Shown: piece after piece, positions 1 through 64,000 of the stretch | Numbering within the stretch: position 1 is the stretch's first letter | How the letters are laid out: each line of letters begins with the position of its first letter | DNA from: Collinsella ihumii | GTDB lineage: Bacteria; Actinomycetota; Coriobacteriia; Coriobacteriales; Coriobacteriaceae | Reading direction: 5' to 3' | NCBI RefSeq assembly: GCF_900046475.1 | Contig: NZ_FCOU01000010.1 | Coordinates: 1 to 64,000, forward strand | DNA: 64,000 nucleotides | The notes under the pieces: generated by a model | The model's database searches: none | What the model saw: only the letters and a program-made list of their open reading frames with translations | What the model was told of the DNA's origin: nothing | Program-made: the position numbers and the translations under genes

Positions 1-235
1 CCCGCGCGGGCCCCGTCCGGGCGCTCCGAGCTGGGGGGATGCCGACCCGCGGGGGTCGGGGGCGTTGCGATGACCTCGGGATATGCGGACCGTGAGGAGG
101 GTGTTGCATTGGGGTTGGGAATCAACCCGTGTGGGTTGGCCTCCGCCGAACACGGCGGGACGGGACCCGCGCAGTGCGGGCCCCGTCCTTCGTGGCGAGG
201 CGAGGGTCGCGCAGACGCCTCCGTCATGCGGCCGG
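1..235. other. intergenic, no gene seen
   Basis: This GC-rich stretch lies downstream of the minus-strand KamA-like gene. I see no convincing coding region. An inverted repeat at about 161-187 (ACGGGACCCGC against GCGGGCCCCGT, one mismatch, 5-nt loop) could act as a transcription stop for the gene at 236, but it has no T-tract. Confidence 0.4.
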
Positions 236-1318
236 TCAGTCGAGCCAGGTCTGCCCCTCGGCAAGCTCCGTGGCGAAGATGCGCCCCTGGTCCTCGTCCT
301 TGCGCGCCTCGTGGTACTTGAACACGGCGCGTCCGTCCTCGAGGAAGCCGAGCATCTCGACCTTGCCCCAGCGGTGCGCCAAGATGAAGCGGAAGCTCTT
401 GGACATGCCGCTCATGCGCTCCTTGGCGCTCTCGACGATTCGGATGCCGTCGGCGATCGGGACCTGCAGGTTGTCCTGCACGTAGAACGGGCGGCGGCAC
501 TGGTACAGGTAATACGGGTCGACGCCCGCCGCCACCAGGCCGTTCATCAGCTCGAGGATCGTGTCGGGGTCGTCGTTGACGCCCTTCATCAAGACGGCCT
601 CGTTGCGGATCGTGCAGCCCGCCTCGCGCAGCATGCGCAGGGCGATGACCGCCTTGTCCGTGAGCTCGCGCGGATGGTCGAACTGGGTGACGATGACGAT
701 CGCCTTGGCCTTGGCATAGCGGGAAAGCAGGCCGAGCAGCTCACCGTCGTCTTCCGTTATGCGCTCGGGCAGCGTGGCGGGCGTACTCGTGGTGAAGCGG
801 ATATAGTCGATATTGGGCAGGAACGAGAACGCCTTGAGGTACTCGCCGATGCGCTGGTTCGAGTTCAGGAACGCGTCGCCGCCCGAGATGGATATGTTGT
901 CGATCTCGGGATGATCGCCGATGTACTCGGCGAGCTTGGGGATGCGCGTGGTGACTTCATCGGGCGAGAGCGCCACGAAGTCCTTGCGGTAGCAGCGACG
1001 CGCGTAGGTCAGGCAGTCGAAGTTGGTCATGATGAGGACCGACTGATCGTACTTGTGCTGGCCGCCGTCGATGACCGTATCGGTGATGTGCTTCACATCG
1101 TCGGAGGGCTTGGTGGCCAGCGGGATGCACATGCGCTTGATGGGGTCGGCCGCATCCCATGGGCTTATGAGCCGCAGATAGCCCTCGGGGATCACGATCG
1201 GATAATGCTCCTCGACGAGCTGAAAGGCGGCGGCCTCCTCTTCGGTAAGGTTCAGGCGGTCCTTCAGATCCTCCAAGGTCCGCTTGCCGTCCTCAAGTAA
1301 CTGTTCCCAGCGTTTCAT
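236..1318 (-). CDS. KamA-family radical SAM protein (lysine 2,3-aminomutase-like)
   Basis: A 360-residue protein of the lysine 2,3-aminomutase family, which uses S-adenosylmethionine, a 4Fe-4S cluster and PLP to move amino groups. The family fold shows in NISISGGDAFLN (the SAM-binding GGD motif) and in the C-terminal HRWGKVEMLG segment. The cluster-binding motif is unusual: family members have CxxxCxxC, but here residues 102-109 read CLTYARRC, so the middle cysteine is alanine 106 (codon GCG). Cluster binding is therefore in doubt and the substrate cannot be assigned. The start at 1318 is chosen because a GTGAGGTC ribosome site lies a few bases upstream; the frame stays open to 1585 but the extra residues do not look conserved. 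It appears to be a single-gene unit. Confidence 0.75.
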   Translation of the reverse strand: MKRWEQLLEDGKRTLEDLKDRLNLTEEEAAAFQLVEEHYPIVIPEGYLRLISPWDAADPIKRMCIPLATKPSDDVKHITDTVIDGGQHKYDQSVLIMTNFDCLTYARRCYRKDFVALSPDEVTTRIPKLAEYIGDHPEIDNISISGGDAFLNSNQRIGEYLKAFSFLPNIDYIRFTTSTPATLPERITEDDGELLGLLSRYAKAKAIVIVTQFDHPRELTDKAVIALRMLREAGCTIRNEAVLMKGVNDDPDTILELMNGLVAAGVDPYYLYQCRRPFYVQDNLQVPIADGIRIVESAKERMSGMSKSFRFILAHRWGKVEMLGFLEDGRAVFKYHEARKDEDQGRIFATELAEGQTWLD

Positions 1319-1570
1319 GATGACCTCACTTCTGAACATCCGGACGTATCCCTTTTCCGGTATGTCCATATTGATACCAGCTTTCCGATTATTTGAGTCC
1401 CATGTGCCGATGTATGGTCGGATTTGCCTGCTTTTCGGTATGATAGCCGCTGCTATACCTGTGTTTTTCCGCTCGCAGCGACCGGCTGCCGCAAAAAACT
1501 GAAAGAAAGGTCTTGCGCGCGCGAGGGATTTGCCTATACTTAAATCCGTTGCTTGCGAGCGAGCACATAT

Positions 1571-1642
1571 TCCTCGATAGCTCAATGGTAGAGCCCGCGG
1601 CTGTTAACCGCGTTGTTGTAGGTTCGAGTCCTACTCGAGGAG
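1571..1642 (+). tRNA. tRNA-Asn (GTT)
   Basis: A complete cloverleaf. The 7-bp acceptor stem is TCCTCGA/TCGAGGA, the anticodon stem CGCGG/CCGCG carries loop CTGTTAA with anticodon GTT, and the T-arm is GTAGG-TTCGAGT-CCTAC. G is the discriminator base, and a genome-encoded CCA follows at 1643-1645. Confidence 0.95.
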
Positions 1643-1676
1643 CCAGAATCCAACGCCCCGTCAGCCCAGCTGGCAG

Positions 1677-1870
1677 GACGTACCTGTTGGGAGTGCAAAT
1701 TGGGGACGTACCTGTTGGGAGTGCAAATTGGGGACGTACCTGTTGGGAGTGCAAATTGGGGACGTACCTGTTGGGAGTGCAAATTGGGGACGTACCTGTT
1801 GCATGCATTTGTGCATGCAACAGGTACGTCCCCAATTTGCAAAAGTGCAAGCGGAAGGTACGTCCCCCTG
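1677..1870. repeat. 28-bp tandem repeats ending in a large palindrome (REP-like)
   Basis: A 28-bp unit beginning TACCTGTTGGGAGTGCAAAT recurs head to tail from 1681, with unit starts at 1681, 1709, 1737, 1765 and a partial one at 1793. The last unit runs into a near-perfect hairpin at about 1783-1833, with arms GGGGACGTACCTGTTGCATGCA and the reverse complement around TTTG. A further degenerate inverted unit (GGAAGGTACGTCCCC) follows. Related copies lie at 3888-3926 and 15101-15257. The arrangement resembles REP/BIME palindromes. There are no unique spacers, so it is not a CRISPR array. Confidence 0.85.
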
Positions 1871-1883
1871 TTTGCACTAAAGA

Positions 1884-1908
1884 AGCCCCCGGGTTGCGGG
1901 GGCTTTTT
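1884..1908 (-). terminator. bidirectional terminator between tRNA-Asn/repeats and rpoD
   Basis: AGCCCCCGGGTTGCGGGGGCT folds into a strong hairpin, with a T-run after it on the plus strand and A-rich sequence before it. It lies 4 bp beyond the rpoD stop codon, so it can end rpoD transcription and also reads as a stop in the plus direction. Confidence 0.8.
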
Positions 1909-1911
1909 CAG

Positions 1912-3243
1912 TTAGCTTTCGATGTAGTCCTTGAGCTTGCTCGAACGGCTCGGGTGGCGAAGCTTGGCCAGCGTCTTGGACTCGATCTGGCGAATGCGCT
2001 CGCGCGTGACGCCGAACTCGCGACCGACCTCCTCGAGCGTGCGCGGATGGCCGTCGACGAGACCAAAGCGCAGCTCGATGACCTTGCGCTCGCGATCGGC
2101 AAGCGAGTCGAGCACCTGGGTGAGCTGCTCCTGAAGCATGGAGAAGCTCGCAGCATCGGGCGGAACCTCGGCGTTGGAGTCCTCGATGAAGTCGCCCAGC
2201 TGGGAATCCTCTTCCTCACCGATAGGCGTCTCGAGCGAGACGGGCTCCTGGGAGATCTTCTGGATCTCGCGCACGCGATCGGCGCTCATGTCCATCTCGG
2301 CGCCGATCTCCTCCGGCGTCGGGTCGCGGCCCAGATCCTGCAGCAGCTGGCGCTGCACGCGGACGAGCTTGTTGATGGTCTCGACCATATGGACCGGGAT
2401 GCGGATCGTGCGGGCCTGGTCCGCGATGGCACGCGTGATCGCCTGACGGATCCACCACGTCGCGTAGGTAGAGAACTTGAAGCCCTTCTCGTAGTCGAAC
2501 TTCTCTACCGCGCGGATCAGACCGAGGTTGCCCTCCTGGATGAGGTCGAGGAAGAGCATGCCGCGGCCCACGTAGCGCTTGGCGATGGAGACGACCAGGC
2601 GCAGGTTCGCCGAGATCAGCGCCTGCTTTGCCTCCAGGCCCACCTGCTCGACGCGGGTCAGGCGGCGCATCTCGGCGCGCGTCAGCTCGATCTCGCCCGC
2701 CTCGGCGGCCTCGAGCTTGTTGGTGGCGTCCAGGCCGGCCTCGATCTTCATGGCCAGGTCGACCTCGTCTGCGGCGGTCAGCAGGTCGACCTTGCCGATC
2801 TCCTTCAGGTACATGCGGACCGGGTCGCCGGTGAGCATGACGGTGGACGCGTCGATGCCGCGCGCGCGGGAGCGGGAACGCGAGGTGCGGACGCGCGACT
2901 TGCGCTTGGTCCGCGCCGAGGCCATCTCGGCGTCGGCGTTCTTGGCTACCTTGATCTCATGGTCCTCAATGCTCTCGTCGCCCAGCTCGTCGTCATCCAA
3001 CACATCGGAGTCGCCGATATCGAGGGACGTATCGTCATCGTCCCCGCTGGCGGAAATGACTTCGATGCCATGGTCGCGCAGGCTACGGTAGACGGAGTTC
3101 AGCTGTGCATCGGACACATCGACATCTTTGAGCGCGATCTGGATATCGTCTTCGGTGACTGAGCCGGACCTTGAGCCTTGGTCCAGAAGCTTATCGAGGT
3201 ACGAATTGAGATCGGCACTCGTGCTTTCGGTCTTCTTTGGCAC
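1912..3243 (-). CDS. rpoD: primary sigma factor RpoD (sigma-70)
   Basis: The housekeeping sigma factor that directs RNA polymerase to -10/-35 promoters. The order is an acidic N-terminal region 1.1-like stretch (about 1-110), a basic Arg/Ser-rich linker, region 1.2 ([12 protein letters not shown]), region 2 ([18 protein letters not shown], then [19 protein letters not shown] and [10 protein letters not shown]), region 3 and region 4 ([20 protein letters not shown]). I chose the GTG at 3243 because AAGGGAG sits 6 bp upstream; the ATG at 3258 has no comparable site and would add five residues. It follows dnaG by about 140 bp, the classic macromolecular-synthesis order. The gene appears intact. 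Confidence 0.95.
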
Positions 3244-3383
3244 AGATTCTCCCTTCATGACACAGGACTCTCAACTTTAGCACAACGTTCTATACCCGCC
3301 TAGCCGAATATCGTGCATCCGTCAAGTATTTTACGGATATACGGCATACGGCACGCAGGCTGAAGGCGGACGGGTTCATGCGA

Positions 3384-5424
3384 TCACGACCCGAGGGTCC
3401 GGAACGGGTCGGCAACGCCCTCGACGGCGCGTTCGAGCTCGCGCACGCGCGCCGCGTCCTGCGTGGCCTTGATGGTCATGTCGCGACGCTCCTCCGCGCT
3501 CAAGGCGCGGTCGGTTCGCAGGCGGGCCTGGGCGGCGCGCATGCGGCGGCGAATCGTGTAGAGCTCGAGTGTGTCGAGCAGAAACTCGATGTTCGTCTCG
3601 GTGGGGTGAGCGCTCGTCGCGTCGATCGTGCCCGCGCTCACCAGCTTTGACGCCTCGGGACAGACGCTGCGCACCGAGTTCATCACCTCGGGAACCGGCG
3701 TCCCCTCGGGGGTCGCGAGCACCGCCCACGCGATCGTCTCGTTGCGCGGGTCGATCCACGAAATCTCGGTGATGCGGTCGGCAAACGCGCGAAAGCTGTC
3801 GGGGTAGCTCGCGAGCAGGCAGACGAGTTCGCGCTCGCCCGCAAGCGAGCGGCGCTCGAGCTCGGTCAGGGCCTGTCTCTTATCCCCAGCTGCCCCTGTT
3901 GGGAGCGCACATTGGGGACGTATCTGTTGACGGCGCCGCGGGCGCGAAGGACGCGGGCGCCGCCTGGGCCTCGACGGGCACGTAGTCGTAGGGCTCCTCC
4001 TCCACGGGAGCGCCCTCCCATGCGTCCATGGCCTCAGGCGCCGGCGCGACCGGACGCGCGTCTCCCCCGCGACGGTCCGATACCGCCCGCTGGGCGCGCT
4101 CGCGGTTGCGCTCGCGCGTCTTGGCGGTCTGCTCCTCCTGGGCGACCTGGCGGAACACCTTGGTCGCCGACTGGCGCACCATGTCCACGTCCGCCCCCAG
4201 GCGGTCTGCGATCTGCATGTAGTACGTGTCGATCATGTAGCTGTCGCGCAGCGGGTAGATGAGCCGGCACGCGTCCTCGAGCGCACGTGCCCGCCCGCCG
4301 GGCGTCGACACGTCGCTGCGGTCCTCGAGCTTGCGGAACACGAAGTCCATGAGCGGCTCGGCGGCGTCGAGAAGCGCGCGCAGTTCCTCCCCTCCCCGGT
4401 CGCGCAGGAAGTCAGCCGGATCCAGGTCGTCGGGCAAGATGACGCAGCGCAGGTCCACCGAACCGGTCTCGACGAACTGGATGGCGCGCTCGGCCGCTTT
4501 CTGGCCGGCCGCGTCGCCGTCGAACAGGTAGACGATGCGTTTGGCAAAGCGGGTCAGCGTCTTGACGTGGTGCTCGGTGAGCGCCGTGCCGAGCGTCGCG
4601 ACGACGTTTTTGATCCCCGCCTCCCAGCACGCGATCGCATCGGTGTAGCCCTCAACCACGATCGCCTCGTTGGCCGCGACGATATGCTCCTTGGCCCAGT
4701 TGAAGCCGTAGAGGTTGCGCTTCTTATGGAAGACCGGGGTCTCCGCGGTGTTGAGGTATTTCGGCTCGCCTTTGCCCATGATGCGGCCGCCGAACGCGAT
4801 GCAGCGCCCCTGCTCGTCGAAGATGGGGAACATCACGCGCTCGTAGAAGCGGTCCGCGAGATTGCCCCGGTCGCGCTTGATCGCCACGTTCGCGTCGACC
4901 ATTTCGCGCGGGGTGAAGCCCTTGGACGAGAGGTGGGCGACGAGCGCCCCGCGCCCCGGGGCGAAGCCCAGCCGGTAGCGCTGGCAGATATCGGAGCCCA
5001 GGCCGCGCGAGGCGAAGTAGGTGCGGCCGCGCCCGTCTTTGCCGCGCATGAGCATGGTGTGGTAGAACGCGCACGTCTCCTCGCACACGTCGACGATGCG
5101 GGTGCGCTTGGTGCCGCGGCGCGCCGTGGGCGCGTCGTCGGCGATCTCGATGCCGGCTCGATCGGCAAGGTAGCGGATGGCATCGGGAAACGTGAGGTTC
5201 TCGCGCTTCATGACGTAGCTGAAGACGTCGCCGCCCTCGCCGCACCCGAAGCAGTGCCACACCTGCGTCGCGGGGATAATGTGGAACGACGGGGTCTTCT
5301 CGCCATGAAAGGGGCAGCAGCCCCAGAACTCCTGGCCGCGCGGGCGGAGCTCGACGGTCTCCTGGACCAGCTGCACCAGATCGGTCGCCGCGCGCACGCG
5401 CTCGCGGTCCTCATCGGAGATCAT
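3384..5424 (-). CDS. dnaG: DNA primase DnaG, frame broken near the C terminus
   Basis: DnaG makes RNA primers at the replication fork. The 5' part (3880-5424) has the zinc-binding domain (CPFHGEKTPSFH with the later CFGCGEGGDVF, about residues 36-65) and the TOPRIM core (EGYTDAIACWEAG and LFDGDAAGQKAAERAI). It stops at 3880-3882, inside a degraded Tn5 mosaic end (3873-3891). The C-terminal helicase-binding region continues in another frame from about 3870 to the stop at 3384 (ERELVCLLASYPDSF, then ATPEGTPVPE). The 514-residue 5' product would lack the DnaB-interaction domain, which is unlikely in an essential gene, so I read this as one gene disrupted by an assembly artefact. A GGGGACGTATC-type repeat also lies just beside the break. 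The start ATG overlaps the ribF stop (ATGA). Confidence 0.85.
3873..3891. other. degraded Tn5/Nextera mosaic end in dnaG
   Basis: The sequence CTGTCTCTTATCCCCAGCT matches the 19-bp Tn5 mosaic end CTGTCTCTTATACACATCT at 16 of 19 positions, with A-to-C and T-to-G changes typical of low-quality reads. It coincides exactly with the point where the dnaG frame is lost, which points to a chimeric read rather than a real mutation. Confidence 0.75.
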
Positions 5425-6422
5425 GCGATTCGCACCCCGCTTTCACCGTATTCGTCCCGGATATCTTGGATGTTACCCATCACGGTGTCGATCAGCTCGC
5501 GCTCGGAGCCAAAAACCCGCGAGTCGCGCAGGCGACGGCAGAAGGCGAGCGAGACGGCCGAGCCGCGCACGTCGCCCGAGAAGCCGATCAGGTTCGCCTC
5601 CAACTTCGAGGCGCCAGGGAGCCCGGCGAAGGTCGGCGGGATGCCGACGTTCACCGCGGCGGGCCACACGACGCCGTCGAGCTCGGCCAAACAGGCGTAC
5701 ACGCCGTCCTTGGGCCACACGAGCCCAGCGGGAACGGCGATGTTTGCCGTCGGGAACCCCATGCCGGTGCCCTGGCCGCGCCCCGAGCCGACCGTGCCGC
5801 GCATCATGAAGCGGCGCCCCAGCTCGGCGCGCGCGTCCTCGACGAGCCCCTCGGCCAGCAGCGCGCGGATGCGCGTCGCCGTGACCGCGGAGCCGTCGGC
5901 GAGCACCAGGCTGTGGCCGGTGACCTCGATGCCGCGCGCGGCGCCCCACGCCCGCATGACCTCCACCGTCGAGGCGCCCCCGCGCCCCAGGCGAAAGTCG
6001 CAGCCCACGTGCACAGCACGCACGTCCATGACGGGCGACAGCACGTCGGAGAAGAAAGCGGCGTGGTCGAGCGCCGCGAGCTCGCGCGTGAACGGCACCA
6101 CGACGACGGCATCGACCCCGCTGGCGCGAAGTGCAGAGAGCCGGTCGTCTCGGAGCATGAGCTTCGGGGCCGGGCCCGGCCCCACGACGCAATCGGGATC
6201 GGGGTCGAAGGTGACCGCGCAGGCGCGCATCCCGCGCGCGCGGGCGTCGGCGACCGTGCGGGCGATGAGCTTCTGATGCCCGATGTGGAACCCGTCGAAC
6301 GCCCCGATGGCGATGACGGCCTCGCCGAGCGGCTCCGCGGCGCCGTCATCGAGCCTGATGAGGGCCGCAGGCCCGTCCTCGCGCAGGAAGTCACGGCGCA
6401 GCTCGCGCACCTCCGGCATCAT
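5421..6422 (-). CDS. ribF: bifunctional riboflavin kinase/FAD synthetase RibF
   Basis: Makes FMN and FAD from riboflavin in the cytoplasm. The N-terminal adenylyltransferase half has the nucleotidyl-transferase signature AIGAFDGFHIGHQKLI (about residues 37-52) and HVGCDFRLGRGG. The C-terminal kinase half has RGTVGSGRGQGTGMGFPTAN and GVYACLAEL. Its length of 333 residues is normal. The start ATG overlaps the truB stop (ATGA) and its own stop overlaps the dnaG start, so translation is probably coupled through truB-ribF-dnaG. Confidence 0.95.
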   Translation of the reverse strand: MMPEVRELRRDFLREDGPAALIRLDDGAAEPLGEAVIAIGAFDGFHIGHQKLIARTVADARARGMRACAVTFDPDPDCVVGPGPAPKLMLRDDRLSALRASGVDAVVVVPFTRELAALDHAAFFSDVLSPVMDVRAVHVGCDFRLGRGGASTVEVMRAWGAARGIEVTGHSLVLADGSAVTATRIRALLAEGLVEDARAELGRRFMMRGTVGSGRGQGTGMGFPTANIAVPAGLVWPKDGVYACLAELDGVVWPAAVNVGIPPTFAGLPGASKLEANLIGFSGDVRGSAVSLAFCRRLRDSRVFGSERELIDTVMGNIQDIRDEYGESGVRIA

Positions 6423-7360
6423 GGGCGCACCCCGCAGATGGGCTGCGGAAAGACGTCGGACATCGCGATGCGCCCCGCCTCGACGCGGCCGAGCGCCCGC
6501 AGGGCGCCCCCGTTCACGAGCGCGACCGTATCGCCCTCGCCCACCGCCCTGTCGGCCGTCGCCATCAGGGCGCCGGGCAGCTTCCTGCCGCAGGCGATGT
6601 CGTCGAGATGGCGCCCCTCCACCGCGATGGTGGGCACGCCGAGAACCTCCACGGGGTCGAGCATCTTCGCGCGCGCCGTCTCGGGCGACAGGTCGTCGAG
6701 CGACACGCACGAGGCGAGCGTGACTGAACCCGACGCCGTGCGGCGCAGCGACGAGACGTGGGCGGCGGCACCGAGCATGCGGCCCAGGTCGCGCGCCAGG
6801 GCGCGGATGTAGGTCCCCTTGCTGACGGTGTAGGCGACGGTCCACACGGGCGCGCCGTCGACCTCGCTCACCGAGATCAAGGTGGCGGCGCGCACCTCGA
6901 TGGGCCGCGCCGGGAGCTCGACGGCGTCGCCCGCGCGCGCCCGCTTGTAGGAGCGCACCCCTCCCACCGAGATGGCGGAGAAGGCGGGGGGCACCTGCAT
7001 CTGCGGACCGACGGTGGAGGCGAGCGCGCGTGCGGCCGCGGCGGCATCGAACAGCTCCGCGGCGGGCTCGACGGTCCGCGTCGGCTCCCCCTCGGCGTCG
7101 TCGGTATTGGTCTCGAAGCCGAACGTCACGTCGGCGATATAGCTTTTGGTGTCCTGCGTGATGCGGCCGAGCAGGCGCGTGCCCTGACCGAGCCCCAGCA
7201 CCATCACGCCCGAGGCGAGCGGGTCGAGGGTGCCGGCATGCCCGATACGGCGCTCAGAAACGGCGCGCCTCGCACGCGCAACGACGTCGTGCGAGGTGCA
7301 GCCCTGAGGCTTGTCGACGGCAAGCAGCAGGTTCAAATCGGAAATTGTGCGTTTTGCCAT
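6419..7360 (-). CDS. truB: tRNA pseudouridine(55) synthase TruB
   Basis: Converts U55 in the tRNA T-loop to pseudouridine. The conserved GHAGTLDPLASGVM holds the catalytic aspartate (about residue 46), and SKGTYIRALARDLG and YKRARAGD are further family blocks. The C-terminal part is a PUA-like RNA-binding region. I chose the ATG at 7360 (MAKRTISDLN) because AGGACG precedes it and the family N terminus begins here; the frame is open farther upstream. It sits 10 bp after the nrnA-like gene and overlaps ribF. Confidence 0.95.
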   Translation of the reverse strand: MAKRTISDLNLLLAVDKPQGCTSHDVVARARRAVSERRIGHAGTLDPLASGVMVLGLGQGTRLLGRITQDTKSYIADVTFGFETNTDDAEGEPTRTVEPAAELFDAAAAARALASTVGPQMQVPPAFSAISVGGVRSYKRARAGDAVELPARPIEVRAATLISVSEVDGAPVWTVAYTVSKGTYIRALARDLGRMLGAAAHVSSLRRTASGSVTLASCVSLDDLSPETARAKMLDPVEVLGVPTIAVEGRHLDDIACGRKLPGALMATADRAVGEGDTVALVNGGALRALGRVEAGRIAMSDVFPQPICGVRP

Positions 7361-7370
7361 AAACGTCCTG

Positions 7371-8414
7371 TCACAGCTCGACGTGAAGACCCGCGGCGCT
7401 CTCCCCCACCAGCTCGCAGAGCATGGGGAGCGCATCGTTCAGGGTCTCGACGATACTGCCCTCGTAGGTGAAGCCCGCCGCCGCCACGTGACCGCCGCCG
7501 CCGAAGCGGGCGGCGATGCCCGAGACGTCCAGATCGCATTTGGAGCGCAGGTTGCCGCGCACCTTGTGGCAGCACTCGGTCTCCTTCACGAACAGGCAGA
7601 CCTCCACGCCGCGCACCGAGCGGACCACGTCAACCAGGCCGTCGCACTCGTCGGCCGTGACCCCGTAGGAGGTCAGGTCGGAGGCGTAGGCGTAGCTGTA
7701 GGCGACGCGTCCGTGCGCGACGGTGTGGATGCGGCTCATGACGAGCGATTCGAGCTTGAGGTACTCAAGCCGCTGGCTCTGGTAGACCTCGAGCGCGATC
7801 AGCGAGGGGTCGGCGCCCGCGTCGACCAGGCGCGCCGCGCAGGCGAATGCGGCGGGGTCGGCGTTCTGGTACTGGAACCGGCCCGTGTCGGTCATGAGGC
7901 CGCACAGCAGGCTGGTCGCGGTGGACTTGTTGCAGGGGATGCCCGCCCACGCGAGGAACTCCTCGATGAGCACGGCCGTCGCCGCGGCAGCCGGACGGCG
8001 CACGCAGACGTCGGCGAACTCCTCGCGCGCCGGATGGTGGTCAAAGCACACGACGTTGCGGGACCGCTCCACCACCTGGACGGAATCGGCCAGGCGCTCG
8101 AGCGTGGGGCTGTCGACGGAGATGAACAGGTCAGGCGCGCACGCCGTGTCGGCGGCGCACACGAACCGTTCCGATCCTGCCATGAACTGGTAGATGCGCG
8201 GCACGCAGCCGCGATCGGCCAGCAGGAAGACGACGTCCTTTTTGGGATAGCGCTCGACCAGGGCCATGCCTAAGCCGAGCACCGACCCCAGGGCATCGCC
8301 ATCGGGCGAGGTGTGGCCCGAGATGGCGATGCACGACGCGTCCTCGATGAACTTGAGGATGCGCTGGTAGTCGTTCACAAGATCAGGCGAAAGCGCCTCC
8401 TTGCACATGCCCAT
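7371..8414 (-). CDS. nrnA: DHH/DHHA1 phosphoesterase, NrnA-like oligoribonuclease
   Basis: A 347-residue DHH-family phosphoesterase of the kind that degrades nano-RNA and dephosphorylates pAp. The metal-binding motifs are SGHTSPDGDALGS (about 33-45), ISVDS and the FDHHPA that names the family. The C-terminal DHHA1 domain carries RFGGGGHVAAAGF. It sits between rbfA and truB, as is common in Firmicutes and Actinobacteria. The start is at 8414, with GAGGAGG 11 bp upstream inside the rbfA 3' end. Which of the two activities dominates cannot be told from sequence. Confidence 0.88.
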   Translation of the reverse strand: MGMCKEALSPDLVNDYQRILKFIEDASCIAISGHTSPDGDALGSVLGLGMALVERYPKKDVVFLLADRGCVPRIYQFMAGSERFVCAADTACAPDLFISVDSPTLERLADSVQVVERSRNVVCFDHHPAREEFADVCVRRPAAAATAVLIEEFLAWAGIPCNKSTATSLLCGLMTDTGRFQYQNADPAAFACAARLVDAGADPSLIALEVYQSQRLEYLKLESLVMSRIHTVAHGRVAYSYAYASDLTSYGVTADECDGLVDVVRSVRGVEVCLFVKETECCHKVRGNLRSKCDLDVSGIAARFGGGGHVAAAGFTYEGSIVETLNDALPMLCELVGESAAGLHVEL

Positions 8415-8420
8415 CGAGAC

Positions 8421-8822
8421 TCAGGCCTCCTCATCGCTCGCGGGCTGGATGGGATAGCCCTCCTCGTCCTTCTCGACCGCCATGGTGGCCGGGACGTTCT
8501 CGAGCGCGCGGGCGATGGCCTCCGCCTCGTCGGTGGACTGGTCGATGCGGAAATCGAGCTCGGGCACCGTGCGCCAGTCCAGCGAGCGGGCGAGCAGACT
8601 GCGGATGCGGCCGCGTGCGCTCTCCAGCGCCTCCATGACCTCGCCGTAGCGTTCCCGGTCGCACGACACGTAGACGCGCGCGTAGGTGCGGTCCACGCTG
8701 ACCTCGGCGCCCGTGAGGGTCACGAGGTCCAGGCGCGGATCGGAGATCTCGAACAGCAGGATGTAGCCGAGCTTCTCGCGAAGCTGCTCTCCGGTGCGTC
8801 GGGTAGCGGCTGTCTGCTTCAA
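8421..8822 (-). CDS. rbfA: 30S ribosome-binding factor RbfA
   Basis: A small (133-residue) KH-fold factor that binds the 5' end of 16S rRNA during 30S maturation. The recognisable blocks are EISDPRLDLVTLTGAEVS and DRTYARVYVSC in the middle and RSLDWRTVPELDFRIDQS toward the end. The N terminus (KQTAATRRTGEQLREKLGYI) fits the family. It lies 12 bp downstream of infB and overlaps nothing, with nrnA 6 bp beyond. The acidic tail (PASDEEA) is short. Confidence 0.95.
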   Translation of the reverse strand: MKQTAATRRTGEQLREKLGYILLFEISDPRLDLVTLTGAEVSVDRTYARVYVSCDRERYGEVMEALESARGRIRSLLARSLDWRTVPELDFRIDQSTDEAEAIARALENVPATMAVEKDEEGYPIQPASDEEA

Positions 8823-8834
8823 CGTGCGCCTCCC

Positions 8835-11359
<2,525 letters not shown>

Positions 11360-11458
11360 ATGCCAAATCACCTACCTCTCGGGCGCCTGGCGCCCTCACA
11401 GCAATCCAACGGGTCGATCTCGGGTGCGCCCCGCGACGCGGGCGGGACGCGCTACCCG

Positions 11459-12709
11459 TTAGATGAGGTCCTCGGCATCCTCGATGGCGTCCTCTCCGAA
11501 TCCTTCCGGATCATGGACGCCGCAGAAGCGAGAACCGGGACGCGCCTGGTTGCGGCAGCGCACGCCGTCGGAGCTCACGTACGCGCAGCGCTCGGGCTCC
11601 TCGTCGGAGAGCAGGTCCTCCGCCGGCTCGGGAGCGACCGGGACGTTGCGCAGGATGTCGGCGGCGAGCGACTCGCTCTTGATGTCGATGTGCCAGCCCG
11701 TGAGGCGGGCGGCGAGACGGGCGTTTTGGCCCTCCTTGCCGATCGCGAGCGAGAGCTGGTCGTCGGGCACGATGACGCCGGCGTAGTTCTTCTCCTCGTC
11801 GATGAGCACGCGCGTCACCTTCGCGGGCGACAGGGCGTTGCCGACGTAGACGGCGGGATCCTCGTCCCACAGGATGACGTCGACGCGCTCGCCGCGCAGC
11901 TCGGACACGACGGTGCGCACGCGGCTGCCCTTGGGGCCGACGCAGGCGCCCACCGGGTCCAGGCGGTCGTCGAGCGAGCGGACCGCGACCTTGGAGCGCT
12001 GGCCCGGCTCACGCGCGATGGACATGACCTCGACGGTGCCCTCGTAGATCTCGGGGACCTCGAGCTCGAACAGGCGACGGATGAGCGCCGGGTGCGTGCG
12101 GGAGATGACGATCGGCGGACGGGAGTGCTCGCCACGCACGGGCTGCACGGTCGAGTTCGGGTCGCGCACGTCGATGATGACGGCCTTGATGCGCTGGTTG
12201 TGCATGTAGCGCTCGCCCATGGGACGCTCGTTGCGCTCGTTCTCGTAGCGGCGCTGGTCGAAGTGCGGCAGCTCGGCCTCGACGCCCTCGCGGATCTTCA
12301 CGATGGTGAAGTCGGGGGTGGACTGCAGCACGGTGCCGGTGATGATATCGCCGATGCGCGACGAGAACTCCTCGTAGATCTGCTCGCGGGCGGAGTTGCG
12401 CACGATGGCGTTGATCTCGGCCTTGGCGTGCTGCGCCGCAATGCGCGAGGTGTCCTTGGGCGTGACGTCGATCTCCTCGAACTCGGTGTAGTTGCCCTCT
12501 TCGTCCATGGAGTCGTCGATGGGGATGAGCTTGTAGACGTAGATCTTGCCCGTGGAGCGGTCGATGGTGACCTTGGCGCCCCAGTCGAGGTGGAGGATCT
12601 CGGCGTAGCTCTTGGCCAGCGACTGCTCCAAGCGGTCGATGAGGTAGAGCTGATCGATATGCTTCTCCTGGCACAGCGCCATGAGCGCTTCCATCATCTC
12701 CGATGCCAT
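11459..12709 (-). CDS. nusA: transcription termination/antitermination protein NusA
   Basis: NusA binds RNA polymerase and modulates pausing, termination and antitermination. The order is the N-terminal polymerase-binding domain (about 1-130), an S1 domain ([12 protein letters not shown]), then KH1 and KH2 ([18 protein letters not shown] and [18 protein letters not shown]). The C terminus has an extra Cys-rich tail, with C-x9-C-x10-C-x2-H around residues 373-398 ([12 protein letters not shown] and GSRFCGVHD), which could bind a metal. The start ATG shares one base with the rimP stop (TAATG). infB follows after about 100 bp. Confidence 0.95.
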
Positions 12710-13203
12710 TACTTATCACCCTTTCCGCCCTTGAAGTCATACACCGGCTTCAAGGCACACTTCTTCACGTCTCCATGGGGAATCGAAACCTGTTCGCCAT
12801 CCTCGAGCTCGAGCGTCACCGCCTGCTCGTCGGTCGCCGCGATGGTCCCCTTGAACTTGCGGCGGCCCTCCGTGGCCGTGGTCACGAGCTCGACCGCGCT
12901 TCCGATGTAGCGCTCGAAATCGGACGGTCGACGCAGCGGGCGCGCCATACCGGGGCTCGAGACCTCCAGGGTGTAGGAACCCGAGATGGGATCGAGCTTC
13001 TCCACGGCATCGCTCACCCATGCGTTCTGCGCAGTGACCTCATCGAGCGAAATGCCCTCGCCGTCCAGGCGGTCGATGCGAACGCGCACGCACGGCGCCT
13101 TGGTGGCCCCGACGATCTCGACGTCGACGATGTCGATGCCGTGCTCGGGCGCGACCGCCTCGAGCGCGTCGATGATGTCCTGCTCCAGCTTGCTCTTGAC
13201 CAT
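12709..13203 (-). CDS. rimP: ribosome maturation factor RimP
   Basis: A 164-residue factor for 30S subunit assembly and the first gene of the nusA-infB block. The family N-terminal region shows in VDVEIVGATKAPCVRVRID, then DGEGISLDEVTAQN and YTLEVSSPGMARPLRRPSDF. The ATG at 13203 has GGGGAGGTG 7 bp upstream; an in-frame ATG at 13218 is less likely. Its stop overlaps the nusA start by one base, so the two are probably translationally coupled. Confidence 0.93.
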   Translation of the reverse strand: MVKSKLEQDIIDALEAVAPEHGIDIVDVEIVGATKAPCVRVRIDRLDGEGISLDEVTAQNAWVSDAVEKLDPISGSYTLEVSSPGMARPLRRPSDFERYIGSAVELVTTATEGRRKFKGTIAATDEQAVTLELEDGEQVSIPHGDVKKCALKPVYDFKGGKGDK

Positions 13204-13404
13204 GCAACACCTCCCCATACAGAAAAAAGAAGCGCGGGCGAACCCGCACTCCTTTTCATTACAGCTTCAATTGCCGCCCAAGCATATCATAAGCTGGCCA
13301 AATGTGCGCAAATGCCCGCTGAGCGGCAGTTTTTGCGGCGATTTCCTCCGCAAATTGCACACATAACGACTCGGCGAACGGCGGTTTTCCAGCGTGCAGG
13401 TGAC

Positions 13405-13434
13405 GAAAAAAGCCCCGCTCTGATGAGCGGGGCT
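13405..13434 (-). terminator. terminator of the symporter gene
   Basis: On the minus strand AGCCCCGCTCATCAGAGCGGGGCT is followed by six T. It lies about 30 bp beyond the symporter stop and separates that gene from the rimP operon leader. Confidence 0.85.
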
Positions 13435-13465
13435 CGAGGGGAGTCATCTGCACGATGACGGTCTT

Positions 13466-14890
13466 CTACTCCTCCAGGTAGGCGGACGGGGCCGCGGGCA
13501 CGCCGCGCTTCCACTCGATGGCGTTCACGACGAAGAACACCACGACGGAGACGAAGCAGCCGAACACGACGGGCAGGATGCCGAACAGGAAGTCGCCGCC
13601 GGACAGGAACTGCCAGAACAGGAAGCCGATGGTGCCGCCGACCAGCGAGATGATGCCGGAGTTCTTCGTGGCGTTCTTGACCACGAGGCCCAGGCCGTAG
13701 GCCGCAAACGGGCCGGCGCAGCGGATGCCGAAGGCGAACGTGTTCATCGTCACGATCGGGACGCCGAACATCGAGATGCCGATAGCGATGAGGGCGAACA
13801 CGACATTGCACGCGCGGGTGTAGAACACCTTCTGCTTATCGGTGAGCTCGCGGCCGCCGAACTTGAGGTACAGGTCGTTCATGATGATGGTCGACATGCA
13901 CAGCAGGTTGGAGTCAGCAGACGACATCGTGGCGCAGATGATGGCGGCACAGACGATGCCCGCCACGAACTCGGGCGCATGCGAGGTCGTGACCTCGAGC
14001 ATGGCGTTGGCGCCATCGTTCGGAAGACCGGGCATGGTGGCCGCGGCGCACAGGCCGAGCAGCGTCGGGAAGAAGGCCATGGCGGCCATCAGGACGGCGG
14101 ACAGCCAAGCGGCGTGCGTGGCGGTCTTCTCGTCCTTGGCGGACTCGAAGCGGGAGACCATCTCGGGACCGGCGAGGAACGTGCAGAAGTAGTTGAATAT
14201 GTATCCGATGATCGTCACGACGCCGATGGTCGTGAAGTCGAGCTGTGCCGGAGGCAGCGCTGAGGAGACGGCCTCCCAGCCGCCGCAGCCCTCGATGACG
14301 AACGGCGTCGCGATGGCGAGGCCGACGAGGATGACGCAGAACTGGATGAGGTCCGCCACCTGGTCGGCGACCATGCCGCCGAACGTGGTGTAGAAGATCA
14401 CGACGAAACCGGCGGCGACAAGCGCCACGTTCGTGGGGATGCCGAGCAGCGTGGACACGACGCTGCCGGCGGCGGCGATCTGCGAGGAGGTCAGGCAGAA
14501 CAGCGAGAGCACGGACAGCACGGCGGTGATGGAGCTCGACACGTTGCCGAAGCGACGACCGACGACCTCGGGGATGGTGACGGCCATGGTCTTGCGGATC
14601 TTCGGCGCGAAGTACGCGAGCGGGATCATCGCGATCGACGCAGCGAGCACGTACCAGACGGCGCTGATGCCCCACTCACCGTACGCGCGCTGCGCGAGAC
14701 CGGTCGTCGAGCCACCGCCGATGTTGTTCGCGGACAGCGAGAACGCGACGAAGAACAGGCCCATTCGACGGCCTGCGACCATGTAGTCCTCGCTGTTCTT
14801 GATGTTGAGCTTGCCGACGATGAAGCCGATGCCCAACATGACAACCAGGTACACCACCACAATTACCAGTGCTTGTGTTTGCAGGTGCAT
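13466..14890 (-). CDS. sodium:solute symporter family (SSS) transporter
   Basis: A 474-residue polytopic membrane protein of the SSS family (proline, pantothenate and sugar symporters), which couples solute uptake to the sodium gradient. About 12-13 hydrophobic segments are visible, starting with VIVVVYLVVMLGIGFIVGKL. The family signature shows in GLFFVAFSLSANNIGGGSTTG near residue 50 and in FYTTFGGMVADQVADLIQF around 170-190. The substrate cannot be assigned. The start at 14890 is preceded by AGAAGGGA; the extra 16 residues of the longest frame are not membrane-like. It is a single-gene unit with its own terminator. Confidence 0.88.
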   Translation of the reverse strand: MHLQTQALVIVVVYLVVMLGIGFIVGKLNIKNSEDYMVAGRRMGLFFVAFSLSANNIGGGSTTGLAQRAYGEWGISAVWYVLAASIAMIPLAYFAPKIRKTMAVTIPEVVGRRFGNVSSSITAVLSVLSLFCLTSSQIAAAGSVVSTLLGIPTNVALVAAGFVVIFYTTFGGMVADQVADLIQFCVILVGLAIATPFVIEGCGGWEAVSSALPPAQLDFTTIGVVTIIGYIFNYFCTFLAGPEMVSRFESAKDEKTATHAAWLSAVLMAAMAFFPTLLGLCAAATMPGLPNDGANAMLEVTTSHAPEFVAGIVCAAIICATMSSADSNLLCMSTIIMNDLYLKFGGRELTDKQKVFYTRACNVVFALIAIGISMFGVPIVTMNTFAFGIRCAGPFAAYGLGLVVKNATKNSGIISLVGGTIGFLFWQFLSGGDFLFGILPVVFGCFVSVVVFFVVNAIEWKRGVPAAPSAYLEE

Positions 14891-15100
14891 GTTTGTCCCT
14901 TCTCTCCCCTTTTCCAAATCGGACAACTTCTGGAGCAATAAAAGTTTATTGGTCCAGATGAGAAAAGAATATCACGCACGCTTTGCAGCCCTTGAGCTGG
15001 ACCGAGAATTTAACCGTTAACTTATGCGAACGGTAGGAAATGGCAGGCGAACAGTCTGGAAGGCTAACGGAATTTCCGTTTTGGTCGTATGAGACAAAAC

Positions 15101-15257
15101 CGGCCCGCCCCATGCAAACTGGGGACGTACCTTCCGCGTGCACTTTTGCAAATTGGGGGACGTACCTTCCGCATGCACTTTTGCAAATTGGGGACGTACC
15201 TTCGGCGTGCACAAGTGCATGCGGAAGGTACGTCCCCAATTTGCATGGGGCGGGCCG
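15101..15257. repeat. nested palindromic REP-like element
   Basis: The outer arms CGGCCCGCCCCATGCAAA (15101-15118) and its reverse complement (ending 15257) enclose three GGGGACGTACCTTC(C/G)GC(G/A)TGCAC units. The third forms a hairpin with its inverted copy (15196-15245). The units share the core of the array at 1677-1870 but use the CCTTCCGC variant. The element lies in the gap between the leuS terminator and the symporter gene. Confidence 0.85.
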
Positions 15258-15265
15258 AGCCGGCA

Positions 15266-15297
15266 TAAAAAAGCGCCCCGCCGATGGCAGGGCGCTC
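15266..15297 (-). terminator. leuS terminator
   Basis: On the minus strand AGCGCCCTGCCATCGGCGGGGCGCT is followed by TTTTTT, 12 bp after the leuS stop codon. Confidence 0.85.
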
Positions 15298-15308
15298 AGC
15301 TGGAGGTG

Positions 15309-17876
15309 CTATTTCACCACGAGGTTCACGAGCTTGCCGGGCACGCAGATCGCCTTGACGATCTGTTTGCCTTCGAGCCACTTGCCGGCGACGGCGACGG
15401 CGGCCTCCTGCATCTGCTCGGTCGTGGCGTTCGTCGGGACCATGGCGTGGGCGCGCATCTTGCCGAGCACCTGGACCGCGATTTCGACCTCGTCCTCGAC
15501 CGACTCGGCGAGGTCGAACTCCGGCCAGCTCGCCGTGTACGCGTAGCTGTCGTGGCCGAGCGCCGCGTGCCACAGCTCGTCTGCCCAGAACGGGCAGATC
15601 GGCGCCATGACCGACACGATGTCGGTCGCGACCAGCTGGCTCAACGCCCCGTCGAGCTCCTCGCCCGCGTTGATGTAGGCGCTGGCGGCGTTCACGAGCT
15701 CCATGATCGCGGAGATGGCGGTGTTGAACTGCTGGCGGTCGAAGTCCTCCGTGCACTTGGCGATCGTGCGGTGGCGCTCACGGTAGAGCTTCATAGCAAC
15801 GGGGCTGAGCGCGCCCTTGTCCAACTTCGCCGAGGCGTCCGCGGCGTTGGCGAGGGTCCACACGATGCGCCACGCGCGCTTGAGGAAGCGGTTCGCGCCG
15901 GCGACGGCATCGGGATCCCAGTCGAAATCCTTCTCGGGCGGGGCGATGAACAGGATGGCGAGGCGCATGGTGTCGGCGCCGTAGGGCTCGATGACGCTCG
16001 AGGGAGGCACCACGTTGCCCTTGGACTTGGACATGGTCTCGCCGTTCTCGTCTTTCACCATGCCCTGGCACAGCAGGTTGGTGAACGGCTCGTCCACGTC
16101 GAGCATGCCCATATCGCGCAGCGCCTTGGTGAAGAAGCGCGAGTAGAGCAGGTGCAGGATCGCATGCTCGATGCCGCCGATGTAGTTGTCGACCGGCATC
16201 CAGCGGTCCGCCGCATCCTTGGAGAACGGCAGCTCCTCGTTATGCGGGTCGCAATAGCGCAGGTAATACCAGCTGGAGCACGTGAAGGTGTCCATGGTGT
16301 CGGTCTCGCGGCGCGCGGGGCGTCCGCAAACCGGGCAGGTGGTCTCGTAGAACTCGGCGCACTCGGCAAGGGTCTCGCCCGCACCGAGGTCGAGGTTGTC
16401 CGGCAGCATGACGGGCAGTTGGTCCTCGGGAACCGGAACGATGCCGCAGTGCTCGCAGTGGATGGCCGGGATGGGGTTGCCCCAGTAGCGCTGGCGGGAG
16501 ATCAGCCAGTCGCGCAGGCGGAACTCGACCTTGCGGCGGCCGGTGCCGGCGGCCTCGAGGTCGGCCACGATCGCGGCCTCGCCCTCGGAGTGCTTGCCGC
16601 CACGCATGCCGGTGTACTTTCCGGACTGGACGAGCGTGCCCTCGGCGGCGTGCGCGCAGTCCCAGTCGACGGTCTCGGCATGATAGGTGTCGATGGACTC
16701 GCCGGACTCCTCGAGCGCAGCGAGCTCGTCGTCCATGAGGATAATCGGCACGATGGGCAGGTCGTATTTGCGGGCGAACTCGAAGTCGCGCTGGTCGCCG
16801 CAGGGCACCGCCATGACGGCGCCGGTGCCGTAGTCGGCAACCACGTAGTCGGCCACCCACACGGGGACCTTGGCGCCCGACACGGGGTTCACCACGTAGC
16901 GGCCCGTGAAGGCGCCGTGCTTCTCGAGGGTACCCTGGGCGCGCTCGACCGCGGAGATCTTCTTCGCGCCCTCGACGATCGCCATGACGTCGTGCTCGTA
17001 CTCGGTGCCCGCGACCAGGTCGTGCAGGCCCTCGTACTCGGGAGCGAGCAGGAAGAACGTGCAGCCGAACAGCGTGTCGGCACGCGTCGTGAAGACGGTG
17101 ATCTTGCCCTCGTCGCCGCAGATGGGCTCGCCGTCGGCGTCGCACAGGGTGAAATCGACCTCGGCGCCCTCGGAGCGACCGATCCAGTTGGCCTGCATCT
17201 GCTTGACGCGCTCGGGCCAGCCGGGCAGCTTCTCGAGGTCGTCGAGCAGCTCCTGCGCGTAGTCGGTGATCTTGAAGTACCACTGCTCGAGGTCGCGCTT
17301 CTCGGGCTCGGAGCCGCAGCGCCAGCACTTGCCCTCGGTCACCTGCTCGTTGGCGAGAACCGTCTTGCAGGTGGGGCACCAGTTGACCGGGCTCTTCTTG
17401 CGGTAGACGAGGCCGCGCTCCCACATCTTCTCGAAGATCCACTGACCCCAGCGGTAGTAATCGGGACTGCACGTCTTAACCAGACGATCCATATCGTAGG
17501 AGAAGCCCATGCGCTTCATCGTGGCGAGCGCCTGGTCCATGTTCTTGTAGGTCCATGCGCCGGCCTGCGTGTTGTGCTTGATGGCGGCGTTCTCGGCGGG
17601 CAGGCCGAACGCGTCGAAGCCGATGGGATGCAGCACGTCGAAGCCGCGCATGCGGGCCTGGCGCGCCATGGCGTCGCCGATGGTGTAGTTGCGCGCGTGT
17701 CCCATGTGCAGGTCGCCCGACGGATACGGAAACATCTCCAGCACGTACTTTTTCGGCTTGTCGGGGTCGGTGTCCACCGCGAAGACGTTGTCGCGGTCCC
17801 ACGCCTCGATCCATTTGGTCTCGATCGCCGCGGCGTCGTACGCGGGGATCTCCTTATGGTCGGTGCAGTCGCACAT
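15309..17876 (-). CDS. leuS: leucyl-tRNA synthetase
   Basis: Class I synthetase that charges tRNA-Leu. The HIGH-type motif is [11 protein letters not shown] (about residue 57), the KMSKS-type motif is TMSKSKGN, and a zinc-binding cluster [12 protein letters not shown]...CWRC lies near 160. The CP1 editing domain occupies the middle (about 220-420). Its length of 855 residues is normal. The ATG at 17876 has AAAGGAG 8 bp upstream. A hairpin followed by a T-run lies in the leader. tRNA-Leu(TAG), one substrate, is encoded at 59207. Confidence 0.95.
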
Positions 17877-17907
17877 ATACGGGCTCCTTTACGGCTTGGC
17901 GAATCTT

Positions 17908-17940
17908 CTAAAAAATAGAGGGGTCGGCACGATGCCGGCC
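17908..17940 (-). promoter_or_regulatory. terminator-like hairpin in the leuS leader
   Basis: Reading toward leuS, GGCCGGCATCGTGCCGACC folds with 7 of 8 pairs and is followed by CCTCTATTTTTTAG. It ends about 30 bp before the leuS start. It may be an attenuator, or the end of an upstream transcript. I found no T-box sequence or leucine-rich leader peptide, so the control signal is unknown. Confidence 0.4.
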
Positions 17941-18160
17941 GCCCATATGGCTAACTCGACAATTCTAGCAAATCGGCCGCATGATGGAGCGTGATCATCG
18001 AGGCCACTGATTCACAACGCCACGTGGCGCACCCGCAGCATCTCGCGCGATGCCTTGGAGGCCGCTCCCCTGCAGCATCTTGCGCACGTCACATGGTTCA
18101 GCGGGACTGGGTTTTATCAAGTTCGGAAGACGAAAGGGGTACACAGACGGCTTCCTATCT

Positions 18161-18317
18161 CTGAAAAACCGAAGTTTTGAGCGACCGCACACTCAAGTTG
18201 ACTAAAACGGCACAAACGGACATGGCATTTTTGCAGGTAGACTGCATGCCGCTTCGGATGGTCGATGCGCTTTCAGGGCCTTTGAAACTGTAGCCACTCA
18301 AAACCTCGTTTTTTCAG
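18161..18317. repeat. 157-bp palindromic element, copy A (MITE-like)
   Basis: The ends are inverted repeats of about 25 bp, from CTGAAAAACCGAAGTTTTGA to CTCGTTTTTTCAG, matching at about 20 positions. The interior shares ACGGCACAAACGGACATG and TTTTTGCAGGTAGACTGCAT with copy B at 19633-19789, which is exactly the same length. The core TGCAGGTAGACTGCA is itself a small hairpin. No coding capacity. The two copies flank the gene at 18469-19527. Confidence 0.8.
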
Positions 18318-18468
18318 CGACTCTTTCGATTCAAACTACCGGACGCAAGCGCACCCCGGTTGATACACCCCTGCGATTGCCAGAAAGGAATGCGCTGCCG
18401 CCGAAGCAATCGAGTCGGCCCATACAGCAAGCCGAGATGATTGGTGCCCGTATTTTGGAAGGCCTCGC

Positions 18469-19527
18469 TCAGTAACCTGGACCCTTGAACACAAACCGCT
18501 TCCATAAGTCATCCTGACGAGAGCGAAATCGAGCGAGCTGCATCCTTCCCTCCTCGCTCTCGCGAGATACGCGCAAGGTTGGACGTGCAGCGAGCTTCAG
18601 CACACGACGAGCCCGCTCCCCCATGAGTACCAGATAATCGAAATCTTCGAGATCCGATGTGGTAATCGAATAATGGACGATCGAATCGACCGTGGCAATC
18701 GCATTCGCTCGACGACGGTCATCAAGCAGCTTGGCGTCCCCTTCGTGAACCGAGACGCTATCGTAATCAAATGCAACGTCCCGCCGAGCACCGGACTTAC
18801 TCACCGAGGTCAGCAGGATATCGGGATAGCGCTCTTCGCTCTGAGGTTTACCGAATAGATCGCGTCCCGTAAATACTTTGATACAGGGATTTAGTCTAAC
18901 AGTTCCCAGCTTCAACCCACCGAGGGCTGGGGGAAGCCCGTAGAACATGGCAAGCCCTGATTCCTTGGGCGATCGGGAATGCTCAAGCACGTAGGGCAAT
19001 GCGATTCGTGCTTTTCGCGCCCCGTATAACGAACCCGCGCGCTCGAGAAATCGTTCGATGCGGGAAACCGATGTCAGTGGTACGTCAGGACAAGATCTGG
19101 CAACGATGCCGCCGGCTCCCAACGGCTCGATTCGATAATCGGAGCACAATGCCATGCCCGCATAGATAGCACCAAGCTTGTCTGATGTGGCAGCCATGTG
19201 CACGAACGTAAGCTCAGGGTTTGTGATATAGAGGGAAAGGTCGTCTATGCCACTAGGTATCCCGATGAGCGAACCCTGAGGTAACGAATCGCGACATAGA
19301 TGGGCGCATACCCTCTTGCCCCTCCTGCGCAGCAGCGGATCATCGGTCAAGAAATCCAAAGGGATATCCTCAAGATCGAGGAACCATTGCAGTTTGCGAA
19401 TGACCTCATCGCTCGGAATGCTGGCATAGGCCAGGGATGCGCGCAGCGATCGAGAGCCGATTTCTCTCGGATTCTTATGGCGCATGTACCATATTGTAGC
19501 CGCAGTATGTCCAAGTACGCATTTCAT
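18469..19527 (-). CDS. AbiEi/DUF559-like protein, possible PD-(D/E)XK nuclease fold
   Basis: A 352-residue protein I cannot name. The C-terminal third (about 235-300) reads RRDVAFDYDSVSVHEG, then DDRRRANAIATVDSIVHYSI, which follows the DUF559/Vsr-like pattern (E/D-YD...H...DRRR...V). That pattern is usually fused to an AbiEi-type antitoxin N terminus in actinobacteria. The usual glutamate is an aspartate here. The N terminus starts directly with MKCVLGHTAATIWYMRHKN and lacks a clear ribosome site, so a later ATG at 19485 is possible. It stands alone between two 157-bp palindromic elements, which suggests an accessory cargo gene. A role in phage defence or toxin-antitoxin control is inference only. 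Confidence 0.5.
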   Translation of the reverse strand: MKCVLGHTAATIWYMRHKNPREIGSRSLRASLAYASIPSDEVIRKLQWFLDLEDIPLDFLTDDPLLRRRGKRVCAHLCRDSLPQGSLIGIPSGIDDLSLYITNPELTFVHMAATSDKLGAIYAGMALCSDYRIEPLGAGGIVARSCPDVPLTSVSRIERFLERAGSLYGARKARIALPYVLEHSRSPKESGLAMFYGLPPALGGLKLGTVRLNPCIKVFTGRDLFGKPQSEERYPDILLTSVSKSGARRDVAFDYDSVSVHEGDAKLLDDRRRANAIATVDSIVHYSITTSDLEDFDYLVLMGERARRVLKLAARPTLRVSRESEEGRMQLARFRSRQDDLWKRFVFKGPGY

Positions 19528-19632
19528 GCTGCGAGCATATCATATTGGCACAGTACATACAATATATATCTCAGAATATTAGCTACGGCAGGAACTCATT
19601 CGGAAGAAAGGTGCTTGCAGCCATGAGAGTCA

Positions 19633-19789
19633 CTGAAAAAACGGGGATTTGAGTGCCCGCGCATTCAAGTGGATCAAAACGGCACAAACGGACATGACCT
19701 TTTTGCAGGTAGACTGCATGTCGCCCCCGGTGGTCGATGTGCTTTCGGGTCCCTTGAATCTATAGGCACTCATACCCTCGTTTTTTCAG
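19633..19789. repeat. 157-bp palindromic element, copy B (MITE-like)
   Basis: Same length and orientation as copy A, with terminal inverted repeats matching at 21 of 25 positions (CTGAAAAAACGGGGATTTGA against the complement of the right end). The palindrome extends outward by TCA/TGA. The interior matches copy A over most of its length. It lies upstream of the AbiEi-like gene and downstream of guaB. Confidence 0.85.
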
Positions 19790-19822
19790 TGATCCTCTTG
19801 TCCGCAGCTACCCCTGAAGACA

Positions 19823-19864
19823 ACGACGCGCCCTTGCGCGACTTTCCGCACAAGGGCGCGTCGT
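19823..19864 (-). terminator. strong hairpin downstream of guaB
   Basis: ACGACGCGCCCTTG and its complement form a 14-bp GC-rich stem around a 14-nt loop, about 50 bp past the guaB stop. There is no clean T-run, so a rho-independent role is likely but not certain. Confidence 0.55.
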
Positions 19865-19916
19865 AAGAAACGACCTATCCGTGAAAACGAACCCCGAAGG
19901 AAAGGCCCACCGAGGC

Positions 19917-21428
19917 TTAGTTGTAGCTCACCGTCTGCTGGGAGTCCTTCACGACGACGTCGTGCGCGCCGCCCTCGACGATGGAGGTGGAGGAGACGAG
20001 TGTGAGGCGCGCCTTGTCCTGGAGCTCCTTGATGGTGAGCGCACCGCAGTTGCACATGGTGGACTTGATCTTGTACAGCGTGGCGTTCACTCCGTCCTTG
20101 AGGGAGCCGGCGTAGGGCACGTAGGAGTCGACGCCCTCGACGAACGCAAGCTTCTGCGCGCCGCCCAGATCGTAGCGCTGCCAGTTGCGGGCACGCGCGG
20201 AGCCCTCGCCCCAGTACTCCTTCATGTACTGGCCGTTGACGTTGACGCGCTCGGTCGGGCTCTCATCGAAGCGGGCAAAGTAGCGGCCGAGCATCATGAA
20301 GTCGGCACCCATGGCGAGCGCGAGCGTCATGTGGTAGTCGTAGACGATGCCGCCGTCGGAGCACACCGGGACGTAGATGCCCGTCTCCTCGAAGTACTCG
20401 TCGCGCGCGCGGCACACGTCGATGAGCGCGGTGGCCTGGCCGCGGCCGATGCCCTTGGTCTCGCGGGTGATGCAGATGGAGCCGCCGCCGATACCGACCT
20501 TCACGAAGTCTGCGCCGCAGTCGGCCAGGAAACGGAAGCCGTCGGCGTCGACGACGTTGCCGGCACCCACGCGCACGGACTCACCGTAGTTGGCGCGGAT
20601 CCACTCGATGGTGCGCTTCTGCCACTCGGAGAAGCCCTCGGAGGAGTCGATGCACAGCACGTCGGCACCGGCCTCGACCAGCAGCGGCACGCGGGTGGCG
20701 TAGTCGCGCGTGTTGATGCCCGCGCCGACCATGTAGCGCTTGTTGGCGTCGAGCATCTCGTTGGGGTTGGACTTGTGGCTGTCGTAGTCCTTGCGGAACA
20801 CGATGCCGACCAGGTGGTCGTTGTCGTCGACGACGGGCAGGGCGTTCAGCTTGTTGTCCCAGATCACGTCGTTTGCCTTCTTGAGGGTGATGTCCTTGTC
20901 GCCCACGATGAGCTTCTCGCGCGGGGTCATGAACTCGGAGACCTTCTTGGAGTGGTCGTCGCGGCTGGGACGGTAGTCGCGGCTCGTGACGATGCCGAGC
21001 AGGCGGCCGCGGGAGCTGCCGTCATCGGTCACGGGCATGGTGGAGTGACCGGTGCGCTCCTTCAGCGCCATGACCTGCTCCATGGTCATGTCGGGCGTGA
21101 GGGTGGAGTCGGACTCGACGAAGCCGGCCTTGTGGTCCTTGACCGCCTTGACCATCGCGGCCTCCTGCTCGGGGGTCTGAGAACCGTAGATGAAGCTCAG
21201 ACCGCCCTCGGTCGCCAGGGCGACGGCCATGTCGGGGCCGGAAACGGACTGCATGATGGCGGAGACCATCGGGATGTTCAGATTGATCGCAGACTCCTCG
21301 CCGCGCTTGAAGCGCACGAGCGGGGTCTTGAGCGAAACGTTTGCAGGGATGCACTCGGAAGACGAGTAACCCGGGACCAACAGATACTCGGAAAATGTAT
21401 GGGACTCACCGGGGAAGAACATTGCCAT
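19917..21428 (-). CDS. guaB: IMP dehydrogenase GuaB
   Basis: Oxidises IMP to XMP, the committed step of GMP synthesis. The (beta/alpha)8 barrel is split by a CBS-domain pair at about residues 100-215 ([20 protein letters not shown] and [18 protein letters not shown]). The catalytic-loop cysteine is in [17 protein letters not shown], and the NAD/IMP sites are [17 protein letters not shown] and [13 protein letters not shown]. Its length of 503 residues fits. The start at 21428 has GAAGGAG upstream; the longer frame to 21548 covers the promoter. The promoter region shared with the divergent ModE-like gene holds TTGTAG-type inverted repeats. Confidence 0.93.
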
Positions 21429-21536
21429 AGATACTCCTTCTTTCGAGTAGGGTGCGATCGAGCCTCGCGCACAGCGGCGCGAAAGCCCATGCCGCACGGT
21501 TTCGCCGATGAACCGGATGGCGGCCGGTTCGCGGCT

Positions 21537-21576
21537 ATTGTAGAGCAATCTACGCTGCTACAATGCAATTTGTAGC
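21537..21576. promoter_or_regulatory. inverted TTGTAG/CTACAA repeats between guaB and modE-like gene
   Basis: Three interleaved half-sites are visible: ATTGTAG (from 21537), CTACAAT and TTGTAGC. GCTACAA-TGCAAT-TTGTAGC (21557-21576) is a perfect 7-bp inverted repeat. TACAAT on the minus strand at 21537-21542 could be the guaB -10 box. The position between divergent genes suggests an operator, but the regulator is unknown. Confidence 0.45.
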
Positions 21577-21647
21577 ATCTTCACGCGGATTGTGCTCCGC
21601 GAAGAGCAAAATCGCAGCAGGGGCTTTACCCGAGGGGAGCGAGCGAT

Positions 21648-21980
21648 ATGGCGATCAAGGCACGGGCGCGTCTCACGTTCGTAAGCGACGACAATCTACC
21701 GGGCGCGTTCGGACAGGGCATCGCCCTTCTGATGGACGGCGTCGAGGAGGAGCACTCACTCAACCGCGCCGCCAAGCGCATGGGCATGGCGTATTCCAAG
21801 GCGTGGCGCATCATCAAGGAGGCTGAAGGCCAGCTCGGCTACGAACTGCTCGCCCGCGACGGCGCGCGCGGATCGACCCTGACGCCTGAGGGCAAGCGCG
21901 CGCTCGAGGTCTACTGGAGCATCAAGCAGGAAGTGACCGAGATCCTCGAGCGTCGCGTACACGAGCTCGAGCTCGGATAG
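21648..21980 (+). CDS. ModE-like winged-helix transcriptional regulator
   Basis: A 110-residue protein matching the LysR-type winged-helix N-terminal domain of ModE. The helix-turn-helix is SLNRAAKRMGMAYSKAWRII, followed by the wing (LGYELLARDGARGSTLTPEG). The C-terminal molybdate-binding (MopI) domains of full ModE are absent, so it is the short form common in anaerobes. It may control molybdate or molybdoenzyme genes; a molybdopterin enzyme lies 40 kb away in this window. The start follows GAGGGGAG. A perfect 36-bp-stem hairpin begins at the last base of its stop codon. Confidence 0.8.
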   Translation: MAIKARARLTFVSDDNLPGAFGQGIALLMDGVEEEHSLNRAAKRMGMAYSKAWRIIKEAEGQLGYELLARDGARGSTLTPEGKRALEVYWSIKQEVTEILERRVHELELG

Positions 21981-22063
21981 CGCGACAGCTACACGACGCA
22001 AACGTCACCCCCGGCGAGGCACGCCTTGCCGGGGGTGACGTTTGCGTCGTGTAGCTGTCGCGC
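21980..22063. terminator. perfect 36-bp-stem hairpin between convergent genes
   Basis: The sequence from the last base of the modE-like stop codon to 22063 is a perfect inverted repeat, with 36-bp arms around a 12-nt loop that itself contains AGGC/GCCT. It sits between the convergent ModE-like and mntP genes and probably terminates both, though the stem is far longer than normal terminators need. Confidence 0.75.
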
Positions 22064-22077
22064 GGGACGGCTCTCCC

Positions 22078-22653
22078 CTATCCCAAGAACGCCTTGATGC
22101 CGATCAGGATGAGCACGACGCCGCCCGCAACCTGGGCACGCGCGCCAAAATGCTCACCCAGCTTGCGCCCGATGAACAGCACGGCGAGGCAGCACGCGAA
22201 CGTCGTCAGCCCGATGGCACCGCCGTACAGCACGATATCCTTGCCTCTCGCGGCGAACGAGACGCCGACGATGAAGGCGTCGATGGAGGTCGCGATGGCC
22301 TCCATGCCGATGGTGGGCCACGTCAAGCGCGAAGAGCTGCAGCTCTCGGGCTCGCGCATCTCGTGCACGGCCTCCCAGACCATCTTGCCGCCGACGAAGC
22401 CCAGAATCACCAGCGAGACGATGCCCGCATAGGCTTCGATGAGCGGGGCGACGAGCGTGCCGCCGAAAAAGCCCGCGATGGGCATGCCCATCTGAAACAG
22501 CGCGAACGCGACGGGCATAGCGAATTTCTTCGAGCGCGGCATGTCCGGCTCGCACAGAGAGTTTGACAACGTGACGGCCATGGCGTCCATGGCAAGCGCG
22601 ACGCCCAAAACGAGCGCCTCGACCAGATTGGCGGCAGAAAAGGAATCGACCAT
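22078..22653 (-). CDS. mntP: manganese efflux pump MntP
   Basis: A 191-residue membrane protein with six predicted transmembrane segments in two homologous halves. Each half has the family's acidic motif: ALAMDAMAVTLSNS (about 20-33) and IATSIDAFIVGVSF (about 119-132). MntP exports Mn(II) under manganese excess. The DNA upstream is only about 70 bp and shows no yybP-ykoY riboswitch. The gene ends 14 bp from the convergent hairpin. Confidence 0.92.
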   Translation of the reverse strand: MVDSFSAANLVEALVLGVALAMDAMAVTLSNSLCEPDMPRSKKFAMPVAFALFQMGMPIAGFFGGTLVAPLIEAYAGIVSLVILGFVGGKMVWEAVHEMREPESCSSSRLTWPTIGMEAIATSIDAFIVGVSFAARGKDIVLYGGAIGLTTFACCLAVLFIGRKLGEHFGARAQVAGGVVLILIGIKAFLG

Positions 22654-22725
22654 GACATCCTCCCCCGATGTTGTGGTCTTGTTGGTTCAGCTATGGAGTT
22701 GTGGAGCGGCTCGACCGCGCGCGCA

Positions 22726-23817
22726 TCAGGCGTGGGGAGGATTGCAGTACAAGCGCATGGCCCGCTCGAGGCTGTCGACGATATCGATAGGATCGTCAAG
22801 GCCAGCGAACAGGCGGATATAGTGCGATTCGTCTCCGCACAGCGGGGACAGGCGCGTGGCGCTGCCGCCTGCGGGATGGTCGCGATGGGACGCCGCGCAC
22901 CGCTTGATGAACGTGCCGGCGCACATCCGCTCGGCCAGCTCGAAATCGACCGCCGGGCCGAATCCGTGCATGAGCGTACGCGCCGCGACGTCGTGGTCGG
23001 GATGGGACTTGAGCCCCGGATAGCATGTCTGCGGCACCAAGGGATGGGCCGCGAGGTACTCGGCGATGACGCGCGCATGGTCCGTGTGACGCTGCATGCG
23101 CTCGCCGAGCGTCTGCAGGCCCTCGCTGATGATGGCGAGGTCGGCATCGTCCACATTGAACACGAGCTGGGAGAACTCCCCTCCCAGGCGCTGCGCGAGC
23201 AGGCAGTACGCGCGATGGGCGAGCTCGTCCGTGCGGCGCTTCCTCCCCTTGCCGGAAACGGAGCGCGCGACGGCGATGGCGACCGCCTTGGCATGCAGGG
23301 CGCCGCCGGCGACGCGGTCGAGCGCCTCGAGCACGATGTGGGCGCCGAGGGAAAGCGGCTGGCAACCCCATGCGGAGGCCACGGTGTTGTCGACGATGAG
23401 GATGGCGCCAGCCTCGCGCGCTGCCTCGGCGAGCACGCGGATGTCGGGGACGCGAAGGCCGCGGCAGCCGATGGAGTTCACGAGCCAGAACAACCGGTCA
23501 TAGCGGGCGCCCGCGCCGTCGGCGTAGGACGCGTGCCCCTCCTTGGGGCCTCCGGCAGCGGGATGGGCGGACGAGCGGGTCGCGTCGAGGAACGCCTCGG
23601 GCGTCTGGTCCATCGCAAACGTCAGGACGCCGTTTCCGAAATGGTGAAGGTACGCATCCGTGAAATCGTTCGCACGGACCACGAGCCGGTCGGACGGGCC
23701 GATCAACCCGAGCTTCGCGATAGTCTCGGGGACATGGCGAGCGCGAACGAACCAAGCGGAGCGCGCCCCCTGCAGCGATGCATAGGCCTCGGCGAGCCCC
23801 TTGAATGCCTCGGACAC
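22726..23817 (-). CDS. Cys/Met-metabolism PLP-fold protein lacking the catalytic lysine
   Basis: A 363-residue protein with the cystathionine synthase/lyase family fold. Matching blocks are ILIVDNTVASAWGCQPLSLG (about 139-158, with the PLP-binding Asp143) and the late motif SHYIRLFAGLDDPIDIVDSL. Where family members have S-A-T-K-Y-x-G-G-H, this protein reads E-A-L-D-R-V-A-G-G, so the Schiff-base lysine is Asp167. The N-terminal phosphate-binding Y-x-R and SGMAA stretches are also not recognisable. It is probably a non-catalytic relative or has a changed function; I do not assign a reaction. It lies 72 bp upstream of mntP on the same strand. Confidence 0.7.
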   Translation of the reverse strand: MSEAFKGLAEAYASLQGARSAWFVRARHVPETIAKLGLIGPSDRLVVRANDFTDAYLHHFGNGVLTFAMDQTPEAFLDATRSSAHPAAGGPKEGHASYADGAGARYDRLFWLVNSIGCRGLRVPDIRVLAEAAREAGAILIVDNTVASAWGCQPLSLGAHIVLEALDRVAGGALHAKAVAIAVARSVSGKGRKRRTDELAHRAYCLLAQRLGGEFSQLVFNVDDADLAIISEGLQTLGERMQRHTDHARVIAEYLAAHPLVPQTCYPGLKSHPDHDVAARTLMHGFGPAVDFELAERMCAGTFIKRCAASHRDHPAGGSATRLSPLCGDESHYIRLFAGLDDPIDIVDSLERAMRLYCNPPHA

Positions 23818-23962
23818 GTTCGACCAACCCCCTCCTTACGACGTGTGTCAAGTATACCTGTGGCGATGCGGCCACCCGGTTCAAAACGGCAGATTAATCT
23901 TCCGCTACAAGCATTTTTCTTAGCACGAAGGAGGGGCGCCAAGTCCGCCGACCTGCCCGCGG

Positions 23963-24000
23963 AAAAGATAAAGCCGCCGCGAGGCTTCCCCGCGACGGCT
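23963..24000 (-). terminator. thrS terminator
   Basis: On the minus strand AGCCGTCGCGGGGAAGCCTC forms a hairpin with GCGGCGGCT, followed by TTATCTTTT, 12 bp past the thrS stop. Confidence 0.85.
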
Positions 24001-24012
24001 GTCTTTGCGCAC

Positions 24013-25776
24013 TTAGCTGCGGCGCTCGGCGATCTCGGCGCTCACCTGCGCGATGAAGTCCTCGACCGTGGAGGCGTGCGTCTCGTTCGTGCGGTCGCGC
24101 ACGGAGATGTTGCCCGCCTCGGCCTCCTTCTCGCCCAGGATCAGCATGTAGGGCACGCGGTCGACACCGCGGGCCTCGCGGATCTTGTAGCCGATCTTCT
24201 CGTCGCGATCATCCACGACCACGCGGATGCCGGCGGCATCGAGCTTCTCAGCGACCGTGCGCGCGTACGCACGGCTCTTCTCGGACACCGGCAGGACCTT
24301 GACCTGGACGGGCGCGAGCCACGTCGGGAACTTGCCCGCATAGTGCTCGATCAGGATGCCGATGAAGCGCTCGATGGAACCGAAGGCCACGCGATGCAGC
24401 ATGATCGGGCGCTTCTTGGCGCCGTCGGCGTCGGTGTACTCCAGGTCGAAGTTGATGGGCATCTGGAAGTCGAGCTGCACGGTGCCGCACTGCCAGGTGC
24501 GGCCGAGCGAATCCTCCAGATGGAAGTCGATCTTGGGGCCGTAGAACGCGCCATCGCCCTCGTTGATCACGTAGTCTTTGCCCAGACGCTCTAACGCCTC
24601 GCGCAGGCCGGCCTCGGCGCGCTCCCAATCCTCGTCGGAGCCCATGGAGTCCTCGGGGCGCGTGGAGAGCTCGAGGTGGTAGGTGAAGCCGAACTTCTGG
24701 TACACGGAGTCGATGAGGTTCACCACGCCCACGATCTCGTCGGTCAGCTGGTCGGGGCGCACGAACAGATGCGCATCGTCCTGGTTGAAGCAGCGCACGC
24801 GGAACAGGCCGTGCAGCGCGCCCTTGAGCTCATGGCGGTGAACCAGGCCGATCTCGCCGGCGCGGATGGGCAGCTCGCGATAGCTGTGCGGATGCGACTT
24901 GTACACGAGCACGCCGCCGGGGCAGTTCATCGGCTTGATGCAGTACTCCTCGTCATCGATGATGGTGGAGTACATGTTGTCCTTGTAGTGGTCCCAGTGG
25001 CCGGAGGTCTTCCACAGCTGCTTGTTCATGATGAGCGGCGTGGAGATCTCGACGTAGCCGGCCTTGTGGTGGATCTCGCGCCAGTAGTCGAGCAGCTGGT
25101 TTTTCAAGATCATGCCGTTGGGCAGGAAGAACGGGAAGCCGGGGGCCTCGTCGCGCATCATGAAGAGGTCCATCTCGCGGCCGATCTTGCGATGGTCGCG
25201 CTTCTTGGCCTCCTCGAGCATGCGCAGGTGCTCGTCGAGCTCCTCCTTGGTGGCGAACGCGGTGCCGTTCACGCGGGTGAGCATCTTGTTGTTCTTGTCG
25301 GCCTTCCAGTAGGCGCCGGACACGCCGGTGAGCTTGAACGCCTTGAGGGCCTTCGTGTAGGTGATGTGCGGGCCGACGCACATGTCGATGTACTCGCCCT
25401 GCTGGAAGAACGTGATGCGGGCGTCGGCGTCCAGGTCGCCGATGTGCTCGACCTTGTACTTCTCGCCGCGCTCCTCCATGAGCTTGATGGCCTCTTCGCG
25501 GGGCAGCTCGAAGGTCGTGAACTTGAGGTTCTCCTTCACGATCTTGCGCATCTCGTCCTCGATGGCGGGCAGATCGTCCTCGGACAGCGTCTTGTCGCCC
25601 AGGTCGACGTCGTAGTAGAACCCGTTGTCGGTCGCGGGGCCGTAGGCGAAATCGGCCTCGGGGTACAGGCGCTTGATGGCCTGCGCCATGATGTGGGCGG
25701 CGGAGTGGCGGACGACGTGCGTGACCTCGTCTGCAGGCAGCTCGGCTACAGACCCGTCGTTATACAGTGCTTTCAT
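24013..25776 (-). CDS. thrS: threonyl-tRNA synthetase
   Basis: Class II synthetase that charges tRNA-Thr. The second additional/editing domain has HSAAHIMAQAIKRLYP (about 24-39). The catalytic core has the class II motifs RAGEIGLVHRHELKGALHGL and the active-site cysteine in PMNCPGG. The anticodon-binding domain follows (PVQVKVLPVSEKS). At 587 residues it is shorter than E. coli ThrS because the N-terminal TGS domain is absent; the N terminus starts MKALYNDGSVAELP. The ATG has AAGGGGA upstream. The leader upstream contains a Thr/Ile-codon leader peptide and a terminator. Confidence 0.95.
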   Translation of the reverse strand: MKALYNDGSVAELPADEVTHVVRHSAAHIMAQAIKRLYPEADFAYGPATDNGFYYDVDLGDKTLSEDDLPAIEDEMRKIVKENLKFTTFELPREEAIKLMEERGEKYKVEHIGDLDADARITFFQQGEYIDMCVGPHITYTKALKAFKLTGVSGAYWKADKNNKMLTRVNGTAFATKEELDEHLRMLEEAKKRDHRKIGREMDLFMMRDEAPGFPFFLPNGMILKNQLLDYWREIHHKAGYVEISTPLIMNKQLWKTSGHWDHYKDNMYSTIIDDEEYCIKPMNCPGGVLVYKSHPHSYRELPIRAGEIGLVHRHELKGALHGLFRVRCFNQDDAHLFVRPDQLTDEIVGVVNLIDSVYQKFGFTYHLELSTRPEDSMGSDEDWERAEAGLREALERLGKDYVINEGDGAFYGPKIDFHLEDSLGRTWQCGTVQLDFQMPINFDLEYTDADGAKKRPIMLHRVAFGSIERFIGILIEHYAGKFPTWLAPVQVKVLPVSEKSRAYARTVAEKLDAAGIRVVVDDRDEKIGYKIREARGVDRVPYMLILGEKEAEAGNISVRDRTNETHASTVEDFIAQVSAEIAERRS

Positions 25777-25807
25777 GGGAATCCCCTTTTCGGTTGGTTG
25801 GAGCCAA

Positions 25808-25914
25808 GAAAAAAGCCCGTGCGTCAGACGGTGACGACGAGCGTTATGCGGCGCCTGTCCGTGGCCTGCCGGCCATGCGATGAGACAGACGCCTAGATAG
25901 TCTGAGTTCGGGCT
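25808..25914 (-). promoter_or_regulatory. putative ribosome-mediated attenuator upstream of thrS
   Basis: The 3' arm GTCTGACGCACGGGCT (25829-25814 on the minus strand) is followed at once by TTTTTTCTT. Its partner AGCCCGAACTCAGAC (25914-25900) lies inside a 14-codon leader ORF. Pairing gives two 6-bp blocks (AGCCCG/CGGGCT and TCAGAC/GTCTGA) around an internal loop, with a 70-nt loop containing its own GGCCGGC hairpin. A ribosome stalled at the leader's ACT codons would cover the 5' arm and stop the terminator forming, which would raise thrS expression when charged tRNA-Thr is scarce. The mechanism is inferred. Confidence 0.5.
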
Positions 25915-25937
25915 ATGTGAGCGAAGATTCGCTGCAT
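25893..25937 (-). CDS. thrS leader peptide
   Basis: Fourteen codons encoding MQRIFAHIARTQTI, with GGAGAGG 9 bp upstream of the ATG. Codons 11 and 13 are both threonine (ACT) and codons 4, 8 and 14 are isoleucine. Codons 8-13 overlap the 5' arm of the downstream terminator, as expected for translational control of thrS by threonyl-tRNA supply. It is too short for ordinary gene finding. Confidence 0.5.
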   Translation of the reverse strand: MQRIFAHIARTQTI

Positions 25938-26037
25938 GGTTTCAAACCTCTCCGTATCTTGGGTGAGACAGTTGTACCACTTGAAGGCCCTCGGGTCTAC
26001 CGGAGCGGACGCCAGAACCCGAAGCGTTACATAAAAT

Positions 26038-26074
26038 AAGAAAAAGTCCCCCGCCCCCGGCGCTTCTGCGGGAC
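26038..26074 (-). terminator. second terminator before the thrS leader
   Basis: On the minus strand GTCCCGC pairs with GCGGGGGAC around an 11-nt GC-rich loop and is followed by TTTTTCTTATTTT. It insulates thrS from the zinc-ribbon gene upstream. Confidence 0.6.
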
Positions 26075-26097
26075 GGCAGTCCGGCGCGCCGCGCATG

Positions 26098-26124
26098 AAA
26101 AAGCCCCCTGCGGGCAGAGGGCTT
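26098..26124 (-). terminator. terminator of the zinc-ribbon gene
   Basis: On the minus strand AAGCCCTCTGCCCGCAGGGG folds back on itself and runs into CTTTTTC, a few bases past the stop codon at 26131. Confidence 0.8.
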
Positions 26125-26130
26125 CACGCT

Positions 26131-26562
26131 CTACTGGATGTGGGTGCGGCAGTACGGGCAGACCTTCCAATGCGCATCGAGCGGACGATGGCAGCTGGGG
26201 CAGACGTTGCGCACCTGCGTGTTGCAGACGGGGCACACCACGAAGTCCTTCTCGATGGGCGCGCCGCACTGCGGGCAGGTCCCGTACTGGGCGAGCTGGC
26301 GCTCGCGCAGGGCCATGTCGAGCTCCTGCTCCTCGCGGTCGGCGAGGTAGGAGTTCGGACGCAGCACGAGATACGCGATGAGACCGACGAAGGGGATGAT
26401 CGAGACGATGCCCCATGCCCAGAACGCCTTCACGCCGCGGCGCTTGGCATCGATGAACACGTAGACGATGGAGAGCACCCAAAGCGCGGCGATGAAGCCA
26501 ACGAACAGGTAGATGGCGCCCATCAGCTGGGGCGACATGAGCTCCTGGATATACTCAGACAT
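26131..26562 (-). CDS. membrane protein with C-terminal double zinc ribbon
   Basis: A 143-residue protein of unknown role. Two N-terminal transmembrane segments (LMGAIYLFVGFIAALWVLSI and FWAWGIVSIIPFVGLIAYLV) flank a basic DAKRRG turn, as in the PLD_N/cardiolipin-synthase N-terminal domain. The C-terminal half carries CxxC knuckles in tandem (CPQC, CPVC, CPSC, CPYC), i.e. two zinc ribbons facing the cytosol. I chose the start at 26562 (MSEYIQEL) because AGAAAGG lies upstream and the longer frame has no membrane-like extension. It is a single-gene unit. It may be a membrane-linked sensor or stress protein, but there is no direct evidence. Confidence 0.7.
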   Translation of the reverse strand: MSEYIQELMSPQLMGAIYLFVGFIAALWVLSIVYVFIDAKRRGVKAFWAWGIVSIIPFVGLIAYLVLRPNSYLADREEQELDMALRERQLAQYGTCPQCGAPIEKDFVVCPVCNTQVRNVCPSCHRPLDAHWKVCPYCRTHIQ

Positions 26563-26955
26563 GACCGGACAACCTTTCTGTCCCGAACGCGGTTCACACA
26601 AACATGCCGACATTCTATACCGCGCTATGCGCATTATGCGACACGTCACGCTTTCGACATACCCACGGCCCCCGTGGGCGCCGGCCGCCTGCCCTCGACC
26701 GGTGCTCAACACCGCTGTTGGCAAAGCGACGGATTCTGCGGGAAGCGCGCAAGTGATATGCATATCTCATCGAGCAGAAGACGAACTGCCGAGGTATATG
26801 GGTATGCCGATTTGGCCGTTATGCAAAGCAGCCCTGCCATTTCCGCAGAATCCGTCGCGACGATTTCTGCGGAAAGGCACTGCGGGGTTCAATGGGGACG
26901 GGTTCGTTCCAACCTATCGACGACGGCAGCCGAGCGGGCCCGAACCGCTGCGCGC
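26563..26955. other. intergenic with inverted repeats, no gene seen
   Basis: No convincing gene. GCGACGGATTCTGCGGGAA (26726-26744) and TTCCGCAGAATCCGTCGC (26841-26858) form an inverted repeat of 18 bp apart from one extra G, enclosing 96 bp, and a looser third copy follows. A GGGGACGGGTTCGTTCCAACC unit lies at 26894-26914, matching one at 61034. Confidence 0.7.
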
Positions 26956-28041
26956 TCAGATCCGCGTCGGCTCCTTGGTGTAGGAGTTCAGGATCTCGGC
27001 CCCGTCCTCCGTCACGAGCACCAGGTCCTCGATGCGCACGCCGGTACGCCCCGGCAGATAGATGCCGGGCTCGATGGAAAACGTCATGCCCGGCTCGACG
27101 ACATCCTCGTTGACGGCGGAGACGTCGCCCGGCTCGTGATCCTGGAGGCCGATCGAATGGCCCAGGCGATGGGTGAAGTACGGGCCGTACCCGGCGTCCT
27201 CGATCACGCGGCGCGCGGCACGGTCGAGATCGCAGAAGCGAACGCCCGGACGAACCAGGGCCTCCGCCGCCTCGTTCGCGCGGCGCACGATATCGTAGAT
27301 GCGCACCGACTCCTCATCGGGCTCGCCGAAGAAGAACGTCCGCGTCATGTCGGAGCAATAGCCCTCGTGCTGGCCGCCGATGTCGAACAGCACGACCTCT
27401 CCCGCGCGCAGCACAGTGTCGTCCGGCTCATGATGGGGGTTCGCCGCATTCGCGCCGAAGCTCACAATTGGCGGGAACGAGAAGCCCTGCGCGCCGCTGG
27501 CCCGATACAGCGCGAGCATCTGCGCGGCGATCTCGTGCTCGGTAACCCCCTCGTGCACGAGCGAGGGCAGCTCGGCCATGACCGCGTCGTTGATGGCGCT
27601 CGACGCGCGCATGAGCTCGCGCTCGCGCTCGTCCTTGCGCGCACGGGTCTGCGCGACCGCGTACGAACCGAGGAAAAACGACGCGGCGGCGCGGCGCTCC
27701 TGCAGCGGGAGCAGAAACCCCGAGCGCATCTGGGCATCGACGCCCAAAGGGAGCTCGGGATCGATATGCTCCATGAGCACGCTCGCGATGTCGTCGGTGT
27801 CGTTGAACACCACCACGTCCGCGTTGTCGTACGAATCGATGGGATACAGCGCGTTGTCGAAGATCACCGGGCGCTTGCCCGGTGCGAGCAGCACGCCGGA
27901 GAAGCGCTCGAACATCTCGGCATAGAAGCCCGTGAGATAGAAGATCGACCAGGGATCGGTCACGAGCAGCTGCGAGGAGGGATGCCCCTGCTCGAGCCGC
28001 TCCAGCACGCGCCCGACGCGCGCCTCGTCCACATGCGCCAT
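26956..28041 (-). CDS. Xaa-Pro aminopeptidase (M24 family)
   Basis: A 361-residue metallopeptidase of the M24B family, which removes N-terminal residues before proline. The N-terminal creatinase-like domain spans about 1-125. The catalytic pita-bread domain carries the five metal ligands: Asp in VVLFDIGGQHEG, Asp in YCSDMTRTF, His in HRLGHSIGLQDHE, Glu in TFSIEPGIY and Glu in VRIEDLVLV. All are present, so it should be active. The ATG at 28041 has GGGAGG 8 bp upstream; a GTG at 28050 is also in frame. It follows the RlpA-like gene after a terminator. Confidence 0.92.
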   Translation of the reverse strand: MAHVDEARVGRVLERLEQGHPSSQLLVTDPWSIFYLTGFYAEMFERFSGVLLAPGKRPVIFDNALYPIDSYDNADVVVFNDTDDIASVLMEHIDPELPLGVDAQMRSGFLLPLQERRAAASFFLGSYAVAQTRARKDERERELMRASSAINDAVMAELPSLVHEGVTEHEIAAQMLALYRASGAQGFSFPPIVSFGANAANPHHEPDDTVLRAGEVVLFDIGGQHEGYCSDMTRTFFFGEPDEESVRIYDIVRRANEAAEALVRPGVRFCDLDRAARRVIEDAGYGPYFTHRLGHSIGLQDHEPGDVSAVNEDVVEPGMTFSIEPGIYLPGRTGVRIEDLVLVTEDGAEILNSYTKEPTRI

Positions 28042-28059
28042 AGGCGCCACCTCCCAATG

Positions 28060-28080
28060 AAAAAGGGGGACGAATCCCCC
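28060..28080 (-). terminator. terminator of the RlpA-like gene
   Basis: GGGGGATTCGTCCCCC followed by TTTTT on the minus strand, 7 bp after the stop at 28087. Confidence 0.85.
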
Positions 28081-28086
28081 ATAGCG

Positions 28087-29211
28087 TTACAGGATGCGGT
28101 ATTCCACGGTGCCGACGCCCACGGAGATGAAATCGAGGGCGCGGGCGACGGCGGGCTGCATGTCGATCACGCGCCCGTGCGCATACGGGCCCCGATCGTT
28201 CACGCAGGCGACCACGGTCTTTCCGCCATAGCGGATCTCGACCTTCGTGCCCAGCGGCACATCGAGCATGGCGATGCACATCGACGTCTCCGTCACCGGT
28301 TCGCCGCTTGCCGTGAGGCTGCCCATGAGGCCGTCGCCGGTGCCGTAATGGGAGGCGACGCCGGTCATCCAGCCGCTCTCGGAGTCCGAGGACGAGTCCT
28401 GCGGGGTTTCGGGGGCGGGCTCGGATTCCTGCGGCGTCTCGGATTCGGATGCATCCTGCGCGGGATTCTGCTCAGGCTGCTGGGAGATCGCGTCGTCGGC
28501 CGACTCGGTCGCAGCGGACGTCTGCTCGTTTTGCTGCTGCATCTGAGCCTGGATGGCAGCGGCCTCGTCCGCCGCCTTTCGCGCCGCCTCCGCCTCTGCG
28601 GCGTCTTCGCTCGCGGCGCGATCCTCGAGGGCAGCCTGCGCGGCGGAGACCTGGCCCAGCGCATCGGCGGCTTTCTGCCCTTCCGACAGCGCGTCGTCTT
28701 TCGCCTGGGTCAGCTCGGCCATCTTGGCGTTGAGCTCAGCCGAGGCCTCCTCGAGGTCCGCGAGCACGCTCGCGTTGTCATCCTGGATGGCGTTGAGGTA
28801 CTTCATCTGCGTGATGAAGTCGGAGAACGAGGAAGCCGAGAAGAGCAGCGAGATGATGTTGCCCGACGTCTCGTGCATCTTGTAGAGACGCGAGGCCGCC
28901 TCGGCGGCGCGCTCGCGGTAGACGGGCATGACGTCCTGTTCGAGATGCAGGATCTCGTCGGCCTGCTGGGCGATCTGGTCGTTCAGCTCTGTCGCCCGCG
29001 CGATGGCGTCGCTATGTGTCGCCTGCGCCTGCGCGACCTGCTCGGTCAGGCGGTCGAGCTCAGCGGTCGTCTCCGCCGTAGCCGCATGGGCGGCCGACAC
29101 GAAGGGGCCAAACGCACCGGTAAGCCCGAGCACCGCCGCAAGCCCGGCCGTGCACGCGATGCGCGACCAGGGACGAGACGGGCGCGAAGATACTGAGGAC
29201 ATGGGACTCAT
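28087..29211 (-). CDS. secreted coiled-coil protein with RlpA-like/3D domain
   Basis: A 374-residue exported protein. The signal peptide is SRIACTAGLAAVLGLTGAFG, with a cleavage-like AAHA. Residues about 45-215 form a long coiled coil like those of peptidoglycan hydrolases with N-terminal PcsB-like domains. A Ser/Glu/Pro/Gln-rich linker follows (about 220-285). The C-terminal 85 residues are a double-psi beta-barrel: GVASHYGTGD, AMLDVPLGTKVEIRYGGK and VNDRGPYAHGRVIDMQPAVA, with the conserved Asp and His. Such proteins cleave or bind cell-wall glycan. The start at 29211 has AAGGAG 12 bp upstream. Confidence 0.85.
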   Translation of the reverse strand: MSPMSSVSSRPSRPWSRIACTAGLAAVLGLTGAFGPFVSAAHAATAETTAELDRLTEQVAQAQATHSDAIARATELNDQIAQQADEILHLEQDVMPVYRERAAEAASRLYKMHETSGNIISLLFSASSFSDFITQMKYLNAIQDDNASVLADLEEASAELNAKMAELTQAKDDALSEGQKAADALGQVSAAQAALEDRAASEDAAEAEAARKAADEAAAIQAQMQQQNEQTSAATESADDAISQQPEQNPAQDASESETPQESEPAPETPQDSSSDSESGWMTGVASHYGTGDGLMGSLTASGEPVTETSMCIAMLDVPLGTKVEIRYGGKTVVACVNDRGPYAHGRVIDMQPAVARALDFISVGVGTVEYRIL

Positions 29212-30235
29212 ACGAAAAAGCTGCTCCTTACTCTTGGTTCAAGCATCAGTATAGGGCAAGCCTTAACCTTGAAGTTGAAGTTGAAGAATTTTCACATGAG
29301 TGGCATGGGGTGTTACGTGGGGGTGGGGTTGGGGGTCTTAGGGCGTGGGACCACGGAGGACAGAGGTGGGATGGCACTCCCCTCTTCATGGGGTGTGCCT
29401 TGTTGGGGTTTGGGGTTGAGGGTGGGCGGGGGATCGAGCAGGACTAGGGCAACGAGGAAAGCATGCGCGAGATCACGTATGGGCCCGACCCCTCATCGTT
29501 CCGTCAGCCACCAATGGTACGCGACAGCGCGGAACATGCGGTAGCGTCTGAACTCCCCCACGTGCAAGGGAACCTGACCCTTATCAGCACCTACGCGCTG
29601 ACCGGTGCCTCGATCGCGCCGGCTGAGTTCACCGCGTCGATGAGCGCCGTCCAGCAGCCCGCGTCGGTACTCCGGTGCGCGTCTCAGCACTCTCGCCGCG
29701 CTCGCTCGAACTGCACGTACCGAACCTTTTTCGACTCGCTGCGCTCGGCGTCGGGGGTGTCGGCCCACACCAACCTGTTGTTGGGAAGCAGTCTACTCGG
29801 TATCTGCGCCAGGCACCTCATCGCGCGCCCCCGAATAGGAACCCCGTACCGGCAAGCTCCTTGTATGCGGCCCCGTCGCCATCTCCGCGTCGGCCGTCAA
29901 GCGGTTGCCGTAGTGGGTAACCGAGAACTACCCGATCTGGAACCTGCCGCGGGCGGGGTGGGCGGCAGGAACCTTCTTCTCTGCGACGACGATGCGCGCG
30001 GCGGTTGCCCCTGCTGTGTACAGCTGCCTGCATGGCGGCATGGGACGGTCGCCGCTCTCTTTGACGGTTCCGATTCGGAATCGACTGTGGTCATCTCTGC
30101 GCGCAGCGGGTGTTCGCCGGTGTGTCCTGCTTGCGACGCGGTCGGTCATGTGACGGGCCAGGATGATGCTCAGAAGTGATCTGCTGCTGGGACGGAAAGC
30201 ATGCGATGGCGGACGTCATGGACAACAAGTACTGA
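29212..30235. other. 1-kb region without an intact gene; G-rich and decayed
   Basis: No intact gene. 29319-29343 and 29406-29433 are runs of four or more G-tracts able to form G-quadruplexes on the plus strand. From about 29600 to 29860 the minus strand carries short open stretches (such as RLVWADTPDAERSESKKVRY) interrupted by stops, which look like eroded phage or plasmid genes. They lie just upstream of the phage portal remnant. Confidence 0.5.
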
Positions 30236-30827
30236 GTGTCGGAGAACTTGAGGGAGCACCTTCGGGCGCTGGGGGTTCGCGCTGCCTCTGGAGGCGATGG
30301 AGCCGTACATCAGGAGCTGGCACGAGTGGATGCAGGCCTCGGGATCGTTCTGCGACTACCAGGACACGGACGGCATGGGGCGGCTGTACGAGGTGCGCTG
30401 CAGGTCGATACACCGGGCAATGAGGGTCTGTCGTGAGTGGGGGTCGCTGCTGCTGAACGACAAGACGCAGGTGGTGTGCGACGCGCAAGAATGTACGGAT
30501 TGGCTGGCGACGTACCTGGCGGAGACGGGGCTCATGCCGGCGGCACAGGCGACGGTGGTGTGCGCGTTCGGCATGGGCACAGAGGCGTGGGCGCCTGGGC
30601 GGACGCGGGCGTTCTGCCGGGGCAAGGCCGTGGATCAATTACAGATGCACCTGCGGGGCGAGTCGGAATACCGCATCGAGACGGTGCGCTTCGATGAGCA
30701 AGGGAACGAGGTTGAGCCTGTTGGCGTGTGCCCGGAGTACGAGACGGGCAGCGAGTGGCCGACGTTCGCCATCGTGAAGCCTGCGATCGACAACACGCGG
30801 GTGGACATGAGCCCCTACGGGCAGTGA
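30236..30827 (+). pseudogene. truncated phage portal protein remnant (SPP1 Gp6-like)
   Basis: The main open part (30297-30827) reads MEPYIRSWHEWMQASGSFCD, then MRVCREWGSLLLNDKTQVVC, a pattern of siphovirus portal proteins. It ends FAIVKPAIDNTRVDMSPYGQ, where intact portals continue into the crown domain, so the 3' two-thirds is missing. A better N terminus (MSENLREHLRALG from GTG at 30236) lies in another frame, so there is also a frameshift near 30275. This is the only clear sign of a former prophage here. The assignment rests on recalled family patterns. Confidence 0.55.
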
Positions 30828-30965
30828 GTACTGCACTTAATTAGTACCAGCGTTCTACAAAAGCGGTACCGGCGTTCCGCGCAGACGGTACCGGCCCAGG
30901 ATCCAATAGCCTTTCAACAGGAGGGCCGCCAACCGGGCGGCCCGGCCCGTTGGAAGGAGGCCGGC

Positions 30966-31310
30966 ATGGCCACTAAGAAAGAAATAATGCTCCAGCTGCT
31001 GAAGGGGGTGGGCTGGAACGACACCGCCCGGTCCCTCCGGTGCAGCAAGGCGACTGTCGCGAAGTGCACCGCGAAGATTGAGGGGGAGGGGATCGACCCC
31101 GCCAGGCTCGAGGCGATGACCGACGCGGAGGTCTCGGGCCTCTTTGCCGATGGCCGTGGGAAGCGCGGCGAAGAGTACCTCGAGCCCGACTACGCGCGCG
31201 TCTGCGACCAGCTCGCAAGGGTGCCGAAGATGACGCTCGCGCTGCAGTGGGCGCGCTACACCGATTGCAGCCCGGGCAGCAAGAGGCTCTACGGCTACTC
31301 GGGCTTCTGA
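30966..31310 (+). pseudogene. 5' fragment of an IS21-family transposase (istA)
   Basis: The first 114 residues match the N terminus of IS21 IstA: a helix-turn-helix (NDTARSLRCSKATVAKCTAK), a linker, then YLEPDYARVCDQLARVPKMT and LQWARYTDCSPG. The frame stops at YGYSGF, where full IstA continues toward its DDE core, and an IS3 fragment follows within 30 bp. GAAGGAGG precedes the ATG. No istB is present, so the element is dead. Confidence 0.7.
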
Positions 31311-31335
31311 ATCTACCCCGATTTCGTTTACACCC

Positions 31336-31902
31336 CTACGCCGCCTTCAGGCGGCGATCGTCCTCGGGCCGGTTGGCCCGCTCGAACTCCTCGGGGCTGA
31401 GGTATCCCAGCGCCGAGTGGGTCCTTACCCTGTTGTAGAAGCACTCGATGTACTCGAAGATCTCGAGCGCCGCCCGCTCTCGGCTCTCGAAGGTGCGCGC
31501 GTACACGCACTCGGCCTTGATGACGCCCATGAGCGACTCCATCGCCGCGTTGTCCCAGGGCGACGATATCGAGCCCGTCGACGGCTCGGTCCCGGCCTCG
31601 CGCATGGTCTTCCCGAGCAGCAGCGAGGCGTACTGCGACCCGTGATCGCTGTGGCGCGCGCAGCCCTTGCCGGGCCTCCTGCGCGCTATGGCCATCTTGA
31701 GCGCGTCGTCGGCGAGCTCGGCCGCCATGCTCGCCGACATCGACCAGCCGACGATCATCCTCGACCACACGTCCATCACGACGGCCAGGTAGAGCCATCC
31801 CTGGTGAGTCCTCACGTAGGTGATGTCCGCGAACCACAGCCTGTCCGGCCCGTCCGCGCTGAAGTCGCGCTTCACCAGGTCGGGGGCGGCGCACGGCTGC
31901 GG
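31336..31902 (-). pseudogene. IS3-family transposase OrfB fragment
   Basis: The minus strand encodes the DDE integrase core of an IS3-family OrfB: Asp in LWFADITYVRTHQGW, Asp in HSDHGSQYASLLLG, and Glu in NAAMESLMGVIKAECV, with the normal C terminus RTHSALGYLSPEEFERAN. The N-terminal HTH_21 region is cut off at a Tn5 mosaic-end remnant (31895-31913), and no OrfA is found. The truncation may therefore be an assembly effect rather than real decay. Confidence 0.75.
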
Positions 31903-31913
31903 ATAAGAGACAG
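31895..31913. other. Tn5 mosaic-end remnant at IS junction
   Basis: GGCTGCGGATAAGAGACAG matches the reverse-complement mosaic end at 15 of 19 positions, including the 11 terminal bases ATAAGAGACAG exactly. It sits precisely where the minus-strand IS3 fragment meets an unrelated plus-strand transposase fragment, so the join is probably chimeric. Confidence 0.7.
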
Positions 31914-32248
31914 TCGCGCACTAGCTGGGCGCATACCGCTCGGCCCATCCGGCGCGACAGAGGATCGCTGGCGCGGGCCGCACGGGCAGCCGCCACGACA
32001 ACGCCGTCGCCGAGTCGTTCTTCGCCACGCTCAAGAACGAGATGTACTCGCTCAGGAGCTAGGCGACCCGCGACGAGGCGAGGCGCGCCGTCCTCGAGTA
32101 CATCGAGGGCTGCTACAACGGGCAGCGCCCCCACTCGACGATCGGCTACCAGATCCCGGCCGAGCGCATGGACGCCTTCATGGGGCGCATCGAGGCCGCC
32201 CTAGCGGGCGACGGGGAGACCGGAGGGGAGGTGCCGCTGGCCGCCTAG
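31914..32248 (+). pseudogene. second IS3-type transposase 3' fragment with nonsense codon
   Basis: Plus-strand reading gives GRTGSRHDNAVAESFFATLK, then a TAG at about 32060 where relatives have tryptophan (SLRS-stop-ATRDEARRAVLEYIEG), and ends PHSTIGYQIPAERMDAFMG before the stop at 32246. This is the C-terminal part of an IS3-family OrfB different from the minus-strand copy. The 5' part is missing. Confidence 0.65.
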
Positions 32249-32661
32249 AACCGACCGCTCCCTGTCCGATATGTTGAGACAGATCAGTTTCTGGCGTCTG
32301 GCAAATTCGGGCGCTTCAACAACGGGCACAGACTCATCGAGACGGCGGAGTGATGGGTTGCAGCCGGAACTGTACGTAGCGAACCTTAGCACAAGCGGAA
32401 CGGTTGCTCGCGATTATCCTGGTTTCCGAAGAGCCTCGGGCGGTTTTTTTCGAGTCCCGCTAAAAAGTAATAATGTGTCAGAAAGCTCTACCGTAATCCT
32501 CAAGCGGGCACGCTGAGCAGTGCTCCGCCGACTTCCCGAGCGCCCTCTCGAAGATCACCTGTACGCGCCGCTCAGCCCAACCGCCTCCGTCGCAACGGTC
32601 CTCAGACTCAACCTGAACGCCCATCAAGACAGATGCGTCTCATGTCACAGCGACAGCTGAA
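32249..32661. other. intergenic between IS debris and EPS operon end
   Basis: No gene seen. GTCCGATATGTTGAGACAGA just past the transposase stop may be the right end of the IS3-type element. TCGGGCGGTTTTTTT at about 32437 is a weak candidate for the stop of the EPS operon, without a convincing stem. Confidence 0.4.
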
Positions 32662-34107
32662 TCACACCGCATCGTTCCAAACGCACTCGATTGTTCGAAG
32701 CACCTTTGTAGCCCACCATTGGAAGCCAGCAATGAGCATTCCCAGATATGTCGTTTTGACAAAGTCGAGCACATACTTCGGCCAACGCCAGTTGTTGTAC
32801 AGCAGCTGCGGGATCGCCTGCCCCAGCACGAGACCCCATGCGCCAAGCCCGAATGACCCACACAGCACGCAGCTCAGGGCGATACCCGCTGCCGTTGAAA
32901 TGAGGTACGCTTTGAAATAGGGGATTTTGTTCATGCTGACAATGATGTTGCAGAACAGTGAGTGCTGGTTGAGCAGAAAGTAGTAGACTGCAATCCCGAA
33001 GAACAACATCCTGTCACAGACAAAACCCCTCTTGAAGAACGTAAGAATCGGTAGGGCAGCGAAGGCGGCGAGAAGCACCCCGATTAAGTACATCACCACG
33101 TAGCAAGACATTCCTCGGTCGAGCAGCTTTCGCTGCGAGCTGCGATCTCCACTCACGTATGCAGCTTGGAAGGTGGGGAAACAGGAACGCATGTACGTAC
33201 TCGAGAGATTGTAGATCGCCGAAGCAAACTGAATCATCACGGAATAGGTAGCCGTCTGTTCAAGGCCCAAGAACATCGAGCTCAGAAGCGAGGTGGCCTG
33301 GGTCGCCCCGTACCAAGCGAGGGAGACGACGCCATCGCGCCACGCGACGAACGACACGGTACCGAGCACGGAGCGCATCTCCGCTCCCGTAACCGCTCCT
33401 ACGTCAGAGCGCAACCCCTCCTGGACGTCACGATGCTTATGAAACTCGGAGTTAGCAATTGCTCTTAGAAGAATGCTGTAGAAAAGAACCCCGAGGGCTG
33501 CAGCCAAAAGCCCAAACCCCATAAAAAGCAACAATGCCGTAAGGAGTAGCTGGATCAGGCGCGCAAGCGTTTTCGCCTTGTTCTCCCCAGCGACGTCACC
33601 CACGCCCCTGAGGAATGTCAGACAGTAGAGGAAGTAGAGGTTCGTGAAGATCGCAACGACGAATATGCACCACGAGGGCAGCGAGCCGTTGATTGAAAAG
33701 CCTCTAGTAACGCCCGACACGTAAGCCGTCCCAACCGTAACGGACAGCGCCAGTGCGACGACGCCCATGACCGCGTAGATGGTCTTAGACGTTCGCAGCA
33801 CCGCCCTCATGAGGTGCCAGTCAACTCCATCCTCCACAGAAGAGCAATCGCAGCCTTCCTTCGTCAATCGTCGGGCTCCGCTTAGGACGTAAAGGATGTT
33901 CCTCGAAAGCGTCGCCGTAAACCCAAACTCTAAAAGACTGGAGAAGCCGGAGACGGCGATGAAAACGTACCAGAGACCTATCTGCTCGGTCGATAGAAAG
34001 ATGAGCAGCAGCGGCATAAGGAGGAAATTGCTGACCATCGACATAATCGTACCGATGTAATTCCAGATTACATCTCTTTTACCCACACTGATTTTATTTG
34101 AATTCAT
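32662..34107 (-). CDS. polysaccharide flippase (Wzx/MATE-like)
   Basis: A 481-residue membrane protein with about 12-14 transmembrane segments, starting after a short cytosolic N terminus with IWNYIGTIMSMVSNFLLMPL. It fits the Wzx/RfbX branch of the MOP superfamily, which flips lipid-linked repeat units to the outer face. The ATG at 34107 has AAAGGATGA upstream, preferred over the longer frame. It is the last gene of the EPS operon and is separated from wzy by a 119-bp AT-rich gap. Confidence 0.85.
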   Translation of the reverse strand: MNSNKISVGKRDVIWNYIGTIMSMVSNFLLMPLLLIFLSTEQIGLWYVFIAVSGFSSLLEFGFTATLSRNILYVLSGARRLTKEGCDCSSVEDGVDWHLMRAVLRTSKTIYAVMGVVALALSVTVGTAYVSGVTRGFSINGSLPSWCIFVVAIFTNLYFLYCLTFLRGVGDVAGENKAKTLARLIQLLLTALLLFMGFGLLAAALGVLFYSILLRAIANSEFHKHRDVQEGLRSDVGAVTGAEMRSVLGTVSFVAWRDGVVSLAWYGATQATSLLSSMFLGLEQTATYSVMIQFASAIYNLSSTYMRSCFPTFQAAYVSGDRSSQRKLLDRGMSCYVVMYLIGVLLAAFAALPILTFFKRGFVCDRMLFFGIAVYYFLLNQHSLFCNIIVSMNKIPYFKAYLISTAAGIALSCVLCGSFGLGAWGLVLGQAIPQLLYNNWRWPKYVLDFVKTTYLGMLIAGFQWWATKVLRTIECVWNDAV

Positions 34108-34226
34108 GTGCTCATCATCCTTTAGAAGAATAATCTGCCGTATACGCAATGCGTCCATTATATATAATATTCTGTAACTACTAAATAGTATAGTTTGTTA
34201 TTTGTTTTAGTGATTAGAATTCCCAT

Positions 34227-35462
34227 TCAGCCAGCCGTTGTCTTTTGCTGATTGATGGCGTAGTAATCAGACAATGGCAAGAGAAGATATAGGTAGCAAT
34301 AATATGTAGCACTATCAAATATCATCAGTATTAGATAAACAGTCAGTGCGCATGTAATCCAGTAGCGTGCATGAAGATCAGTAATTATTCTTATTTGTAC
34401 AGCATATGTAATTATCATTGTAATAAACAGAATGAGTAGCACTATTCCCCCATCTAATAGTGTCTGCATCAACTGGTTATGCGCATAATTCATTATTCCA
34501 CCCCAAAAGAGGGTCATTTGAACCCCTTGAACCCCATACCCCAAAACCGGCTCTTCTTGAATCAGCCCTATAGCTTCTCGCCAAACATAGTCTCTGCCGT
34601 TAAATCCCCAATCAAAGCCAAATAACGTGCTATTTCTAACCGACAGATCTACAACAAGAAGAGATGCAATAATGAGAACAGCGGCAAGCATTGGAGCGCT
34701 ATTGCCAATCATCAACTTCACTTTCTTGTTTTTATTCAAGATGAGTGCTATAAAAAACAATATAAGAACAACTTTAGATGAATCTGTATCGACGCTCCAG
34801 AGCGCCAGCACGACAAGAGCGACAAGCAATATTATTCTTTTACAACTCTTTTTAGGAAGATGGCTAGAATATAAACTAACAGCGAGAAATGCAATTATCG
34901 CCTCTTGGGCAACCACTTGAATATGTCCAAAGAAACATGCTGTCTGCTGGCCACGATACACATCAAGATACGTAAAAATATTCTGAAATAAAAATAGAAT
35001 AATCATTATATTTATTATTGCATTGAGGATGCTTTTATGGTCTTTCGCAAAAGCAAAAGTCAACCATAAGCATAGCAGAGGCCATGCAAATAGAGCCTGG
35101 AGTCCCTCAGCAAAACCTTGCTGATCATATAAAGTAATAAGAATAGAGGACATAAAGAAAAGAACCACGAAGATACTTCGTACTGTAATCTGAATAGTAA
35201 TATTCATTAAATGTTTTGCCAAAAAACAAAGCATAATCAGCATTGCAAGATAAAGCCAAGCTGTAAAGAACTGCTTCGACAGAGGAACAAGCTGATCCAG
35301 CCCTTTTGGATACAAGAAGGGAATTAATATCAGATATATTGAAATATGAAACACTGTGACCTGGGATATTTTAGTTGTATGCGTTGCTCTCCGATTTGAT
35401 ATAAGTCGAAAGTCATCTTGAGAAACGCTCCTGCTGGTCAGATGATTTAGTATTTTATCCAT
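34227..35462 (-). CDS. O-antigen polymerase/ligase-like membrane protein (Wzy)
   Basis: An AT-rich gene for a 411-residue polytopic protein of the Wzy/WaaL group, which joins repeat units outside the membrane. About 11 hydrophobic segments are visible. The large external loop contains FGFDWGFNGRDYVWREAIGL and VLGYGVQGVQ, then NYAHNQLMQTLLDGG, the typical R...H pattern of the O-antigen ligase domain. The start at 35462 overlaps the preceding gene's stop by 8 bp. Base composition is far lower in GC than the flanking operon genes, suggesting separate acquisition. Confidence 0.8.
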   Translation of the reverse strand: MDKILNHLTSRSVSQDDFRLISNRRATHTTKISQVTVFHISIYLILIPFLYPKGLDQLVPLSKQFFTAWLYLAMLIMLCFLAKHLMNITIQITVRSIFVVLFFMSSILITLYDQQGFAEGLQALFAWPLLCLWLTFAFAKDHKSILNAIINIMIILFLFQNIFTYLDVYRGQQTACFFGHIQVVAQEAIIAFLAVSLYSSHLPKKSCKRIILLVALVVLALWSVDTDSSKVVLILFFIALILNKNKKVKLMIGNSAPMLAAVLIIASLLVVDLSVRNSTLFGFDWGFNGRDYVWREAIGLIQEEPVLGYGVQGVQMTLFWGGIMNYAHNQLMQTLLDGGIVLLILFITMIITYAVQIRIITDLHARYWITCALTVYLILMIFDSATYYCYLYLLLPLSDYYAINQQKTTAG

Positions 35463-36165
35463 GGAGCATCTCCTTAATTCTTGCAATGCGTTCGAGACCT
35501 AACAGCCCTATTATTTTTCTACGCATTTTCTGTCTCGACGTACCCCAAGAATTACTGTAGCGATGGATTGAAAACGTCTCATCACACAGGAGGTTTTCCG
35601 AGCTTCTGCTAGGTGCAATGGGATCAAAATATCTTGGTGGGTAAACCCTTATCCCGTTGATATCCACAACAGAGTCTATATGCTGATAGCCATGTTGGAC
35701 GAGCACTTCGTTGTTGAGATATGGACAAGCGATTTCCTTAGTGCGGTTTTGGTCAAACGCAATAGTGTCGTAAAGGTCTAGCATGTCACCTACGACCCTG
35801 TTTCCCTTCTTCGCTCCAAAACCCAACCCCGTATTGCATAAAAGAACAACCTGCTCAATTCCGAAGTAGCAGTTGCAGTTCAATAAATCATCAAGATTCC
35901 GCAACACTTCGACATCCGTATCGAAGTAATTTCCCCCATTGTCATAGATGATCTTAAGTCGTGCGTAGTCAGATACAAACGCCCATGCTTTGGCTTCGTA
36001 AGCAGCCTTGCAGAATGGATGGCAACCCACATCAAAGTTGCTCTCATCCCATCTCACTATCTTGTAATCTGGACAATGTCTTTTCCAACTGTCTATGCAT
36101 TTTCGCGCATCTCTTGGCAGCGGCTTGCCGCCGAACCAGCAGTAGTGAATAACTTTTGGAATCAT
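35455..36165 (-). CDS. GT32-type glycosyltransferase
   Basis: A 236-residue glycosyltransferase of the DXD sugar-binding (GT32/OCH1-like) group. It begins IPKVIHYCWFGGKPLP and has the nucleotide-sugar region AWAFVSDYARLKIIYDNGG with the DXD motif in YFDTDVEVL (about residues 80-88). It adds one sugar to the lipid-linked repeat; donor and acceptor are unknown. AT-rich, like wzy. It lies 12 bp after the DUF1919 gene and overlaps wzy. Confidence 0.85.
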   Translation of the reverse strand: MIPKVIHYCWFGGKPLPRDARKCIDSWKRHCPDYKIVRWDESNFDVGCHPFCKAAYEAKAWAFVSDYARLKIIYDNGGNYFDTDVEVLRNLDDLLNCNCYFGIEQVVLLCNTGLGFGAKKGNRVVGDMLDLYDTIAFDQNRTKEIACPYLNNEVLVQHGYQHIDSVVDINGIRVYPPRYFDPIAPSRSSENLLCDETFSIHRYSNSWGTSRQKMRRKIIGLLGLERIARIKEMLHG

Positions 36166-36177
36166 GAATCAGAGGCC

Positions 36178-36888
36178 TCAATCTTGGTTGGCATTCGGAC
36201 TATTTCCTTCAGTTGAAAGGCTGTTTATGTATGCCGTCACATTGAAGGCTCGGTTATGGCCGAACGGTTCGTAGGATGCACGGATATACTCGTGGTCCTT
36301 TGGGCAGCGCATCTTGACACAGGAGGACACTTTGGAATGATCCCGTGCGCTGAAAACCACCTTGTGCTCCAATGGCAATGCATCAAAGGCCAAGAGATCT
36401 TCCTCTGTAGCACCGTTCTGATCGTTGAGCTTATACAAGAGGCGATCGTAGTTGACGCGGCCGACGCGAGACTCCCACTTCCGCCGAGCAGCCTTCTCAT
36501 CGTGGTAGTGCAGCATATGCAGCTCCACGTCGCCCACGCGCCCGATGAGATAGGTACCCCAGTTGTCATTAGTGCGGAGCACCGAAGCCCACTTTGACTC
36601 CTCCGGAGTAATAAACTCAAGGGGTTTAGCCAGATACCCAGGAAGATCGGCGCAGAGACGCACGAAGTCTGCCGGCATGATGAACATGCCTATAGTCGGA
36701 CTCATCTTCCTGAGACCGTAGCTCTCGTAGACCATGCCGCCCCAGCAGTTGTTGGATATGATCGTGAAGTCGGTCACCAGGAGCTCACCCCTCAGCCTGT
36801 CCCGGAGCAGCGGGACGGCCACCTTGGAGCGCCACTTGAGCCTCACGGTCTCCCAGGTGAGGCGCGACAGCTTTTCCATCAGGCCCAT
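36178..36888 (-). CDS. DUF1919 family exopolysaccharide protein
   Basis: A 236-residue protein matching DUF1919: FTIISNNCWGGMVYESYG near residue 41, then SPTIGMFIMPADFVRLCADL and WESRVGRVNYDRLLYKLND. Members occur in capsule and EPS clusters and may be acetyl- or glycosyltransferase-like; the reaction is not established. Its first 104 bp overlap the 3' end of the acetyltransferase gene in another frame, an unusually long overlap. An alternative start at the second ATG (36879) would shorten it slightly. Confidence 0.75.
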   Translation of the reverse strand: MGLMEKLSRLTWETVRLKWRSKVAVPLLRDRLRGELLVTDFTIISNNCWGGMVYESYGLRKMSPTIGMFIMPADFVRLCADLPGYLAKPLEFITPEESKWASVLRTNDNWGTYLIGRVGDVELHMLHYHDEKAARRKWESRVGRVNYDRLLYKLNDQNGATEEDLLAFDALPLEHKVVFSARDHSKVSSCVKMRCPKDHEYIRASYEPFGHNRAFNVTAYINSLSTEGNSPNANQD

Positions 36889-37462
36889 CGCTCACGCCCC
36901 CGCCCGGCGCAGCAAGGCGCCTGACGAGCTTCGCGGGAGCGCCGGCGTAGACGCCAGGCTCCTCCAGGGAGCGCGTGACGACCGCCCCCCCCCCGACGCA
37001 AATCCGGTCGGCGATTCTCACGCCGCGCGTGACGAGGGAGTTTGCACCGATCCAGCAGCGCTCGCCAACCTCGACGGGGGACGCGACGAGGTCGCCCGAA
37101 ACCCCGCCTTCCCCGAAAGCATGGTCGTGGTCGTACACGCACGCGTTGGGGCCGAGCATGGCGCGGTCGCCCACGCGCACCGACTCCGCGGCCACAACGC
37201 GGGCGTTTGCGTTCATGAAGACGCCATCGCCGAGGATGACGCGAGCGCCGGGGTTCACCTGGACGAGGCAGTTCTCGCTGAGGTAGAGGCCTGCGCCGAC
37301 ATCGAGCCGGCCGCCCCCGGCGACGCGGATCCTGGCCCCGCGCCCTATGTAGACGGGCTTGCCGCCGCGCGGCCAGGAGACCCTGAGGCCCAGCCCGGCC
37401 TTCAGGGCAGCGAGACGGACGGCGCTCGCCGACCACTTGATAATCTTGGAGAGATTCATCAT
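36785..37462 (-). CDS. hexapeptide-repeat acetyltransferase with a G10 tract
   Basis: A left-handed beta-helix O-acetyltransferase, with hexapeptide repeats from about residue 36 (VYIGRGARIRVAGGGRLDVG) to 165 and the family loop VYDHDHAFGEGG. The conserved tail ICVGGGAVVTRSLEEPGVYA and GAPAKLVRRL follows. The GGG codons are a run of ten identical bases (36984-36993), currently in frame. After LVRRL the frame continues for 34 codons into the DUF1919 gene. It starts in an ATGATG overlapping the GT4 stop. It probably acetylates the EPS repeat unit. Confidence 0.82.
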   Translation of the reverse strand: MMNLSKIIKWSASAVRLAALKAGLGLRVSWPRGGKPVYIGRGARIRVAGGGRLDVGAGLYLSENCLVQVNPGARVILGDGVFMNANARVVAAESVRVGDRAMLGPNACVYDHDHAFGEGGVSGDLVASPVEVGERCWIGANSLVTRGVRIADRICVGGGAVVTRSLEEPGVYAGAPAKLVRRLAAPGGGVSDGPDGKAVAPHLGDREAQVALQGGRPAAPGQAEG

Positions 37463-38574
37463 GACACCCCCTTGACGTAGAATTCGCGGAGCATCGCCGC
37501 GTTCTTCTTGATGTCGTAGCCCGCTTCAGACACATCGCGGGTTGCTCGTCTGCTGTCGAGTCTGCGATTTGACTGGGAAAAGGCCTCCTCGACGTACGCC
37601 GCCCATGCGGAAGCCGGCTCTGAAAGCGAGACGAAACGTACGAGCGGAGTGACGGCGCATTCGCGCGTCACGGAGTCCGAAACGATACACGGCAATCCGT
37701 TTATCTGCCACTCGAGGACGACGTTTGGAAACCCTTCGTACAGCGAGGGAAGAATCATGCAGTCCAAGGCGTTCAACAAGAATGGGACGTCGGACCTTCT
37801 GCCCAGGAACAGCACAGACGAGCCGATACCCAACTTGCTAGCCAGTTCCCGAGTCTCAGGAAGCAAGCCGCCGTCGCCGATCAGGACAAGCTTGTATTTC
37901 GTCGAACGATTGCGGAGTTCTCGGAAGACCTCCAGCAGCTTCGCGTGGTTCTTCTGCTCGTTGAATCTTCCGACGTGTCCGATTGCTACTGCGTTCTGAG
38001 GTATGGCAAGCCTCTCCCTCGCCATTTTTCTAGCATTCGCGTCAAAAGTGAAATCGCAGACGTTCTTTCCGTTCGGTATGATAGCGAAGTTGTTGTCTCC
38101 AAACAGCCATTTGCCCGCATCCCTTCCGCAGGCGAGCCGGACGTTAGCAAGTTTTCTCATCAGTGGCCTTGCAACCTTATCAAGCACAATATGCTGACAC
38201 GTCGTGTTGTGGGAGTGAGCAATCCTTATCGGAACTCCGCTGACTGCAGCCACCGCAAGCTCCAATGCAACAAGACCACTGCTGCCGCAGATATGGAAAA
38301 CGTCATATTGCCGAGCCTCCGTCAGCCTGCGCAAAGCTCGAGCGTATCCGAATGGGTCATTTTGACGCGATGGCAGGATATGAACGTTCGTGACGTGCTT
38401 ACGGACGGCTTCGATGACAGCCTGGTCGGTTCCCGACCAGGCCACAACGTCAATCTCGATTCCGTCAAGATTCATCGCTCCGATAATCGCCTTGATCCAA
38501 GAGGTGATCCCGTCGTTCTTGATACCCCCTGTGCTCGCCACAAGAATTCTTCTGTTACCCCGGTTGCTAATCAT
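37459..38574 (-). CDS. GT4-family glycosyltransferase
   Basis: A 371-residue GT-B glycosyltransferase. The N-terminal Rossmann half includes ILVASTGGIKNDGITSWIKA and VFHICGSSGLVALELAV. The C-terminal donor half has IGHVGRFNEQKNHAKLLEVF, LVLIGDGGLLPE and the signature LPSLYEGFPNVVLEWQINGL with its E-x7-E motif (about 285-305). It adds a sugar from a nucleotide donor to the EPS repeat. It overlaps both neighbours by 4 bp, so translation is coupled. Confidence 0.92.
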   Translation of the reverse strand: MISNRGNRRILVASTGGIKNDGITSWIKAIIGAMNLDGIEIDVVAWSGTDQAVIEAVRKHVTNVHILPSRQNDPFGYARALRRLTEARQYDVFHICGSSGLVALELAVAAVSGVPIRIAHSHNTTCQHIVLDKVARPLMRKLANVRLACGRDAGKWLFGDNNFAIIPNGKNVCDFTFDANARKMARERLAIPQNAVAIGHVGRFNEQKNHAKLLEVFRELRNRSTKYKLVLIGDGGLLPETRELASKLGIGSSVLFLGRRSDVPFLLNALDCMILPSLYEGFPNVVLEWQINGLPCIVSDSVTRECAVTPLVRFVSLSEPASAWAAYVEEAFSQSNRRLDSRRATRDVSEAGYDIKKNAAMLREFYVKGVS

Positions 38575-39569
38575 GCTTGCCCCTGCGTCTCCACTTCGAC
38601 CTTATGTAACTTGCGGCGCTGCAGCATGGCCCAGGGAATGGCCCTCGGGCATACGCCCATGACGATCGCGCGAAGGCGATCCTTCGTCGAAATCGGAACT
38701 TTGAGGGCAATCTTCCACTGGCTGCGCGTGACGTCGAGAACCTTCCGGTAGAAGTCCCGGCACTCGCCCTCGGAGCGAGACAGCACGACGAGGTCGTACG
38801 CGTCAGAGTTCGTCCTCCACCAGGCGTATTGCCAGGAGGATTCGAACTCATCCGAATCAATCCTCGAATGTTGCCTTATCAGCTCGATAGCATGGATACC
38901 GTTCTCCCATTTGCGCACGTCGAACCTTGTGGTGACGCTGTTCGCGTTGTCCTTGCGATAATGGTAGAGTCTCCGGTTGCCAACCGCGACCCTGTCCACC
39001 GCCTGAAAGGCCAAACAGTTGAAGTTGAACCCCTCGCCGACAGCAAGTTCCTCGAAGAAGCGAATCCCGTTTTTTTCGAGGCTGCAACGCTCGAATATTC
39101 GAGCGTTGCAGCCTATGGGCAGGCGGTAACGCAGTGTGGCGAGCAACGCCTGCTCGCCCGTCCAGACCTCTCGGGTCTCCTTCCGAGGCCGGCCGCCCCC
39201 GAAGTCTGTCTCGAAGCTTCTCATGGTGGCGATGGGAGCGCCTGCCCACTGGGCGAGCCCCAGCAGGTACTCTACGTATTCCGGGTGAACCCAGTCGTCG
39301 CCGTCCGCGAAACAGACCCATTCGCCGCCGGCGGCATCGATTCCCGCGTTTCGGGCTGCGCTCACACCGGCGTTATCTCTGTGTAGAACACGCACGCGGA
39401 AATCGCCTGCGGCGATGGCATCGCAGATCTCCGAAGAGCCGTCCGTGGAGCCGTCATCAACAAGTAACAACTCAAGATCCCGATGCGTCTGGCCGAGAAT
39501 GGACTCAGCGCACTTCGGGAGAAACGCCGCCACGTTGTAGACGGGAACTATCACGCTAACTTTAGGCAT
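38571..39569 (-). CDS. GT2-family glycosyltransferase
   Basis: A 332-residue GT-A enzyme. The start MPKVSVIVPVYNVAAFLPKC and VDDGSTDGSSEICD, then DNAGVSAARNAG and the metal-binding CFADGDDWVHPEYVEYLLG (about 92-110), are typical GT2 family blocks. The C-terminal 120 residues are specific to EPS GT2 proteins. It starts 18 bp after the expected stop of the second acetyltransferase, and its stop overlaps the GT4 start. Confidence 0.93.
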   Translation of the reverse strand: MPKVSVIVPVYNVAAFLPKCAESILGQTHRDLELLLVDDGSTDGSSEICDAIAAGDFRVRVLHRDNAGVSAARNAGIDAAGGEWVCFADGDDWVHPEYVEYLLGLAQWAGAPIATMRSFETDFGGGRPRKETREVWTGEQALLATLRYRLPIGCNARIFERCSLEKNGIRFFEELAVGEGFNFNCLAFQAVDRVAVGNRRLYHYRKDNANSVTTRFDVRKWENGIHAIELIRQHSRIDSDEFESSWQYAWWRTNSDAYDLVVLSRSEGECRDFYRKVLDVTRSQWKIALKVPISTKDRLRAIVMGVCPRAIPWAMLQRRKLHKVEVETQGQA

Positions 39570-39587
39570 ATCTGAAACTCCTGCACT

Positions 39588-40105
39588 TCACGTGGACCAG
39601 ACCCCCTCGTCCAGGCGCCGGATGACGCGGCAAGGGACACCCCCCCCAAGCAGTTCTCCGGGAAGTCCTTCGTCACAACGGCGCCGGCGGCGATCACGCT
39701 GCCCGCGCCGATTCGCACGCCGGGGAGTATTGTCGCCCGCGTGCCGATCCAGCAGCCGTCGCCGATCTCGATCCCGTCGTTGTAGACCTCGCCCGCACGG
39801 CGCCGTGCATCGCCCGTCTCGTGGGTGATGCAGCAGAACATTACCTCGGGAGCGACCTTCGCCTCGTTACCGATCACAACCGTGCAGGGGTAGCGCACGC
39901 TGGAGTAGAAGCGACAACCGTTGCCGATGAAAGCCTCGCGACCGACATGGAGATCGGACACCTGGAAGAGCACCCCGCTGCGAACGAGAGCCGTACAGTC
40001 CACGTCGAGACCGGATAACCTGAGCAGGCGCACGCGGAAAGGAGCCGCGACGTGCGTGGCCTGAAGCGCCCTGAGCGCTCTGACGAAAAGCAATTTGAGT
40101 TTCAA
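39588..40105 (-). pseudogene. hexapeptide-repeat acetyltransferase, C terminus shifted by a G8 tract
   Basis: A maltose/galactoside O-acetyltransferase-like protein: FIGNGCRFYSSVRYPCTVVI, FCCITHETGDARRR, DGCWIGTRATILPGVRIGAG and AAGAVVTKDFPENCLG. At 39640-39647 a run of eight G (coding strand) throws it out of frame, giving VSLAASSGAWTRG and continuing to 39551, into the next gene. Six or nine G would restore the normal ending GGVPCRVIRRLDEGVWST with a stop at 39588. The start is a TTG at 40105 overlapping the upstream stop (TTGA). It is probably a phase-variable gene caught in the shifted state, though a sequencing error in the run is possible. Confidence 0.75.
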
Positions 40106-41238
40106 CGCAAACCATCTCCCGTACAGAGCGAGATTTGCTCGGTAAGGTAAGCGCGGGCGGCGGCGCGTCCCTCGCCGATCCGGGCGCGCACAGGAGTCCA
40201 GTCGGGGGCGGCGTCGAGCAGTCGGGGAAAGTCGGTTGGCGAGGATGCGGCGCGGGACTCGAGGCCCAAGCGCGCGAGCAGGTCGGCGAGCTTCTCGGCG
40301 TTGCCGTAGCCCCGCCTGCGCACGATGGTGGCGAACGGCCGCTCGGCGATGACGGACAGGATGGTGCCGTGGAAGGTGTCGGTGAGCACGCACTCGGCGC
40401 CCCGGAAGGCTGCCAGCACCTCGAGGGGGCCGAGGTCGAGGAACCCGTCGCAGCACCCCTGGACGCCGCCGACGTTGACGACCCTGAGGCCGCTCTCGTC
40501 GGCGTAGGAGCGCAGCGCGGCGCACTCCTCACTTGTGAGCCTGCCAGAGTAGGCGTAGGCGATCATGTAGCGCCCCTCGACGGGGCTCGCCGGGACGTCC
40601 TCCTCGCCGAAGAAGTCCCAGGCGAGCACGGGGTCGAGATTGCGTGCCGGGTCCGTCCCGGCGAGCTCCCGCACCACAGAGGCGGTGTTCTCGTCGCGCA
40701 CCGACACGGCGTCGAGGCTCCGGAGCCAGCCGGCCACCTCGCCGGCAACGCCGTGCTCGCGCAGCTTCGCGACGGTCGTGTTCCCGCAGGATGCGGCGTA
40801 GGTGATAGTGCGATCCGCTTCGGAGCCCGCGCCGAACAGGTCGGGGCTGAATCCCACGTTGGCGTTGGCCTGCACGCAGTTGAACACCTCGTCCGACCCG
40901 ATGACGAGCATGTCGAGGTCGTCTGTGCGGCAATCCGGCTCGGCGGGCAGCCCCAGCAGCGGCCAGGTGCGCTCGTCGTATCGCCGCTTGTAGTTGGCGT
41001 AGGCGAGCTTGGCCGCGAGCGGCCCCGGCCCCTCCAGGACCTCGGCGAGCTTGGCCGCGGGGCGCGGCAGGCGGCTCGGGCGTTCCGGCTCCACCAGGCA
41101 GGGACCCGGATGGTAGTCGACGAAGCGAACCTCGCACCCCAGCGACTCCAGCATCCTCCTCAGACCGTAGGCCTGCAGGAACGACCCATAGTTGCGTATC
41201 CTCTGCATTGACATGATGCCGACGCGCGGCTCATCCAT
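40102..41238 (-). CDS. polysaccharide pyruvyl transferase family protein
   Basis: A 378-residue protein of the CsaB/WcaK family, which moves pyruvyl groups from PEP onto sugars. Family blocks are GIMSMQRIRNYGSFLQAYGL at the start, DMLVIGSDEVFN, ITYAASCGNTTVA, DAVSVRDENTASVV with NLDPVLAWDFF, and the C-terminal VLTDTFHGTILSVIAERPFA. Its length is normal. It begins 4 bp after the pssE-like gene and overlaps the acetyltransferase at its end. Confidence 0.88.
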   Translation of the reverse strand: MDEPRVGIMSMQRIRNYGSFLQAYGLRRMLESLGCEVRFVDYHPGPCLVEPERPSRLPRPAAKLAEVLEGPGPLAAKLAYANYKRRYDERTWPLLGLPAEPDCRTDDLDMLVIGSDEVFNCVQANANVGFSPDLFGAGSEADRTITYAASCGNTTVAKLREHGVAGEVAGWLRSLDAVSVRDENTASVVRELAGTDPARNLDPVLAWDFFGEEDVPASPVEGRYMIAYAYSGRLTSEECAALRSYADESGLRVVNVGGVQGCCDGFLDLGPLEVLAAFRGAECVLTDTFHGTILSVIAERPFATIVRRRGYGNAEKLADLLARLGLESRAASSPTDFPRLLDAAPDWTPVRARIGEGRAAARAYLTEQISLCTGDGLR

Positions 41239-41242
41239 AAAG

Positions 41243-41731
41243 CTACAGCCTCTCTATCCGCTCGCGAAGCTCACGGCAGAACTCCGCGTTGTGGCTCCTG
41301 AACCCGGCGCCCGACCTCGACAGCCGGCGCGCCCCCTCGATGGCGGCGGCCAGGTCGGCGACGTCGTAGACTGGCACGATCCCGCCCTGCCGCTCCGCCA
41401 CTAGGCGCACGAACGCCTCCTGGTGGTCGTTCACGTGCTCGCCGAACCGCTCATAGCGGGGCACGACGACCGGCACCTTTCCAGCCGCCATCGCCTCGAT
41501 GAAGGAGGACGGCCCGCCGTGGGTGACCACGACGTCGGCCTCCTCCATGCGCGAGCGCATCTCGGGGGCGGGCACGAACCTCGCCCATCCGCAGTGCTCG
41601 GGCTCGTACGTGCAGTAGCCCGTCTGGACGAAGGCCTCCTCCTCGAGCGTCCCGTCCGCGACGAGCCCGTCTATCGCCTTGACCAGCCTGTCGAAGGGCT
41701 GCTCGTGGGTTCCGACAGTAACGAACACCAT
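41243..41731 (-). CDS. PssE/Alg13-like glycosyltransferase subunit
   Basis: A 162-residue protein of the GT28 C-terminal fold, the catalytic, donor-binding partner of a two-part glycosyltransferase (PssE, EpsF or Alg13). It begins MVFVTVGTHEQPFDRLVKAI and has the donor motif VVVTHGGPSSFIEAMAAGKV (about 70-90). I chose the ATG at 41731; a GTG two codons upstream is possible. The gene for its PssD partner ends 12 bp upstream. Confidence 0.87.
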   Translation of the reverse strand: MVFVTVGTHEQPFDRLVKAIDGLVADGTLEEEAFVQTGYCTYEPEHCGWARFVPAPEMRSRMEEADVVVTHGGPSSFIEAMAAGKVPVVVPRYERFGEHVNDHQEAFVRLVAERQGGIVPVYDVADLAAAIEGARRLSRSGAGFRSHNAEFCRELRERIERL

Positions 41732-41743
41732 CCGCACCGCCCC

Positions 41744-42211
41744 CTAGAAGACCGGCCCGAGGTTCACGGAGCCGGGGTAGACCGCCTCCATCTCGGGCCA
41801 CTGGACGACGAACAGGTCGGTCATGCGTCGCACGAGCCTGCCGGTGAGCGTGGGCGCGTCGACGCGGTCGAAGACCTCCACGTAGACGGTCCTGGCGCCC
41901 AGGAGCTTGCCGACCAGGAAGAACGGCACCGCCACCGCAGCTCCGGACGACACGATGAGGTCGGGCCTCTCCTTCCGGAGAACCCTGATCGCGAGCAGCG
42001 TGTTCCTCACCGTGTTCCAGAGGTTGCGGTTCGTCGGGAAGAAGCAGTGGTAGACGCGCTCGCCCGCGAGTGCGGTGTTGGCGTCCTCCTTGTCGAAGGT
42101 CACCCAGAACCGGTCTGCCGCCTGGCAGATCACCGGCATGAGCATGCGCATGTGCGTGAGGTGCCCGCCCGAGGAGGTGGGGATGCACACCTTCGCTTTC
42201 GAAAGGTCCAT
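41744..42211 (-). CDS. PssD/Alg14-like glycosyltransferase membrane subunit
   Basis: A 155-residue protein of the Alg14/PssD family, the membrane-anchored acceptor-binding partner of the next gene's product. It begins AKVCIPTSSGGHLTHMRMLM and has LIVSSGAAVAVPFFLVGKLL with the expected hydrophobic segment, and ends VVQWPEMEAVYPGSVNLGPV. Its start codon shares one base with the upstream stop. PssD and PssE together add the second sugar to the lipid carrier. Confidence 0.87.
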   Translation of the reverse strand: MDLSKAKVCIPTSSGGHLTHMRMLMPVICQAADRFWVTFDKEDANTALAGERVYHCFFPTNRNLWNTVRNTLLAIRVLRKERPDLIVSSGAAVAVPFFLVGKLLGARTVYVEVFDRVDAPTLTGRLVRRMTDLFVVQWPEMEAVYPGSVNLGPVF

Positions 42212-43068
42212 CAGTACGCCCCCTTCCCGTCGAGCATGGAGCGCACGGTGTCGAAGACCAAGCCGAGGTCGTGGGAGAGCGAGCTCTTCTCGATGTACTC
42301 CAGGTCGGCGTCAACCATGCCGTCGAACGTCGAGTCGCTGCGCTCGCCTGCCTGCCACGCTCCCCCGCAGCCCGGTTTGACGCGCAGGCGCTGCATGGCG
42401 CGCTCGCCGTACTGGACGATCTCCCTGGGGAGCGCGGGGCGCGGGCCGATGAGGCTCATCTGCCCGACGAACACGTTGAGCAGCTGGGGCAGCTCGTCGA
42501 TGGAGTGCCTGCGGATGAACGTGCCGATGCCGGGGATGACCCGCGGGTCGTCTTTGATCTTGAAGAGCGGGCCGTCGGCCTCGTTGGAGTCCTGGAGTTC
42601 TTTCAGCATCTCGTCGGCGTGGGGCACCATGCTCCGGAACTTCCACATACGGAAGAGGCGGTAGGTGCCGTCTCTGCGCACGCGCCCCACGCGCAGCTGG
42701 CTGTAGAGCGGGCCCGCGCCCGGGGACTTGGCACAGATGGCGGCAGAGAGGACGAGGCCGGGCATCAGCAGCACGGCGATGGCGAGGCCTGACGCCACAA
42801 TGTCGAAGGCGCGTTTGGCCGTGCGGTAGCCGTGGCGGCTCAGCAGCGGGCGGACGCCCGAGTCCGCGCCGAGCAGCATGTGCGCCGCCTCGGCGTCGGT
42901 TACGCTCGCCTGGATCCAGCCGGCCTTTTCTTCGGTTATCGCTTTGGGCTCGGAGATCTCCGGCACCGCCTCCTCAGGGGTCACCGCGACAGCCCCCGCA
43001 TGCCCATGCGTGGCATCGAGTGCCCGCCCCTCGATTGCTGGGGGCACGCCTTGTTCCATCAGTCCCAT
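42211..43068 (-). CDS. undecaprenyl-phosphate sugar phosphotransferase
   Basis: The initiating phosphoglycosyl transferase, which loads sugar-1-phosphate onto undecaprenyl phosphate. A disordered N-terminal extension of about 80 residues precedes the membrane segment FDIVASGLAIAVLLMPGLVL. The catalytic core then reads QLRVGR, RMWKFRSMVPHADE, and DELPQLLNVFVGQMSLIGPR. The N terminus lacks the four extra membrane helices of WbaP, so it is the short PglC/EpsL form. The start is uncertain: an ATG at 43068 or the second ATG at 43059. It is the first biosynthetic gene after the LoaP-like regulator. Confidence 0.9.
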   Translation of the reverse strand: MGLMEQGVPPAIEGRALDATHGHAGAVAVTPEEAVPEISEPKAITEEKAGWIQASVTDAEAAHMLLGADSGVRPLLSRHGYRTAKRAFDIVASGLAIAVLLMPGLVLSAAICAKSPGAGPLYSQLRVGRVRRDGTYRLFRMWKFRSMVPHADEMLKELQDSNEADGPLFKIKDDPRVIPGIGTFIRRHSIDELPQLLNVFVGQMSLIGPRPALPREIVQYGERAMQRLRVKPGCGGAWQAGERSDSTFDGMVDADLEYIEKSSLSHDLGLVFDTVRSMLDGKGAY

Positions 43069-43138
43069 TGACAAAAGATCCCGACCCCGGTCCCGTGTTC
43101 CTGCAGTTGCGGTAGTGCTTGGTAATCAACCGTTCGCG

Positions 43139-43747
43139 TCAGCTCTTGAACGGCACGTCTATGGGAGCCTGCTCGGTGAAGGCGGTATCGTCCTCCCCCA
43201 CGAGCACCTGGCAGCGCCTGCGGTGCCGGTCGACCTTGGAGATGCGCGACTCCTGGCCCACCAGGGGCCCGGACTGCACGTGCAGCGCCCCGTCCACGAT
43301 GACGGCGGTGGAGCTGCGGATGACGTGCGACGCGTCCATGGCGGAGGCGTACCACGCCGCCGCCTCGTCGGCGAGCGGGGCCCAGGAGCGGGCCTCTGTC
43401 CCCACGAGCTCCACGGGAAGAGTCAGGCGGGCGAGCGATTTGGCGAGCCCCGCCGCGTCCGAGGAGATCGCGAACGCGTACCCCCGGTACATGTTCACCG
43501 GCTCCAGGAACCAGGTCCCGCCGCGCTTCATCCAGCGCTCCTTGCGCAGGACGAAGGCGTCTGAGAGGACCGATTCGGGGAGCAGACGTTTCAGCTCCGC
43601 GCAGAGGCTCGCCTCGCGCCCCTCCGGCATCCGCAGGAGGTACCAGCGCTCGCGGCCGCGCGGGGTGCGCCGCCCCATGGGGAGCCCCGCGGCCAGGCTG
43701 CCGCCGCGGGCTCCCGACCTCGCTGATGGCGCTGCTGCAACGGGCAT
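43139..43747 (-). CDS. NusG-paralogue antiterminator, LoaP-like
   Basis: A 202-residue specialised NusG. The NGN domain begins RERWYLLRMPEGREASLCAE and continues through MKRGGTWFLEPVNMYRGYAF, and the C-terminal KOW domain has VQSGPLVGQESRISKVDRHR. Such proteins (LoaP, UpxY, RfaH) sit at the head of long polysaccharide operons and keep RNA polymerase elongating through terminators. I chose the ATG at 43747 because GGGGAGGAGGGG lies 7 bp upstream; it leaves a GC-rich 40-residue leader before the NGN domain. It is the first gene of the 11-kb EPS operon. Confidence 0.8.
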   Translation of the reverse strand: MPVAAAPSARSGARGGSLAAGLPMGRRTPRGRERWYLLRMPEGREASLCAELKRLLPESVLSDAFVLRKERWMKRGGTWFLEPVNMYRGYAFAISSDAAGLAKSLARLTLPVELVGTEARSWAPLADEAAAWYASAMDASHVIRSSTAVIVDGALHVQSGPLVGQESRISKVDRHRRRCQVLVGEDDTAFTEQAPIDVPFKS

Positions 43748-43790
43748 CCCGGCCCCTCCTCCCCGGCCCCGCCGCGCCCCAGAGGGCGCG

Positions 43791-43936
43791 AAAAGGTACA
43801 CGTTTTGAAGGGGTGCCTGATTATCAAAAGTCAAGAGTGGGACGCATGTGGAGAGCTGCGGTTTCTTTACACGCCGCAGCCCTTCGATGTGTATAATAGG
43901 GTCCGAAATATGATTCTAAAAAGGTGTACTTTTTGA
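43791..43936 (-). promoter_or_regulatory. EPS operon leader: candidate promoter, hairpin and direct repeats
   Basis: On the minus strand TATTAT (43898-43893) could be the -10 box, with a poor -35. Downstream, GCTGCGG-CGTGTAAAGAAA-CCGCAGC (43882-43857) makes a 7-bp hairpin, a possible LoaP recognition element. AAAAGGTACACGTTTTGA (43791-43808) and AAAAGGTGTACTTTTTGA (43919-43936) are 18-bp direct repeats matching at 15 positions; the second overlaps the -35 region. Confidence 0.4.
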
Positions 43937-43981
43937 CGTCGTCTGCGCCGCCTTCTACCTGCGCATTCGTGCCCTTCCTCT

Positions 43982-44596
43982 TCACGTGCCGTCGCATTCT
44001 CCACCTGGTCCCCATGCGGCAGCCTTCCCGATGTGGGAAACGGATACCTTGATGCACCGTTCCGTCACCGACCTCGCGATATACTCCGCAAGGCGATCTT
44101 TCCTGGTGTTTTTGCAGAGGCCGGGCCGTCTCTTCTTGAGCCTGCCGAACCTCACGCCGCGCGCCCTGGCGGCGGCGATGCCTTCCGCCTGGCGCTGGTG
44201 GATGCTCTCGCGCTCCACCTGGGCCACGTAGGAGAGCAGCTGCAGCACGATGTCGGATATGAGCGCACCCGTCACGCCGCCCCTGTCCTCTCGGGTGTCC
44301 AGAAGCGGCATGTCCAGCACCACGACGTCGACGCGGACCTCCTTGGTGATGGCGCTCCACTGCTCGATAATCTCCTCACAGCCGCGGCCCAGCCGGTCTA
44401 TCGACTTCACCACGAGCACGTCGCCCGCCCGCAGCGCTGCCGTCAGGCGAATCCACTCCGGCCGCTCGAAGTCCCTCCCGCTCGCCTTGTCCGCGAACAC
44501 CTCGTCCACGCCGAACGCGACGAGCGCGTCCAGCTGCTTGCCCAGGTTCTGCTCCCGCGTTGACACCCGCGCGTACCCGTACGTCCTCCATGCTAT
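43982..44596 (-). CDS. serine site-specific recombinase (resolvase/invertase family)
   Basis: A 204-residue resolvase. The catalytic region is TYGYARVSTREQNLGKQLDA with the nucleophile serine, then DVLVVKSIDRLGRGCEEIIE with the conserved arginines, ALISDIVLQLLSYVAQVERE, and a C-terminal HTH-like tail rich in basic residues. No normal start codon exists at the expected place: GAGGAGG is followed by TTTTC and ATA (44596-44594), so an ATA start or a mutated ATG is implied. It is divergent from the AlbA-like pseudogene and lies next to the EPS promoter. It could resolve an element or invert DNA; no paired target sites were identified. Confidence 0.75.
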   Translation of the reverse strand: MAWRTYGYARVSTREQNLGKQLDALVAFGVDEVFADKASGRDFERPEWIRLTAALRAGDVLVVKSIDRLGRGCEEIIEQWSAITKEVRVDVVVLDMPLLDTREDRGGVTGALISDIVLQLLSYVAQVERESIHQRQAEGIAAARARGVRFGRLKKRRPGLCKNTRKDRLAEYIARSVTERCIKVSVSHIGKAAAWGPGGECDGT

Positions 44597-44746
44597 GAAA
44601 ACCTCCTCCTTGTCCGCGGCGCGCAACCGCCGCCACCGGCGGCAATCCCGCGCCTCCGCCCCGACAAGAAGGGAGGTAAAAAGCCGTCGCAGATCGAGAC
44701 GCTGGCAGAATGTACAGGCAGGAAGCGAGATCGAAGGGAGCCGGCC

Positions 44747-46132
44747 ATGAACCTCGGCAAGGAGAGCGAGACCGTCGAGCACAAGCGGTCGACGTCGGAG
44801 CTGCGCGAGGGCATGGAGTCGGCGGCCTCGATCCTGAACAAGCACGGACGGGGCACGCTGTACTTCGGCGTGAGGCCCTCCGACGGCGAGGTCGTGGGCC
44901 AGGACGTCTCCGAGAAGACGCTGCGCGACGTGTCGCAGGCGTTCACCAACCGGATCGAGCCGAGGGTGTACCCCACCGTCGAGCACCTGGTGACCGAGGA
45001 CGGGTAATCCTGCATATGGGCGGCCTTCTCGGGAGACGAGCGCCCCTACGCCTGCGACGGGCGCTACCGGATCAGGAGCGCGGACGAGGACCTGCCGATG
45101 AGCGTAGCGGCGCTCGAGGGGATGATGCTGGAGCGCGCGGCGAAGCGGGACCCGTGGGACGGGAGGTCGTCGGGGCGGTCGCTGTCCGAGGTCGACGAGG
45201 AGACGTTGCGAGCCTACGTGGAGCGCGGCGTGGAGCGCCGCCGTATCCCCTTCGGCTACACGGACGCGCGCGACGTGCTGGCCCGCTTGGGGCTGCTCTG
45301 CGACGATGGTTGCCTCACCAACGCGGCCGCAGCGTGCTTCTGCCCGTCCAAGAACGTCATGCTGCGCATGGGGGTGCTTGCCGACAGCGAGCGGGTGCAC
45401 ATCCTTGACAACCGTCAGGAGACGGGCACGCTCTTTCAGCTGGTAGAGGCCGCCGAGCTTTACATCCTGAACAACATCCGGCGTGCCTTCGTCATTGACG
45501 GCTCGTCCCTGCACCGGGAGAAGGTGCCCGAAATCCCGCTCAGCGCGATCCGCGAGGCGCTGTTCAACGCGTTCTGCCACCGGCGCTACGAGGACGACGC
45601 GGCGATACAGATCGACATATTCTGGGACGCCGTGGACATCTACAGCCCCGGTTCCTTCCCCGCAGGGTACGCGCCGGAGGACTACCTGTCCGGCGCGGTA
45701 ACGGCCTCCAAGCCGCGCAACCAGCTGATCGCTCGCACCCTCTACCGCTCCGACGACATCGAGACCTACGGCACGGGACTGAGGCGCATCAAGGCCGCAT
45801 GCGACGCGCAGGGCGTGCCCGTGGAAGTATTCGAGTGTGTGGGCAGTGTGCACGTGCGGTTCACGCGCGCGGAGGCCGTCGCGGGGGGCGACCCCGCGAC
45901 CGGGGGCCCGCTTAGGGATGGCGCGTCCGACGCCACCGAGAGCAGGAAGACGGCCGTGCTGCGCCGCGCGCGCGAACGCGGCGGCATCACGACCGCAGAA
46001 GCAGCCGAGCTGCTCGACGTCAAGGACTACACCGCCCGGAGGATCCTCAACGCCATGGCGGATAACGGCTTCCTTGAGAAGACCGGGGGCCGCAGGGGGC
46101 GGGTCTACAAACCTGCCCAGGGTTCTTATTAA
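44747..46132 (+). pseudogene. AlbA_2/RecG-like ATP-binding protein with in-frame stop
   Basis: One reading frame from 44747 to 46132 is broken by a TAA at 45005-45007, between LVTEDG and SCIWAAFSGDERPYACDGRY. The N-terminal AlbA_2 (Schlafen-type) DNA-binding domain has ESETVEHKRSTSELREGMES and GTLYFGVRPSDGEVVGQ. The C-terminal ATPase-like domain has IPLSAIREALFNAFCHRRYE and DDIETYGTGLRRIKAACDAQ, and a winged helix ends it (GGITTAEAAELLDVKDYTAR). A restart at 45098 could make a 344-residue product without AlbA_2. GAAGGGAG precedes the first ATG. Relatives are regulators or defence-linked proteins; the function here is unknown. Confidence 0.75.
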
Positions 46133-46148
46133 CAGTGCTGTTAATAAG
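46125..46148. promoter_or_regulatory. perfect TTAACAG palindrome at the pseudogene 3' end
   Basis: CTTATTAACAG-TG-CTGTTAATAAG is a perfect 11-bp inverted repeat overlapping the TAA stop at 46130-46132. TGTTAAAAGG and CTAATTAACACGG nearby repeat half-sites. A diverged copy of the same 43-bp stretch lies at about 49185. It may be an operator or the scar of an insertion. Confidence 0.4.
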
Positions 46149-46380
46149 GCTGTTAAAAGGGGCATGCAGGTAAAAGCGCTTGTTTCGAGCTGATTGACAG
46201 CCTAATTAACACGGCAGGCGATTGCGCCTGACGGAACGCGCAGATGCGTGCGAGGCGGGCGCGGTATGAGGCGCCGTTCCGCGCCCGCCCTGCGCGCGGG
46301 TCATCGCGACGGTGCGCCGTGTCGCGATGTCGCAAAAGCGGCGGCTTGTGACGCTTCCATAGCCTGAACCCATCTGATGT

Positions 46381-47145
46381 GCGCGCAGGTTCGTCGAGCG
46401 CGGGCGAGAAAGGGGGCCCATCTCCTTCGAGCGCCGCTCCGTGGAGGGGACGCTCTCAAGCCTGCACCTCCTCGCAGGCGGGAGGCTCACCAACGCCGCC
46501 GCCGTGCTGTTCTGCCCGTCGGTGGGCGTGCAGCTCAAGATGGGCGTGTTCAAGACGCGCGAGCGGACCGAGGCGCTCGACGTGCGACTGAAGTCGAAAA
46601 CGCTGTTCCGCTTGGTGGACGAGGCGGAGTTCTTCATCGCCAACAACATCCGCAGGCGCTTCGTGGTTGCCGGCAAGCGCACGCGAGACGAAATCCCCGA
46701 GATACCCTTCGAGGCGATCCGCGAGGCGCTCATGAACGCCTACGCCCACCGGATCTGGTACCGTCCCGGCTACGTGCAGGTGGACGTCTACAGCGACGCC
46801 GTGGACATCATCAGCCCCGGCTGGTTCATCGACGGGCAAGACCCCGACGATCACTTGGCGGGCGTGAGCAGCGACTCGACCACCCGCAACGAGCTCCTCG
46901 CGACGACGCTGTGCCGCTCCGGCGACATCGAGTCGTCTGGCATGGGTATCAGGAAGATCCGCGACCTGTGCGACAGGGCTGGCGTCCGAGTGAGCTACGA
47001 GGAGGTCCCGTTCGGAACCAAGCTCACCTTCCATCGCCCCGACCCCTTTGCAGGTGCGGACGGCAGCGAAGAGGGCCGAGAATGTTCCGGCAAAGTTCCG
47101 GCACGTATCATCTTCGAACCACTCAGACAGCGCGGTGCCAGATAG
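46381..47145 (+). pseudogene. 5'-truncated AlbA/RecG-like ATPase paralogue
   Basis: A second copy of the same family, lacking its start and AlbA_2 domain. Open reading begins RRFVERGREKG-like near 46387 and matches the first copy: LTNAAAVLFCPSVGVQLKMG, then IPFEAIREALMNAYAHRIWY, VDIISPGWFIDGQDPDDHLA and GDIESSGMGIRKIRDLCDRA. It ends without the winged-helix tail. An ATG at 46441 could start a 234-residue fragment, but no function is expected. Confidence 0.7.
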
Positions 47146-47269
47146 AGGATATCCCCTCGTCATTACACAAAATCGCAAACAGGCAGCCCGCTCATGGTGG
47201 CGGCCGGTACAAAGCAACGGTCCCAATGTGCCGATCCCTCTCTGGGACAGTCAAAAAAACCATGTATAC

Positions 47270-47404
47270 GAGTTTGGTGCGATTTTTGAGTGCCCTTTCA
47301 CCCTATGCGCCGCACCCTTCGACAAAGCCGCAGGATTCAACTGGGCTTTTGTCGAGGGGCTCGGCGCATATGGACGGAAGGCACTCAAAAATCGCACCAA
47401 ACTC
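47270..47404. repeat. 135-bp perfect-ended palindromic element (MITE-like)
   Basis: The two ends are perfect 25-bp inverted repeats (47270-47294 and 47380-47404; GAGTTTGGTGCGATTTTTGA begins the left one). The interior continues the palindrome with mismatches (CTATGCGCCG...CGGCGCATATG and CTTCGACAAAGCC...GGCTTTTGTCGA) to a small loop. There is no coding capacity. It differs from the 157-bp family, though both contain GAGTGCC near the ends. Confidence 0.85.
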
Positions 47405-47513
47405 AACCTATGTCCTTTGTGGGTTTTAATTTGGACTGATTTTTATGCAAGCAGATTCTCGCTACCTGCTGGTTTATCAGCGCAATATACATGCTAAAAA
47501 CCGGGCATGGTAG

Positions 47514-47642
47514 CGCGTCCGGCAGACCCGTCGCCAGGCTCAGCGTAACCTGAGACCGCTTGAGGCCGAGGGGCTTGTCGTGCGAAACGGCGAGGGGCGG
47601 GGCACGAGCTGGAGCAAGAGCAATGGGAAGCAAGCAGACTGA
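47514..47642 (+). pseudogene. winged-helix tail of a third AlbA/RecG-like gene
   Basis: Forty-two codons read RVRQTRRQAQRNLRPLEAEG and then LVVRNGEGRGTSW before a TGA. This resembles the C-terminal winged helix of AlbA/RecG-like ATPases (TxRTAQRDLxxLEAxGLxVRxGxGRGT). Nothing upstream continues it, because a palindromic element intervenes, so it is an orphan 3' fragment of a third copy. Confidence 0.5.
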
Positions 47643-47982
47643 TAGCAATCGCGACATCGCGTCATGTCGCGATGCCACGAAAGAAGCGGCGGCCTGTGAC
47701 GCGCCTCTAGCCCTCTTCCGACCGTGCGGTCTTCCAGGCCCCCGACAACATGCTGCGCTCCATGAACGCCTTGGGGCTCAAGAACACGAAGTCGCGCCGC
47801 GCCAAGATGCGCAACCTCCGAGTCACCCACATAGCGGCGACACTCTACAGGTCCCATGAGCTCCGCTCGCGCGAGTCCACCCGTGCCGGCACGCCGAGGC
47901 GATGGACTCGGTTCGCCGCGCGTTCGACGCCGCGCGCCGCCGCGCTGGTAGAATGGACACCCGAGCCAACAAGGAGCCGCCC

Positions 47983-49002
47983 ATGACTGAACAGACCCAA
48001 AACATCACCCAGTCCCAGCCGGCGCCAGAGCGCCCCACTCAAGACCAGACCGAATCGTTCCAAGCAAAGCGTCACTCCAAGCCTCTGCTCACCATCGGGC
48101 AGCAGATCGCCCACATGAAGGCAAAGGGTATCGCCTTCGAGCTCTGCTCCGAGGAGGAGGCCGCCTCCCACCTACGCACCAAATGCCAGTTCTTCCGCGT
48201 ATACGCCTACCGCAAGCTCTTCCCCAAGCACGTCGGCGGCCCGCGCGATGGCCAGTACGTCAACTTGGACTTCGGGCACCTCAAGACCCTCTCCAACCTC
48301 GACCGCATGCTGCGCGACGTCCTGCTCCCCATGACCCTCGACGTCGAGCATTTCGCCAAGGTGCGCCTGCTCGCCGCCGCCGAGGACCATGGCGAGGACG
48401 GCTACGCCCTCATGCTCGACTACTACGAAAGCCGCTCGGAGGAGCAGCGGTCCTACATTGAGTCGGAGCTCGACCGTCGGATGAAGGACCCCTACGTCGG
48501 CGCCGTCGTACGCAAGTACCGGTACGACATGCCGGTATGGGCGTTCTGCGAGGTCGTTCCCTTCGGGATGTTCTCCGGCCTCGTCAAGTTCTGTGCCGAC
48601 AGATGGGAAGATGAGGACCTCCAGGACGTTCACTACTTGCTCAAGTACACGCGCTCCGTCCGTAACGCGACTGCACACGGCGCATGTGGAGTCAACGGGC
48701 TCACCGATGCCGACCCGCGCATGCGCCCACCGGCATCCCTCGTGAACGCGCTTACGTCGACGGAAGTCCCCAAGCGCCTGCGTGCCAAATGGCTGCGCGG
48801 CACGAGAATGGTGCAGATGTGCGCGATGCTGCACCTGTACGCGCAGATCGTTCCTGCAGGAGAGGCCCGAGCGGAAAGGGAGCGGCATCTCACCTCGCTG
48901 TTCGCCGCCGTCCGCTCAAGTGACGTACCCGTGGAAAACCCGGCAGTCGCCGCCCTGCTGTTCATCGAGCGCTTGACGAAGGCGGTAGGCCTGCTACAAT
49001 GA
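47983..49002 (+). CDS. Abi-family (AbiD/AbiF-like) HEPN protein
   Basis: A 339-residue protein of the Abi_2 family, found in phage abortive-infection systems and likely an RNase. Family blocks are LTIGQQIAHMKAKGIAFELC, FFRVYAYRKLFPKH, LDRMLRDVLLPMTLDVEHFA and MPVWAFCEVVPFGMFSGLVK. The HEPN active-site motif R-x4-H is present in SVRNATAHGA (about residue 228). The ATG at 47983 has AAGGAG 7 bp upstream; the longest frame begins earlier but is not conserved-looking. It has its own terminator and no obvious antitoxin partner, and it is the only intact gene in a decayed island. Confidence 0.82.
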   Translation: MTEQTQNITQSQPAPERPTQDQTESFQAKRHSKPLLTIGQQIAHMKAKGIAFELCSEEEAASHLRTKCQFFRVYAYRKLFPKHVGGPRDGQYVNLDFGHLKTLSNLDRMLRDVLLPMTLDVEHFAKVRLLAAAEDHGEDGYALMLDYYESRSEEQRSYIESELDRRMKDPYVGAVVRKYRYDMPVWAFCEVVPFGMFSGLVKFCADRWEDEDLQDVHYLLKYTRSVRNATAHGACGVNGLTDADPRMRPPASLVNALTSTEVPKRLRAKWLRGTRMVQMCAMLHLYAQIVPAGEARAERERHLTSLFAAVRSSDVPVENPAVAALLFIERLTKAVGLLQ

Positions 49003-49030
49003 CCTCATCTAGCAAAGCCTTCGGGCTTAT

Positions 49031-49067
49031 CGGGGCGGGACTGCGAAAGCGGTTCTGCCCCGTTTTC
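49031..49067 (+). terminator. terminator of the Abi gene
   Basis: CGGGGCGGGACTGC-GAAA-GCGGTTCTGCCCCG followed by TTTTCGTTT, about 30 bp past the stop codon. A stable tetraloop stem. Confidence 0.85.
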
Positions 49068-49344
49068 GTTTCGGACGGCTTCCCCGCGACCGGATAAGCG
49101 GAACTGTTGTCTTCCTGCACTCGACCTGCAACTGCCGACGCCATGTCCTACCCCCAAGCGAAATCGTCGGCACAGCACTCCGATTAACAATGTTGCTGAT
49201 CAAGCTGTAAGAAAAATCATGCGGGAAATGAACCTGCTTTGGGTTAATCGAGACGCCCCATCAAACCCAGCACCATCAGAGCGCCCCAAGGCGACCCGCC
49301 CCCGCACAACACGGCCGCAGGTCACCTCGAGACGTCTCAGCCTA

Positions 49345-50738
49345 TCAACTCCGCAACAACCCGGCAACCTCACCGGCAAGCGTGATGGTCCCGGCAGCAA
49401 CAACGGGCTCTCCCGCCTCGGTGAGCGCGTCCAGCGCGTCGGCGACCGTGTCGTAGACGGAAAGCAGGCCGTCAGGCGCCCTCCCCTCTCGCTCGAGCTC
49501 CTCGGCGACAAGCTGCGCAAGCTCACCGGGAGCAAGCGCGCGGTCGGATGCCGTCGCCGTCACCGCGAAGCGCGGGAACGCCGGGACGAGCGTGCGCACG
49601 ATGCCGGACACGTCCTTATCGGAAAGCGCCGCGATGAGCAGCAGCGGCCGCTTCGAGACGTCCTCGTCGACCTCATCGAGCGCGCTGACGAAGTTCTCGC
49701 AGCTCTGAGGGTTGTGGCAGGCATCGATGAGGACAAGGGGCCGACGCCGCACGATATCGAACCGCCCGGGCGTGGGGCAGGTCTCCAAGCTGAGCTGGAG
49801 CGAGGCGGGGCTCAGCTGGCGGCCGAGATACGCCTCGACCAGATGGATGGCGCAGGCGGCGTTTTGAGGCTGGTAGCTCGGCTTGGGAAAGCGTACCTCG
49901 TAAGTTGTCCGCTCAGTTGCCGTGGCGAAGGCGAGCATGTCTCCCACATGGCGCGGAAGCTCGCGCACCTCATGGGTCACGACGAGCGGCGTCACCCCGC
50001 AAGCTTCGCAGCGCTCGTCCATCACGCGCTGCACCTCCGGCTCGTGCGTCCCCTCGCCGAGCACGACGATGCGCCCCGGCTTGATGACAGCAGCCTTCTC
50101 GGCCGCAATCTCGCCCAAGGTATCGCCCAGGATGCGCATGTGGTCGAGCCCGATGCCCGTGATGGCGACCGCCACCGGATCGGCCGCGCTCGTGGCGTCC
50201 CAGCGGCCGCCCATACCCACCTCGAGCACCGCGACATCGACCCTCGCCTCGGCGAAGACGACGAACGCGGCAACGGTCAGCAGGTCGAACGGCGTGATCG
50301 TGTAAGCGCGCTGCCCCGCCGCCGTGCGCGCCGCCTTGACGAAGCCGGAGCCGAAGCCGGCATCGACGTGCCAGTCCTCGAAGATGGGGATCTCGCGGTT
50401 GACGATGGGCAGCATCACGGTCATGCGGCTGTCTCTTATACACATCTAGATGTGTATAAGAGACAGGACGTGTAGAGCGCGGTACGAAGGCCCTCGCCGA
50501 CAAGGATCGCGGCGGCAAAACGGGTCGTCGAGGTCTTGCCGTTCGTGCCCGCGATCTGCAGGCAGTCGTAGTGCTCGTCGGGACGCCCGAGCTCGTCGAG
50601 CATGTCGACGACCGTCTCGAGCAGCGGGCCGGCGTCGCCCGAGATGCGGCCCGTGTCGGCGGCAAGCGACACCGCCTCGTCAAAGGAAAGCTCGGGCACC
50701 TCGAAGCGCACCGCGTACGCATCGGTTCGTTTAGGCAT
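49345..50738 (-). CDS. folC: folylpolyglutamate/dihydrofolate synthase FolC, broken by a chimeric insert
   Basis: FolC adds glutamates to folates. The N-terminal part (50467-50738) reads MPKRTDAYAVRFEVPELSFD and holds the P-loop-like DCLQIAGTNGKTSTTRFAAA. The C-terminal part (49345-50333) has AYTITPFDLLTVAAFVVFAE, VAVLEVGMGGRWDATSAAD and VLIDACHNPQSCENF. Between them, 50334-50466 is foreign: 89 bp identical to part of valS, then two Tn5 mosaic ends head to head. About 25 codons of real folC (after EGLRTALYTS) are missing. The break is artefactual, and the true gene is almost certainly intact. Confidence 0.9.
50334..50466. other. chimeric insert: valS fragment plus palindromic Tn5 mosaic ends
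   Basis: 50334-50422 is identical to valS at 54310-54398 (89 bp). Then CTGTCTCTTATACACATCT (50429-50447) and its exact reverse complement (50448-50466) form a perfect 38-bp palindrome. This is the Nextera adapter signature, and its translations give the familiar contaminant peptides MCIRDS and SYTHLDVYKRQ. Confidence 0.97.
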
Positions 50739-50768
50739 ATGGGTCAGCTCCTACGTTTCATGTGATCC

Positions 50769-50801
50769 AGAGCGCCGCGCCACCTGCGGGCGCGGCGCTC
50801 T
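50769..50801. terminator. GC-rich hairpin between folC and the GltD-like gene
   Basis: AGAGCGCCGCGCC-ACCTGCG-GGCGCGGCGCTCT is a perfect 13-bp stem upstream of folC and ahead of the plus-strand oxidoreductase. It has no T-run, so its role is uncertain. Confidence 0.4.
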
Positions 50802-51083
50802 AGATACTACCACGCATCCGCCCCCGCGCGGGCGGATGCGGGCACGGCGGATGAAGGCGCTTGGCGCCGCCGCGAGCACCGCATGTGGAGGGAGCGTCAA
50901 GATTGCGGGTACCGGTACCTCATTGTTGGCTCGCCTGCCTACCCGCAGCTGGCACCTAGAACAAAACCACGCAAAGTGCAGGCCATTTCATATAAACGGG
51001 CCGCACCAGGCGATATGCTAGAGCACAACCGCACGCTGAAACGAACTCAGCTGGGACCACGACGCGAACGATGGGAGAAGAGC

Positions 51084-52304
51084 ATGGCGATTCATGTTGT
51101 CGAGGAGGCAAACAGGTGCCTCGGGTGCAAGCGGGCGATGTGCCAGATCAAGGGATGCCCCGTCCACACGCCCATCCCCGAGGTGATCAACCTATTCAAA
51201 GAGCGCAAGATGGACGAGGCGGGCACGCTGCTGTTCGAGAACAACCCCATGAGCGCCGTCTGCTCGCTTATCTGCAACCATTCCAACCAGTGCGAGGGCA
51301 ACTGCATCCAGGGGCGCAAGGGCAACCCCGTGCATTTCTCCAGCATCGAGAGCTACATCTCCCGCACCTACCTCGACCGCTACACGCCCAAGCGCGCAGA
51401 ACCCAACGGCAAGTCCGTCGCCGTGATCGGTTCGGGTCCCGCGGGCATCACCGTCGCCATCAAGATGGCGGAGGCGGGCTGCGACGTCACCGTGTTCGAG
51501 CAGAAGGCGGAGATCGGCGGCGTGCTGCGCTACGGCATCCCGGAGTTCCGCCTGTCCAAGGAGCTCGTGGGCCGCTATCGCGACATCATGGTCTCGCTCG
51601 GCGTGCGCCTGCGCCCCTCCACCACCATCGGCGGCGCGCTGAACATCGACGACCTGTTCCGCGACGGCTACGACAGCGTCTTCGTGGGCACGGGCACCTG
51701 GCGCGCCCGCAAGCTCGACATCCGCGGACAGGGGCGCGGCAACGTCTTCTTCGGCATCGACTACCTTGTGGATCCCGATTCCGTCGACTTGGGCCGCGAC
51801 GTGGCGATCATCGGCGTGGGCAACGTCGCCATGGACGTGGCGCGCACCGCGCTGCGCCACGGCGCGCACCGCGTGACGCTGTACTCCAACACCAACAACG
51901 TCACGGCGAGCTCGGAGGAGGTCGAGTACGCCGAGCTCGAGGGCTGCGAGATCGTGCGCGGCAAGGACGTCATCGCCATCGAGAAGGAGGGCCCCGTCTT
52001 CCGCACGGCGATCTTCGATGAGGACGGCAAGGTGACAGGGTACGAGGACGAGCTCGACCACGTGACCTGCGACACCGTCGTGATCGCCGTGTCGCAGCTG
52101 CCGAAGGACAAGCTCGTGCTCACGACCGACGGCCTTGCCACCAACGACCGAGGCCTGCTCGAGGTGGACGAGAAGAACATGTGCACCGTGCCCGGCGTCT
52201 TCGCCGCCGGCGACGTGGCGACCGGCCCCCGCACCGTCGTGCACGCGGTCGCCGGCGCCAAGGTGGCCATCGAGGGCATGAAGGAGTACATGGGCATCGC
52301 GTAG
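51084..52304 (+). CDS. NAD(P)-dependent oxidoreductase, GltD/NfnB-like small subunit
   Basis: A 406-residue flavoprotein like the glutamate synthase small subunit or sulfide dehydrogenase alpha chain. The N terminus carries cysteine clusters for 4Fe-4S centres (CLGCKRAMCQIKGCPVHTPI and CSLICNHSNQCEGNCIQG). Then come the FAD Rossmann motif SVAVIGSGPAGITVAIKMAE and the NAD(P) motif VAIIGVGNVAMDVARTALRH, and the C-terminal VFAAGDVATGPRTVVHAVA. No large subunit is adjacent, so it probably works with a partner elsewhere or alone. The ATG at 51084 has GGGAGAAG upstream. The gene is convergent with valS. Confidence 0.88.
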   Translation: MAIHVVEEANRCLGCKRAMCQIKGCPVHTPIPEVINLFKERKMDEAGTLLFENNPMSAVCSLICNHSNQCEGNCIQGRKGNPVHFSSIESYISRTYLDRYTPKRAEPNGKSVAVIGSGPAGITVAIKMAEAGCDVTVFEQKAEIGGVLRYGIPEFRLSKELVGRYRDIMVSLGVRLRPSTTIGGALNIDDLFRDGYDSVFVGTGTWRARKLDIRGQGRGNVFFGIDYLVDPDSVDLGRDVAIIGVGNVAMDVARTALRHGAHRVTLYSNTNNVTASSEEVEYAELEGCEIVRGKDVIAIEKEGPVFRTAIFDEDGKVTGYEDELDHVTCDTVVIAVSQLPKDKLVLTTDGLATNDRGLLEVDEKNMCTVPGVFAAGDVATGPRTVVHAVAGAKVAIEGMKEYMGIA

Positions 52305-52330
52305 CCGATGCGCTGAGACTCCCTGTAACA

Positions 52331-52372
52331 GAAACGGGGCCCGTTGCCGCATACGGCAACGGGCCCCGTTTC
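52331..52372. terminator. bidirectional terminator between convergent genes
   Basis: GAAACGGGGCCCGTTGCCG-CATA-CGGCAACGGGCCCCGTTTC is a perfect 19-bp stem with a 4-nt loop, 27 bp past the GltD-like stop. TCTCTTAG follows on the plus strand. It serves both the plus-strand gene and valS. Confidence 0.8.
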
Positions 52373-52435
52373 TCTTAGCGAGGGGGCCGCAGCTTTTGGG
52401 ACGGATCCTCAAAAGCAGCAGCCCCTCCGGCTTGG

Positions 52436-55129
52436 CTACGCGAAATCGGCCAGCTGGGCCTTGAGCGCGGCAATCTCGGCCTCGAGCTCAGCGGCGCGCT
52501 CGCGCTTCTTTGCCACGACCTCGGGCGCGGCCTTGGCCACGAAGCCCTCGTTGGCGAGGGTCTTGTTGGCGCTCGCCAGCTCCTTCTCGTCCTTGGCGAT
52601 GGTCTTCTCGATGCGGGCGCGCTCGGCATCGAAGTCCACCAGGTCGCCCACGACCACGTAGGCGTTGAAGTCCGGGCCGGCCAGGGCGATGGAGCCCTCG
52701 GGCTTGGCAAAGCCCTCCTCGTCCACGACGTTCAGCGTCTTCACGCTCGCAAAGCCGCGGATGAACTCGGCCATGCCCTCGATCGCCTCGGCGACCTCGG
52801 CGCTGTGAGCGCACACGTGCACATCCAGCTGCTCCTTGGGGCTGATGCGGTAGCGGGCACGCGTGGAGCGCACGTCGGTCACCACGGCGCGGGTGAGCTC
52901 GAAGGCGCGCTCGGCCGGCTCGTTCACCCAGCGCTCGAAGTCAGCGGGCTCGGGCCACGCGGCGACCATGAGAGCCTCGGCGCGCTCGCCGTCCATATCG
53001 AGGCAGCTCGCGGGCATGACGTCCCAGATCGCCTCGGTCACGAACGGCATGAGCGGGTGCATGAGGCGCAGGCTCGTATCGAGCACGAAGATGAGGTTGC
53101 GCTGCGCCTGCAGGCGGGCGCCCTCGTCCTTCAGACGGCTCTTGGTCACCTCGACGTACCAGTCGCAGACCTCGTTCCAGAAGAAGCTCTGGATGCTGCG
53201 CGCGACGTCGCCAAACGTGTAGCCCTCGATGCCCTCGGTTACCGAGGCGACCGTCTTGGCAAGGCGGCTGAACATCCAGGCGTCGGCCGGCGTCTCGGCC
53301 ACCGGCTCGCCCGGCGTATAGCCTTCCATGTTCATGAGGAGGAAGCGACTCGCGTTCCAGATCTTGGTCACGAACGACTTGGCCTGCTCGGTGCGCGGGC
53401 TGCCCTTGAACTCATGCGTCTTCTTATCGATGTCCGCATCGAACTTGACGTCCTGGTTGTTGGTGAACAGGGAGAGCAGGTTGAAGCGCATGGCGTCGGC
53501 GCCGTACTTGTCCATCAGGACCATGGGGTCCACGCCGTTGCCCTTGGACTTGGACATGCGGCTGCCGTCCTTGGCGAGGATCGTCGGGTAGATGACGACG
53601 TCGTGGAACGGCTCCTCGCCCAGGAAGTACTCGGAGCTCATGATCATACGGGCGACCCACAGCGCGATGATGTCGCGCGCGGTGACGAGCGCCGTCGTGG
53701 GATGATGGCCCTCGAGCGCCTCGGGCTTCTGCGGCCAGCCCTGCGTGGCGAAGGTCCACAGCTGCGAGCTGAACCAGGTGTCGAGCACGTTCTCGTCCTG
53801 ATGCACGTGGTGGCCGCCGCACTTGGGGCACACGTCGGTGTCCTCCATGAGGGCGTCCTCCCAGCCGCAGTCCTCGCAGTAGAACACGGGGATGCGATGG
53901 CCCCACCACAGCTGACGGCTGATGCACCAGTCCTTGAGGTTCTCCATCCAGGTGAGGTAGGACTGCTTCCAGCGCTCCGCGTTGAAGCGGACGCGACCAG
54001 ACTCCACGGCCTCGATCGCAGGCCCCTTGAGCTTGTCGACGGCAACGAACCACTGCTCGGACAGCCAGGGCTCGAGCGTGGTGTCGCAGCGGTAGCAGTG
54101 CATGACCGAGTGGTCATGGTCCTCGATGTGGTCGAGCAGGCCGTGCTCCTCGAACCACGCCACGACGGCCTCGCGGCACTCGTCGCGCGTCATGCCGGAG
54201 AACTCGCCGTAGCCGTCCACGACGACCGCGTGCTCGTCGAAGATGTTGATCTGCGGAAGGTCGTGCGCGGCGCCCATGGCGTAGTCGTTGGGGTCGTGCG
54301 CAGGCGTGACCTTGACGAAGCCGGAGCCGAAGCCGGCATCGACGTGCCAGTCCTCGAAGATGGGGATCTCGCGGTTGACGATGGGCAGCATCACGGTCTT
54401 GCCCACGAAGGCGGCCTTCTCGGGATCCTTGGGGCTGACGGCGACGCCGGTGTCGCCGAGCATGGTCTCGGGACGCGTCGTGGCGACGACGATGTAGTCC
54501 TGCCCGTTCACCGGCTCGGTCAGCGGGTAGCGCAGGTGCCACAGGTGGCCGGACTCGTCTTTGTACTCCGCCTCGTCGTCCGAGATGGCCGTGGTGCAGG
54601 AGGGGCACCAGTTAACGATGCGCTTTCCGCGGTAGATGAGCCCGTCGTGGTACCAGTCGCAGAACACCTTGCGCACGGCCTCGGCGTAGTCATCGTCCAT
54701 CGTGAAGCGCTCGTGCTCGAAGTCGACCGAGCAGCCCATGCGCTTGATCTGCTCCTTGATGGTGCCGCCGTACTCATGCGTCCAGTCCCAGCAGGCGTCG
54801 ATGAAGGCCTCGCGGCCCATCTCGAGGCGGTTTTTACCCTCCTCTTTCAGCTTCTTGTCGACCTTGGTCTGCGTGGCGATGCCCGCGTGGTCGGTGCCCA
54901 GGATCCACTGGGTGGAGCGGCCGCGCATGCGCGCCTCGCGGACGATGGCGTCCTGGATGGAGTCATCGAGCGCATGGCCCATATGCAGCACGCCGGTCAC
55001 GTTGGGAGGCGGGATGGTCACGGTGCAGTCGCCCACGCCGGGACGACGCTGGTAGTAGCCGCCGTCGAGCCACTTCTGAAGGATCTTGGGCTCGTTTTCA
55101 GACGGATCGTATGTCTTGGGCATCTCTTC
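52436..55129 (-). CDS. valS: valyl-tRNA synthetase
   Basis: Class I synthetase that charges tRNA-Val. The HIGH-type motif is GVLHMGHALDDSIQD (about residue 47-61), the KMSKS-type motif is SRMSKSKGNGVDP, and zinc-knuckle cysteines occur in CPSC and in CEDCGW/CPKCGG. The C-terminal coiled-coil arm (ARIEKTIAKDEKELASANKT) is typical of ValS. Its length of 897 residues is normal. The ATG at 55129 (MEEMPKTYD) has AGAAAGGGA 7 bp upstream. 54310-54398 is the source of the duplicate in folC. Confidence 0.95.
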   Translation of the reverse strand, partial: EEMPKTYDPSENEPKILQKWLDGGYYQRRPGVGDCTVTIPPPNVTGVLHMGHALDDSIQDAIVREARMRGRSTQWILGTDHAGIATQTKVDKKLKEEGKNRLEMGREAFIDACWDWTHEYGGTIKEQIKRMGCSVDFEHERFTMDDDYAEAVRKVFCDWYHDGLIYRGKRIVNWCPSCTTAISDDEAEYKDESGHLWHLRYPLTEPVNGQDYIVVATTRPETMLGDTGVAVSPKDPEKAAFVGKTVMLPIVNREIPIFEDWHVDAGFGSGFVKVTPAHDPNDYAMGAAHDLPQINIFDEHAVVVDGYGEFSGMTRDECREAVVAWFEEHGLLDHIEDHDHSVMHCYRCDTTLEPWLSEQWFVAVDKLKGPAIEAVESGRVRFNAERWKQSYLTWMENLKDWCISRQLWWGHRIPVFYCEDCGWEDALMEDTDVCPKCGGHHVHQDENVLDTWFSSQLWTFATQGWPQKPEALEGHHPTTALVTARDIIALWVARMIMSSEYFLGEEPFHDVVIYPTILAKDGSRMSKSKGNGVDPMVLMDKYGADAMRFNLLSLFTNNQDVKFDADIDKKTHEFKGSPRTEQAKSFVTKIWNASRFLLMNMEGYTPGEPVAETPADAWMFSRLAKTVASVTEGIEGYTFGDVARSIQSFFWNEVCDWYVEVTKSRLKDEGARLQAQRNLIFVLDTSLRLMHPLMPFVTEAIWDVMPASCLDMDGERAEALMVAAWPEPADFERWVNEPAERAFELTRAVVTDVRSTRARYRISPKEQLDVHVCAHSAEVAEAIEGMAEFIRGFASVKTLNVVDEEGFAKPEGSIALAGPDFNAYVVVGDLVDFDAERARIEKTIAKDEKELASANKTLANEGFVAKAAPEVVAKKRERAAELEAEIAALKAQLADFA

Positions 55130-55291
55130 CATGCGAAATTCCCTTTCTGTTGCGATACACAAGTCTTGAGGTTACCACGAATGTCCCCGCGGTTGCGCCA
55201 TACCTACGGGAAATCGTCACTTGACCCCATTGTCGGGAGAAGGCGGAGCGCCGCGCCTGTCCCCCCGCCGTCGTCGAGCAACCTATGATTT

Positions 55292-55524
55292 CCGGATCGT
55301 GGTCAATTTGCCCATCGAACCGGGAGCCAGGCGCGCCGCACCCCGTCCGCGGGCCTACTGCACAAGTGAAACACACAATATTTGATGTTAATGTTCTTGA
55401 TCCGATGGCGGCATCGAAGCCTCCACCGATGCGATATCCCGGAAAACGCCCGGCTTTCAGGCCGCCAGAACCCCTCGCAGCTCGGGAAAAACCCGGTTCG
55501 ATGGGCAAATTGACCACGATTCGG
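55292..55524. repeat. 233-bp element with 33-bp inverted ends (MITE-like)
   Basis: The ends (55292-55324 and 55492-55524) are 33-bp inverted repeats with one mismatch; the left begins CCGGATCGTGGTCAATTTGC. Similarity extends a few bases outward (TATGATTTCC against TATAAATTCC). The interior is unique, partly AT-rich, and has no coding capacity. It sits between valS and the clpX terminator. Confidence 0.85.
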
Positions 55525-55610
55525 AATTTATACCGCAACAACCCCGCTCCGCACGCCCATCCCGGCCCGGCGCGGCAGCTGCAAGCCGGTTCACAGCCGC
55601 CAAACAGAAC

Positions 55611-55645
55611 AAGGGCGCGTCCGGGACGAACCCGGACGCGCCCTT
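55611..55645 (-). terminator. clpX terminator
   Basis: AAGGGCGCGTCCGGG-ACGAA-CCCGGACGCGCCCTT is a perfect 15-bp stem, 20 bp past the clpX stop. On the minus strand TGTTCTGTTTGG follows. Confidence 0.75.
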
Positions 55646-55665
55646 GCGCGGAAGTGAGCCGGAAC

Positions 55666-57077
<1,412 letters not shown>

Positions 57078-57078
<1 letters not shown>

Positions 57079-57698
57079 TACTCAGCACTCCCCTGCGTGG
57101 CGGCGCGGGACGTGACGATGCGGTCGACAAGGCCGTACTCGAGGGCGGCGTTCGCACGCATGTAGTGATCGCGCTCGGTGTCGGCCTCGACCTTCTCGAA
57201 GGGCTGGCCCGTCGCGTCGGACAGGATCTGGTTGAGGTTGCGGCGCGTCTCCTTGATCTCGCGCGCCGCGATCTCGATCTCGGTCTGCTGGCCCTGGGCG
57301 CCACCGCTCGGCTGATGGATCATGATCATGGAGTTGGGCAGGCAGAAGCGCTTGCCCTTCGCACCGCTCGCCAGCAGGACGGCGGCCATGCTCGCCGCCA
57401 TGCCCACGCAGATGGTGGACACGTCGGGCTTGATGAAGTTCATGGTGTCGAGGATGGCAAGACCCGAATACACCTCGCCGCCCGGAGAGTTGATGTACAG
57501 CGAGATGTCCTTCTCGGCATCCTGGCTCTCAAGGTGCAGCAGCTGGGCGATGACGAGGTTGGCCGTCGTGGAGTTGATCTCCTCGCCCAGGAAGATGATG
57601 CGATCGTTGAGGAGTCGAGAATAGATGTCGTAGCTGCGCTCGCCGCGCGGCGTCTGCTCGATGACGTAGGGCACGAGCGCGGAATCGATCCGGTACAT
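57078..57698 (-). CDS. clpP: ATP-dependent Clp protease proteolytic subunit ClpP
   Basis: The serine protease chamber partner of ClpX. The catalytic serine is in [16 protein letters not shown], the histidine in [14 protein letters not shown] and the aspartate in [19 protein letters not shown]. It also has the typical [11 protein letters not shown] and [17 protein letters not shown]. The ATG at 57698 has AAAGGGGA upstream; the longer frame to 57770 adds a non-conserved stretch. It is 206 residues long, in a tig-clpP-clpX operon. Confidence 0.95.
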
Positions 57699-57825
57699 GG
57701 TGCTTCCCCTTTCGCAATCTTTCTCATTTACGTAGGTACGGTGCACGTCTGGCGCCACGCGCCCGATCATGCACCGTACTCGCGATCCCGGTTACCCCGG
57801 TATGATACCCACCTGGGGGCAGATG

Positions 57826-59130
57826 TTACTCGGCGTCAGCCTCGGCGTCGTCCTTCTTGGCGAACTCGTCGACCTCGGTGACGACCGCGGTGTCGACCAG
57901 CCAGTCAACGGCCTTGGAGCGGCGGATGGAGTCGCGGACGGCGGGCATGCGGCCCTCGGAGAGGAACGCGGCCTTGGAGGCGGCGACATCCTGGATGCCG
58001 GCGCGCTCGAACTCGGCGTCGACGTCCTCGTCGGTGACCTCGATGTTGAGCTGGCGGGCCAGCGCGTCGAGGGCGAGGGACTCGCGGGCGACGTCGTCGG
58101 CCTGGTGATGCAGGTCGGCGAGGAAGGCCTCGGTGGACATGTTGGACATCTTCAGCCAGGAGTCGAGCGTCATGCCGCGGCCGGACAGGCTCTGCAGGAA
58201 GTTCTGGCCCAGCTCGGAGAACACGGACTGCTCGTAGTCCTCGTCGACCTTCTCGAGCTCAAGACGCTCGGCCAGCTTGGCGACGGCGCGGTTCTCCTTG
58301 ATGCCCGGGAGCTTGGAGGACTTGTCGGCATCGAGCTCGGTCTTGACGGCGTCGCGCATGGCGGCGATGTCGTCGAAGCCGAAGGACTCCTTGGCGAACT
58401 CGTCGGTGAGCTCGGGCAGGACGCGCTCCTTCACGCTCTTGACGGTCACCTTGACGGAGGCCTCCTCGGCGCCCTCGACCTCGGGGGTCCAAGAGATCTC
58501 CTTGGTCTCGTCGACGTTCATGCCGACCAGGCCCTCGTCGAAGGCGGCGGGCAGGTTGCCGGAGCCGACCACGATCATGCGGCCCTCGCCGGCGAGCGCC
58601 TCGGCGTTCTTGACGTTCTCGATGTCGACGGTGACGTAATCGCCGTTCTGGACGGCGCGCTCAGCGTCGTTGAAGGTGGCGTGATAGCCCATGAGCATCT
58701 CGATCTGGGCGTCGATCTCGCCCTCGGTGACCTCCGCGGGAGGCATCTCGATCTCGACGGGATCGTAGGAGGTGAGCTCGCAGCTGGGGCGCAGCTGGAA
58801 CTCGATGGTGTAGACGTAGTCCTCGTGGTCCGCGACGATGTTGTCGACGTTGTCGTAGTTGCCGGCCTTGACCGGGACGATGTCGAGCTCGTTCAGGACG
58901 TCGGCCTCGTTGGCGCCGATCAGGTCGTTGGTGGCCTGAGCCAGCACGGCCTGGGCACCGAGCATGTTGTCGATGACGGGACGAGGAGCATGACCAGCGC
59001 GGAAGCCCGGGAAGCGGTATTTCTTGGCAGCCTCACGGTAGGCCTTCTTGATGGCAGCGTCGACGTCGGCGGCCGGAATGGTGACCGTCGCGGTGAGCTT
59101 TGCGTCCTTCACGTCAGAAGTGATGTTCAA
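57826..59130 (-). CDS. tig: trigger factor
   Basis: Ribosome-bound chaperone and peptidyl-prolyl isomerase. The N-terminal ribosome-binding domain has the signature RFPGFRAGHAPRPVIDNMLG (about 38-57), the FKBP-like domain spans about 150-240 (NGDYVTVDIENVKNAEALAG), and the rest is the helical C-terminal domain, ending in an acidic tail (KKDDAEADAE). Its length of 434 residues is normal. It lies about 130 bp upstream of clpP in the common tig-clpP-clpX arrangement. Confidence 0.95.
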   Translation of the reverse strand: MNITSDVKDAKLTATVTIPAADVDAAIKKAYREAAKKYRFPGFRAGHAPRPVIDNMLGAQAVLAQATNDLIGANEADVLNELDIVPVKAGNYDNVDNIVADHEDYVYTIEFQLRPSCELTSYDPVEIEMPPAEVTEGEIDAQIEMLMGYHATFNDAERAVQNGDYVTVDIENVKNAEALAGEGRMIVVGSGNLPAAFDEGLVGMNVDETKEISWTPEVEGAEEASVKVTVKSVKERVLPELTDEFAKESFGFDDIAAMRDAVKTELDADKSSKLPGIKENRAVAKLAERLELEKVDEDYEQSVFSELGQNFLQSLSGRGMTLDSWLKMSNMSTEAFLADLHHQADDVARESLALDALARQLNIEVTDEDVDAEFERAGIQDVAASKAAFLSEGRMPAVRDSIRRSKAVDWLVDTAVVTEVDEFAKKDDAEADAE

Positions 59131-59206
59131 CGTTCCTCCTCTTACATACTGTCGGCATGGTCAGGGTGCCGATAGCCCTTGTAACCGGTTGATACGGCGA
59201 AAATGG

Positions 59207-59287
<81 letters not shown>

Positions 59288-59418
59288 CTATTTGCGCACA
59301 GTTTATGAATGATAGCAGATAGCGCCTGCACGCGGGCGATGAAGCTTTTCGGGTTGCCTACGCTCACGTTCCGCGCACATGAAGGGGTTGGTTGACGATA
59401 TGTTCATCGGGTGACCAG

Positions 59419-60812
59419 GTCGCAGCCGCCCCTGGCCGAGGGGGAAGCCCCGTCGCTCGGAGCGTGGGTTAGCATCGTCTCGTGTCAGCAAGGCGGCCGC
59501 CAGGGCCACAGAGAGAAGGGGGCTTCCCGATGAGCGAGTATACCACCCAGGTCGGCATGGACGTGCACGCGCGCAGCGTGTCCTGCAGGGCGCTGAGGCC
59601 CGACACAGGCGAGTGCTGGTCGGGCACGTTCCGCGGGGAGGGCTTCGAGCGCGCCCTGCTCGAGTGGCTGAGGGGGCTCCCCCAGCCGGTGAGGTGCGCG
59701 TACGAGTCCGGCTGCACGGGCTTCTGGCTGAGCCGGTTCCTGGAGGGGGCCGGCGTCGCCTGCGGCGTGGTCGCCGTCTCCACTATGCCGCGCTCCCCGA
59801 GGGACAGGCGCCACAAGAACGACAGGCGCGACGCCGCCGTCGTGCTGCGCGAGATGTGCAACCCCGCCAGCGACGTCTCCTACGTGTGGGTCCCCGACCC
59901 GCAGACCGAGGGCGCCCGCGACCTCGCCCGGGCCGCCGACGCGGCCGCCCGGGACGTCCGCTCCGCCAGGCAGCGCGTGAGCATGCTGCTGCTCAAGCAC
60001 GGGTTCGCCTGGTGCGAGAGGACGCCCTCCGGCAACCTGAGGAAGACGTGGACGCGGGAGTGGCGCAGGTGGGCGCTGTCGCGCGACCTGGGCGACGCCC
60101 TGTCGAACAGGGCGCTCGAGATGGAGTTCGGCGCGGTCGAGCGCCTCGAGCGCGAGGCCGCCGGGCTCCGGGCGGGGCTGGGGCGAGGCGGGGCGCAGGT
60201 GGCGGCCCTACGTGGACGCGCTCGTCCGCCTCAAGGGCGTCGACGTGCAGACCGCCTTCCTCGCGTGCGCCGAGTTCGGGGACTTCTCGCGGTTCCGCAG
60301 CGGCAGGGCCGTCTCCCGCTGGATCGGGTGCACCGCCTCGGAGAGCTCCAGCGGCGAGGCCGACCGCCGGGGCCCGATCACCAAGGAGGGCAGCTCGCGC
60401 CTGCGCCGCGCGCTCGTCGAGGGCGCGGCCTCGATGCCGCGCCGGAACGGGCGCCCGAAGCGCGTGCGCCCGGGCCACGAGGTGTCCCCCGCGGTCGAGG
60501 AGATGGCCGCAGCCGCCAACGAGCGGCTCCGGCGGCGCTACGAGCGCCTCAGGGGCGCCGGCAAGCACGCCAACGTCGCCAGGGTGGCGGTCGTGAGCGA
60601 GATGGCGCGCTGGATCTGGGCGATAGGCCTGCAGGTGCAGCGCGAGCTCGCCGCCGCCTAGCGCGCGGCGCGAGATAGGGCCGTCCCCTCCGCCGGCCGG
60701 GCCCGCGGCGCGCGGGGCAACTCGCGTCCGTCCCCATGCGCGGCCCCGCGGCAGCCCGCCGCCGGGCCATGCGCGTCCGTTGACTCCCCGCCGCGAGGCG
60801 GGGGCTGCGACA
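59419..60812 (+). mobile_element. IS110-family insertion sequence
   Basis: The likely element runs between GTCGCAGCC (from 59419) and its inverted copy GGCTGCGAC (ending 60812). It contains one IS110-type transposase gene and GC-rich non-coding flanks, as expected for a family that keeps a bridge-RNA-type region outside the gene. Outside it, ATATGTTCATCGG (59397-59410) and its inverted copy (about 61020-61032) flank the insertion, consistent with IS110 elements choosing palindromic targets. The exact ends are not certain. Confidence 0.6.
59530..60661 (+). pseudogene. IS110-family DEDD transposase, frameshifted
   Basis: The N-terminal RuvC-like DEDD domain reads YTTQVGMDVHARSVSCRALR with its first Asp, CAYESGCTGFWLSRFLEGAG with Glu, and RHKNDRRDAAVVLREM with the last acidic pair. 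The C-terminal Tnp_20 domain (LVRLKGVDVQTAFLACAEFG, then SRWIGCTASESSSGE with the catalytic serine region) is in another frame, so a one-base shift occurs near 60185-60210 in a G-rich run. The ATG at 59530 has GAAGGGGG upstream. Either the copy is dead or the run is misread. Confidence 0.8.
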
Positions 60813-61106
60813 CTGCCCGCACCGAAGAGAGCCGTACTGCGGGCCGGGGCCCTCCCCGGCATCCGCGATTCTGTGAGTGGAACGCGTTGGGCGTCCGAGG
60901 TTCCCCGGGGCCGCCGGGCCCCGGTTCGAGGACACGCCCGCGGCCCGCCGGCGGGGGTGGGGGAAGCCGGCCCCCGGGCCAGCTACCCGGGGGCCGGCGG
61001 AATATTGCCTATTGACAGTCCGATGAACATATGTGGGGACGGGTTCGTTTCAACCCATTGGGGCCGCAGAACGGCAAAACCCATCTGCTCTGCGGCCCCG
61101 GGACCC
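60813..61106. other. intergenic, GC-rich hairpins and one dispersed repeat
   Basis: No gene. GGGGACGGGTTCGTTTCAACC at 61035-61055 matches the unit at 26894. GGGGCCGCAGA...TCTGCGGCCCC (61060-61100) is an 11-bp stem beyond the xanthine dehydrogenase stop and may terminate it, though no T-run follows. Confidence 0.5.
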
Positions 61107-63536
61107 CTACTCTCCGAACAGCGCCTTCTCGGGCGTGATCGGCAGCGTGCGCACATAGTTGCCGGTGGCGTGCGCCACGGCGCTCGCGATGGCCGGGCTC
61201 GGCGTGTTGATGACGACCTCTCCGATGGACTTGGCGCCGAACGGGCCGGTCGGCTCGTAGCTCGGCGCGAACTCCACGCGGATGTTCGGCACATCGAGGC
61301 GCGTGGGCACCTTGTAGCTCATGAACGAGCGGGTGCGCATGCGGCCGCGGTCGCTGTACTGCACGTCCTCGGTGAGCGCCATGCCGATGCCCTGGCCGAT
61401 GCCGCCTTCGGCCTGCACGCGGGCGAGGTTCTCGTTCACGACCGTGCCGCAGTCGACAACGCTCACGTAATCGACGACCGTGACCTTGCCGGTCGCCTTG
61501 TCGACATCGACCTCGGCGATGCCGCTCATGAAGGGCGGCGGGCTCGTGGGCGAGCTCGCGGCAGCATGCGCCGTCAGGCAGTCGCCGTCGCCGCCCGCCA
61601 CGAGCTTGTTGGCGAGCTCGGCGAGCGCCATGCGCGCCACCGGCTCGGCATCGGGCGCCTCCTGGGCCACGCGGTAGGAGCGCGCGATCGCGTCGATGTC
61701 GTCGTCGATGTCCGTGAACTCGGGGCGATCGGCCTCCACGCCGTCGATATCGAGCACGCCGGGCTCGAACGCCAGCAGCTCGTCGCCATCGAACAGCACG
61801 TCGGCGGCGTCCACGCCCATGAAGCCCGCGGCACGGCGGCGCAGCTCGGCGATGAGCTTTTCTGCGGCCTTCACCACGGCCATGCCGGTCAGGTAGGTCG
61901 AAGCGCTCGCATACGAGCCGGTGTCGAACGGCGACACGTCCGTGTCGACGCCGTGCACGACGATGCGGTCGGTGTCGCAGCGCAGCGCCTCGGCGGCGAA
62001 CTGGGCCAAGATGGTGTCACAGCCGGTTCCCATATCGGTCGCGCCGATGGAGAGCGTATAGAAGCCGGTCTCCTCCAGGCGCAGGTCGACCGAGCCGATG
62101 TCGATGCGCGCGATGGCGGAACCCTGCATGGACAGCGCGCAGCCGAGCGCGCGCACGCGGTCGCCCAGGTCGCGACGGAGCGGCTTGTCCTTCCAGCCGA
62201 TCATCTCCATCGCGCGCTCGAGGCACGCCGACACGCCGCACGAGTACAGCACGTTGTCGTCGTACTGGGCCAGGCGCTCGCCCTCCTGGACGAGGTTCTT
62301 GAGGCGCAGCTCGCAGGGGTCCATGCCCAGGCGGTCCGCCAGCTCGTTGACGGCCGACTCGACGGCGAACAGGCCCTGCGTGGCGCCGTAGCCGCGGTAG
62401 GCCCCGGCGGGCATGGTGTTGGAGTACACGACGTCGAAGGCGAACCGGCTCGCCAGCGCGCGGTTGTACAGCGGCAGGCTCTTGTGGCCGGACAGGCCGA
62501 CCGTCGTGGGGCCGTGCTCGCCGTATGCGCCCTGGTTGGAGAGCGTATACAGGTCGATCGCCACGATCGTGCCGTCGTTTTTGGCGCCGAGGCGCACGTG
62601 CATCCGCATCTCGTGGCGCGAGTTGGACGAGCTGAACGTCTCCTCGCGCGTGTAGACGATCTTGGAGGGGCGCCCGGTCTTGTAGGTGACGAACGCGCAG
62701 AAGATCTCGTTGCAGCCGCTCTGCTTGGCGCCGAAGCCGCCGCCGATGCGCGGCTTAATCACGCGCACGCGCGACTGCGGGATGTCGAGGGCGTTGGCCA
62801 CCATGCGGCGCACGTGGAAGGGCACCTGCGTGGAGGAGGTCACCGTGATGCGGCCGTAGGCGTCGAGCTCGGCGAAGGAGCGGAACGTCTCCATCATGCC
62901 CTGGTTGTCCGCAAGCGTGTGGTAGGTCTCGTCCACCACGATGTCGGCCTGCGCGAAGGCGGTGTCGAGGTCCCCGTGCTCCGAGAGGCCGGAGGCCACG
63001 ACGTTGTGCATGCGGTCGTTGTTGATCCATGCGCCGTTGACGTGGTAGTTGTCCTCGGTGTGGATGACGATGGGGTTGTTCTTCGCCTTCGTGAAGTCGA
63101 GCACGGGCTCCATGACCTCGTAGTCGACCTTGATGAGCTTGAGCGCGCGGGCGGCGGCGTCATCGTTCTCGGCGGCGACGATGGCGACCTCGTCGCCCAC
63201 GTAGCGCACGGTCCGGTCGAGGATCAGGCGGTCGTAGGGGCTCGCCTCGGGATAGGACTGGCCGGCGAGCGTGAAGCGGCGGTCGGGGACGTCCCTATAG
63301 GTGTAGACGGCGACCACGCCGGGCACCTTCTCCGCGCGCGACGTGTCGATGTCGCGGATGCGGGCGAAGGCGTGCGGGCTGTGCAGAATCTTGACGCTCA
63401 GCACGTCCGCCGGGGCGAGGTCGTTCGTGAACAGGGGCTTGCCGGACAGAAGCGCCGCGGCGTCGCGCTTCACGGCGCGGGAGCCGACGTGGGTGAGGTT
63501 TTCGCGCTCGCTTTCCCGCGTGACGATCATGCTCAT
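61107..63536 (-). CDS. xanthine dehydrogenase-type molybdopterin-binding subunit
   Basis: The large subunit of a molybdenum hydroxylase (xanthine dehydrogenase/aldehyde oxidase family). Residues 18-125 are the ald/xan a/b hammerhead domain (RDAAALLSGKPLFTNDLAPA). The molybdopterin-binding domain has KPRIGGGFGAKQ, MPAGAYRGYGATQ, GATDMGTGCDTILAQFAAEA and QAEGGIGQGIGMAL. The C-terminal GPFGAKSIGEV holds the catalytic glutamate. Its length of 809 residues is normal. It lies 3 bp downstream of the 2Fe-2S subunit gene. The substrate (purine, nicotinate or aldehyde) cannot be told; a FAD subunit may lie outside the window. Confidence 0.9.
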   Translation of the reverse strand: MSMIVTRESERENLTHVGSRAVKRDAAALLSGKPLFTNDLAPADVLSVKILHSPHAFARIRDIDTSRAEKVPGVVAVYTYRDVPDRRFTLAGQSYPEASPYDRLILDRTVRYVGDEVAIVAAENDDAAARALKLIKVDYEVMEPVLDFTKAKNNPIVIHTEDNYHVNGAWINNDRMHNVVASGLSEHGDLDTAFAQADIVVDETYHTLADNQGMMETFRSFAELDAYGRITVTSSTQVPFHVRRMVANALDIPQSRVRVIKPRIGGGFGAKQSGCNEIFCAFVTYKTGRPSKIVYTREETFSSSNSRHEMRMHVRLGAKNDGTIVAIDLYTLSNQGAYGEHGPTTVGLSGHKSLPLYNRALASRFAFDVVYSNTMPAGAYRGYGATQGLFAVESAVNELADRLGMDPCELRLKNLVQEGERLAQYDDNVLYSCGVSACLERAMEMIGWKDKPLRRDLGDRVRALGCALSMQGSAIARIDIGSVDLRLEETGFYTLSIGATDMGTGCDTILAQFAAEALRCDTDRIVVHGVDTDVSPFDTGSYASASTYLTGMAVVKAAEKLIAELRRRAAGFMGVDAADVLFDGDELLAFEPGVLDIDGVEADRPEFTDIDDDIDAIARSYRVAQEAPDAEPVARMALAELANKLVAGGDGDCLTAHAAASSPTSPPPFMSGIAEVDVDKATGKVTVVDYVSVVDCGTVVNENLARVQAEGGIGQGIGMALTEDVQYSDRGRMRTRSFMSYKVPTRLDVPNIRVEFAPSYEPTGPFGAKSIGEVVINTPSPAIASAVAHATGNYVRTLPITPEKALFGE

Positions 63537-63539
63537 GGG

Positions 63540-64000
63540 CTACTCCCCCTCTCCGGAGACGATGGTTCCCGCCCACGCGCCCTCGGGCGCCGGCGCCGAC
63601 TCGAAGCGGCTCGCCATATAGCGGCGGATGGCGCGGCGCTGGCTCGTGTATCCCGTGCAGCGGCACAGGTTGCCGGCGAGATAGGAGTCCATGTCGGCAT
63701 CGGTGGGCATATACGCCTGCTCGCCCGCCGCCTCGGCGCGCTCGCGGATCTCGCGCTCCATGGCGAGCACGTTCATGATGAGGCCCGGGGAGCAGAATCC
63801 GCACTGCTCGGCGCCCTCCTCGGCCATGCAGCGGGCAAAATCGGCGGACTGCTCCTGCAGGCCCTCGAGCGTGGTGACGGCGTGGCCGTTCGCGCGCGCC
63901 ATAGGCACGGCGCACGACAGCACCGCGCGGCCGTCGAGCCACACCGTGCACAGGCCGCAGTTCGTCGTCTCGCAGGCACACTTCACGGATTTGCAGCCGT
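63540..64000 (-). CDS. 2Fe-2S subunit of the xanthine dehydrogenase-type enzyme (5' end beyond window)
   Basis: The small electron-transfer subunit with two 2Fe-2S centres. The plant-ferredoxin-type cluster shows its last cysteines in KCACETTNCGLCTVWLDG, and the C-terminal helical centre has EQCGFCSPGLIMNVLAM and GNLCRCTGYTSQRRAI. Translation continues past 64000, so the gene is truncated by the window edge; its first 40-odd residues are not seen. It forms an operon with the molybdopterin subunit. Confidence 0.9.
   Translation of the reverse strand, partial: GCKSVKCACETTNCGLCTVWLDGRAVLSCAVPMARANGHAVTTLEGLQEQSADFARCMAEEGAEQCGFCSPGLIMNVLAMEREIRERAEAAGEQAYMPTDADMDSYLAGNLCRCTGYTSQRRAIRRYMASRFESAPAPEGAWAGTIVSGEGE

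Follow-up and report, generated by a model that had tools for sequence, protein, structure and literature searches.

In the E. coli-type translational operator of thrS, threonyl-tRNA synthetase (ThrRS) binds a tRNA-like leader; T-boxes also control aminoacyl-tRNA synthetase genes. By the account of a 2005 survey of Actinobacteria, predicted ribosome-mediated attenuators precede trpS and leuS of Streptomyces; as far as its treatment of threonine operons goes, that survey gives no conserved RNA structures for them, and its genome list is without Coriobacteriia (PMC1262725). A threonine-dependent leader peptide, thrL, has been predicted before thrS of Streptomyces lividans (PMC8079986). Here we describe a leader of thrS in Collinsella ihumii, located in a stretch of 64,000 nucleotides that was analysed as a whole (the window), and its counterparts in related genomes. 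We did not find this element described in the literature on thrS leaders, attenuation in Actinobacteria or RNA motifs of Coriobacteria. It would be a small regulatory element, common to gut and oral bacteria, that controls an essential gene.

The leader combines a short ORF with threonine codons near its end, a hairpin, P1, and in many cases a terminator. Like attenuators of the trp/his type it has a short ORF of cognate codons, hairpins and frequently a terminator upstream of an aminoacyl-tRNA synthetase gene (PMC1262725), but it has no base-sharing antiterminator, its near-invariant hairpin is fixed to the stop codon and a third of the leaders are without a terminator. With S. lividans thrL it shares a predicted threonine-dependent leader peptide upstream of thrS in an actinobacterial genome; the thrL peptide MKRVRPFLETTPGFVPAR, however, has its threonine in mid-peptide and no Thr-x-stop ending, and the description of thrL gives one hairpin and does not report a U-rich sequence (PMC8079986). 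The uORF motif of Corynebacterium ilvB-II is similar in its conserved uORF, its two hairpins, the second followed by U, and its single copy per genome, although its P1, as depicted there, spans most of the uORF, whereas the present P1 begins in the stop codon; a terminator and an antiterminator are also assigned in that system (PMC10272879). The actinobacterial LEU element and cys leaders likewise have cognate-codon leader peptides with no obvious terminator, and the cys leaders carry their cognate codons near the stop codon; by the survey's description, LEU pairs its Leu codons with the ribosome site of the gene, a pairing that was looked for and not found here (PMC1262725).

The element also differs from a T-box. 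As the earlier note had stated, no T-box is visible at thrS: the T-box model RF00230 gave no match in the window at gathering score, and none at 25700-26130 even up to E 10. In the same covariance model searches the leader fell outside the Rfam 15 families, among them the threonine operon leader. T-box-like matches below the Rfam cut-off were obtained in the same genome before ileS (58.5 bits), pheS (46.4) and, weakly, ilvD (27). From these matches the genome seems to control other synthetase genes by T-boxes, so that two solutions would stand side by side in it.

Table 1. Features of the thrS leader region, in coordinates of the window
Feature	Position	Strand	Remarks
Extended -10-like promoter element TGGTACAACT	25970..25979	-	TGGTA-type
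Shine-Dalgarno-like GGAGAGG	25947..25953	-	9 nt upstream of leader ORF
Leader ORF	25937-25893	-	MQRIFAHIARTQTI*, 14 codons + TAG; ATG at 25937
Leader segment able to pair with terminator 3' arm (25829-25815)	25900..25913	-	
Thr codon 11 (ACT)	25905..25907	-	
Thr codon 13 (ACT), two codons 5' of stop	25899..25901	-	
Hairpin P1	25850..25893	-	arms 25893-25884 + 25859-25850; inner GGCC-GGCA-GGCC hairpin
Local intrinsic terminator	25809..25842	-	hairpin 25842-25815, then T6 25814-25809; -14.1 kcal/mol
thrS, threonyl-tRNA synthetase, 587 aa	24013..25776	-	TIGR00418, 698 bits vs cut-off 384

The 14-codon ORF with its ribosome site and two threonine codons, and the terminator before thrS, are present as the earlier note described them (Table 1); P1, the first base of which is the G of the leader stop codon TAG, was missing from that reading. 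Seven bases separate P1 from the local terminator in the window and 116 nt separate the leader stop from thrS. The promoter-like element suggests that the transcript would start about 26 nt 5' of the leader ATG; of the 96 leaders, 62 have a TGGTA-type element upstream, in most cases 69-76 nt ahead of codon 12. A consensus scan gave no sigma-70 site. The minus-strand gene at 26131-26763, which has zinc-ribbon-like cysteine pairs, the C-terminus CPYCRTHIQ and a weak match to cardiolipin synthase, is found upstream of thrS in many relatives. Elsewhere in the window, the minus-strand ORF at 31336-31875 presumably encodes an IS3-type transposase, which it resembles.

Of 396 genomes belonging to the class, 75 contain the 22-base block CAGACTATCTAGGCGTCTGTCC with at most three mismatches, in one copy each, and 74 of these 75 matches sit 114-213 nt upstream of thrS; the reversed pattern had zero matches in the same 396 genomes. 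A covariance model made from 58 distinct copies of the element had matches in the window's family in 24 of 65 genomes and in a second family, f2, in 80 of 140, each genome giving a single match at the threshold scored; the two families were assigned from named loci as Coriobacteriaceae and Atopobiaceae. A structural pattern, used to look for the same arrangement at genes other than thrS, was present in 70 of the 140 Atopobiaceae genomes, mostly singly and at thrS places, with some extra matches elsewhere; an element of this kind at other genes was not retained. Inspection of 29 additional, mostly weaker, model matches showed 24 to be linked to thrS and five not. In total, 98 leaders before thrS were assembled from 25 genera of Coriobacteriaceae and Atopobiaceae; seven matches with no thrS link were dropped (L186, L271, L272, L274, L275, L276 and L285), G035, which has the element, and L059 are outside the 98, and L270 and L273 are within the 98 but outside the 96 leaders used for folding and terminator counts. 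In the sister family f3 there were no thrS-linked matches in 119 genomes, the sole match proving on inspection not to be at thrS, and a sample of the phylum gave matches in 8 of 198, of which seven were from the two families and the remaining one was at E 0.004. Conservation throughout Coriobacteriia, as envisaged in the earlier note, was therefore too wide an expectation, although it holds for Coriobacteriaceae and Atopobiaceae. The leader was absent in C. aerofaciens and other relatives (L006, L014-L017, L019 and L021), of which L019 and L021 retain a terminator resembling the local one with neither leader nor P1. L270 and L273 carry the leader before a thrS whose N-terminal part is longer and of another kind, resembling a TGS domain (tblastn gave pieces of 33-35% identity); as judged from these sequences, the leader is thus not tied to one form of ThrRS.

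Comparison of the leaders indicated that the ORF is strongly conserved and far above chance. Identity between genera was at the random level (0.26-0.30) for DNA 5' of the ORF and for codons 1-8, 0.83 from codon 12 to the P1 5' arm and 0.88 in the P1 3' arm, by comparison with 0.40 in the P1 loop and 0.23-0.45 in DNA 3' of P1. Of the 98 leaders, 94 have an in-frame start with a Shine-Dalgarno sequence (SD), against 9 and 11 when the other two frames are taken as controls, and ACN triplets over the nine codons up to codon 12 numbered 138/792 in frame versus 31/792 and 45/792 in the other frames; translation of the leader is thus probable from its codon pattern, start and SD. Selection of threonine codons upstream of thrS, which the earlier note had presumed, is borne out. 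Codon 11 is Thr in 91 of 98 leaders, with between-genera identities of 0.83 and 0.91 at its first two bases and 0.33 at the third, and this conservation with a free third base marks codon 11 as selected for threonine. Codon 13 is Thr in 98/98, as ACT in 95, ACA in 2 and ACC in 1 (ACT in 83 of 86 distinct leaders), while the amino acids at codons 12 and 14 vary among leaders. By comparison, ACT accounts for 25 of 548 Thr codons (4.6%) in the first part of thrS at these loci, and for 3 of 119 across seven genes of the window. Particular synonymous codons can be favoured according to control-codon choice theory, as set out in its general form (PMC1183508); the near-exclusive ACT could instead reflect an RNA-level constraint. 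Threonine runs occur in certain lineages (TTTTTTI*, TTTTVTI*, TLTLTQTI*; asterisk, stop), and leaders without a terminator average 3.28 Thr codons versus 2.12 in those with one, figures that are not corrected for kinship. The stop is TAG in 94 of 98, the other four having GAG (three) or a TAA immediately after the Thr codon (one). Stop loss with retention of P1 and the Thr codon was seen in L115, L116, L267 and L059 (GAG or AAG); L059, Lancefieldella rimae, reads AAG at this position. Of 52 distinct leaders, 47 have CGA as Arg codon 10 (25908-25910 in the window), although CGA accounts for 10 of 493 Arg codons (about 2%) in control genes. The P values of the ACT and CGA comparisons take no account of kinship.

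The sequence alignments place the conserved core of the element in P1, which is nearly invariant and covarying. It is a 10-bp helix with 99.5% of cells paired across 58 distinct sequences, in which three pairs have changed on both sides and seven of ten are invariant; all 58 have the same four pairs, GGCG:CGCC, at the base. Its covariation score was 0.132 versus 0.069 in shuffles, with 0 of 500 shuffles reaching the real value, and did not exceed 0.073 when slid along the alignment. Mutual information, computed for 49 terminator-bearing leaders, singled out two fully paired P1 pairs; the remaining column pairs on the list stood alone and lay outside helices. P1 lies at a fixed distance from codon 13, 9 or 10 of its 10 positions pairing there in 96/96 leaders, and this holds also where GAG replaces TAG. 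Up- and downstream, the P1 arms had no partner better than in simple mononucleotide-shuffled sequence, and ACTATCTA likewise had no excess partner on either side, pairing less than mononucleotide-shuffled sequence. Six leader segments paired with their own SD region no better than with the SD of other genomes (p 0.28-0.99). Pairing of the P1 arms, the leader end or the P1 loop with the thrS ribosome site was not supported in any case. A further candidate, CAGAC:GUCUG (1:2) across the stop, was rejected: 90.0% of its cells were paired, there was no covariation and at one pair the match is lost in as many as 11 of 58 sequences.

By a set criterion, a terminator was recognised in 55 of 74 leaders and, in the larger set, in 64 of 96, leaving 32 of 96 with none. 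Its 5' arm begins 3-12 nt 3' of P1 in 64/64, so both hairpins can, by sequence, coexist. The earlier note had the leader pair with the segment ahead of the T-run, and this long pairing exists in the window, where codons 9-12 (GCCCG-CAGAC) can pair with GTCTG-CGGGC, followed by T6, at -18.2 kcal/mol. That account was incomplete, since this 3' arm can also pair locally, with a segment starting at 25842, to form a stand-alone terminator hairpin. In equilibrium folds, the free full-length RNA of the window favoured the long pairing (0.64 versus 0.08 for the local hairpin), whereas with the leader masked by a ribosome the local hairpin reached 0.85. The long pairing was dominant in 6 of 55 free leaders with terminators, the window among them, and leader and 3' arm from the same genome paired at -15.65 versus -14.89 kcal/mol when mismatched, a gain of 0.76 kcal/mol (p 0.003, kinship not corrected); the long pairing thus lies only weakly above chance, and as a general switch it was judged weak. 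In the same type of fold (n=55) the local terminator had a mean probability of 0.89 with the ribosome edge at +9 or +11, 0.79 at +15 and 0.75 at +22, and was below 0.5 in 0, 4 and 7 leaders respectively; among the cases of loss at +15 that were listed, the terminator arm is taken up by the P1 3' strand or by the linker. The terminator is therefore predicted to form at every ribosome position tried.

Given the in-frame threonine codons, the fixed distance to P1 and the absence of a T-box, our best reading, to which we assign a probability of about 0.6, is a threonine-sensing leader of thrS in which decoding of the last Thr codon gates the opening of P1 and threonine shortage raises ThrRS. The ORF, its Thr codons, their spacing, P1, the terminator and the link to thrS come from the present analysis; from them we infer stalling, ribosome geometry and the sign of the response. 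A ribosome translating the leader would have at least one Thr codon to decode and in some leaders several, the final one always standing two codons ahead of the stop. When codon 13 occupies the A site, P1 would begin about 12 nt from the first base of the P-site codon; a base at about +12 is, by established ribosome geometry, near the mRNA entry, so that a ribosome waiting at codon 13 would stand at the foot of P1. Addition of threonine and the next translocation would begin to unwind P1. Because leaving codon 13 would start this opening, P1 should stay closed when Thr-tRNA is short, the starvation state that would go with expression, and be opened by a ribosome reaching the stop codon when Thr-tRNA is plentiful. 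P1 as a whole may then influence the machinery arriving at thrS, whether RNA polymerase, termination or RNA decay, the terminator being the likely target where one follows. Against this sign, opening P1 slightly weakens the predicted terminator (mean 0.89 to 0.75). Against the reading as a whole are the folds that predict the local terminator wherever the ribosome stands, the leaders with no recognised terminator, the 4 of 98 without TAG at its place and the many relatives that do not have the element; in the window's genus 8 of 43 genomes carry it and 35 have no model match. The fixed geometry of a rare ACT, one codon, TAG and a hairpin offers a sharp test of how a waiting ribosome could govern a hairpin with which the terminator is not in competition.

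In a narrower form, P1 would act directly on RNA polymerase or a termination factor, with the ribosome as switch and the last Thr codon as gate. Antitermination RNAs of comparable action are phage put and the eps EAR. Direct action fits the near-invariant sequence, the lack of terminator overlap and the survival of P1 in terminator-less leaders and, if true, would amount to antitermination with no competing antiterminator helix; we nevertheless consider it unlikely. Rather doubtful, too, is the opposite polarity, in which the footprint of a ribosome stalled with ACT in the A site would reach the four invariant basal G-C pairs and open the base of P1, the freed 3' strand disturbing the terminator (closed off, open on). 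The complete identity of these pairs and the four leaders that lose the terminator at +15 are consistent with such an effect, but 51 of 55 retain it, the P1 3' arm has no excess of downstream complementarity, and P1 would remain closed when a ribosome stops at codon 11 or within a Thr run further upstream.

The mechanism proposed in the earlier note, in which a ribosome stalled on ACT masks a leader segment serving as terminator 5' arm and termination fails, is very unlikely: the free RNA of the window and, slightly, the matched-arm energies favour the pairing it needs, but a local 5' arm substitutes and persists at all ribosome edges, masking yields the terminator in the window, and few leaders have the long pairing as their dominant fold. 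The element has a short ORF with cognate codons, presumably translated, and an intrinsic terminator in the window and in 64 of 96 leaders, as a classical attenuator does, but no antiterminator sharing terminator bases. Because P1 and the terminator never overlap (64/64) and the P1 arms have no excess alternative partner, it is, on these folding models, not a classical competing-hairpin attenuator. Control of translation or stability, with P1 or the leader end masking the thrS ribosome site or P1 acting as a ribosome-protected nuclease site, would explain why P1 and the Thr codons persist without a recognised terminator, in some cases with thrS 92-98 nt from codon 12; we find it quite unlikely, and masking in particular has against it that none of the six leader segments favours its own SD region. 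A protein- or tRNA-binding RNA element with an incidental ORF would account for conservation of P1 and the bases around codon 13 beyond the needs of pairing or coding, and for the leaders lacking TAG, but is highly improbable in view of the third-base freedom at codon 11, the maintained frame, start and SD, and Thr runs that grow in frame.

Other repeats and hairpins were seen among these loci. In genus g11, leader codons 7-11 are a near-copy of the linker and terminator 5' arm (CACATATCGCTCGA; 25905-25930 and 25830-25852 in the window), and either can pair with the 3' arm; this is clearest in L130, L137, L140 and L146. As a general feature this direct repeat was discarded, its mean score being 7.5 versus 6.8 for mismatched combinations and the signal weak in other genera; in L140 it comprises 14 identical bases. 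L272, which is not linked to thrS, has a hairpin resembling P1 in the letters of its arms, with T-rich DNA after it (GGCGCCTGACC...GGACAGGCGCC-TTTCTTTT).

Follow-up and report, generated by a model that had tools for sequence, protein, structure and literature searches.

The window, i.e., the whole stretch of 64,000 nucleotides that was analyzed, carries folC on the minus strand in two parts, which are separated by a palindrome of 38 bp and by a copied piece of the gene valS. The following features were annotated at this locus:

49345–50333, minus strand, C-terminal part of folC (NCBIfam folC; 85% identical to the closest relative)
50334–50428, no strand assigned, copy of valS at the wrong place, exact over 89 bp and 98.9% identical over 93 bp, with mismatching bases on the adapter side (alignment within the window)
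50429–50466, no strand assigned, 38-bp mate-pair junction adapter of two Tn5 mosaic ends head to head (exact match; printed in PMC7357533)
50467–50738, minus strand, N-terminal part of folC, with 50467 as the near end of the putative circularized fragment (NCBIfam folC, alignment with relatives)
52436–55162, minus strand, valS, the intact donor gene (NCBIfam valine--tRNA ligase)
54310–54402, no strand assigned, source of the copy inside the intact valS and far end of the putative circularized fragment (alignment within the window)

Interruption of folC

The NCBIfam model for folC matches both parts of the gene, the N-terminal one at 50469–50738 and the C-terminal one at 49348–50211. On the minus strand, the N-terminal part ends with ...LRTALYTS and then enters the junction, and the C-terminal part picks up again to the left of the valS piece. 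FolC is uninterrupted in the relatives of the same genus, and by comparison with their proteins 35–37 codons are missing here, so that the sequence-only reading, with about 25 codons, was too low. In the closest relative the missing segment reads PQLVRYPERM...EAGRR(VN).

The exact copy of 89 bp of valS reported in that reading was confirmed by alignment (50334–50422 equals 54310–54398), and the match runs on to 93 bp with one mismatch (50334–50426 against 54310–54402, 98.9%). The piece originates from the same strand, 3,976 bp farther right (offset +3976), as for the two ends of a single fragment that are kilobases apart. Three of the last six bases left of the palindrome (50423, 50427 and 50428) differ from valS. 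These odd bases, ATGCGG (50423–50428), could be folC sequence; the relatives encode Pro-Gln/His at the corresponding place. At the left join, FolC of the relatives has R-V-N, close to F-V-K of valS, and a few bases shared by the two genes may have served to attach the valS piece at its left end to folC.

The palindrome itself (50429–50466) has the sequence CTGTCTCTTATACACATCTAGATGTGTATAAGAGACAG. Two perfect 19-bp Tn5 mosaic ends abut in it, at 50429–50447 on the minus and at 50448–50466 on the plus strand, exactly as had been read from the sequence, and no such pair occurred in 100 shuffled sequences. The 38-bp sequence was published as a circularization adapter (PMC7357533), and half of it is also in print as a Nextera mate-pair adapter; the exact double mosaic-end junction that marks a Nextera mate-pair artefact is thereby present in folC. 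The palindrome had been called a Nextera adapter. Its Nextera origin stands, but it is a mate-pair circularization junction rather than an ordinary read adapter, and this accounts for an inserted piece whose origin is on the same strand, 4 kb downstream. The TruSeq outer adapter was not seen beside this junction.

Mosaic ends are functional Tn5 ends, and palindromes and short duplications do arise in cells, as expected if folC had been hit by a real cellular transposition or by an engineered insertion of Tn5, and the transposon body had been lost later. The two mosaic ends abut directly, however, with nothing between them, and the bases on the left (...CATGCGG) are not repeated on the right (GACGTGTAG). 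Neither a transposon body nor the 9-bp target duplication of a Tn5 insertion is thus found at 50429–50466.

Junctions in the Whole Genome

The genome (2.84 Mb in 35 contigs) was searched for the junction with up to three mismatches. In total, 28 junctions were detected, 10 of them perfect, and a reversed control pattern gave no match. For a Tn5 insertion this would mean 28 copies in one genome, some in essential genes and some at contig ends; the distance to the contig end is 8 bases for one perfect junction and 16 bases for another.

Sixty bases on each side of every junction were aligned to the 9 kb to its left and the 9 kb to its right, on either strand, and a second copy was counted at a score of at least 20, the remaining flanks scoring 16 or less. 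Sixteen flanks with a recognizable second copy were obtained, four of which scored only 20–22. All 16 match the side and strand expected of a circle joint: 11 left flanks are copied from the right and five right flanks from the left, always on the same strand. With four equal classes, the chance of finding 16 of 16 in one of them is 0.25^16 = 2e-10. At 12 of the 28 junctions no second copy was recognized within 9 kb, where the alignment reached only as far as the extracted stretches and sources beyond may be missed. The implied fragment lengths range from 1.7 to 6.7 kb (median 3.65 kb, mean 4.0 kb). At several junctions, including that at 50429, two to six bases beside the adapter fit neither flank well.

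Furthermore, an outer library adapter was found beside the junction at three other sites (C13:66797, C10:145416 and near C3:369217), where 51–54 bases shortly after the junction resemble the TruSeq universal adapter, with scores of 39–48 compared to 11 or less in shuffled sequences. The read-type errors and sequencing adapters that the junction copies bear also speak against a Tn5 insertion.

All Nextera kits use the same 19-bp mosaic ends, and the mosaic ends as such would be explained by an artefact of ordinary Nextera paired-end sequencing, in which a pair of unrelated tagmented fragments became connected at their ends while the library was prepared and entered the assembly in this form. 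Random joins, however, would not place 16 of 16 flanks in one class of side and strand at distances of 1.7–6.7 kb, and the outer adapter at the three sites is TruSeq instead of the Nextera i5/i7 arms. This origin is therefore considered very unlikely.

Apart from this, C3:369332–369812 and C8:62139–62619 carry the same degraded junction with near-identical flanks (the right flank is 96% identical over 400 bp), and they seem to represent one chimeric join that was placed twice.

Further Joins in the Window

Two more joins were annotated in the window:

10921–11037, no strand assigned, second join, located in infB; an error-bearing half junction precedes an error-rich copy of 8832–8927 (offset -2108)
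3873–3929, no strand assigned, probable third join, located in dnaG; a half junction (three mismatches) precedes about 35 bases that resemble a repeat near 1683

In infB, the half junction at 10921–10939 (AGAGGTGTATAAGAGACAC) carries two errors, and the copy of 8832–8927 that follows it is 84% identical. The right flank is thus copied from the left, as a circle joint predicts. The start of infB (within 11038–11470) is parted from the remainder (8835–10877, NCBIfam IF-2), and by eye about 130 residues of the IF-2 linker of the relatives are absent. The stretch 10921–11037 is clearly a mate-pair join.

The half junction at 3873 (CTGTCTCTTATCCCCAGCT) splits dnaG (3880–5424, NCBIfam dnaG) from its C-terminal part, which continues to the left of 3873. 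The roughly 35 bases after it resemble the repeat near 1683 with a score of 29, compared to 19 for the next best match, and are also copied from the left. A mate-pair join near 3873 is rated only as probable because the repeat which the piece matches is present in several copies. The warning of the sequence-only reading that other broken genes may be artefacts was thus justified, clearly for infB and probably for dnaG, with 28 junctions in the genome as a whole.

The repeat in question, located at 1680–1876 and 15113–15245, is built of 28-bp units in tandem (GGGAGTGCAAATTGGGGACGTACCTGTT) together with an inverted copy. There are 20 copies of its core CAAATTGGGGACGTA in the genome, compared to 0 for the control, and the repeat looks like a dispersed palindromic one. 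A direct repeat of about 170 bp (18158–18325 and 19630–19799, 82% identical, 1,472 bp apart) flanks the ORF 18469–19527; no adapter was seen beside it.

Occurrence in Related and Other Genomes

With up to two mismatches, the 38-mer was not detected in any of the 44 other genomes of the genus. The exact 38-mer is present in 3 of 398 genomes of the class, including the genome described here, and a scan of reference genomes revealed at least 111 stretches with it, which belong to unrelated taxa. Among the matches listed are Olsenella massiliensis SIT9, Bittarella massiliensis GD6, Enterococcus sp. 10A9_DIV0425 and Ideonella sp. MAG2. The junction is present in many public reference genomes; some have several of them only a few kb apart, and symmetric near-tandem copies often lie to either side.

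The 28 occurrences in the genome would suit a natural repeat family of the lineage that resembles the mosaic end by chance. Such a family can be dismissed as practically impossible, since the sequence is identical to the synthetic adapter and is scattered over unrelated taxa, yet missing from all 44 congeners. The absence of the junction from the relatives also counts against Tn5, and a transposition or engineered insertion with later loss of the body is regarded as extremely improbable. There is likewise next to no likelihood of a genuine mosaic-end insertion in folC of the living strain, e.g., in an engineered or altered isolate.

The circle-joint geometry was also tested on 97 junctions from other public genomes. 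A strong second copy was available for 66 flanks, and 49 of these agree with the geometry, compared to an expectation of about a quarter. Many of them, however, are near-tandem repeats of symmetric form that lie within 200 bp and have no discriminating power. In 8 of 158 cases, random 50-mers drawn from these loci also passed the threshold, and the geometry in these genomes is not used as main evidence.

In titles and abstracts, no report of adapter artefacts in proteins could be found for the adapter-encoded peptides SYTHL, VYKRQ, MCIRD and CLLYTS, and a search for a published survey of such junction contamination in public genomes was likewise without result.

Origin of the Inserted Sequence

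The palindrome and the valS piece in folC are almost certainly a mate-pair circularization joint from incompletely trimmed reads that was left in the assembly. The Nextera method starts with the cutting and tagging of DNA, followed by circularization and shearing; the pieces holding the junction are then sequenced (PMC6298255). Here, the mate-pair transposome would have tagmented the genomic DNA, and each fragment would have been circularized, its ends meeting at the 38-bp double mosaic-end junction. The fragment concerned would extend from folC (50467) to valS (about 54402) and measure about 3.94 kb, and a read crossing its joint would show the end of valS, the junction and the start of folC, i.e., far end, junction and near end. 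An incompletely trimmed junction read, or the consensus of several, may then have bridged a gap in folC, replacing about 35–37 codons.

The insertion most likely took place during gap closing or contig extension, by the assembler or a gap-closing program, at places that are difficult to assemble. A gap at infB is plausible because a contig break coincides with this gene in one relative, and the sequence there is masked or unknown in another. The window contains no N although three joins are present, which was counted as support for gaps at such places. For gut isolates, a workflow was described in which both trimmed and untrimmed mate-pair data were assembled and GapCloser was run afterward (PMC5552949). 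Mate-pair inserts are typically 1–10 kb (PMC4458127), and a project on gut isolates that used no size selection obtained 1.5–11 kb (PMC5552949); the implied fragments of 1.7–6.7 kb fall within the usual range of such libraries.

The adapter match, the geometry of 16 of 16 flanks and the intact folC of the relatives all support the earlier claim of a chimeric assembly join with Nextera sequence, for which the word "proves" was slightly strong. No other reading fits the evidence, and the palindrome with the valS insert represents a known type of assembly artefact and no biological feature.

Significance

The apparent gene breaks in this genome are assembly errors, clearly in folC and infB and probably in dnaG, and at about 28 places, therefore, pseudogene calls, claims of gene loss and predicted proteins cannot be relied on. 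The value of the finding lies not in biology but in this quality warning and in a quick screen, by palindrome search and the test of flank side and strand, for such joins in other assemblies; the 38-mer also sits in other public reference genomes (the at least 111 stretches and the 3 of 398 genomes of the class given above).

Comparison With Known Systems

Tn5 and mini-Tn5 share with the locus the mosaic ends, which are derived from Tn5 ends, but here they stand without a transposon body and without the 9-bp target duplication. Ordinary Nextera paired-end read-through has the 19-bp mosaic end in common with it, but would show a single mosaic end with an i5/i7 arm and no paired flanks kilobases apart. 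The Nextera mate-pair junction in an assembly agrees in the identical 38-bp sequence, in the order of far end, junction and near end with fragments of 1.7–6.7 kb, and in the outer TruSeq adapter at some sites. There is no essential difference from it; the chimeric reads lie here in the middle of genes as well as at contig ends.
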